35,156 bases of DNA from Gammaproteobacteria bacterium (GTDB lineage Bacteria > Pseudomonadota > Gammaproteobacteria > Steroidobacterales > Steroidobacteraceae), in assembly GCA_027317845.1 (NCBI GenBank), contig DAHVQK010000016.1, positions 1-35,156 of the forward strand. Direction: 5' to 3'. This document shows positions 1 through 35,156 of this stretch, in pieces; positions within the stretch are counted from its first letter, which is position 1; each line of letters begins with the position of its first letter. The position numbers and the translations under genes are program-made. The notes below the pieces were generated by a model. The model saw only the letters and a program-made list of their open reading frames with translations, did no database searches and was not told the DNA's origin.

Positions 1-27
1 AGCCGGAGCCCTTGCCAAGACTCCGAA

Positions 28-190
28 TCGGTTCGAGACGTCTTCTGGCTACCGGATCAGCCGGATCGCTGCGCCTTCCCGCCGGGGTGATCCCCGTCAG
101 TGGTGGGTCATTCAACCCTGCAGCGGCCGTCCCCGGATACAGCGGCGGGCCCGCCACGGATTTACACCGTGTTCCGTTTCCTCGAACCGA
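28..190 (-). promoter_or_regulatory. Cobalamin (B12) riboswitch, controlled gene off the left edge
   Basis: Read on the minus strand, this stretch carries the conserved blocks of the adenosylcobalamin aptamer: GGAAACGGAACACGGTGTAAATCC, then GGCGGGCCCGCCGCTGT, and near the 3' end AGCCAGAAGACGTC, which matches the family's GCCAGGAGACCTGCC block. The outer ends form a perfect 10-bp P1 helix: TCGGTTCGAG at 28-37 is the reverse complement of CTCGAACCGA at 181-190. The family represses B12 uptake (btuB-like receptors) or B12 synthesis genes when cobalamin is plentiful. The regulated gene would be transcribed leftward, beyond base 1, so its identity is unknown. The 62-aa ORF across this region is spurious. 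Confidence 0.9.
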
Positions 191-201
191 AACGAAGTGA
201 A

Positions 202-230
202 ATTGTCTCTCGCGCTCTTGGGTCCGTCAA
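202..230 (-). promoter_or_regulatory. Promoter for the cobalamin riboswitch transcript
   Basis: On the minus strand TTGACG (230-225) is followed after 17 bases by GACAAT (207-202), matching five and four bases of the sigma-70 -35 and -10 consensus. The predicted transcription start, about 195, falls only a few bases ahead of the riboswitch P1 helix, which supports the call. Confidence 0.55.
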
Positions 231-690
231 GCTCTCCGGTGAAACCTCTTCTGTGCGCACACAGCAATCCGCGCCGGCAATCACGCAAACCGCACACTCA
301 TCGCGTCGTGGCGACCGCACCGAGGTGACATCTGAGTCACCCTTTGCGTCACAGCCCGCGCACGCCGCTCGCGCTGGCGTCATCGGTGTTGGTATTCAGC
401 TCTTCGCATCGCGCCCTTTCGGGGGAGTCACTTCATACACCTTTTGCGCCAGCGAAACGCAACGGGTGCCCCCCGGACTTTTCCCGGACCGGGAGTGAGC
501 CGGGAGAGCACCGACACATCACACGCCGTGCGTGCGATGGCGCCATCGGTAGCCAGTGGGGGAGCAAGCCTGTAGCATGGCAAGTGAAGCCGACGGTGCG
601 ACGGCCGCGGTGCGTGGCGTGGACGCCATTTGCAATCAATGGCCTGACTGCGCACCCCCATGGATCAGATGGAATCGAGCGAGGCCCCCG
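231..690. other. Intergenic region with a small palindrome
   Basis: This 460-base gap separates the leftward riboswitch transcript from the rightward transaldolase gene. Several ORFs cross it in different frames, but none looks like a protein: their composition is Arg/Pro-rich and shadow-like. The one structured element is GGTGACATCTGAGTCACC at 324-341 (6-bp arms), followed at 347-351 by a further GTCAC. It may be an operator for either divergent transcript. I could not identify a convincing promoter for the transaldolase gene. Confidence 0.35.
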
Positions 691-1779
691 ATGAACAAAG
701 CGACTCTCGAGCTCAATCGCGCAGGCCAGAGCCTGTGGCTGGACAACATCACGCGCGAGCTGCTGACGAGCGGCACGCTGCAACGGTACATCGAGGACCT
801 CTCGGTCACCGGCCTCACCTCGAACCCGACGATCTTCGATCAGGCGATGAAGCACGGCGCCGCCTATGACGAGGACCTGCGCCGGCTCGCGACCCAAGGC
901 CTTACCGCCGAAGAGGCGTTCTTCGAAATCGCCTTGCAGGACCTCACGCGAGCGGCCGACCTGTTTCGCCCCGTTCACGAGCGCACCGACCGCTTGGACG
1001 GCTGGGTATCACTCGAGGTGTCACCTCACCTCGCGCGTGATGCACGCGCGACATTCGCACAGGCGCGGCAGCTGCACGAGCGGGCCGCCCGACCCAATCT
1101 GTTCATCAAGATACCCGGCACCCGGGAAGGCCTGCCGGCGATCGAGGAGGCGATCTTCGCCGGCGTATCGGTCAACGTGACGCTGCTGTTCTCGCCGCAG
1201 CAATACATTGCGGCGGCGGAGGCCTGGCTGCGCGGCATCGAGCGGCGCATCGAGGCGGGACTGAATCCCAACGTCGCCTCCGTTGCCTCTCTGTTCCTGA
1301 GCCGCTGGGATGTGGCGACCGCCGGCAAGGTGCCCGCGGCGCTCGTCAACCGGCTGGGTCTCGCCATCGGTCGCAGCGCCTACAAGGCGTATTGCGGCCT
1401 GTTGACCTCTTCGCGCTGGCTGCGCGCCATGAACGCCGGCGCCCGGCCGCAGCGTCTGCTCTTTGCCAGCACCGGAACCAAGGATCCGAAGGCCTCGGAC
1501 GTGCTTTACGTCGAGGGACTCGTTGCGCCCCTCACCATCAACACCATGCCGGAGAACACGCTCAAGGCGTTCGCCGACCACGGAAGCCTCGGGCGGGCGA
1601 TCGGTGCGGATGGGGGAGACAGCGAGGCGGTGCTCGCGGAGTTCGGCCAGGCGGGTGTCGATCTGCCGGCGCTTGCCGCCAGGTTGCAGGAAGAGGGGGC
1701 TGCCGCCTTCGTCAAGTCCTGGGACGAACTGCTCGGCGGCATTGGCACGAAGGCCGCGGCGCTCAGGAAATCGGCGTAA
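691..1779 (+). CDS. tal: Transaldolase
   Basis: The 362-residue product is a transaldolase, which transfers a dihydroxyacetone unit between sedoheptulose-7-phosphate and glyceraldehyde-3-phosphate in the cytosolic non-oxidative pentose phosphate pathway. Visible family motifs are VTGLTSNPTIFDQA (about 39-52) and NLFIKIPGTREG (136-147). Lys140 in the latter is the expected Schiff-base lysine. The stretch ISVNVTLLFS-like (VSVNVTLLFS) follows. The length fits the longer ~360-residue transaldolases rather than the ~317-residue E. coli TalB type. The ORF track starts at 556, but the family homology begins at ATG 691 (MNKATLELNRAGQSLWLDNITREL), so I use that. No strong ribosome binding site is visible. 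It appears to be a single gene. Confidence 0.93.
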   Translation: MNKATLELNRAGQSLWLDNITRELLTSGTLQRYIEDLSVTGLTSNPTIFDQAMKHGAAYDEDLRRLATQGLTAEEAFFEIALQDLTRAADLFRPVHERTDRLDGWVSLEVSPHLARDARATFAQARQLHERAARPNLFIKIPGTREGLPAIEEAIFAGVSVNVTLLFSPQQYIAAAEAWLRGIERRIEAGLNPNVASVASLFLSRWDVATAGKVPAALVNRLGLAIGRSAYKAYCGLLTSSRWLRAMNAGARPQRLLFASTGTKDPKASDVLYVEGLVAPLTINTMPENTLKAFADHGSLGRAIGADGGDSEAVLAEFGQAGVDLPALAARLQEEGAAAFVKSWDELLGGIGTKAAALRKSA

Positions 1780-1826
1780 TCGGCGGGGGCGCGAGATGTT
1801 CGCGCCCCCGCATCGCGGCGCGAACC

Positions 1827-2216
1827 TCACTTCTGTTTCGCGCCGCGCTCGGCGGCGGCGATGGCGTCCTTCCCGCAGGCCGGCGCCTCGGGCTGCTCGA
1901 GGGGATAAAGCTCATCGAGCTGCCTGCAGGCGAGGCGGGCGGTCTCTTCGACCCGCCACCTGAGCTCCCCCGCGCCCGCGTGGGCCCTCAGATCGAGGTC
2001 CTCGTAAGCAACCCATCGTGTAACGGAGACCTCCTCGGTTCGGATCGTGGAGGATCCTCGCGTGTGTCCGATGGTAGGCGGGGCCGAGGCGCCGTCCATA
2101 CGCATTTGGCGCACCGGTCGCCGGCTCTGCGGCGGACCCCTACGTGAATCCACTGATTTGTCGCGTGTGACTCGGGCATACGGTATCGGGCAGGTCACCG
2201 CGGGTTTCGACTGCAT
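1827..2216 (-). CDS. UrcA-like small protein, N-terminus atypical
   Basis: The C-terminal half (about residues 63-129) resembles the UrcA family: VAYEDLDLRAHAGAGELRWRVEETARLACRQL, then a spaced Cys near PACGKDAIAAA. UrcA proteins are small (~100 aa) exported proteins of unknown function, common in Xanthomonadales and sphingomonads. Here the first 60 residues are Arg/Pro-rich and contain no signal peptide, and I found none in the other minus frames. The gene may therefore have lost its export signal, or the true start may lie further inside the ORF. It is divergent from the kinase/ATPase gene at 2257. I am fairly sure of the domain resemblance and unsure that the gene is functional. Confidence 0.5.
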   Translation of the reverse strand: MQSKPAVTCPIPYARVTRDKSVDSRRGPPQSRRPVRQMRMDGASAPPTIGHTRGSSTIRTEEVSVTRWVAYEDLDLRAHAGAGELRWRVEETARLACRQLDELYPLEQPEAPACGKDAIAAAERGAKQK

Positions 2217-2256
2217 GTTTCGCGCGCAACGGGTAGCCGGAGAGAGTCATCGGGGA

Positions 2257-3855
2257 GTGCCCGATGTCATTTCCGCTCTCATGAATCCGCGGGCCTATCC
2301 GCATCCGGCCGAGGCGCTCGAGCTCATCGAGACACCCATCTCGTGGGTGCTGTTGGCGGGGGAGTTCGCGTACAAGATCAAGCGGCCGGTGCGCTATCCG
2401 TTCATCGACCTCAGATCGGTCGCCCGCCGCAGATTCCTCTGCGAGGAGGAGTTGCGTCTCAACAGACGATTCGCGCCGCAGCTTTACCTCGAGGTGTGTG
2501 ATGTCGTGAGCGAGGCGGGAGAGCCGCGGATTCGCCTGCGGATCGCACATCCAGGCGGTGCCCACGGGGGCGCGCTCGAGGCGGCCGTGCGCATGCGCCG
2601 ATTCTCGAGGCGCGACGAGCTCGATCAGCTACTCGCGACACATCGCGTCGAGCCGCTCGAACTCGAGATTTTTGGCCGCAGCATCGCCGATGTGCACGCG
2701 ACGCTGCCCGCGGCGGAAGCGGCTTCGCCCGCGGGCACCCCGAACGGTGTCAAGGCGCAGTTGGGCCGAAATCTCCTGGAATGCGCCGATGCGGCCGGCG
2801 CGCTCGGCACCGCTGAGGAGGTGCTTGCGCTGCGCGAGGGACTCGAGAGGCGCATCTTCGCGGCTCTGGCGGACATCGCCTCGAGGAGGGAGCGCGGACG
2901 CGTACGGGAGTGTCATGGCGATCTGCACAGTCGCAACATCGTGCGCCTGGATCAGCGATTGGTCGCATTCGACTGCCTGGAGTACGAGCCGGCATTCCGC
3001 TGGATCGACGTGGCCGATGAGATCGCGTTCCTCACGAGCGATCTGGCATCGCGTCACTTCGACCGTCATGCCCAGGCATTTCTCAGGGGATATCTCGCGC
3101 AGAGCGGCGATTACCACGCCTGCCGGGTCATCAGGCTCTATGAGGCGCATCGCGCCCTCGTTCGCGCGAAGGTCGCGGCGCTGTCCGCGGCCGCTCTGGC
3201 GGAGGGAGCGGAGCGGGAGTCGGTCCGGTTGGAGCATCTGAGTCTGATCACGCACGCGCTCGAGGCGCTCTCGCCCCGCAGTCCGGTGCTCATGCTCATG
3301 TGCGGTGTGTCGGGCTCGGGCAAGACCTGGCTGTCCCGGCTGCTCGCGGAGCACCTCGCGGCGCTGCACCTGAGGTCGGATGTCGAGCGCAAGCGCAGCG
3401 CGGGACTTCACCCGCTGGCGCATTCCCATTCTGACCTCGCCACGGGATTGTATTCGAGCGAGATGAGCCAGCGGGTCTACGAGGACCTGGCGCAGGCCGC
3501 GCGCGATGGGTTGTCAGGTGGCTACAACGTCATCGTCGATGCCACGTTTCTGCGCCGCGAGCAGCGGGCCCGGTTCGCAGAGCTCGGTGTTGCGTGCGCC
3601 TCCGCGACCCATTTCGTGTGCTGCCAGGCGCCACTGTCGGTGCTGCGCGCGCGGATTCTGGCGCGCGCGCGCACCGGACTCGATCCGTCGGAGGCCGACC
3701 TGTCCGTGCTCGACTGGCAGCGCGAGCACATCGAGCCCTTCGGCTCGGATGACCCATTCGATGTCATCCATGTCGAGTCGGACGATCCAGAGGCGCTGGA
3801 GAAGGTGTTGCGTCGAACGCGGCAACGGCCGGGACATCACGTCCCGGCCGTCTGA
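2257..3855 (+). CDS. Fused APH-type kinase / P-loop ATPase (COG2187-COG0645)
   Basis: The ~532-residue protein has two parts. Residues 1-330 form an aminoglycoside-phosphotransferase-like kinase domain with the catalytic loop CHGDLHSRNIV (HGDLH at 220-224) and a downstream metal-binding Asp in VAFDCLEYEP (about 238). Residues 345-530 form a P-loop kinase/ATPase domain with Walker A GVSGSGKT (350-357). This fusion is a widespread family without an established substrate, so calling it an antibiotic-resistance enzyme would be wrong. The ORF track starts at 2047, but homology to family N-termini (DVISALMNPRAYPHPAEALELIETPISWVLL) points to GTG 2257, with GGAGAG about 12 bases upstream; ATG 2281 is the alternative. 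The length fits the family. Confidence 0.82.
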   Translation: MPDVISALMNPRAYPHPAEALELIETPISWVLLAGEFAYKIKRPVRYPFIDLRSVARRRFLCEEELRLNRRFAPQLYLEVCDVVSEAGEPRIRLRIAHPGGAHGGALEAAVRMRRFSRRDELDQLLATHRVEPLELEIFGRSIADVHATLPAAEAASPAGTPNGVKAQLGRNLLECADAAGALGTAEEVLALREGLERRIFAALADIASRRERGRVRECHGDLHSRNIVRLDQRLVAFDCLEYEPAFRWIDVADEIAFLTSDLASRHFDRHAQAFLRGYLAQSGDYHACRVIRLYEAHRALVRAKVAALSAAALAEGAERESVRLEHLSLITHALEALSPRSPVLMLMCGVSGSGKTWLSRLLAEHLAALHLRSDVERKRSAGLHPLAHSHSDLATGLYSSEMSQRVYEDLAQAARDGLSGGYNVIVDATFLRREQRARFAELGVACASATHFVCCQAPLSVLRARILARARTGLDPSEADLSVLDWQREHIEPFGSDDPFDVIHVESDDPEALEKVLRRTRQRPGHHVPAV

Positions 3856-3875
3856 TCGGCTCACCTCGAGGGGCG

Positions 3876-4808
3876 TCACTCCTGGATCGATCCGCTCGCT
3901 GCACCGCCGCCCTGGGCCGACGCGGAGGCGGAAGCCGAAGGAGGGCGCGACAGCGTGCTCTGGCCGGCGGCCGAACCGCTCAGGGAAGAGTCTCCCGCGG
4001 CGGAGGCGTTTCCCGCCGATCCCTGGGCCGCGGCACCCTCGCCGAACCCGCCGGTGAGGCCGCCGCTCGCGCCGTTGGGTCCCTGCGTATCGCCCACGGG
4101 AAGGACTGTTGAGCCGAGCGAACCGCCATTTGCTCCGGAGCCGTGTGTGGCGCTGGCGGAAGCGCTTGAGCCGGCATCGCCCCCGGCCGTGCCGGCGGCA
4201 TCACCTGCCATCGAGCTCATGAGGCTGCTCGCCGCGCCGGCGGGTGTGGTGTTGCCGGTCGGCGTACCAGACTGCGCAGCTCCTCCCGCACTGCCGCTCG
4301 CACGACCCGCGGCATTCGAGGCTCCACTGATGGTGCCGGCAGGCTCGAGAGCGCTCGCCGTCGCGGTGCCGGACTCGACGGCTCCAGCGCCCGTGGCCGC
4401 GGCATTGCCGGTCAGCGCACGGCTCGTGTCGGCGGTGGCGGCGCCTGCGGCCTCACCGCTGCCGATCACGGTGCCCGTGACGGTTCCGGTCCTGTGAGCG
4501 GCGCCCTGGGCGACGCTCTGCGCGGCTCCGCGCAGGGCGCTCCGGGTTGCTCCTGCGGGGTTGCGCAGCCGCCCGATCGCCCCCATTTGACCTGCGGCCG
4601 AGCCACTGAGGCTGCCGAACCCGCCGCCCTGGCCCTGGATCATTCCGCCGGGACCGAACCCGCCGCCAAGACCACCGCCGAGCATCCCGCCGGCGGCTCC
4701 GCCCACGGCCCCTCCCAGGCCGCCGCCGAGCAGCTGGGCATGCGCCGGTGCGGTGAAGGTCAACGCGGCGGCAATGGCGATACTCGCGAACAGATGGGGT
4801 TTGTGCAT
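3876..4808 (-). CDS. Secreted Gly/Ala/Ser-rich low-complexity protein
   Basis: This 310-residue protein starts with a clear Sec signal peptide, MHKPHLFASIAIAAALTFTAPAHA, with a probable AHA|Q cleavage after residue 24. A glycine-repeat segment follows (LLGGGLGGAVGGAAGGMLGGGLGGGFGPGG, about 26-55), and then a long Gly/Ala/Ser/Thr-rich tail with no recognisable domain and no cysteines that I see. It lies 99 bases downstream of the subtilase gene on the same strand and has its own GCGGAG ribosome binding site, so the two are probably co-transcribed. Cell-surface, matrix or protease-substrate roles are possible but not shown. Low complexity makes homology-based naming unreliable. The plus-strand ORF over it is a compositional shadow. 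Confidence 0.75.
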   Translation of the reverse strand: MHKPHLFASIAIAAALTFTAPAHAQLLGGGLGGAVGGAAGGMLGGGLGGGFGPGGMIQGQGGGFGSLSGSAAGQMGAIGRLRNPAGATRSALRGAAQSVAQGAAHRTGTVTGTVIGSGEAAGAATADTSRALTGNAAATGAGAVESGTATASALEPAGTISGASNAAGRASGSAGGAAQSGTPTGNTTPAGAASSLMSSMAGDAAGTAGGDAGSSASASATHGSGANGGSLGSTVLPVGDTQGPNGASGGLTGGFGEGAAAQGSAGNASAAGDSSLSGSAAGQSTLSRPPSASASASAQGGGAASGSIQE

Positions 4809-4907
4809 GATCGTTCTCCGCTTGGGGCAGCGGTCGATCCGCGCCCTTCATGGAGAACTACGTGCGGGAGGTCCGGATTCTTCCCGAGGGCGCAATTTTT
4901 TTTTGAA

Positions 4908-6248
4908 TTACCGCGAGTCGGTGGTGGTGCGCCCGGTGTTCTCGGGCAGGCGGGCGCCCACCAGGCCGTAGCCATACACCGGGTTGCGGCCAGGGGCTCC
5001 GAGATGAGTGGCTCGCCGTATGAGGTCCTCGAGCGCTTCTCGGGTGGCCTGTGGATCCGGCCGGCGCAGCTGCCGCGCCAGTAGTCCCGCCACCAGGGGG
5101 GCGGCGAACGAGGTTCCTCGTACCGCCGCGAGGCCGCTTGGCATGCTGGCCGCCTCGATGTCGGCACCCGGAGCGGCGAACATGACCTGTGGTCCGCGCT
5201 CGGCCTCGAACAGTACCCGACGGTGCCCGTCCACCGCGGTGACACCGATGACGCCGGGATAGGCCGCCGGATACAGCGGCGGGGCGGCCGGGCCGTCATT
5301 GCCGACGGCGGCCACGATGAGCGCGCCCCGCGCGAGCACGCGATCCACCACCTGTTGCATCAGTGCATTCGGCGGCCCGACCAGGCTGACGTTGATGACC
5401 GGAACGCCTTGCTGCGCGAGCCACGCGAACGACGCGGCGATCGCATCCACCGCCCCGCCGGTCGGCCTGCCGCAATACACATCGGCGGCATACAACACCG
5501 CCCCGGGGTCGGCGCCCGCGAAGCGCTCGTCGCGGCCGACCATGAGCGAGGCGACCGCCGTGCCATGCGCGCTCGGTACCAGGGCGCCGCCGCAGCCCTG
5601 TCGGTGAATGATTTCCTGCCGAAACACGGACTGTCCGGTATCGATTCCGCCGTCGATCAGTCCGAGCGCCGCCCGTGTCGCGCTCGCAGGGTCTGCCGTC
5701 ACGGCGGCCGGTGCGGTGGCGGGAGTTCCGCGCCGGGGTCTTTGCTGCCGGAGGATCGTGCCGCTGTCGGTATAGATGTGGTTGTAATCATAGGTGCCCG
5801 TGGGATCGAGCCTGCGCAGCTCTTGCAGCGCGCGAGAGGTGGATACCCCACGCGGTGCACGGAGCACGACGAGTCGCATCCCGAGCGCCTCGAGCGACCT
5901 CACCCTCACGACGGAGTAACCCGCGGTGCCCGCCCGCGCGAGCGCCACATCCGTGGGGGACAGCGCGAGCACTTCGCCGCGGACCACCGGATCGCCCTGG
6001 GGATCGGCCGCGATGAGGTGCGGGTAGCGGCGCAGCAGGGCGAGGAGGTGGCGCTTGCGTGCCTCCTCGAGGCGGCGCAGGCGCCGATGCAGAGTGTTCG
6101 TGAGCGCGGGAAGAGTCTGGCCAAGCCCCGGGAGACCGAGCCCGGGTAGTCCTTCGGGCAACAGCGGCCCCCCCGTGCCCCCGGGGAGCGCGATCTGCGC
6201 AGCGGCCGCCGGCACGAGGAGCAGGGTGATCAGCCATGCGCGCAACAT
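4908..6248 (-). CDS. Secreted subtilisin-like serine protease (S8)
   Basis: This 446-residue peptidase S8 has the full catalytic set: Asp199 in LGLIDGGIDTG, His228 in SAHGTAVASL, the oxyanion Asn317 in AAVGNDGP, and Ser380 in RGTSFAAPLVAGLL. It begins with a signal peptide, MLRAWLITLLLVPAAAAQ. A Gly/Pro/Leu-rich linker comes next, and then a region (about 50-165) that looks like an inhibitory propeptide (ALGMRLVVLRAPRGVSTSRALQELRRLDP). It should be exported and mature by cutting near residues 165-190. The gene is divergent from an ECF sigma factor and is followed by the secreted low-complexity protein, suggesting a shared regulatory unit. The substrate is unknown. Confidence 0.9.
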   Translation of the reverse strand: MLRAWLITLLLVPAAAAQIALPGGTGGPLLPEGLPGLGLPGLGQTLPALTNTLHRRLRRLEEARKRHLLALLRRYPHLIAADPQGDPVVRGEVLALSPTDVALARAGTAGYSVVRVRSLEALGMRLVVLRAPRGVSTSRALQELRRLDPTGTYDYNHIYTDSGTILRQQRPRRGTPATAPAAVTADPASATRAALGLIDGGIDTGQSVFRQEIIHRQGCGGALVPSAHGTAVASLMVGRDERFAGADPGAVLYAADVYCGRPTGGAVDAIAASFAWLAQQGVPVINVSLVGPPNALMQQVVDRVLARGALIVAAVGNDGPAAPPLYPAAYPGVIGVTAVDGHRRVLFEAERGPQVMFAAPGADIEAASMPSGLAAVRGTSFAAPLVAGLLARQLRRPDPQATREALEDLIRRATHLGAPGRNPVYGYGLVGARLPENTGRTTTDSR

Positions 6249-6288
6249 GCGGCCAATGTAGCACTGGATTTTGGTTCTGGGCGCGGAT

Positions 6289-6317
6289 GGAAGAAAATGG
6301 CTCTCCCGCTCGTCGTA
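6289..6317 (+). promoter_or_regulatory. Possible ECF-type promoter for the sigma factor gene
   Basis: GGAAGAA (6289-6295) and CGTC (6311-6314) resemble the GGAAC...CGTC pattern of ECF-sigma promoters, with 15 bases between them. The predicted start would sit almost at the ATG of the sigma gene, implying a very short leader or use of the ATG at 6332. This is a pattern match only. Confidence 0.25.
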
Positions 6318-6322
6318 CGTAG

Positions 6323-6838
6323 ATGACAGGCATGGGCCCAGCGATCGAGGACCTTCGTGATCGGATCATCGACATCCTGCCGCGCCTGCGGCGATTCGCG
6401 CGCTCCCTGGCGCGAGATCCGCACGATGCGGATGACTTGGTGCAGATCACGGTGGAGCGTGCGCTCACCCACGCCGATCAGCTGCACCCGGACTCGCGCC
6501 TCGCCAGCTGGCTGTTCGGCATCCTGCGCAACGCGTGGATCGATGAGGGCCGCAGCCGGCATCGGCGAGAGCCCCTGCACGCGCCCGAGGAGCTTGCCGA
6601 AACCGTGGGTGATCCCACGGCGGGTTCCCAGGCGGAGCTGCTTTGCGTGCAGGATGCGCTCGCGCGGCTGCCAGAGGAGCAACGCCTCGCCGTCAGCCTG
6701 GTGCTCATCGAAGGGCTTTCGTACAAAGAGGCGGCGCATGTCATGAACGTGCCCATCGGAACGTTGACCAGCCGTCTCGCGCGCGGCCGGGAAGCATTGC
6801 AGGAAATGCTGGGAGACACCTCGGAGGCACCCCGATGA
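6323..6838 (+). CDS. ECF-family RNA polymerase sigma factor
   Basis: The 171-residue protein has the two-domain ECF layout. Sigma region 2 (about 10-80) includes ARSLARDPHDADDLVQITVERAL and the RLASWLFGILRNAWID segment. Region 4 (about 112-162) includes ALARLPEEQRLAVSLVLIEGLSYKEAAHVMNVPIGTLTSRLARGREAL, a typical -35-binding helix-turn-helix. Its stop overlaps the ATG of the anti-sigma gene by 4 bp (ATGA), so the two are translationally coupled. The divergent subtilase gene is an obvious candidate target. ATG 6323 is taken as the start; ATG 6332 is equally possible, and neither has a strong ribosome binding site. The stimulus is not evident from sequence. Confidence 0.9.
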   Translation: MTGMGPAIEDLRDRIIDILPRLRRFARSLARDPHDADDLVQITVERALTHADQLHPDSRLASWLFGILRNAWIDEGRSRHRREPLHAPEELAETVGDPTAGSQAELLCVQDALARLPEEQRLAVSLVLIEGLSYKEAAHVMNVPIGTLTSRLARGREALQEMLGDTSEAPR

Positions 6839-7581
6839 GGTTCTCCGAGGAGGTACTGATGGCCTATGCCGACAACGAGCTGGATGAGAAGACCCGGGCC
6901 GCCGTCGAGGCCGCCATGGCCACCGATCCGCAGATCGCGCGCCATGTTGCGCATCACCAGAGGATGCGCGCGCGCCTCCGGTCCGCCTTCGAGCCGGTGA
7001 TCGGGCAGCCCGTGCCGGCCCGCCTGCTCGAGGCCGCCCGCGGCGCTGCGGCAACGGCCCGCGACCCAGGAAGGAGCAACGTGATACCGCTGCCGCGCCG
7101 GGGCGCTCGTGGCGGGTCATTGCCGCGCTGGGCCGCGCTCGCGGCGAGTCTCGCAATCGGTGTTCTCGGTGGGTGGCTCGCCTTTCGCATCGTTGGCTCG
7201 GGACCGATCACGATGCGCAACGGCCACATGCAGGCGCGCGGCCTGCTGGCGGCCGCTCTCACGACTCAGCTCGCCTCTCGCCAGAGCGCCGCGCAACCCG
7301 TCCAGATCGGGGTGAGTTTCCGATCGAAGAGCGGTGAGTACTGCCGGACGTTCTCGATGCGTGCGCCCGCGATTGCGGGTCTTGCCTGTCATGCGGCGCA
7401 GGGCTGGCGGCTACAGGTGTTGACGGGGACACCGGAAGAGGGCGCCGCCACGGGCGGTTATCGCCAGGCGGCATCGCCGGTGGCTGCGCCCGTGGTGGCC
7501 GCTGTCAACGCGGAGATCTCCGGCGAGCCGTTGGATGCCCGCGCCGAGGCCGCCGCCCGCCGCGAGGGCTGGACTCCCTGA
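6835..7581 (+). CDS. Membrane anti-sigma factor partner of the ECF sigma
   Basis: This 248-residue protein has a short N-terminal sigma-binding region (MRFSEEVLMAYADNELDEKTRAAVEAAMATDPQIARHVAHHQRMR) typical of anti-sigma factors. A single membrane span follows (about 98-120, WAALAASLAIGVLGGWLAF), then a periplasmic domain of ~125 residues. The usual zinc-binding HxxxCxxC motif of ZAS anti-sigmas is absent: the N-terminal region has no cysteine. Two cysteines occur only in the outer domain (EYCRTFS and GLACHAA) and could form a disulfide that senses the envelope. The ATG overlaps the sigma stop codon. The track's longer ORF from 6643 is an upstream extension in an out-of-family frame. Confidence 0.87.
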   Translation: MRFSEEVLMAYADNELDEKTRAAVEAAMATDPQIARHVAHHQRMRARLRSAFEPVIGQPVPARLLEAARGAAATARDPGRSNVIPLPRRGARGGSLPRWAALAASLAIGVLGGWLAFRIVGSGPITMRNGHMQARGLLAAALTTQLASRQSAAQPVQIGVSFRSKSGEYCRTFSMRAPAIAGLACHAAQGWRLQVLTGTPEEGAATGGYRQAASPVAAPVVAAVNAEISGEPLDARAEAAARREGWTP

Positions 7582-7640
7582 TCGCTTCAGGCCGCTCTGC
7601 ACCTCTGCCTCGAGGGACTGCCATAGGCCGCAAGAGGCGG

Positions 7641-7670
7641 CGCCGGAACCGGCCGCTGCCGGCCCCGGCG
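7641..7670. terminator. GC-rich hairpin between convergent genes
   Basis: CGCCGG-AA-CCGGC-cgct-GCCGG-CC-CCGGCG forms an 11-bp interrupted stem in the 95-base gap between the anti-sigma gene and the convergent pirin gene. It has no T-tract on either side, so it may be a bidirectional transcript-end structure rather than a classical intrinsic terminator. Confidence 0.4.
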
Positions 7671-7676
7671 TAGGAC

Positions 7677-8546
7677 CTAGAACTTCCCGCTCTGAAAGTC
7701 CTCGAACGCCTGCATCAGCTCCTCACGGGTGTTCATGACAAATGGTCCGTATTTCGCCACGGGCTCACGCAGTGGCTGCCCGGCCACCAGGATGGCGCGG
7801 GCGGGCTGTCCCGTTCCTTCCTGACCTGATGGAGCGCCCTCCAAACGCACGGTTTCCCCCTCGGTGAGCACCGCGAGCTGGTGCGTGTCGAGGGTGGGCG
7901 CTTCCTCGCCCACCCGCACAGCGCCTTCATAGACATAGAGGAACGCCGCGTGACCGGACGGCAGCGCATGCGAGAAGCGCACGCCTGGCTCGAGCTCGAT
8001 GTCGAGGTAGGTCGGATCGGTGGCGGGCTGCGCGATGGGTCCTGCGATACCCGCCACCTGACCGGCGATCACCTTGATGCGCGCGCCCTCGACGGTCACC
8101 GAGGGAATCTTCTCCGGTGCGAACTCCTGGTAGCGCGGGGCGGTCATCTTGTCCCGGGCGGGCAGATTGATCCACAGCTGAAATCCACGCATGCGGCCTT
8201 GCTGCTGCTCGGGCATCTCCGAGTGCACGATGCCGCGGCCAGCGGTCATCCACTGTACGCTCCCCGGCACGAGCACCCCCTCGTGGCCATGGTTGTCGCG
8301 ATGACGCATCCGTCCATCGAGCATGTAGGTGACCGTCTCGAAACCCCGGTGAGGGTGATCCGGAAAGCCTGCGATATAGTCGCCGGGATTGTCGGTGCCG
8401 AACTCATCCAACATCAGGAAGGGATCGAGGTCGGGGAGCTGCTGCTGGCCGATCACGCGCGTGAGCTTGACGCCAGCCCCGTCAGAGGTCGGCATGCCGC
8501 GCACGATCCGGGCAATGGCTCGTGTGGAGGGCGTAGGGCAACTCAT
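7677..8546 (-). CDS. Pirin-family protein (quercetinase-like cupin)
   Basis: The 289-residue protein is a two-domain cupin of the pirin family. The metal-binding residues are in place in the N-terminal cupin: HPHRGFETVTYML gives His64 and His66, and GIVHSEM gives His108 and Glu110, matching the pattern in E. coli YhhW. The C-terminal cupin spans roughly residues 150-289. Related enzymes oxidise quercetin in vitro, but the physiological substrate is usually unknown. The gene lies 39 bases downstream of azoR on the same strand and is probably co-transcribed. With the divergent HxlR regulator this suggests a response to quinones or flavonoid-like electrophiles. Confidence 0.92.
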   Translation of the reverse strand: MSCPTPSTRAIARIVRGMPTSDGAGVKLTRVIGQQQLPDLDPFLMLDEFGTDNPGDYIAGFPDHPHRGFETVTYMLDGRMRHRDNHGHEGVLVPGSVQWMTAGRGIVHSEMPEQQQGRMRGFQLWINLPARDKMTAPRYQEFAPEKIPSVTVEGARIKVIAGQVAGIAGPIAQPATDPTYLDIELEPGVRFSHALPSGHAAFLYVYEGAVRVGEEAPTLDTHQLAVLTEGETVRLEGAPSGQEGTGQPARAILVAGQPLREPVAKYGPFVMNTREELMQAFEDFQSGKF

Positions 8547-8585
8547 GAAACCTCCAATGGGGCTGCGATCGACCGATCCGCCGGT

Positions 8586-9194
8586 TCAGGCGGCGAGCCG
8601 GGCCGCCTCGGCCGTCGCGGCGGCGATCGCCTGCTGCCTCTGGTCGGGGCTGATATTGAGGCCCTCGGCGCGCACGAAGGTGAGGTCGGTGATGCCGAGG
8701 AAGCCGAAGATACCGCGCAGGTAGCTCTCCTGGTGATCGAGGAACGCCGCGGGGGAATCCGGACCGTAGAAACCTCCCCGGGAGGAGGCCACGATCACCT
8801 TCTTGCCACCCGCGAGCCCCTCGGGTCCTTTCTCGGTGTAGCGGAAGGTCTTGCCGGCCACCGCCACCCGATCGATCCAGGCCTTCAGCTGCGAAGAGAC
8901 CGAAAAGTTGTACATCGGGGCGCCGATGACGATGATATCCGCGGACAGGAAGTCCTCGAGTGCCTTGCCGCCGCGCGCGAGGTCCTCGATCAGCGAGGAG
9001 GATTCGGGGGTGGCGCCTTGGGCGGCCGCGAGGTGTGCCGCCGTCAGGTGCCCGATGGGTTCGGCGCCGAGGTCGGTGTAGCGCACCGAGAGCTCCGGGC
9101 GGGCCTCACGAAGGCGCTGGACGATGGCCGCGCTCACTTGGCGGCTGACGGAATTCTGGCCGAGAATACTGGCGTCGATGTGCAGGAGTTTCAT
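8586..9194 (-). CDS. azoR: FMN-dependent NADH-azoreductase
   Basis: The 202-residue flavodoxin-fold protein matches AzoR, which reduces quinones and azo compounds with NADH and bound FMN. Visible features are the N-terminal [25 protein letters not shown], where the SxS region binds the FMN phosphate, then [23 protein letters not shown] (about 91-113) and [12 protein letters not shown] (about 134-145). Length fits the family (~200). The start ATG has GAGGA five bases upstream, and that GAGGA is part of the right-hand inverted-repeat arm described next, so a protein bound there would also cover the azoR translation start region. Confidence 0.93.
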
Positions 9195-9199
9195 GGTTG

Positions 9200-9231
9200 T
9201 CCTCGGTATGGTATAAAACGGTTACCGAGGA
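9200..9231. promoter_or_regulatory. Inverted repeat, probable HxlR operator
   Basis: TCCTCGGTA (9200-9208) and TACCGAGGA (9223-9231) are perfect 9-bp inverted arms around a 14-base AT-containing spacer (tggtataaaacggt). The element sits in the 81-base gap between azoR and the divergent HxlR gene and overlaps the TATA-like sequence. Local autoregulators of this family usually bind such sites. Confidence 0.6.
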
Positions 9232-9275
9232 TAAGTATGTAAGTCTTGCGGGCGAGAACACAAGAAGGCACAGCG

Positions 9276-9746
9276 ATGCGACCGAGTGAAACCGATGTGA
9301 CCCATGGGGGGCATTCGCTTCCGAGCGCGGAGTGCCCCAAGATCAGCCAGGTGTTGGCGCGGATCGGCGAGAAGTGGAGCGTTCTCATCATCATCATGCT
9401 CGCCGGGCGGCCCCGCCGTTTCTCGGAACTCAAGCGCGCCATCGGCGGCATTTCCCAGCGCATGCTGACATTGTGCCTGCGGGGACTCGAGCGCGACGGC
9501 CTGGTGAAGCGCACGGTGTTTCCCGTCGTCCCGCCCCGGGTCGAGTACGAGTTGACACCGCTCGGGCAGTCCCTGCGCGAGCCGGTCACTCAGCTTGCGA
9601 TGTGGGCGCAGGGCCATATTGTCGAGCTCGACGCGGCGCGCGAGGCGTTCGATCAGCGCGAGGCGCTCGAGCGCGAAAAGGCCGGGAGGGCCCCGGAGTG
9701 GGCGGACAGCCGTGAGGTTGGAATGTTGAGCATCCGCCGGCGCTAG
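9276..9746 (+). CDS. HxlR-family transcriptional regulator
   Basis: The 156-residue protein carries the HxlR winged helix: CPKISQVLARIGEKWSVLIIIMLAGRPRRFSELKRAIGGISQRMLTLCLRGLERDGLVKR (about 20-78), followed by the wing and an acidic/basic C-terminal tail. Cys20 lies at the position of the conserved Cys that senses quinones/diamide in YodB/QsrR-type members, and a second Cys lies in LTLCLRGL, so redox or quinone sensing is plausible. The track starts at TTG 9246; I prefer ATG 9276 because AGAAGG lies 7 bases upstream and the family starts near there. Divergence from azoR-pirin suggests it represses that operon and itself. Confidence 0.9.
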   Translation: MRPSETDVTHGGHSLPSAECPKISQVLARIGEKWSVLIIIMLAGRPRRFSELKRAIGGISQRMLTLCLRGLERDGLVKRTVFPVVPPRVEYELTPLGQSLREPVTQLAMWAQGHIVELDAAREAFDQREALEREKAGRAPEWADSREVGMLSIRRR

Positions 9747-9771
9747 CCTCAGGCGGAGGGGGCGGGCGCAT

Positions 9772-10431
9772 TCAGCCGGCGTGGGCGTGGGCGTGTCGGG
9801 AGGCGAGCTCCTCGGCCACTCGAGCGAGCGACAGGCCCCGGCTTTTCAACAGCAGCAACAGGTGGTAGAGGAGATCGGCCGACTCCGCGAGGACCTTCTC
9901 GTCGGTCTCGCCAACCGCCGCGAGCGCCACCTCCAGGCCTTCCTCGCCCACCTTCTGCGCCATCCTCCTCACGCCCTGCGCGTAGAGCCGGGCCGTGTAG
10001 CTGCCCTCGGGGCGCTCTGCGATCCGCTGCTCGATCACCGTTTCGAGTTCCCCGAGAAACGCCAGACGATCGGCCGCCGGGCGCTCGTTTCCGAAACACG
10101 TGGCCGTGCCCAGGTGGCACACCGGACCCCGCGGCCGCGCCGTGACGAGCAGCGCATCGCGGTCGCAGTCGGCGCGGAGCGAGACCAACTCGAGCGTGTT
10201 GCCGGAGGTCTCGCCCTTTTCCCACAAGCGTTGCCGGCTGCGGCTGAAGAAGACGACCCGCCCGCGGGAGAGGGTTTCGCGCAGCGCCTCGCGACTCATG
10301 TAGCCAAGCATCAGCACCGCGCCGTCCGGATCCTGCACGATGGCCGGCAGGAGCCCATCGGTCTTCTCGAAATCGAGGCTCTCGAGGTCCGCCCCGGTGA
10401 GCGGCCTGCCGGGGGGGGGTATTTGACTCAC
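9772..10431 (-). CDS. hisIE: Bifunctional phosphoribosyl-AMP cyclohydrolase / phosphoribosyl-ATP pyrophosphatase
   Basis: The 219-residue protein performs steps 2 and 3 of histidine synthesis. The N-terminal cyclohydrolase domain (about 10-115) has [34 protein letters not shown] and the zinc-site stretch DCDRDALLV...CHLGTATCF. The C-terminal pyrophosphatase domain (about 122-205) has the MazG-like helix pattern [15 protein letters not shown] and [13 protein letters not shown]. The GTG start overlaps the hisF stop as GTGA. It is the last gene of the operon. A run of nine C (minus strand) encodes PPP at codons 5-7 and is a possible slippage or assembly hazard. Confidence 0.96.
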
Positions 10432-11195
10432 AATCGCACCTCAATGCCCGCCGAGCGCAGTTCGCGCTTCAGTTCCGGGATGGTGATCGCGCCCGAGTGG
10501 AACACGCTGGCCGCGAGCGCCGCATCGGCGCCGGCCTCGGTGAACACCGCCGCGAAATGGGCAATCTCACCCGCCCCGCCCGAGGCGACGAGGGGCACCT
10601 GACAGACTTGGCGCACCGCATGCAGCTGCTCGATATCGTACCCACGGCGTACCCCGTCGCTGCCCATGCAGTTGAGTACGATCTCGCCCGCGCCGCGCTG
10701 CTGCGCTTCGCGCACCCACTCGAGCACATCCCGTCCCGACTCGCGCGTGCGTCCCGGGTCGCCGGTGAACTGGAAGGCGCGGTACCCCTGCCCGGTGAGG
10801 CGGCTGTCGATTCCGACCACCACGCATTGCGAGCCGAAACGGCGGCTGAGCGCATCGATGAGGCCCGGGTCGGCGAGCGCGGGGGAGTTGACCGAGATCT
10901 TCTCCGCGCCGGCGTTGAGCACGGCCTCGGCGTCGGCCACGGAGCGGATGCCGCCCGCGACGCAGAATGGAATGTCGAGCACTCGGGCGACGCGCTGCAC
11001 CCAGCGACGATCGACGGATCGCCCTTCGGGACTCGCCGTGATGTCGTAGAACACGAGCTCATCGGCTCCTTCGTTGCGATAACGCGAGGCGAGCTCCATG
11101 ATATCGCCCACGATCCGATGATCTCGGAAGCGCACGCCCTTGACGACCTGACCGTCGCGGACGTCTAGGCAGGGGATGATGCGTCGGGCAAGAAT
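10428..11195 (-). CDS. hisF: Imidazole glycerol phosphate synthase cyclase subunit, AUU start
   Basis: HisF makes imidazole glycerol phosphate and AICAR from PRFAR using ammonia delivered by HisH. The 255-residue (beta/alpha)8 barrel reads (M)[22 protein letters not shown], so Asp11 is the expected catalytic acid; FYDITAS and VVGIDSRL follow. The track gives a 483-aa ORF from 11879, but its first ~228 residues are an out-of-frame reading of hisA. No ATG, GTG or TTG lies near the family N-terminus. The codon at the right place is ATT (11195-11193), eight bases after a good AGGAG. The next in-frame GTG would remove Asp11. hisF overlaps hisA by 31 bases. Confidence 0.93.
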
Positions 11196-11917
11196 GGTCG
11201 TAGCTCCTGGGGAGTGATGCGCTGCTCGAGCAGGGCCTTGCCACTGATCGCGGCGGCGAGGCCGACCTCGGCCAGCGTCTTGAGGTCGACGGCATCGCGC
11301 ACGCCGCCCGAGGCCTGCCAGGCGATGCCGGGCTGACGCGCAACGGCGGCCCGGTAGAGTTCCAAGTTCGGGCCGGCGAGCGCCCCGTCGCGCGCGATGT
11401 CCGTGCACAGCACGTGTCGGACGGTCCCCTGGGGATAGAGCGCGAGCACCTCCCACAGGCTCTTCGCCGCCTCTTCCCGCCAGCCTCGGGTGCGCACCTG
11501 GGGCACACCCTGGGCATCGAGCCGCACATCGAGGGCGAGACAGATCCGCTCGGCGCCGAAATGAGCGAGCCACCGGAGGACCTCGTGCGGCCGCTCCACC
11601 GCCGCGCTGCCGATGACGACTCGGCCCACGCCCAAGGAGAGCAGCTCCTCGATCGTGTCGGCGGAGCGCACACCGCCCCCGACCTGCAAGTGTATGCCCC
11701 CCTGGGCCGCGAGGGAGGCGATGACCTTCCGGTTGGTGAGCTCGCCCTCGCACGCCCCATCGAGATCGACGACGTGCAGCCACCGGGCGCCGAAGGATCG
11801 GTAACGCCGGAGCAGCTCGGCCGGCTCGTACTCGTAGCGCGTCTCGGCGTTGAAATCGCCCTGGAACAGGCGCACGCAACGGCCCTGGCGCAGATCGATG
11901 GCGGGAATGAGCAGCAT
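11165..11917 (-). CDS. hisA: ProFAR isomerase (phosphoribosylformimino-AICAR-P isomerase)
   Basis: The 250-residue barrel enzyme catalyses the Amadori rearrangement of ProFAR to PRFAR. It has [22 protein letters not shown] with the first catalytic Asp (Asp8), [20 protein letters not shown], and the second-half [17 protein letters not shown] carrying the second catalytic Asp. Length fits the family (~245). It lies 16 bases after hisH. Its last ten codons contain the AGGAG and AUU start of hisF, so translation of the two genes is probably coupled. Confidence 0.96.
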
Positions 11918-11933
11918 GAGTGGGTTGAAGAGG

Positions 11934-12524
11934 CTACAGGGTGAGAAAGTTGCCGAGCAGCCGTGCGCCGCTCGCCGCCGAACGCTCGGGATGGAACTGC
12001 ACGCCCCAGAAGTTGCGCCACCGTACCACCGCCGAGAGTGCCTCGCCGTACTCCACGGGCGCCACCGTCAGCTCCCCCGCCGGCACCGCGTAGCCGTGTA
12101 CGAAGTAGAAATAGGCGCCAGGCTCGAGCCCGGCGAGCAGCGGGTCCGCGCGCGAGGGGCCGAGCTGGTTCCAGCCCATGTGCGGCACGGGGCGCCCCGG
12201 GGCCGCACTGAGTCGCCGCACTTCACCGGGAAGGACGCCGAGGCACTCGGTCGCGCCTTCGGCCGAACGCTCGAAGAGGAGTTGCATCCCGAGGCAGATG
12301 CCGAGCACCGGCTGGGTGAGCGATGGCAGAAGGCGGGCGAGCCCGCTGCGGCGCAGCCGCTCCATGGCATCCGCCGCGCAGCCGACACCGGGCAGCACCA
12401 CGCGGGGCGCGGCAGCGATTTCCTGCGCATCCGCGCTCACGCGCGTCCTGGCGCCCTGGCGCTCGAAGGCGTACTGGAGGGAGGCGAGGTTGGCGCCGCC
12501 GCTGTCGATGATGACCGCTTCCAC
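11934..12524 (-). CDS. hisH: Imidazole glycerol phosphate synthase glutaminase subunit
   Basis: The 196-residue class-I glutamine amidotransferase hydrolyses glutamine and passes ammonia to HisF. The catalytic triad is Cys77 in GICLGMQLLFE and His178/Glu180 in VQFHPERS; LPGVG forms the oxyanion region. The GTG at 12524 begins (M)EAVIIDSGGANLASL, which matches family N-termini. This start shares one base with the hisB stop codon (TAGTG), so the longer track ORF from 12608 is wrong. Confidence 0.95.
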   Translation of the reverse strand: MEAVIIDSGGANLASLQYAFERQGARTRVSADAQEIAAAPRVVLPGVGCAADAMERLRRSGLARLLPSLTQPVLGICLGMQLLFERSAEGATECLGVLPGEVRRLSAAPGRPVPHMGWNQLGPSRADPLLAGLEPGAYFYFVHGYAVPAGELTVAPVEYGEALSAVVRWRNFWGVQFHPERSAASGARLLGNFLTL

Positions 12525-13597
12525 TACAGCACGCCCTTGGTGCTCGGCAGCTCGTCGCCTTCGCGACGAAACGCCTGGCGCAGCGCCCGGCCGACCCCCT
12601 TGAAACATCCCTCGATCATGTGGTGGCTGTTCTCGCCGGTGACAGTGACATGGACCGCCGCCCCGAGCGAGTCGGCGAGGGAGCGGAAGAAATGCGGTAC
12701 CAGCTCGGTCGGCAGGCCACCCACGGTCTCGCGGTTGAATTGCCCGCGGAACTGGCTGTGCGCGCGGCCCGAAAGATCGATGGCCACCTGCGCGAGCGCC
12801 TCATCCATCGGCAGCAGGAACCCGTAGCGGGCGATGCCGACTTTCGTGCCGAGCGCGCGCCTGAGCGCCTCCCCGAGCGCGAGCGCGCAGTCTTCCACGG
12901 TATGGTGCTCATCGATCTCAAGGTCGCCCCGGCAGGAGAGCTCGAGGGCGAATCCACCGTGGCGCGCGAGCTGCTCGAGCATGTGGTCGAAGAATCCGAT
13001 GCCGGTGGCGATGCGCACCGGCCCGCTCGAATCGAGATCGACGCGCGCCTCGATGTCGGTTTCCTTCGTGCGGCGCCTCACTTGGGCGCGCCGCGCAGTC
13101 AGTGTTTGCACGATGGCCGGCCAGCTCTCCTCGCTCGAGCCCTCGCGGCGCACGCGCAGCCCCCGCACGCCGAGATTCCTGGCGAACTCGAGGTCGGTGT
13201 CCCGGTCCCCGATGACCGCGCTCGCCGCGAGGTTCAGCGCGTTCGCATCGAGGTACTGGCGCACCAGGGCCGTTCCGGGCTTGCGGCACTCACACCCCTC
13301 ACCCGGGGTGTGCGGGCAGACGAACACCTCGTCGAATTCGACGCCCTGCGAGCGAAACGCCTCGAGAATGAACTGCTGCGGCGCCTCGAAATTCTGGCGT
13401 GGAAAGGCCGGGGTGCCCAGCCCGTCCTGGTTCGTGACCATGACGAGCCGGTAGCCGTGGCGCTTCAACGTGGCGAGCGCGGCGAACACGCCAGGCATGA
13501 AGCGCACTTTCTCGAGCGCATCGACCTGGTGGTCGGAGGGCTCCTCGACGAGCGTGCCGTCGCGATCGACGAAGAGGACGGCCGGGAGCGGGCTCAT
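12524..13597 (-). CDS. hisB: Bifunctional histidinol phosphatase / imidazoleglycerol-phosphate dehydratase
   Basis: The 357-residue fusion is the gammaproteobacterial-type HisB. Residues 1-165 are a HAD-superfamily histidinol-phosphatase with LFVDRDGTLVEEP (Asp11, Asp13), VTNQDGLGT, a zinc loop CPHTPGEGCECRKP (94-107) and IGDRDTDLEFA. Residues 178-357 are the dehydratase, with GIGFFDHMLEQLARHGGF and the metal motif DEHHTVED (229-236). The ATG overlaps the hisC stop as ATGA. The fusion supports a gammaproteobacterial host. Confidence 0.97.
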   Translation of the reverse strand: MSPLPAVLFVDRDGTLVEEPSDHQVDALEKVRFMPGVFAALATLKRHGYRLVMVTNQDGLGTPAFPRQNFEAPQQFILEAFRSQGVEFDEVFVCPHTPGEGCECRKPGTALVRQYLDANALNLAASAVIGDRDTDLEFARNLGVRGLRVRREGSSEESWPAIVQTLTARRAQVRRRTKETDIEARVDLDSSGPVRIATGIGFFDHMLEQLARHGGFALELSCRGDLEIDEHHTVEDCALALGEALRRALGTKVGIARYGFLLPMDEALAQVAIDLSGRAHSQFRGQFNRETVGGLPTELVPHFFRSLADSLGAAVHVTVTGENSHHMIEGCFKGVGRALRQAFRREGDELPSTKGVL

Positions 13598-14649
13598 GCC
13601 CAGGCCTCGAGGAGGCGGGTATTCTGTTCGGGCGTTCCGACGGTGAGGCGCAGGGCGTCACCGAGCCCGGGATATGCGCGGGCGTCGCGCACCAGGAGTC
13701 CCGCCTCGCAGCCGAGCGCGAGCGCGGCGCCCGCGTCTTCGAACTCCGCCAGGATGAAGTTGGCATCGCTCGGCCAGATCTGCGTGATGCGCTTCAGGGC
13801 GGGCAGAGCCGCCATCAGGCGCGCGCGCTCGGCGATCAGCGTCGCGAGCTGCCGCTCGCCCGCGCCGAGCGCCTCGGGTGTCAGCCGGGTAAGGACCGTC
13901 TCGAGCGTCAGGGTCGGGACGGCGTAGGGTGGGATGATCTTGCGCAGCAGCCGGATGACCTGCGGAGCCGCGAGCAGCGTCCCGCAGCGCGCCCCGGCGA
14001 GGCCATAGGCCTTCGAGAGCGTGCGCAGCACGGCGAGATTCTCCAGCTCCCCGAGGTGACGGGCGAGACTCGGCCGGTCGGCGAACTCGAGATACGCCTC
14101 ATCGACCACCACGAGGGCGCGGCCCGTGAGCGCGCGGGCGATGCGCAGCATGGACCGCTCATCGAGCAGGTTGCCGGTCGGGTTGTTGGGGGAGCAGAGG
14201 AAGAGGAGCTTGGTCCCGGGAGTGCACCGCTCGAGCACCTGCGCCTCATCGAGCGCGAACCCGCGCTCCATCGAGAGCGGCACCGGGAGCACCTGTGCCC
14301 CCTGGATACGCGCCGACACCGAGTACATGCCGAAGGTCGGCGGGCAGACGAGCACCGCATCCTCTCCGGCGCGGCAGAACGCACGGCACAGCAGATCGAT
14401 GGCCTCATCGCTTCCCCGGCCCACCAGCACCGATGCGGGCGCGACGCCGTAGAGTTGCGCCAGCCGCTCGATCAGCACCCGCGGCTGCGGCTCCGGATAG
14501 CGATTGACCCCGCTGCGGGGATCCCCGCCCAGCGGACTCCAGGGCAGCTCGTTGGCGTGCAGCCGCTCGAGCTCCGGGCGCCAGGCGGCGTGCTCGTACA
14601 CTTTGAGCGCAACGATCTCAGGCCGCGCCAGCGCTTCCACCCAGCTCAT
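13594..14649 (-). CDS. hisC: Histidinol-phosphate aminotransferase
   Basis: The 351-residue fold-type I PLP enzyme transfers an amino group from glutamate to imidazole acetol phosphate. PLP-site features are VGRGSDEAID (77-86), CSPNNPTGN (152-160), VVDEAYLEFA (181-190) and Lys213 in RTLSKAYGLAGARCG. Length fits the family (~350). It overlaps hisB by 4 bp downstream and hisD by 4 bp upstream, so it is tightly coupled within the operon. Confidence 0.97.
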   Translation of the reverse strand: MSWVEALARPEIVALKVYEHAAWRPELERLHANELPWSPLGGDPRSGVNRYPEPQPRVLIERLAQLYGVAPASVLVGRGSDEAIDLLCRAFCRAGEDAVLVCPPTFGMYSVSARIQGAQVLPVPLSMERGFALDEAQVLERCTPGTKLLFLCSPNNPTGNLLDERSMLRIARALTGRALVVVDEAYLEFADRPSLARHLGELENLAVLRTLSKAYGLAGARCGTLLAAPQVIRLLRKIIPPYAVPTLTLETVLTRLTPEALGAGERQLATLIAERARLMAALPALKRITQIWPSDANFILAEFEDAGAALALGCEAGLLVRDARAYPGLGDALRLTVGTPEQNTRLLEAWA

Positions 14650-15983
14650 GAGCCCCCCTCATTGGCGTGCGGTTGCGCGCCGAGCGCATCGAGGCGACGG
14701 GTCACGGCGGCGGCGTGCGCGTCGAGCCCTTCGAGGCGCGCGAGCGTCACGGCCGTGGGGCCGAGTCCGAGGAGTCCGGCGGGAGTGAGTTCCTGGACGG
14801 TGATGCGCTTGAGGTAATCGAGCACCGAAAGACCGCTGTAGGCGCGGGCATAGCCGTAGGTCGGCAGCACGTGGTTGGTGCCGGAGCAGTAATCGCCCAT
14901 CGGCTCCGGGGACCAGGCGCCGAGGAACACCGAACCGGCGTTGACGATCTTCGCGAGGAGGGCTCGCGGCTCGCGCACCTCGAGGATCAGGTGCTCGGCG
15001 GCGTACTCGTTGGCCACCTCGGCGGCGCTGTCGAGGTTGGCGACCACGAGGCAGCGGCTCGAGGCGAGGGACTTCTCCAGGATGGCGCGGCGGGAGAGGC
15101 CGCCGAGCTGGGCGTCGATCGCGGCGCTCACCGCCCCGGCGAGCGCCGGGCTGTCGGTGACCAGGATGGCCTGTGCGTTCACATCGTGCTCGGCCTGAGC
15201 GAGAAGGTCGGCAGCTACGAACTCCGCGCGCGCGCTGGCGTCGGCGATGACCATGACCTCGGAGGGGCCGGCAGGCATGTCGCAGGCGGCTCCCTGCGGG
15301 TCACCCGCCGCGGCCTGTTTGGCGGCGGTTACCCAGGCGTTGCCGGGTCCGAAGATCTTGTCGACCTTGGGGAGGCTCGCGGTGCCGTAGGCGAGGGCGG
15401 CAATCGCCTGCGCGCCACCGACCTTGAACACCGATTCGATGCCACAGAGCTGCGCGGCCACCAACACCGCCGGGTTGGCCTCGCCGCGCCGATCCGGCGG
15501 CGTGCAGAGGATGCGGCGCGGGCAGGCGGCGATGCGCGCCGGCACGGCGAGCATCACGACGGCCGAGGGAAGGGGCGCGGATCCGGCCGGCACGTAGAGT
15601 CCGACGGCCCCGATCGGGCGGAAGATGCGCTCGCACCGCACCCCGGGGCTGGTCTCGAGGCCGAGCGGCTCGAGCGGCTGGGCGCGATGAAACCGCTCGA
15701 CATGATCGATGGCCCGCTCGATCGCCGCCACCTGTTCGGCACTCAGCGCCTCGCGTGCCCGTGCGAATTCCCGGGCGGTGACCGCCAGGGATTCGACATC
15801 CACGCCGTCAAAGCGCAGTGTGTAGGCTCTGAGCGCCGCGTCACCGGCAGCGCGCACGTTCGCGATGATCTCGCGCACCACCCCCTCGATATCCGCCCGC
15901 GCCTGCTGCACGGGCCGCTCGAGCGCCGAGCGGCGCTCAGGGGCGCCGAGCGAGTCCCACTCGAGGATGCGCATACGGGTCAC
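14646..15983 (-). CDS. hisD: Histidinol dehydrogenase
   Basis: The ~445-residue zinc enzyme performs the final two oxidations, histidinol to histidine, with NAD. Visible motifs include PIGAVGLYVPAGSAPLPSAVVMLAVPA, KIFGPGNAWVTAAKQ, MPAGPSEVMVIAD, LAQAEHD and SGTNHVLPTYGYAR near the C-terminus. I place the start at GTG 15983, which overlaps the hisG stop as GTGA and has GAGAAG eight bases ahead. ATG 15974, three codons later (MRILEWDSL), is also possible and agrees with many homologues. The track's extra 5' residues are read through hisG. Confidence 0.96.
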   Translation of the reverse strand: MTRMRILEWDSLGAPERRSALERPVQQARADIEGVVREIIANVRAAGDAALRAYTLRFDGVDVESLAVTAREFARAREALSAEQVAAIERAIDHVERFHRAQPLEPLGLETSPGVRCERIFRPIGAVGLYVPAGSAPLPSAVVMLAVPARIAACPRRILCTPPDRRGEANPAVLVAAQLCGIESVFKVGGAQAIAALAYGTASLPKVDKIFGPGNAWVTAAKQAAAGDPQGAACDMPAGPSEVMVIADASARAEFVAADLLAQAEHDVNAQAILVTDSPALAGAVSAAIDAQLGGLSRRAILEKSLASSRCLVVANLDSAAEVANEYAAEHLILEVREPRALLAKIVNAGSVFLGAWSPEPMGDYCSGTNHVLPTYGYARAYSGLSVLDYLKRITVQELTPAGLLGLGPTAVTLARLEGLDAHAAAVTRRLDALGAQPHANEGGS

Positions 15984-16876
15984 GCGAGCATCTTCTCGAC
16001 GGGCAACACCAGCAGCGCGCTGGCGCCGGCCTTCTTCAGGCTCTCGAGCGTCTCCCAGAACACGTTCTCGCGGCACACCGCGTGGACGGCCACTTTGTCG
16101 GGGAAGCCCTCGAGCGGGATGATGGTGGGGGACTCGCTCCCGGGCAGGAGCTTGCGGATCTGAGGCAGGGCGTCCCGTGGCGCGTGCAGCATGATGTATT
16201 TGCTTTCACGCACCTGTTGCACGCCATCGATGCGCATCAACAGTCGCTCGACCCACTCGTCCTTCAGAGGCGCCAGCGCGAGCGGTGTGCGGATGAGCAC
16301 CGCGTGGCTCTCGAGAACGGTCTCGACCTCGCGCAGATGATTCGCCTGCAGCGTCGAGCCGGTCGAGACCAGGTCGCAGATGAGGTCCGCTCTGCCCAAG
16401 CGGGGGGCGATCTCCACCGCGCCCGAGAGCGTGACGATCTCCGCCTCGATGTCGCGCTCGCGCAGGTAGTTCTCGAGAAGGAAGGGATAGGTCGTGGCGA
16501 TGCGCCGGCCGCGCAGGCTCTCGGCCCCGGAGAACGAGGTGCCCTGCGGCACCGCGAGCGAGAGGCGGCAGCGGCCGAAATCGAGCTTGCGCACCTGCTG
16601 GAAGCGCACCGGGTGGCCGCGGGCGGCGAGCTCCAGGCGCTTCTCCTCGAGCACGTTCAGGCCGACGAGCCCGAGGTCGCAGACATCCTCCTGCACGAGG
16701 TCGGGGATGTCGTCATCGCGCACGAACAGGACATCGAGCGGCATGTTCTCCCCGTAGGCCATCAGCTGATCCTTGCCGCGGGAGATCTTCAGGCCGCAGC
16801 GCGCGAGCAGATCGAGCGAGGGGTCGGTGAGACGCCCGGACTTCTGGATGGCGAGCTTCAATCTGAGCTCATCCAT
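15980..16876 (-). CDS. hisG: ATP phosphoribosyltransferase, long form
   Basis: The 298-residue enzyme starts histidine synthesis by joining ATP and PRPP. The catalytic part includes LKLAIQKSGRLTDPSLDLLARCG, LFVRDDDIPDLVQEDVCDLGLVGLNVL and DLICDLVSTGSTLQANHLREVE, a PRPP-loop region. The final ~75 residues (SKYIMLHAPRDALPQIRKLLPGSESPTIIPLEG) match the C-terminal regulatory domain of the long form, which binds histidine for feedback inhibition, so no hisZ is required. ATG 16876 overlaps the end of the yerC-like gene by 8 bases (ATGGATGA). The track ORF from 17110 is too long. Confidence 0.97.
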   Translation of the reverse strand: MDELRLKLAIQKSGRLTDPSLDLLARCGLKISRGKDQLMAYGENMPLDVLFVRDDDIPDLVQEDVCDLGLVGLNVLEEKRLELAARGHPVRFQQVRKLDFGRCRLSLAVPQGTSFSGAESLRGRRIATTYPFLLENYLRERDIEAEIVTLSGAVEIAPRLGRADLICDLVSTGSTLQANHLREVETVLESHAVLIRTPLALAPLKDEWVERLLMRIDGVQQVRESKYIMLHAPRDALPQIRKLLPGSESPTIIPLEGFPDKVAVHAVCRENVFWETLESLKKAGASALLVLPVEKMLA

Positions 16877-17192
16877 GGCGGGGGGCCTCCTTGCCGAGAC
16901 GCTGGGCCACCAGGCCGTAGCCGCCGTTGCCGGCGGCGAGAAAGCGGGCGACCCGTCCGATGGTCGTGACGCTGACGCCGGTGAGGGCGTGGATCTCGCG
17001 GTAGGGCGTTCCCTTGCCGAGGTAATCGACGACCGCCCAGCGATCCGCCATGGCCTGAAGCTCGGCCGGCGTGCACAGGTCGCGAAAAAAGGCGCGGACT
17101 TCTTCCGCATCCCGCAGGGCGGCGATGGCGGTATAGAGGTTGCGCTCGGCGAGCGCTTCCTGACGGGGCGTGAGACTGCGATGGGTCTTCAT
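16869..17192 (-). CDS. YerC/YecD family TrpR-related regulator, probable his-operon repressor
   Basis: The 107-residue all-helical protein resembles the TrpR superfamily: LYTAIAALRDAEEVRAFFRDLCTPAELQAMADRW (about 19-52), then the helix-turn-helix GTPYREIHALTGVSVTTIGRVARFL (61-85), with GNGGYGL after it. It is the first gene of the his operon, its coding end overlaps hisG by 8 bases, and a 40-bp palindrome lies five bases upstream of its ATG. YerC-type proteins have been proposed as histidine-responsive repressors in several lineages; here that role is inferred from position and from the operator. The alternative is an unrelated DNA-binding role. No clear ribosome binding site precedes the ATG. 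Confidence 0.88.
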   Translation of the reverse strand: MKTHRSLTPRQEALAERNLYTAIAALRDAEEVRAFFRDLCTPAELQAMADRWAVVDYLGKGTPYREIHALTGVSVTTIGRVARFLAAGNGGYGLVAQRLGKEAPRHG

Positions 17193-17196
17193 GATA

Positions 17197-17236
17197 TGCC
17201 AATGTGCTAGCGTGCTAGCACGTTAGCATAGTGGCA
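17197..17236. promoter_or_regulatory. 40-bp imperfect palindrome, probable TrpR/YerC-type operator of the his operon
   Basis: Centred between 17216 and 17217, the two 20-base halves match at 17 of 20 positions; the inner 24 bp, TGCTAGCGTGCT/AGCACGTTAGCA, have one mismatch pair. It contains two CTAG tetramers four bases apart (CTAGCGTGCTAG), the same spacing as in the E. coli TrpR operator. A TATGCT -10-like element on the minus strand (17230-17225) lies within it, so binding would block transcription of yerC-his. Confidence 0.72.
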
Positions 17237-17295
17237 CGGCCGCCGCCACCCCCATCGGGGCATCGCGTGCCGCCGCGGCGGCGAGTGGCGCCCGC

Positions 17296-17325
17296 TTGAC
17301 CGCTTGCCCGGGGGCCGCCTAGACT
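17296..17325 (+). promoter_or_regulatory. Promoter of the SAM riboswitch-metX-metB transcript
   Basis: TTGACC (17296-17301) and TAGACT (17320-17325) match five and four consensus bases and are 18 bases apart. The predicted start, about 17332, is directly in front of the riboswitch P1 helix. Confidence 0.65.
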
Positions 17326-17332
17326 AGACCGC

Positions 17333-17457
17333 ACTCATCGAGACCGGCTGAGGGATAGGCCCTTAGACGCCGGGGCAACCGCCAGGCCCAACCAGCCTGT
17401 AAAGGTGCCAACTCCTGCGATTCGGTCACCTTCGGGGCGGTCGGGTCGACAGATGAG
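17333..17457 (+). promoter_or_regulatory. SAM-I (S box) riboswitch
   Basis: The aptamer signature is clear: CTCATCGAGACCGGCTGAGGGATAGGCCC, then GACGCCGGGGCAACC, AAAGGTGCCAACTCCTGC and GACAGATGAG. P1 is CTCATC (17334-17339) with GATGAG (17452-17457). SAM-I riboswitches turn methionine-synthesis genes off when S-adenosylmethionine is abundant, which fits metX-metB directly downstream. About 115 bases separate it from metX and hold the expression platform. The 93-aa and 421-aa minus ORFs here are spurious. Confidence 0.95.
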
Positions 17458-17525
17458 CGATCCGCGAAGCTCCGCCCACTGCCGTGGCGGGGATGGTCGC
17501 GGCAACCCGCCTGTCCTGGCGGGCG

Positions 17526-17565
17526 CTCCGCAGGGGTTCTCGGTGTCAACGAGAGGAATGCGGAG
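17526..17565 (+). promoter_or_regulatory. Ribosome-site-sequestering hairpin of the SAM riboswitch
   Basis: CTCCGC (17526-17531) pairs with GCGGAG (17560-17565), which contains the metX Shine-Dalgarno six bases before ATG 17572. An inner CTCG/CGAG pairing extends the stem. An upstream GCGGGG (17487-17492) could pair with CTCCGC instead and release the site. No U-tract follows any hairpin, so control is probably translational. This is inferred by eye, without folding energies. Confidence 0.5.
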
Positions 17566-17571
17566 CCACCC

Positions 17572-18603
17572 ATGAATGCCATAGCGCAAGCCCCGGTCAC
17601 AGCGGGATTTGAGGCGTATCCGTCGTCCGGATCGGCGTGCGAGGGTATGTTCGATATTCCCGGAGAGTTTGCGCTGCATCACGGTGGCACGCTCACCGCG
17701 GTGCGCGTGGCCTGGCGGATGGTGGGGCCCGAGCATGCTCCCGTCGTGTGCGCGTTGGGAGGCATCTCGGCCAGCCGCCGGGTCTGCCTGACCGAGAAGC
17801 CCCGTGAGAGCTGGTGGCAGGAAGTGGCCGGTCCGGGGCGCCCGCTCGACACCGAGCGCTTGCGGGTGCTGTCGTTCGATTTTCTCGGCGGCAGTGGCGA
17901 GACCTCGGGGCCCGCTCCGGGGGAGACCTTTCCGAGCGTCTCCACCTACGATCAGGCCGAGGTGCTGCTCAGATTGATCGATCACCTCGGGGTGCGCTCG
18001 CTGCGCGCCATCGCCGGGGGCTCGTACGGGGGCATGGTGGCGCTCGCTTTCGCCGAGCGCTACCCGGAGCGTGTCGGTCGGCTGATCGTGCTGTGCGCCA
18101 CCGATCGTCCCCATCCCCTGGGCACCGCGTGGCGCTCCGTGCAGCGCGACATCGTGCGCCTGGGCATCGGCAGCGGCCGGGCTCGCGAGGCCCTGGCGCT
18201 CGCCCGGGCGCTCGCCATGTCGACCTACCGCACCGGCGAGGAATTCCAGGCGCGATTCGAGGGACTGCCCGTGCTCGATAAGGGCCGCTTCCGTCTTCCC
18301 GTGGAGCGCTATCTGCGCGCGCGGGGCGAGGATTACGCGATGCGCAATCGGCCCGAGGCCTTTCTCTGTCTTTCCGAATCGATCGACCTGCACCGGGTCG
18401 ATGCGGCCCGCATCTGCGTGCCGACCGCCGCGGTGGCGGTGCGCGAGGACATGCTGGTGCCGCTGGCGGATGCGCGTGGCATGGTCGCACGGCTGCATTC
18501 GGCGAGACTGCACGAGATCTCCTCGATCTACGGCCACGACGCCTTCCTCAAAGAATCCCAACAGTTGCACGGCGTGTTCGCCGCGGCGCTGGACAGTCAA
18601 TGA
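17572..18603 (+). CDS. metX: Homoserine O-acyltransferase, MetX family
   Basis: The 343-residue alpha/beta-hydrolase activates homoserine by O-acylation, the entry step to methionine. The nucleophile is Ser151 in AIAGGSYGGMVALAF; the acid is probably the Asp in AVREDMLVP (about 289) and the base His322 in IYGHDAFLKE. It is shorter than classical ~370-residue MetX acetyltransferases. In several gammaproteobacterial relatives MetX uses succinyl-CoA; which acyl donor is used here cannot be decided by eye, so acetyl- and succinyltransferase both remain possible. The start ATG has GGAG six bases upstream, inside the riboswitch hairpin. It overlaps metB by 4 bp (ATGA). Confidence 0.92.
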   Translation: MNAIAQAPVTAGFEAYPSSGSACEGMFDIPGEFALHHGGTLTAVRVAWRMVGPEHAPVVCALGGISASRRVCLTEKPRESWWQEVAGPGRPLDTERLRVLSFDFLGGSGETSGPAPGETFPSVSTYDQAEVLLRLIDHLGVRSLRAIAGGSYGGMVALAFAERYPERVGRLIVLCATDRPHPLGTAWRSVQRDIVRLGIGSGRAREALALARALAMSTYRTGEEFQARFEGLPVLDKGRFRLPVERYLRARGEDYAMRNRPEAFLCLSESIDLHRVDAARICVPTAAVAVREDMLVPLADARGMVARLHSARLHEISSIYGHDAFLKESQQLHGVFAAALDSQ

Positions 18604-19787
18604 AAGGTCATATGAGTCTGCCCAAACACCCCGCTTCCCAGATCACCCGGACCGTGCGCGCCGGGCTCGAGTCCGATGAGGTTACCGGCGCGGTCGTGCC
18701 GCCGATCCACCTCACCTCCACGTTCGCGTTCCGAGGTTTCGGCGAGAAGCGCAAGTACGATTACAGCCGCTCGGGAAACCCGACACGCGACCTCCTGGGC
18801 GCGGCACTCGCGCAACTCGAGGGCGGCGCGGGCGCGGTGGTCACCGCGACCGGCATGGCAGCGATCACCGTCGCCGGCTACCTGGTGCCGGCCGGAGCGC
18901 GCATCGTGGCGCCGCACGACTGCTACGGGGGAACGTACCGGCTGTTCGATGCCTGGCGGCGCCGCGGCGAGCGGCAGGTGGAGTTCGTGAACTTCGGCGA
19001 CCTGTCCGCGGTCCGGGCGGCGCTGTCTGCCCCCGCGGCGCTGCTGTGGATCGAGACCCCGAGCAATCCGCTGCTGCGCATCACGGACATCGAGCAGTTC
19101 GCGGCACTCGGGCACGGCGCGGGCGCCAAGGTGGTGGTCGACAACACCTTTCTTTCGCCCGCCTGGCAGCAGCCGCTGTCACTCGGCGCGGACCTGGTCG
19201 TGCATTCGACCACCAAGTATCTGAACGGCCACAGCGATGTGGTCGGAGGGGCGGTCGTCGCGCGTGATGCGGCGATGCACCAGGAGCTCGCATGGTGGGC
19301 CAACTGTCTCGGTCTCACCGGCTCGCCGTTCGACAGCTTTCTGACGCTGCGCGGACTGCGCACCCTGCACGCGAGGCTCGAGCATCACGGCCGCAACGCG
19401 CAGGCGCTCGCCGAGTGGCTCGCCAAGCAGCCGGGGGTGGCCCGGGTCCACTATCCGGGCCTCCCGGGCCATCCGGGCCACGAGGTGGCGCGGCGTCAGC
19501 AACGCGGCTTCGGAGCGATCGTCACGCTCGAGCTCGCCGGCGGCCACGAGACGGTGCGCGCATTCACCGCGGCACTGGAGTATTTCTCCCTGGCCGAGTC
19601 CCTGGGCGGCGTCGAGAGCCTGGTGGCGCACCCGGCCACCATGACCCACGCGGCGATGGAGCCGGCTGCCCGGGAGAAGGCGGGACTCACGGACGGTCTC
19701 ATCCGGTTGTCGGTGGGGATCGAGGCGCTCGAGGATCTGCGAGCCGATCTCGCGGCGGGACTGGAGCGAGCGGCGCGCGCCGCGTAG
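18600..19787 (+). CDS. metB: Cystathionine gamma-synthase / O-acylhomoserine thiol-lyase family
   Basis: The 395-residue Cys/Met-metabolism PLP enzyme condenses an O-acylated homoserine with cysteine (or sulfide). Typical stretches are YDYSRSGNPTRDLLGAALAQLEGG, TATGMAAIT, ETPSNPLLRITDI, VVDNTFLSPAWQQPL and the PLP lysine Lys206 in VVHSTTKYLNGHSDVVGG. The pairing with metX under one SAM riboswitch fits cystathionine gamma-synthase, but direct sulfhydrylation is an alternative. ATG 18600 overlaps the metX stop; ATG 18612, with AAAGG five bases upstream, is the other possible start. Confidence 0.92.
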   Translation: MKGHMSLPKHPASQITRTVRAGLESDEVTGAVVPPIHLTSTFAFRGFGEKRKYDYSRSGNPTRDLLGAALAQLEGGAGAVVTATGMAAITVAGYLVPAGARIVAPHDCYGGTYRLFDAWRRRGERQVEFVNFGDLSAVRAALSAPAALLWIETPSNPLLRITDIEQFAALGHGAGAKVVVDNTFLSPAWQQPLSLGADLVVHSTTKYLNGHSDVVGGAVVARDAAMHQELAWWANCLGLTGSPFDSFLTLRGLRTLHARLEHHGRNAQALAEWLAKQPGVARVHYPGLPGHPGHEVARRQQRGFGAIVTLELAGGHETVRAFTAALEYFSLAESLGGVESLVAHPATMTHAAMEPAAREKAGLTDGLIRLSVGIEALEDLRADLAAGLERAARAA

Positions 19788-19813
19788 GAAGGCGACCGAG
19801 GAGCGGATGTGCG

Positions 19814-19829
19814 CGGGCCTTGCGGCCCG
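19814..19829. terminator. Small hairpin between convergent metB and leuB
   Basis: CGGGCC-TTGC-GGCCCG is a perfect 6-bp stem with a tetraloop in the 51-base gap where two operons converge. It lacks a T-tract, so the terminator function is tentative. Confidence 0.35.
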
Positions 19830-19838
19830 AGGTCGAGC

Positions 19839-20897
19839 TCAGAGCTTCGCCAGCACGGCCTCACCGAATTCCCTCGTCGAGAGTGCGCGCGTGCCCTGGG
19901 TTGCGACATCGGGTGTGCGCGCGCCCTGCTCGAGGACCGCCGAGACCGCGCGCTCGAGGGCCGCCGCTTCGCTCTCGAGCCCGAGCGAATGGCGCAGCAG
20001 CAGCGCGGCGCTGAGGATCGTCCCGCAGGGATTGGCGATGCCTTGGCCCGCGATGTCCGGGGCCGAGCCGTGGATGGGCTCGTACAGGCCCCGAGTACCC
20101 TCGCCGAGGGATGCGGAAGGCAACAGCCCGAGTGAGCCTGCGAGCATGGAAGCCTCATCCGTCAGGATGTCGCCGAACATGTTCTCGGTGACCAGGACAT
20201 CGAAATCGCGGGGCCGGCGGATGAGATGCATGGCCGCGGAGTCGACCAGCATGTGCTCGAGCGAGACGTCCGGGAATTGCGCACGCATGACTCGGGTGGT
20301 GACTTCGCGCCAGAGGCGCGAAGTCTCGAGCACGTTGGATTTGTCTATGGAAACCAGCCTGCTGCGGCGTTTCTGCGCCAGGCGCGCCGCGGTGCGCACG
20401 ATGCGCTCGATTTCCTGCACGGTGTAGGTGCAGACATCGGTGGCCGAGAGGGCATCGCGACGCTTTTCGCCGAAGTAGATCCCTCCGGTCAGCTCGCGGA
20501 CGAACATCAGATCCACACCCTCGATCACCTCCGGCTTGAGGGTCGAGGCGCCGAGCAGGGCAGGGTGGACCTTGACGGGTCTCAGGTTCGCGTACACGCC
20601 GAGCGCGCTGCGCAAGGCGAGAAGCCCCTGCTCGGGGCGCACCTTGGCCGTGGGCGCCGACCACTTCGGGCCGCCGATCGCCCCGAGCAACACCGCATCG
20701 GCCGCCCGGCAGGCATGCAATGTCTCATCGGGCAGCGGGTTGCCCGTGAGGTCGATGGCGGCCCCGCCAAAGGGCAGTTCGGTGAGCGTGAAATCGTGCC
20801 CGTGGCGCCCGGCGAGGGTGCGCAGGCACCGCAGGCCCTCGGCGATGACTTCGGGCCCGATGCCATCACCGGGCAGTACGGCTATCGTTGCTTTCAT
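19839..20897 (-). CDS. leuB: 3-isopropylmalate dehydrogenase
   Basis: The 352-residue enzyme oxidises and decarboxylates 3-isopropylmalate in leucine synthesis. It has [20 protein letters not shown] at the N-terminus, [12 protein letters not shown], the substrate-binding arginine stretch [34 protein letters not shown], the metal-site region [27 protein letters not shown] and the NAD-site stretch [20 protein letters not shown]. It is the last gene of the operon and overlaps leuD by 4 bp. Confidence 0.97.
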
Positions 20898-21472
20898 TGG
20901 ATCCCGGCTCGTCCTTCGTAGGCGGCGATCTCGGTCTCACGGCCGAGGAGGAACCCGAGCTCATCGACCCCGTTGATCAGGCAGTAGCGCGCGAAGGGCT
21001 CGAGCGGGAAGTGCGCCTCGCCGGCAGGATGGCGCAGCGTGGCGGTCTCTAGGTCGATGCTCACCTCCGCGCCCGGGTGCTCGAGCAGCCAGCGATGCGT
21101 GTCCGGATCGACGATGACCGGCACCAGGCCGTTCTTCAGCGAGTTGCTGCGGAAGATGTCGGCGATCTGAGTGCTCACCACGGCGCGAAAGCCGTAGTCG
21201 GTGAGTGCCCAGGGCGCGTGCTCGCGCGAGGACCCGCAGCCGAAATTATTGCCCGCGACCAGGATGGCGCAGCCCTCGGCGGCCGCGCGGTTCAGGGCGA
21301 AGTCCGGCCTCGGGATGCCGTCCGGCCCGTACCGCCAGTCGGCGAACAGGTGCTTGCCGAGTCCCTCGCGTGTGGTGGTGGTGAGAAAGCGTGCCGGGAT
21401 GATCTGGTCGGTGTCGACATCGCTCACCGGGAGCACCGCGGTGCGCGAGCGCAGGGTACGAATCGGTTCCAT
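20894..21472 (-). CDS. leuD: 3-isopropylmalate dehydratase small subunit
   Basis: The 192-residue subunit works with LeuC to isomerise 2- to 3-isopropylmalate. Recognisable parts are the start [30 protein letters not shown] and [21 protein letters not shown] (about 71-91), the aconitase swivel-domain signature. Its ATG shares one base with the leuC stop (TAATG), and its own stop overlaps the leuB start. Confidence 0.97.
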
Positions 21473-22878
21473 TACATCAGCTCCCTGGGGTCGGTGACAC
21501 GGCCACGCACTGCGCAGGCCGCGGCGGTGAGGGGGCTTGCGAGGAGCGTCCGCGCGCCCACGCCCTGCCGGCCCTCGAAGTTGCGGTTGCTGGTGCTCAC
21601 GGCGTAGTGCCCCTTCGCCACGAGGTCACCGTTCATCCCCAAGCACATCGAGCAGCCCGACTCGCGCCACTCGGCGCCCGCCTCGAGGAATACCCGGTCG
21701 AGTCCTTCGGCTTCGGCCTCGCGCTTGACCTGCTGGGAGCCGGGCACCACCAGCATCTGGACACCGGAGGCGACCTTGCGGCCGCGCAGGAGCGAGGCCG
21801 CAAGGCGCAGGTCCGAGAGCCGCCCGTTGGTGCAGCTGCCGACGAACACGACGTTCACGGGGTGCTCCTTGATCGGCTGGCCGGGAGAGAAGCCCATGTA
21901 GGCGAGGGACTTCTCGAACACCGGGTCGCCGGGACGCTCCGGGATCGCCCCTCCGATCGGGATCACCATGCCCGGATGGGTGCCGTAGGTGACCATGGGT
22001 TCGAGCGTCGAGGCGTCGATGTCGATTTCCCGATCGAAACGTGCCCCCGGGTCGGTGGGAAGCGCTCGCCAGTGCTCGAGCGCGCGCTCCCAGTCCTCGC
22101 CCCGGGGGGCGTGGAGGCGGCCCGACAGGTAGGCGAAGGTGGTCTCATCCGGGGCGATCATGCCGGCGCGCGCACCGGCCTCGATCGACATGTTGCACAC
22201 CGTCATGCGCCCGTCCATGTCGAGGGAGCGGATGCCGCCACCCCGGTACTCGATGACATGGCCCGTGCCGCCGCCGATGCCGATGCGACCGATGATGGAG
22301 AGAATGAGATCCTTGGCGCCGACACCGGCGGGAAACCGGCCCTCGACGTTGATGGCGAACGTGCGCGGCTTGCGCTGCAGCAGACACTGCGTGGCGAGCA
22401 CGTGTCCCACCTCTGTCGTGCCGATGCCGAAGGCGAGCGCTCCGAGGGCTCCATGGGTGCTCGTGTGGCTGTCGCCGCAGACCACCGTCTTGCCCGGTTG
22501 GGTGAGCCCGAGCTCCGGCCCGATGATGTGCACGATCCCGCGCCGGTCGTTGCGCAGATCGAGCAGCTCCACGCCGAATGCGGCGCAGTTCACCTCGAGC
22601 TCGCGCACCTGGCGGGCCGCGGCCTCGATCGCGATCGGCGCCCCGCCAAAGACCTGCTCGGTGCGCGTCGGCGTCGAGTGATCCATGGTCGCGAACGTCA
22701 ATTGCGGCCGGCGGACTTTCAGTGCCCGCTGTCGCAGCACCGTGAAGGCCTGCGGGGAGGTGACTTCGTGGATGAGGTGCAGGTCGATGTAGAGCACCGC
22801 CGGCGTGTCGGCCCTCTCGGCGGCCACCTCGTGTGCCCGCCAGACCTTCTCGAAGAGAGTTTGTGGAGTTGTGCTCAT
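21472..22878 (-). CDS. leuC: 3-isopropylmalate dehydratase large subunit
   Basis: The 468-residue aconitase-family subunit carries a [4Fe-4S] cluster. Cluster cysteines are in [16 protein letters not shown] and [12 protein letters not shown] near the C-terminus. Other signatures are [19 protein letters not shown], and [30 protein letters not shown] 22878 ([13 protein letters not shown]) overlaps the ilvE stop by 4 bp; the track's longer ORF to 23121 reads into ilvE. Confidence 0.97.
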
Positions 22879-23840
22879 CCGCCTGCCGCCGCCACCGGCG
22901 CCTGTGTCTTCATGTCGATGTGATCCAGCCAGCCCCACTTGTCGGGCGTCTCGCCGCTGAAGAGGCCGAAGAACGCCTTCTGGAGCGATTCGGTGATGGG
23001 GCCGCGGCGGCCCAGGCCCACCGTCAGCCGGTCCACCGAGCGGATGGGGGTGATCTCTACCGCGGTGCCCGTGAAGAAAGCCTCGTCCGCGATGTAGAGC
23101 AATTCGCGGGGAATGGCGCACTCGCGCACCGTGATGCCCCGCTCGCGCGCGAGGCGCATGACGGTGTCGCGGGTGATGCCCGCCAGCACCGAGTGGGCGA
23201 GCGCCGGGGTGAGCAGCTCCCCGTCCTTCACCAGGAACAGGTTCTCCCCCGAGCCCTCACTCAAGGTGCCGTCTGGGGCGAGGCCGATGCCCTCATCGAA
23301 CCCCAGGCGCCGCGCCTCCGCGCCGATCAGCTGGCTCGAAAGGTAATTGCCGGCGGCCTTGGCGAGGGCCGGCAGGGTGTTCGGGGCGAGGCGGCTCCAG
23401 GAGGAGATGCACACATCGACCCCCTGGGCCTCGCTCTCGTGCCCGAGATACCTGCCCCACTCCCACGCGGCCACCGCCACCTCGGTGGGGGGATCGTTCT
23501 TCGGTGTCACGCCAATCTCGCCGTAGCCGCGAAAGACCACCGGGCGGAGGTAGGCGCCGCGGGTGAGCGCATTGGCGCTGACCACCTGGCGGCACGCCTC
23601 GTTCATCTGCTCGGCGCTGAAGGGCAGCGTCATGCGGTAGATCTTGGCCGAGTCGAGGAGCCGGCGCGTGTGCTCGCGCAGGCGAAAGATCGCCACTCCA
23701 CGGGGAGTCTCGTATGCGCGCACCCCCTCGAAGACCGATGAGCCGTAATGCAGCGCGTGCGACAACACGTGAACCGTGGCCTTCTCCCACGGGACGAGCG
23801 TGCCGTTGAACCAGATGAACCGGGTGGCCGGTATGGGCAT
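22875..23840 (-). CDS. ilvE: Branched-chain amino acid aminotransferase
   Basis: The 321-residue fold-type IV PLP enzyme does the last step of Leu, Ile and Val synthesis. It has [51 protein letters not shown], the PLP lysine Lys161 in [13 protein letters not shown], and [20 protein letters not shown] lies seven bases before ATG 23840. Its place between leuA and leuC joins the shared final step to the leucine genes. Confidence 0.96.
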
Positions 23841-23874
23841 GATGATCCTCCGTCGCAGCCTCTACGATGAGGCC

Positions 23875-25452
23875 TCAGGTCGCCTTCGCGGCGCTCTGGG
23901 CGCCCGCGCGCTCCTCGCGCGCGCGGCCGCCCGTGGCGGCCAGCTCGATGCGGTTGATCACCTCGAGGAACGCCTTGGTGCTCGATTCCACGATGTTGGT
24001 GCTGACACTGGCGCCCCGGTACGTGCGCTGATTGTACTCGACGGTCACCAGCGCCTCGCCCTGCGCATCCTCGCCCTCCGTGACGGCGCGCACCTCGAAT
24101 TTGCGCAGCATCGCTCCGATGCTCGTCGCCCCTTCGATCGCCTTGAAGGACGCATCGACCGGACCATCGCCCTGGGCGGTGCGCTCGACGAGTCGGCCGT
24201 CCGAGTGCCGCAGGCGCACTTTCGCGGTGGCCGCTCCGTCGCTCGCGGTGTGCGTCTCGAGCTCGAGCAGCATCCAGGGACCGGCGGCCGAGCCCTCGAC
24301 GCGCATCACCAGGGCCTCGATGTCGCCGTCGAAGAGCTCCTTCTTCTTGTCCGCCAGCGCCTTGAATTCCTCGAAGACCTGGTTGAGCTCGGCCTCATCG
24401 AGCTCGAAGCCGAGCGCGCGGACCCGATCGCGGAAGGCGTGCCGGCCACTGTGCTTGCCGAGGATCAGGTGGCTGCGTGAGAGCCCCACGTCCTCCGGGC
24501 GCATGATCTCGTAGGTCGAGTAGTGGCGCAGGACGCCATGTTGATGGATGCCGGCCTCGTGAGCGAAGGCGTTCTCGCCCACCACCGCCTTGTTGCGTGG
24601 CACCGGCATTCCGGTGATGCTCGAGACCAGCCGGGAGGTCGGATAGAGGCGAGTGGTCTGGATCCCGGTGCTGACGTTGAAGAACGCTGTGCGCGTCTTG
24701 AGCGCCATGACCACTTCCTCGAGCGAGCAGTTGCCCGCCCGCTCGCCGATGCCGTTGATGGTGCACTCGATCTGCCGGGCACCCGCCACCACCGCCGTCA
24801 GGCTGTTGGCGACCGCCATGCCGAGATCATCGTGGCAGTGCACCGAGAGCCGGATGCGCTCGATGCCGCGCACGTTCTTGCGCAGATACCGGAAGAGCTC
24901 GGCGAACTCATCGGGCACGGTGTAACCGACGGTGTCCGGGATGTTGACCGTACCGGCGCCGGCCTCGATGGCCGCCTCGACCACCTGCGCGAGGAACTCG
25001 AGCTCGGTGCGCGAGGCGTCCTCGGGTGAGAACTCGACGTCATCGCAGAGTTCCCGGGCGCGCCGCACGCCCTCCACGGCCGTGCGCAGGATCTCCTCCT
25101 CGGCCATGTTGAGCTTGTACTGGCGGTGGATGGCGCTGGTGGCGAGAAACACGTGCACGCGCCGGCGGGGTGCATCGGAGAGGGCGCGCGCGGCGAGCTC
25201 GATATCCTCGCGGTTGCAGCGCGCCAACCCACAGATGACCGGACCCTGCACCTCGCGCGCCACCGCCTGCACGCTCTCCCAATCCCCCTTGGAGGCGGCC
25301 GGGAACCCGGCTTCGATCACATCGACGCCGAGATCGGCGAGCGCCCGGGCCACGCGCAGCTTCTCCGGGCGCGTCATGCTGCATCCCGGGGCTTGCTCCC
25401 CATCGCGCAGCGTGGTGTCGAAGATCAGTACTCGGTCAGGATCTGCAGCCAT
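23875..25452 (-). CDS. leuA: 2-isopropylmalate synthase
   Basis: The 525-residue enzyme condenses acetyl-CoA with 2-ketoisovalerate, the committed leucine step. The catalytic barrel has IFDTTLRDGEQAPGCSMT (about 10-27), VIEAGFPAAS, SVHCHDDLGMAVAN with the metal-binding His pair, and NGIGERAGNCSLEEVVMAL. The C-terminal ~130 residues (SIGAMLRKFEVRAVTEGEDAQGEALVTVEYNQRTYRGASVSTNIVESS) form the LeuA dimer domain that binds leucine for feedback inhibition. ATG 25452, with GAGGAG upstream, fits the family; the longer track ORF does not. It lies 34 bases after ilvC. Confidence 0.97.
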   Translation of the reverse strand: MAADPDRVLIFDTTLRDGEQAPGCSMTRPEKLRVARALADLGVDVIEAGFPAASKGDWESVQAVAREVQGPVICGLARCNREDIELAARALSDAPRRRVHVFLATSAIHRQYKLNMAEEEILRTAVEGVRRARELCDDVEFSPEDASRTELEFLAQVVEAAIEAGAGTVNIPDTVGYTVPDEFAELFRYLRKNVRGIERIRLSVHCHDDLGMAVANSLTAVVAGARQIECTINGIGERAGNCSLEEVVMALKTRTAFFNVSTGIQTTRLYPTSRLVSSITGMPVPRNKAVVGENAFAHEAGIHQHGVLRHYSTYEIMRPEDVGLSRSHLILGKHSGRHAFRDRVRALGFELDEAELNQVFEEFKALADKKKELFDGDIEALVMRVEGSAAGPWMLLELETHTASDGAATAKVRLRHSDGRLVERTAQGDGPVDASFKAIEGATSIGAMLRKFEVRAVTEGEDAQGEALVTVEYNQRTYRGASVSTNIVESSTKAFLEVINRIELAATGGRAREERAGAQSAAKAT

Positions 25453-25486
25453 GGGAGTCACTCCTCGCGCCCGGGGTGCGATGCGC

Positions 25487-26482
<996 letters not shown>

Positions 26483-26536
26483 CTCGAATACTCCCGATCG
26501 GACACGAGGCCCGGATGTCATGTCAATGGCACACCA

Positions 26537-26562
26537 GCCGAACGGGCGTGGCCCTGTTCGGC
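26537..26562 (-). other. Second leader hairpin between attenuator and ilvC
   Basis: GCCGAAC-GGGC-gtg-GCCC-t-GTTCGGC makes an 11-bp stem with a single bulge, just downstream of the attenuator U-tract and about 55 bases ahead of ilvC. It has no U-tract of its own. It may protect the 5' end of read-through mRNA or pause polymerase; the function is unknown. Confidence 0.5.
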
Positions 26563-26569
26563 CCATTAC

Positions 26570-26610
26570 AAACAAAAACCCCGCAGCGGCTTTGGGCCGG
26601 TGCGGGGTTT
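26570..26610 (-). terminator. Attenuator terminator of the ilvC-leu operon
   Basis: On the minus strand, AAACCCCGCA...TGCGGGGTTTTTGTTTG forms a 9-bp stem, extended inside by CGGC/GCCG, followed directly by TTTTTGTTTG. It lies after the leader peptide stop and before ilvC, so it should stop transcription when branched-chain aminoacyl-tRNAs are plentiful. Confidence 0.9.
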
Positions 26611-26672
26611 CTGGTGTCTTCTCTCGCCTCTGCCCGAGTATCCTCAGGCGATTGCGAGGGCCCCGCACCGGC
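26596..26672 (-). promoter_or_regulatory. Antiterminator pairing of the ilvC-leu attenuator
   Basis: GCCGGTGCGGGG (minus strand, 26672-26661, inside the last leader codons) is exactly complementary over 12 bases to CCCCGCACCGGC (26607-26596), the 5' arm of the terminator. A ribosome stalled on the upstream Leu/Val/Ile codons would leave the first segment free to pair and prevent the terminator from forming. Confidence 0.85.
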
Positions 26673-26766
26673 TGCCCGCAAGGAGCAGCAGTCCAATAAG
26701 AAGTAGTACCGGCTCGAGCACGACCGCCGTCTCCGGCGAGCGGGTTGCCCTTAAGGGAAACGGCAT
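26644..26766 (-). CDS. ilv-leu operon leader peptide (attenuation)
   Basis: A 40-residue ORF not present in the track reads [20 protein letters not shown], then [20 protein letters not shown], ending at TGA 26646-26644. Twelve of the 15 residues 15-29 are Leu, Val or Ile. The control codons include GTA, CTA, CTT, CTT and ATT, which are unusual beside the GTG/CTG/CTC/ATC-rich neighbouring genes and would heighten sensitivity to charged tRNA. The antiterminator segment lies within its last codons, and the terminator follows the stop by about 35 bases. This is the layout of classical branched-chain leader peptides. A small membrane protein is the less likely alternative. Confidence 0.9.
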
Positions 26767-26830
26767 GTCGAGTGCGGGTACCACGGGCTTCGGTGCAGGA
26801 CTGGGGTAAAAGGTGAAGAGGATGGGGTGG

Positions 26831-26860
26831 ATGTCAGCACAACCGCCGCCGTGTTGTCAA
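26831..26860 (-). promoter_or_regulatory. Promoter of the ilvC-leu operon leader
   Basis: A perfect TTGACA (26860-26855) is followed after 18 bases by TGACAT (26836-26831), a weak -10 preceded by an extended TGC. Transcription would begin near 26824, giving a leader of about 58 bases before the peptide's ATG. Confidence 0.6.
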
Positions 26861-26939
26861 TTGGCGCGCCGGCGTCACCGCTCAGGGCGCGCAGCGGCCG
26901 TTCTGGCGGGGCGAGGGCGGCCCGCGCTATGCTCGGATC

Positions 26940-28331
26940 GTGTCACACGAAATGTTATTGAGCGCTGACCCGGGGGACAGTGTCCCACTGTGGATCCTCA
27001 CCGAAGGGGAGTTCCCGGGGTGGCTCGCGAGTCAGAGCCCGGCAGTCACCGGGTGGGTGCGCGCGCACGGGTTCCAGGCCGAGCGGCACCGGGTGCTGAC
27101 GCTACCGGGCGAGGGGGGCATTGGCGGGGCCGTGCTCGGCCTCGGGCCCCTGGCGGAAGCGGCGCAGCTGACTCCCTGGCATGCGGCGGGACTCACCGAG
27201 CGGCTGCCCGCCATGGCCTGGTATCTGGCGAGACCGCTGCCGCCTCCTGCGGCCACACATTTCGTGCTGGGGTGGCTGCTCGGGGGCTACCGCATGAGCC
27301 GCTATCGCCTGGCGGCCGCCGAGGGCGCGAGGCCGGCGCTCCTTCCCCCGCAAGGGGCGGACCTGCGTTACGCGGTCGCCGCGGCTCGCGCGACGGCGCT
27401 CGCGCGCGATCTCATCAACACACCCGCCAACGACATGGGGCCCGAGGAGCTGGCGGACGCCGCGCTCGATCTCGCCCGGGAGCGCGAGGCGCGTTGCCAG
27501 GTGCTCATGGGCGGGGAGCTTGCGGGCTTTCCGCTGCTGCGGGCGGTCGGCGCGGCCAGTCCCCGCGCCCCCCGGCTCATCGACCTGCGATGGGGCGAGC
27601 GGGATGCGCCGCGCGTCACCGTGGTGGGCAAGGGTGTCTGCTTCGATACCGGCGGCCTCGATCTGAAGAGCGCGGCGGCCATGCTGCTGATGAAAAAGGA
27701 CATGGGCGGAGCGGCCTGCGCCCTGGGGCTCGCGGACCTGCTCATGCGGCTCGAGGCACCCGTGCAGCTGCGCGTGCTGATCCCCGCCGTGGAAAACGCC
27801 GTGGGTGGTGCCGCCTACCGACCGGGGGACGTGCTGCGCTCGCGCAAAGGGTTGACGGTGGAGGTCGGCAATACCGACGCCGAGGGAAGGCTGGTCCTGG
27901 CCGATGCGCTCGCGGCGGCCGAGGAGGAGCGCCCGGACCTGCTCATCGATCTGGCGACCTTGACGGGTGCGGCGCGCACGGCGCTAGGGCCGGAGCTGCC
28001 CGCCGTGTACTCGAACCGGCCGGAGCTCGCCGAGACGCTGCGGCGCGTCGGTGAGGAGGAGGCCGATCCGGTGTGGCCGCTGCCGCTGTGGCCGGGCTAC
28101 GAGGACGAACTCAGCAGCAAGATCGCCGATCTCGGCAACGTGGCGCCGACGCCTTTCGCGGGCTCGATCATCGGGGCACTCTTTCTGAAGCGCTTCGTCG
28201 GGGCCTTCACCGACTGGATCCACCTCGACCTGTACGCCTGGAACGCCAAGGACCGGCCGGGGCGCCCGGTGGGAGCCGAGGCGCAGTGCGTGCGCAGCCT
28301 CTACCGGCTGATCAGGGCGCGGTATCCGTGA
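26940..28331 (+). CDS. M17-family leucyl aminopeptidase
   Basis: The 463-residue metallopeptidase has all M17 metal and catalytic residues in place: Lys231, Asp236 and Lys243 in GKGVCFDTGGLDLKSA, Asp254 in KKDMGG, and Asp313, Glu315 and Arg317 in NTDAEGRLVLADAL. It removes N-terminal residues from peptides in the cytosol. It is shorter and more divergent at the N-terminus than PepA (~500), so I do not assign pepA. The start is GTG 26940, with ATG 26952 as alternative. It is divergent from the ilvC-leu operon, with 79 bases between the promoter element at 26860 and this start. Confidence 0.92.
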   Translation: MSHEMLLSADPGDSVPLWILTEGEFPGWLASQSPAVTGWVRAHGFQAERHRVLTLPGEGGIGGAVLGLGPLAEAAQLTPWHAAGLTERLPAMAWYLARPLPPPAATHFVLGWLLGGYRMSRYRLAAAEGARPALLPPQGADLRYAVAAARATALARDLINTPANDMGPEELADAALDLAREREARCQVLMGGELAGFPLLRAVGAASPRAPRLIDLRWGERDAPRVTVVGKGVCFDTGGLDLKSAAAMLLMKKDMGGAACALGLADLLMRLEAPVQLRVLIPAVENAVGGAAYRPGDVLRSRKGLTVEVGNTDAEGRLVLADALAAAEEERPDLLIDLATLTGAARTALGPELPAVYSNRPELAETLRRVGEEEADPVWPLPLWPGYEDELSSKIADLGNVAPTPFAGSIIGALFLKRFVGAFTDWIHLDLYAWNAKDRPGRPVGAEAQCVRSLYRLIRARYP

Positions 28332-28389
28332 GGCATGGTCATCGTCGCTCGATGCTGGCCCGTGAATAATCGCTCCTTAATATAGATAG

Positions 28390-28407
28390 GCCGCCCCGAA
28401 GGGCGGC
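28390..28407 (+). terminator. Hairpin after the aminopeptidase gene
   Basis: GCCGCCC-CGAA-GGGCGGC is a perfect 7-bp stem with a CGAA tetraloop in the 129-base gap between the aminopeptidase and ilvD. What follows is GGGTGTATGGATTTTCC, with only a delayed T-run, so it may terminate weakly or lie in the ilvD leader. Confidence 0.4.
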
Positions 28408-28460
28408 GGGTGTATGGATTTTCCCTCGACCGGCGTCAGACTACGGGTATAGATACGACC

Positions 28461-30188
28461 GTGGCCCAGAAGCAAACCCAAAATCAGCCCGATCCGCGCC
28501 CGCACTCGCGACAGGTGGTGGACGGAGTGACGCGTGCGCCGGCGCGGGCGATGCTGCGCGCCGTGGGGTTCAAGGACGCGGATTTCGCCAAGCCGCAGAT
28601 CGGCATCGCCTCGACCTGGGCGACTCTCACCCCCTGCAACGTGCACATCGCGGAGCTGGCGCGTGAGGCGGCCGCGGGGGCCGATGCGGCGGGCGGCAAG
28701 AGCGTGTCGTTCAACACGATCACGGTTTCCGACGGCATCTCCATGGGCTCCCCGGGCATGCGCTACTCGCTGGTCTCGCGCGAGGTGATCGCCGATTCCA
28801 TCGAGACGGTGGTCGGGGCGGAAGGGTTCGACGGCTTCGTGGCGATCGGCGGCTGCGACAAGAACATGCCCGGCTGCGCCATGGCCATTGCCCGTCTCGA
28901 CCGCCCCGCGGTCTTTGTCTACGGCGGCACCATCCGCCCGGGGGCGCAGCGGCGCGACATCGTCGCGGTGTTCGAGGCGGTCGGGGCGCGCGCTGGGGGG
29001 ACGATCTCCGATGAGCGCCTCGCGGAGGTGGAGCGTACCGCCATCCCCGGCCCCGGGAGCTGTGGGGGCATGTATACGGCCAACACGATGGCCTCGGCGA
29101 TCGAGGCGCTCGGGCTCTCGCTCCCGGGCAGCTCGGCGCAGGAGGCCGTGAGCGCCGCGAAGCGCGCCGACTGCCTGCGCGCCGGTGAGGCCGTGGTGAG
29201 ACTGCTCTCGCAAGGTATCCGCCCGCGTGACATTCTCACGCGCAAGGCGTTCGAGAACGCCATCACGGTCGTGATCGCACTCGGCGGCTCGACCAATGCC
29301 GTGTTGCATCTGCTGGCCATCGCCAATGATGCGCGGATAAAGCTCACGCTCGAGGACTTCACCCGCATCGGACGCAAAGTCCCGGTGCTCGCGGACCTCA
29401 AGCCGAGTGGCCGCTACCTGATGAGCGAACTGGTCGCCATCGGCGGCATTCAACCTTTGATGAAGATGCTCCTCGATGGGGGACTGCTGCACGGGGAGTG
29501 CCTGACGGTCACCGGAGGCACGCTGGCGGAGAATCTCGCCGGCGTCGGCGCCTACCCGCAGGACCAGGATATCGTTCTGCCGCTCTCGCGCCCCCTCAAG
29601 GCCGAGAGCCATCTGGTTGTGCTCCGTGGGAACGTGGCGCCCGAGGGGGCCGTCGCCAAGATCACCGGCAAGGAAGGAGAGACCTTCACGGGCAGGGCGC
29701 GCGTATTCGAAGGCGAGGAGCGTGCGACGGAGGCCATCCTCGCGGGCCGGGTTCGCGCCGGGGATGTGGTCGTGATCCGCAACGAAGGTCCCAAGGGGGG
29801 ACCGGGAATGCGCGAGATGCTCAGCCCCACCGGCGCAATCATCGGGCGCGGGCTCGGGGACAAGGTGGCCCTGATCACGGACGGACGATTTTCGGGCGGC
29901 AGTCATGGGTTCGTGGTTGGGCACATCGCGCCCGAGGCGGCGGTGGGCGGGCCCATCGGGCTGCTGCGCAATGGCGACCGCATCACCATTGATGCGCTGA
30001 AGCGACAGATCGAGGTTGATCTGACCGCGTCCGAGCTGCGGCGCCGCCGCGCCGCCTGGAAGCCGCGCAGGCTCGCCGTGCGTGGCGTGCTCGCAAAATA
30101 TGCCCACCTGGTGAGCAGCGCATCGACGGGAGCGGTGACTGCCGTCTCCGCAGAGGTGCCGGCGCCGTCCCGGTCGAGGCCACGATAG
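28461..30188 (+). CDS. ilvD: Dihydroxy-acid dehydratase
   Basis: The 575-residue iron-sulfur enzyme dehydrates dihydroxy acids to the 2-keto acids of valine and isoleucine. Cluster ligands are the cysteines in [19 protein letters not shown] and [14 protein letters not shown], and the catalytic Ser is in [40 protein letters not shown] is the usual N-terminal signature. I choose GTG 28461 ([17 protein letters not shown]); ATG 28410, as in the track, would add 17 residues unlike the family. The C-terminal ~25 residues are Ala/Ser/Pro-rich. It lies apart from ilvC-leu and lacks their attenuator. Confidence 0.95.
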
Positions 30189-30556
30189 ATTTCCCGGGAT
30201 TACCGTATAGCGTCATGGGCATTGGATGGGAGCGTCAGGCAGTTGTCAGCGGGCAACGTAGCGGTTACAGTTCGGCCCCGCATCTTGCGATGCACATGGC
30301 GTGCGCCTCAGGCTCTGAGCCCTCGGGTCGCCGTGAGACCGTATCAGTTAGGGGGTTTGAGCCATACGCGCGCCAGCCCGAGGAGGGCCGCGGCGCGCGT
30401 CCTGAATGTCATGAATTGTCGGACGGCAAATGCCGCCGGCCAGCTCGGGTCCGGATTGGACCGCTTGCGGGTAAGTGGAAAGACCGCTACCTTGCACAGC
30501 TTCCGTTTTGATCCGGTGTTTTCGGACAGGTCACAGCGACGCTTCAGCAATCACAT
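30189..30556 (+). other. Intergenic region upstream of tonB
   Basis: This 368-base gap holds three short track ORFs with no recognisable features; their composition looks non-coding. It should contain the promoter of the tonB-exb operon, but I see no clear -35/-10 pair and no convincing Fur-type box. It does not end in an obvious terminator for ilvD either. Confidence 0.4.
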
Positions 30557-31189
30557 ATGAGCGCATACGTACACGATACCCAGTTTTTCACGCGCCGCAC
30601 GGTAGTGTTCTTCGCCATCGTCGCGGCGCATGTCGCCCTCATCTGGGCGCTCGCGACGGGGTTGGCTCAAAAAGTCGTCCAGCTCGCCGCGCCGCCGATC
30701 AAGACGACGATCGTGCAGCAGCATACGAAGCACATCAAGCCGCCGCCGCCGCCGCCGCCGCAGCTGCAGCACCAGCAGGTGCAGATCCCGCCGCCGGTGA
30801 TCCAGATCAACGTGCCGGCCGCCTCGCAGACCCACGCCATCACCGTGACCAAACACGTCGTGCAGGCCCGTCCCGCTCCGCCGGTGCACTACACCTACTC
30901 ACCGCCGGCCGCCGGCTCGGACTTCCCCGCGACGCAGTCCTACTATCCGCAGGCGTCCCAGCGCCTGGGCGAGGAAGGCACGGCATATGTCAACATCTGC
31001 ATCGGTCCGCAGGGCACCGTGACGCGCGAGCCGACCATCGCGAAGTCCTCGGGCAGCCAGCGGCTCGATCACGCCGCCATCCGCTATGCGCGCGCCACCT
31101 CGGGTCACTGGATTCCCGAGAAGCGCAATGGTCAGCCGATCGCCGTCTGCACACAGCTGCCGATCAAGTTCCAGCTCAACGACTTTTGA
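30557..31189 (+). CDS. tonB: Energy transducer TonB
   Basis: The 210-residue protein has the classical TonB order: a short cytosolic N-terminus, one membrane anchor (about 15-37, VVFFAIVAAHVALIWALATGL), a periplasmic Pro-rich segment (PPPPPPP, about 62-68) followed by more Pro/Val/Gln, and a C-terminal TonB domain (about 125-210, YPQASQRLGEEGTAYVNICIGPQGTV...LDHAAIRYARA). It passes proton-motive energy to outer-membrane receptors. It leads a tonB-exbB-exbD-exbD-TPR cluster typical of Xanthomonadales and relatives. The GAC-rich longer ORF from 30475 is out of frame. Confidence 0.94.
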   Translation: MSAYVHDTQFFTRRTVVFFAIVAAHVALIWALATGLAQKVVQLAAPPIKTTIVQQHTKHIKPPPPPPPQLQHQQVQIPPPVIQINVPAASQTHAITVTKHVVQARPAPPVHYTYSPPAAGSDFPATQSYYPQASQRLGEEGTAYVNICIGPQGTVTREPTIAKSSGSQRLDHAAIRYARATSGHWIPEKRNGQPIAVCTQLPIKFQLNDF

Positions 31190-31268
31190 TTTTCATTGAT
31201 GCTCTCGAGTCCTTACCTTTTCGACGCCGCTTCGTCCAACGCGGTTATTTTGTGATCTGAGGAAATCT

Positions 31269-32018
31269 ATGGCCACCCAAAACGTTGCAACCGTCAGCAA
31301 TCCCTACGGCATGGCCGGCACGTGGGAACACGGCGGTTTCGTGATCCAGTTCGTAATGGTCCTGCTGTTGTTCATGTCCTTGATCTCGTGGTACGTCATC
31401 TTCACGAAGCTGTGGGACCAGCGCAAACTCCGCCAGGCGGCTCGCCAGGCCGAGAAGCAGTTCTGGGCCGCTCCGTCGATCAAGGAAGGCGTCGAGAAGC
31501 TCAAGAAGGGTAATGAGTTCCGCATGATCGCCGAAGACGGCCTGCGCGCGGTGTCTCATCACGACGGCCGTCTGACCGATCGTATCGATCTGCACGAGTG
31601 GATCACCATGTCGCTGCAGCGTTCGGTCGACCAGGTCAACAGCACCCTGACCAAGGGCCTCGGCCTGCTCGCCACGGTCGGCTCCTCGGCGCCGTTCGTC
31701 GGCCTCTTTGGCACGGTGTGGGGCGTCATGAACGCGCTGATCGCGATCGGTCTCGCCGGCCAGGCCAGCATCGGCAAGGTGGCAGGTCCGGTCGGTGGCG
31801 CGCTGATCACCACCGCGCTCGGTCTGTTCGCCGCGGTGCCCGCGGTCTGGGGCTACAACTGGCTGCTGGGCCGCAACAAGAACCTGCAGGATGCGCTGCG
31901 TAACTTCGCGAGCGATCTGCACGCCTACCTGGTGAGCGGCGCCCGGGTCGAGAACGCCGGCGGGGCCGGCGGTGCCCGTCCGGCTGCGGCTCCTGCGGCG
32001 GCTGCGACCCGCAAGTAA
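31269..32018 (+). CDS. exbB: MotA/TolQ/ExbB proton channel protein
   Basis: The 249-residue inner-membrane protein has three predicted spans: about 20-43 (FVIQFVMVLLLFMSLISWYVIF), about 130-155 (GLGLLATVGSSAPFVGLFGTVWGVMNAL) and about 175-200 (GGALITTALGLFAAVPAVWGYNWLL). The middle and last carry the conserved ExbB/TolQ Gly/Thr-rich channel signature. It forms the channel with ExbD that powers TonB. Its codon use and the spacing after tonB (79 bases) fit one operon. The C-terminal tail is Ala/Gly-rich. Confidence 0.95.
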   Translation: MATQNVATVSNPYGMAGTWEHGGFVIQFVMVLLLFMSLISWYVIFTKLWDQRKLRQAARQAEKQFWAAPSIKEGVEKLKKGNEFRMIAEDGLRAVSHHDGRLTDRIDLHEWITMSLQRSVDQVNSTLTKGLGLLATVGSSAPFVGLFGTVWGVMNALIAIGLAGQASIGKVAGPVGGALITTALGLFAAVPAVWGYNWLLGRNKNLQDALRNFASDLHAYLVSGARVENAGGAGGARPAAAPAAAATRK

Positions 32019-32064
32019 AGGCGTTCCCGGCGAGCCCACTGTCGCCGGGCAATCGCGTTGGAGC

Positions 32065-32096
32065 CACGGGCCCGCGCACGATGCGCGGGCCCCGTG
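32065..32096 (+). other. Very stable hairpin between exbB and exbD1
   Basis: GGGCCCGCGCA-cga-TGCGCGGGCCC is a perfect 11-bp stem with a 3-base loop; CAC/GTG continues it past one bulged base. It sits in a 150-base gap inside an otherwise tight operon, with no T-tract after it, so it may tune mRNA stability or the relative yield of ExbB and ExbD rather than end transcription. Confidence 0.65.
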
Positions 32097-32168
32097 AGCC
32101 TGGCACCAGGGCTGGTGGTAGGGCGGCGCGCATGCCGCATGAAGCTGAGAGCTGAGGAGCTTTCGAAC

Positions 32169-32618
<450 letters not shown>

Positions 32619-32663
32619 ACCACTCAATTTCGAGCGAATGCGCGCTCGAGGAGTCCTGAATCC

Positions 32664-33080
32664 ATGGCTATGAGTATGGGGTCCGGCTCCGGACCCATGG
32701 TTGACATCAACACGACGCCGTTGATCGACGTGATGCTCGTGTTGCTCGTGACCCTGATCATCACACTTCCCAAGCTGACGCACTCGACCAAGCTGGATCT
32801 GCCGCAGGGCAATCCGCCGCCGCCGCCCGTTCAGCCCGAGGTCATCAATCTCGGCATAGACTTCGACGGTACGATCACCTGGAACGGCACCGTGGTGCCG
32901 AACATGCAGACGCTCGACGCCTATTTCGCCAGCGAGACGGACAAGAATCCGCAACCCGAGATTCACCTGAATCCCGACGGCATGGCCAAGTACGGCGTGG
33001 TCGCGAAAGTGCTCGCCGACGCGCAGCGCAACCGCATGACCAAGATCGGCTTCGTCAATACCTCCGAGTTCTCGCAGTAG
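32664..33080 (+). CDS. exbD2: Biopolymer transporter ExbD (second copy)
   Basis: The 138-residue protein repeats the ExbD layout: INTTPLIDVMLVLLVTLIITLPKL with the conserved Asp, then a periplasmic domain with an unusual Pro run (PPPPPV, about 52-57). It is clearly diverged from the first copy, with only the membrane segment closely similar, so it is not a recent duplication. In Xanthomonas a second ExbD in the same gene order has a specialised role; whether that holds here is inference. Confidence 0.93.
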   Translation: MAMSMGSGSGPMVDINTTPLIDVMLVLLVTLIITLPKLTHSTKLDLPQGNPPPPPVQPEVINLGIDFDGTITWNGTVVPNMQTLDAYFASETDKNPQPEIHLNPDGMAKYGVVAKVLADAQRNRMTKIGFVNTSEFSQ

Positions 33081-33110
33081 CGGCCCGGAGCCACCCATCC
33101 CATCTCATCT

Positions 33111-34382
33111 ATGAACGTAGCAATGCGAGACAGTCTCATGAAGCTCAAAAGCCCCCTGGGTCCCGTGCTGGCGCTCGGCGCCGCGCTGGTGGGTGTCGGA
33201 TTCTTCGCGGCCGTGCCCGCCCAGGCGGCGCCGCCGCAGAAGTTGGACCGTAATGTGGGGTTGAAGCTGCAGGCGGCCCAGAAGGACATCCAGAAGGGCA
33301 ATTTCGCGGCGGCCGAGACCGCGCTCGATCAGGCCTCGGCGCTGCCGAAGCAGACTCCGTACTCGAGGCACGTCGCGACGCAGCTCTACGTCTTCGCCTA
33401 CGAGAAGACCCATGACTACACGAAGCTCGCGCCGAAGCTCGAGGAACTGCGCAATGATCCTTACGCGACACCGGCGGAGCAGGCCCAGTTCACCACCGCC
33501 CTGGCGCAGATCTACTACCAGCTGAAGAACTATCCGAAGGCCATACAGTACGGCTCGCTCGCCATCCAGAAGGGCTGGGCGGATCCGCAGATGCCGACCC
33601 TTGTCGGCCAGGCCTACTACCTCAGCAACAACTGGCGGGGCACCGTCCAGTACGAGGGCGGGCTGATCAAGTCCGCGGTCAGCAAGGGGCAGAAGCCGAC
33701 CAAGCAATCGCTGCAGCTGGTGCAGAGCGCCTGCCAGCACCTGAATGATCAGAATTGCCTGCTCAATGCGATCGAGCAGCTGGTGATCTACTACCCGCAG
33801 CCCCAGTACTGGCAGTACCTCATCTACAAGACCATGCAGTCGGTCAAGAGCGATTCGAACCTGCTGCAGGCCTACCGCCTGGCGTTCAACGTCGGGGTGA
33901 TGCAGCAGCCGCACGAGTTCACCAACTACGCCGAGCTCGCGATCGAGGCCAATGATCCCGGTGAGGCCGAGCAGGTGCTCAACAAGGCGCTGCAGGCGAA
34001 TGTGTACACCGATCCGCACGCCCGCGCGAAGGCCGAGCGTATCCTGGGAGATGCCAAGCGCAAGGCCTCGCAGGACCTCGCGGGCGGTCTCGCCTCGACC
34101 GCCGCGGCGGCGGCCAGGCAGTCCTCGGGACAGTCGGATGTGAACGTGGGCCTCGCCTACTTCGGCTATCAGCAGTACGACAAGGCGGTGACGGAGTTCA
34201 CGCAGGGTCTGTCCAAGGGGCACCTGAAGAGCCCCGCCGAGGCGCACCTGCTGCTCGGTATCGCGCAGCTGAAGTCGGGCAACAAGTCCGCCGCACTCAA
34301 AGCCTTCCAGGCGGTGCAGGGTGACCCCACCTTGCAGCGTCTCGCGTCGCTGTGGAGCCTGCAGGCGAAGTCCGCGGCCTGA
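33111..34382 (+). CDS. Periplasmic tetratricopeptide-repeat protein
   Basis: The ~423-residue protein starts with a signal peptide (SPLGPVLALGAALVGVGFFAAVPAQAA, cleavage near residue 39). TPR-like helical pairs follow, for example LKLQAAQKDIQKGNFAAAETALDQA, ALAQIYYQLKNYPKAIQYGSLAI, and near the C-terminus LAYFGYQQYDKAVTEFTQGL and AHLLLGIAQLKSGNKSAALKAF. A predicted start at ATG 33111 or 33138 (MKLKSP) is possible. It lies 30 bases after exbD2 and is probably part of the TonB operon, perhaps as a scaffold for envelope complexes. The exact partner is unknown. Confidence 0.85.
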   Translation: MNVAMRDSLMKLKSPLGPVLALGAALVGVGFFAAVPAQAAPPQKLDRNVGLKLQAAQKDIQKGNFAAAETALDQASALPKQTPYSRHVATQLYVFAYEKTHDYTKLAPKLEELRNDPYATPAEQAQFTTALAQIYYQLKNYPKAIQYGSLAIQKGWADPQMPTLVGQAYYLSNNWRGTVQYEGGLIKSAVSKGQKPTKQSLQLVQSACQHLNDQNCLLNAIEQLVIYYPQPQYWQYLIYKTMQSVKSDSNLLQAYRLAFNVGVMQQPHEFTNYAELAIEANDPGEAEQVLNKALQANVYTDPHARAKAERILGDAKRKASQDLAGGLASTAAAAARQSSGQSDVNVGLAYFGYQQYDKAVTEFTQGLSKGHLKSPAEAHLLLGIAQLKSGNKSAALKAFQAVQGDPTLQRLASLWSLQAKSAA

Positions 34383-34419
34383 GCGCGGGCATTCGCACCC
34401 ACCTCGAGGAGATCGAGCC

Positions 34420-34902
34420 ATGGCCATCCAAGCCGGTGAGCGCATGCCTTCAGGCGTGCTGAAGACCATGACCCCGGAGGGTCCGAGAGACATCGCGACC
34501 GAGGAGCTCTTCAAGGGCAAGAAGGTGGTGCTGTTCTCGGTTCCCGGAGCCTTCACCCCGACGTGCGATGCCAAGCATCTGCCCGGGTTCGTGCAGTTGG
34601 CCGATCAGCTTCGGGCCAAGGGCGTGGACACGATCGCCTGCCTGGCGGTGAACGATGTGTTCGTCATGAATGCCTGGGGCAAGGCCTCGGGAGTGGGCGA
34701 GAAGGTCCTGATGCTCTCCGACGGCAACGGCGAGTACGTGAAGGCGCTCGGCCTGGAGTTGGATGCGCGCGGGTTCGGCATGGGCCTGCGCGGACAGCGG
34801 TTCGCGCTGGTGGTCAACAACGGGCTCGTCGAGCACGCCAATGTCGAAGCGCCGGGGCAGTTCAAGGTGTCCGCCGCGGAGTACGTGCTCGGTCAGCTGT
34901 AA
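34420..34902 (+). CDS. Peroxiredoxin, Prx5-type
   Basis: The 160-residue thiol peroxidase carries the family signature VPGAFTPTCDAKHLPGF with peroxidatic Cys49. Lys/Val-rich FKGKKVVLFSVPG precedes it, and GLRGQRFALVVNNGLVEHANVE follows. It reduces hydroperoxides using a thiol donor (glutathione or thioredoxin; glutaredoxin fusion is absent). I see no second conserved resolving Cys close to the first. GAGGAG lies eight bases before ATG 34420, so the track's start at 34321 is out of family. It may be the last gene of the TonB operon or a separate unit. Confidence 0.92.
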   Translation: MAIQAGERMPSGVLKTMTPEGPRDIATEELFKGKKVVLFSVPGAFTPTCDAKHLPGFVQLADQLRAKGVDTIACLAVNDVFVMNAWGKASGVGEKVLMLSDGNGEYVKALGLELDARGFGMGLRGQRFALVVNNGLVEHANVEAPGQFKVSAAEYVLGQL

Positions 34903-34928
34903 GCCATCGACCGATAGTCTGAAGGGCC

Positions 34929-34969
34929 AAGGCCCGCTGGAGGAGAGTCCAGCGGGCCTTGCTCGTTTT
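34929..34969 (+). terminator. Strong intrinsic terminator after the peroxiredoxin gene
   Basis: AAGGCCCGCTGGA (34929-34941) and TCCAGCGGGCCTT (34948-34960) form a 13-bp perfect stem with a 6-base loop, followed by GCTCGTTTT. It lies between convergent transcripts and closes the tonB cluster. Confidence 0.85.
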
Positions 34970-35013
34970 GGGGCTCGCGCGAATACATCCTGCGGTCGCG
35001 TTCCCCGAGCGCG

Positions 35014-35156
35014 CTAGCTCAGCAGTTTCTCGATTTCCGGCACGGCCTGGAAGAGATCTGCGACGAGTCCGATGTCGGCGACCTCGAAGATGGGGGCTTC
35101 GGGGTCTTTGTTGATGGCGACGATGGTGCGTGCGTCCTTGATGCCGGTGAGGTGCT
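35014..35156 (-). CDS. etfA: Electron transfer flavoprotein alpha subunit, C-terminal fragment
   Basis: The window's right edge cuts this gene; only its last 47 codons are present. They read [46 protein letters not shown], the FAD-binding C-terminal signature of EtfA. EtfA with EtfB passes electrons from acyl-CoA and related dehydrogenases to the quinone pool. The TAG stop is at 35016-35014. It is convergent with the peroxiredoxin gene. Confidence 0.9.

Follow-up and report, generated by a model that had tools for sequence, protein, structure and literature searches.

The window, by which we mean the whole stretch of 35,156 nucleotides analysed here, carries on its minus strand a his operon headed by a TrpR-related regulator gene. 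Profile searches place yerC first, followed on the same strand by hisG, hisD, hisC, hisB and hisH, and the translations add the frames that end the operon:

16869-17192, minus strand: yerC/hisR, first gene of the his operon, encoding a TrpR-related protein of 107 aa of the YerC/YecD family (TIGR02531, PF01371)
15980-16876, minus strand: hisG, ATP phosphoribosyltransferase (TIGR00070, 182 bits)
14646-16076, minus strand: hisD frame, start codon uncertain, overlapping hisG as listed (TIGR00069, 518 bits)
13594-14649, minus strand: hisC (TIGR01141, 310 bits)
12524-13597, minus strand: hisB, bifunctional (NF003937, 516 bits)
11934-12608, minus strand: hisH frame (TIGR01855, 207 bits)
9772-11917, minus strand: hisA, hisF and hisIE-like frames at the end of the operon, identified from their translations

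The first-pass annotation, made from the sequence without database searches, had taken the product of the first gene for YerC, a protein of the TrpR superfamily, and profile searches place it in the YerC/HisR-type family. The protein scores 66 bits against TIGR02531 (cut-off 42.2) and 79.4 bits against PF01371 (Trp_repressor), but only 22.2 bits against the TrpR equivalog model TIGR01321, far under its cut-off of 67.25; judged by these scores, it is a YerC/HisR-type protein, and TrpR itself is excluded. A score above the YerC/YecD cut-off and below that for TrpR, together with a gene that is linked to his genes and stands first in the operon, fits a HisR regulator. Among solved structures 3g1c, 3frw and 3kor are nearest, and E. 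coli TrpR is reached by profile only. At the position of TrpR Arg69 the window protein has Arg65, an arginine that does not vary among nine YerC rows aligned from Gammaproteobacteria, two of which are the window's own protein, whereas the three structures have Leu or Ala; an arginine at this position would be in keeping with the TrpR-like DNA motif that Proteobacteria use. In the description of HisR (PMC9413887) the residue aligned to TrpR Arg69 is Tyr, not Leu, and for this reason that alignment is perhaps one residue off from ours.

On the other side of yerC, divergent from the his operon, a SAM-I riboswitch (RF00162, 74 bits; 17332-17459, plus strand) stands ahead of a MetX-like gene (17572-18603), which is followed by an O-succinylhomoserine (thiol)-lyase-like gene (18600-19787). 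A promoter scan reports a sigma-70-like promoter, TTGACC-18-TAGACT, at 17296-17325. Farther along, from 19839 to 25584, the translations read as leuB, leuD, leuC, ilvE-like and leuA-like frames, and genes for amino acid synthesis thus appear to cluster near the his operon.

Directly ahead of yerC lies the element that is the subject of this analysis:

17197-17236, no strand: 40-bp imperfect palindrome, centred on a CTAG midway between two dimer sites, D1 and D2 (listed below)

Four bases separate its end from the ATG of yerC. The palindrome is real: between its 20-base halves 17 of 20 positions agree, as first reported, which is the top score in the 35,156-base window and above the maximum of 16 given by 40 first-order Markov resamplings. 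The near-perfect 24-bp core (17205-17228) also holds, with 11 of 12 positions matching, though a 12-base arm at this level is unexceptional and was equalled in 15 of the 40 resamplings. The two CTAG tetramers noted at a 4-base spacing are present at 17207 and 17215, that is, at an 8-bp period, and a third, imperfect copy (TTAG/CTAA) follows another 8 bp along in the palindrome. CTAG is scarce in the window, with 10 copies where base composition predicts about 104 (roughly ten-fold under-representation), and four of the 10 lie in the yerC-metX intergenic region. In the covered part of the window's genome (62.9% complete), the palindrome is unique at up to three mismatches.

A histidine-linked repressor of the TrpR family was published in 2022, in work that names the YerC protein HisR and reports its sites in 395 genomes of Firmicutes and in 97 further genomes (PMC9413887). 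According to that source, HisR of Proteobacteria controls the his operon almost exclusively, with hisR as the first gene and the site just upstream, and the proteobacterial motif is a 20-bp palindrome, TGTAnTArnnnnyTnTTACA. We compared the upstream regions of yerC in relatives, named as Steroidobacteraceae and Woeseiaceae among uncultured Gammaproteobacteria, and essentially all of those collected have a related motif just ahead of the start codon. Measured against a reference 20-mer, TGTANTARNNNNYTANTACA, the 91 distinct upstream regions have 0 mismatches in 41 cases, 1 in 35, 2 in 11 and 3 in 4; the HisR 20-mer is thus found at two mismatches or fewer in 87 of 91, versus none of 455 shuffles, whose best match had three mismatches (five cases). 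The published 20-bp palindrome upstream of hisR is therefore recognized here through the relatives, the window itself being a weak example with three mismatches. The first-pass annotation had proposed a motif search upstream of orthologous yerC genes as a check on its operator reading, and that reading survives: a related motif is kept there, although the exact 40-bp palindrome and the motif it had put forward, TGCTARCGTGCTAGCACGYTAGCA, are confined to the window's close lineage. The same comparison bears on whether the palindrome is a chance one, or the site of an unrelated regulator. The 24-bp core alone is attainable by chance in a window of such size, but position, sequence and linkage to yerC are conserved in about 90 distinct upstream regions; this conservation contradicts a chance origin, and we give almost no credence to either reading.

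Across 119 relatives, searched with the HisR pattern at one mismatch or fewer, yerC-bearing genomes mostly have a single match. The window's own site likewise occurs once in the 63% of its genome that is covered, and both results fit a regulator with one local target. No match occurs in the 20 listed same-family genomes that have no yerC hit, a weak control because the majority of them have an incomplete hisG or no hisG at all. The only yerC-less family with intact hisG is f12, of the same order, in which hisG lies directly behind leuB without yerC in three of the four genomes read (L143-L145; L146 was left out); no HisR operator was found in L143-L145, and the regulator may have been lost or replaced in this family along with its site. 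Extra 20-mer matches in G020, G022, G023 and G025 lie ahead of a GntR-family gene, as read in the first two of these genomes, and one in G042 falls inside a coding frame. In several genomes of the same genus a conserved palindrome, TGTATTRRTATACCAATACA, stands directly before the GntR-family regulator gene (L169, L170, at about position 1000) and is probably that regulator's own operator. In L058, two further tandem copies of the operator's right half (ACGCGTTATTACA) stand between operator and yerC.

Column conservation in the 91 upstream regions extends beyond the 20-mer and defines, with the predicted promoter, the following features:

17195-17230, minus strand: 36-bp operator block with four half-sites in an 8-bp register
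17223-17230, minus strand: half-site H1 of this block
17215-17222, minus strand: half-site H2 of this block
17211-17214, minus strand: 4-bp YRYR spacer of this block
17203-17210, minus strand: half-site H3 of this block
17195-17202, minus strand: half-site H4 of this block
17203-17222, minus strand: D2, the HisR 20-mer proper (CGTGCTAGCACGCTAGCACA), 3 mismatches to TGTANTARNNNNYTANTACA
17211-17230, minus strand: D1, an overlapping dimer site shifted by 8 bp (TATGCTAACGTGCTAGCACG), 4 mismatches
17220-17225, minus strand: predicted -10 element TAACGT, which overlaps H1 and H2 and has a TGC extension on its upstream side
17243-17248, minus strand: predicted -35 element TGGCGG with a 17-bp spacer; T(G/T)GC at this offset is kept in near and far relatives

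The 36-bp consensus of the relatives is TGTANTAR TGTANTAR YRYR YTANTACA YTRNTACA, with TA steps in an 8-bp register and a central YRYR that, whichever way it is read, can form part of a half-site. When distant relatives are aligned on the 20-mer, conservation spans positions -7 to 28 and is near zero beyond, except in -35-like columns. E. coli TrpR operators (trp, aroH) are bound by tandem dimers at CTAG half-sites with an 8-bp period, a half-site being shared. The 36-bp block may likewise be read as a series of as many as three TrpR-type dimer sites, D1, D2 and D3, that overlap in 8-bp steps: at the level of sequence it has half-sites in this register, and adjacent dimer sites share one. In the window's genus H4, and with it D3, is weak, and the array consists of H1-H2-H3. 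The window's D2 is among the weakest of the set, with its three mismatches, and in the window's lineage D1 and D2 are about equally good, so the 40-bp palindrome reflects symmetry about the half-site that they share. The palindrome, with TGCTARCGTGCTAGCACGYTAGCA, was rejected as the conserved unit: in its H2-centred symmetry (11/12, 17/20) the window stands at the far end of the set, and relatives generally show better symmetry around the D2 centre than around the H2 centre.

The operator had been said to overlap the promoter of the regulator gene, which is borne out insofar as the predicted -10 element lies inside 17197-17236 and the promoter columns are conserved in relatives. Relative to the 20-mer, TAnnnT is conserved at -2 to 3 and T(G/T)GC at -25 to -22, while TG at -5/-4 is conserved within the genus; the positions of TGnTAnnnT are invariant in 28 near relatives. 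It is this conservation that suggests the -10 and -35 assignments; the his promoter is absent from the output of a generic sigma-70 scan because its hexamers are far from consensus. Transcription would start near 17213, inside the operator, and the leader would measure about 21 nt. Both the -10 element and the start would then be covered by the array of TrpR/HisR-type half-sites, which is conserved with yerC in related Gammaproteobacteria.

A predicted 5' UTR this short agrees with the earlier remark that no classical his leader is in evidence. The his leader RF00514 has no match between 16000 and 19000 at E up to 1, and the divergent SAM riboswitch is the sole match of the Rfam search at that threshold. 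These results also bear on whether the palindrome might act at the RNA level, by forming a hairpin in the his leader. Its fold is strong (-19.7 kcal/mol, z -4.8), as expected of any such palindrome, but the transcript as we place it begins within the palindrome (about 17213) and retains 21 nt with a weak fold. Among relatives, the symmetry partners 5/16 and 10/11 are unpaired, and letters are conserved more than pairing, although 4/17 and 8/13 covary slightly. With a predicted start inside the palindrome, little conservation of pairing and neither a terminator nor an Rfam leader found, we rejected the hairpin, which we regard as very improbable.

How many dimers the operator holds is a closer question. 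The main alternative to tandem binding is a single HisR dimer at D2, with H1 kept as an extended -10 element, H4 kept by leader or start-codon constraint, and the 40-bp symmetry partly accidental. In its favour, H1 bears the extended -10 pattern TGnTAnnnT, and part of the conservation of H1 may indeed be promoter constraint because the two overlap; the HisR site as published measures 20 bp; and H4 is weak in the window's genus. But H1 in far relatives keeps the outer TG of the half-site, beyond the -10 element, and the conserved block ends at half-site boundaries on both sides. Mean half-site mismatches in far relatives are 1.98 for H1 and 2.41 for H4, versus about 4.5-5.7 at neighbouring offsets, and the corresponding means are 2.14 and 2.00, versus 4.1-5.6, in a class sample of 14 loci, three of which come from the family or order of the window. 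None of 20,000 permutations equalled the register totals of H1 and H4, a count that overstates the evidence because the sequences are related. H4 is strongest (1.93 mean mismatches) in regions with the start codon 18 bp or more away, and its conservation is for that reason not a start-codon effect. Finally, family f26 of the same class (L161/L182) has a similar two-dimer form that is readable both ways (TGTACTAACGTGCTAGCACGCTAATACA). On balance a lone dimer seems unlikely, and it would alter the number of dimers only, leaving the HisR operator reading in place. The HisR array pattern also matches, with one mismatch, in another genome of the class (L173, about 1501-1528), upstream of a frame for an AroH-like DAHP synthase; aroH is a TrpR target in E. 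coli (PMC5343134), and the site is probably a TrpR operator of the same array architecture.

We consider it very probable that this element serves the yerC(hisR)-hisGDCBHAF-IE operon as its autoregulatory operator, at which tandem HisR dimers would exert histidine-dependent repression. When histidine is sufficient, HisR dimers would bind the operator, one on D2 (17203-17222) and a second, shifted by 8 bp, on D1 (17211-17230), with the middle CTAG half-site common to both, as in tandem TrpR dimers. The bound dimers would obstruct RNA polymerase at the -10 element and turn off hisR and the his genes together, and a drop in histidine would release the repressor. The tandem geometry draws support by analogy from TrpR, which binds as tandem dimers with an affinity and cooperativity that vary with sequence, and whose tandem binding has been tied in review to operators overlapping promoters (PMC8745587). 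Histidine as the ligand is published for the HisR family and presumed for the window's YerC. Tryptophan, or some other ligand, might be considered since the protein falls within the TrpR superfamily and the DNA motif is TrpR-like (CTAG, 8-bp period). Such a ligand is improbable: the TrpR equivalog score is far below cut-off, the operon is his, the position of TrpR Gly85 aligns with Val81 here, and operator binding by purified HisR of another phylum, from Ruminococcus gnavus, the only HisR for which this is known, is stimulated best by histidine (PMC9413887). The earlier proposal of a histidine repressor was thus right in outline, though already described for the family and not new.

If this reading holds, the window's his operon falls under a described but little-studied repressor, HisR, rather than the textbook attenuator, and the described 20-bp site is part of a longer array. 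We also lean towards a broader generalization: gammaproteobacterial HisR operators would be 36-bp arrays of two to three overlapping dimer sites in which H1 doubles as the extended -10, so that cooperative binding and promoter recognition are written in the same letters and the published 20-bp motif is the middle only. The array predicts two or three dimers per operator in 8-bp steps, and HisR would offer a second TrpR-family member for comparing tandem, cooperative binding with that of E. coli TrpR.

Among known systems, the attenuator RF00514 has the same target operon in other Gammaproteobacteria but is an RNA mechanism, to which the window gives no match. The HisR operator of Firmicutes (cacTTTAnnnnnnTAAAgtg) shares regulator family and pathway, but its half-site sequence is not that of the window, and the solved structures 3g1c, 3frw and 3kor have Leu or Ala, not Arg, at the TrpR Arg69 position. 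Closer is the proteobacterial HisR operator (PMC9413887), with a TrpR-family gene first in the his operon, the operator immediately upstream and a published consensus matched by most relatives. It differs in extent, the published 20 bp standing against a 36-bp conserved block with an 8-bp half-site register here, and in the window the centre of best symmetry sits 4 bp from that of the 20-mer. We found no mention of tandem HisR sites in the main text of PMC9413887, and within the literature covered we found no earlier description of the extended multi-half-site architecture. In architecture the E. coli TrpR operators are alike in their CTAG half-sites, 8-bp period, dimers sharing a half-site and overlap with the promoter, and differ in that the regulator here is HisR-type, the target is the his operon and the presumed ligand is histidine.
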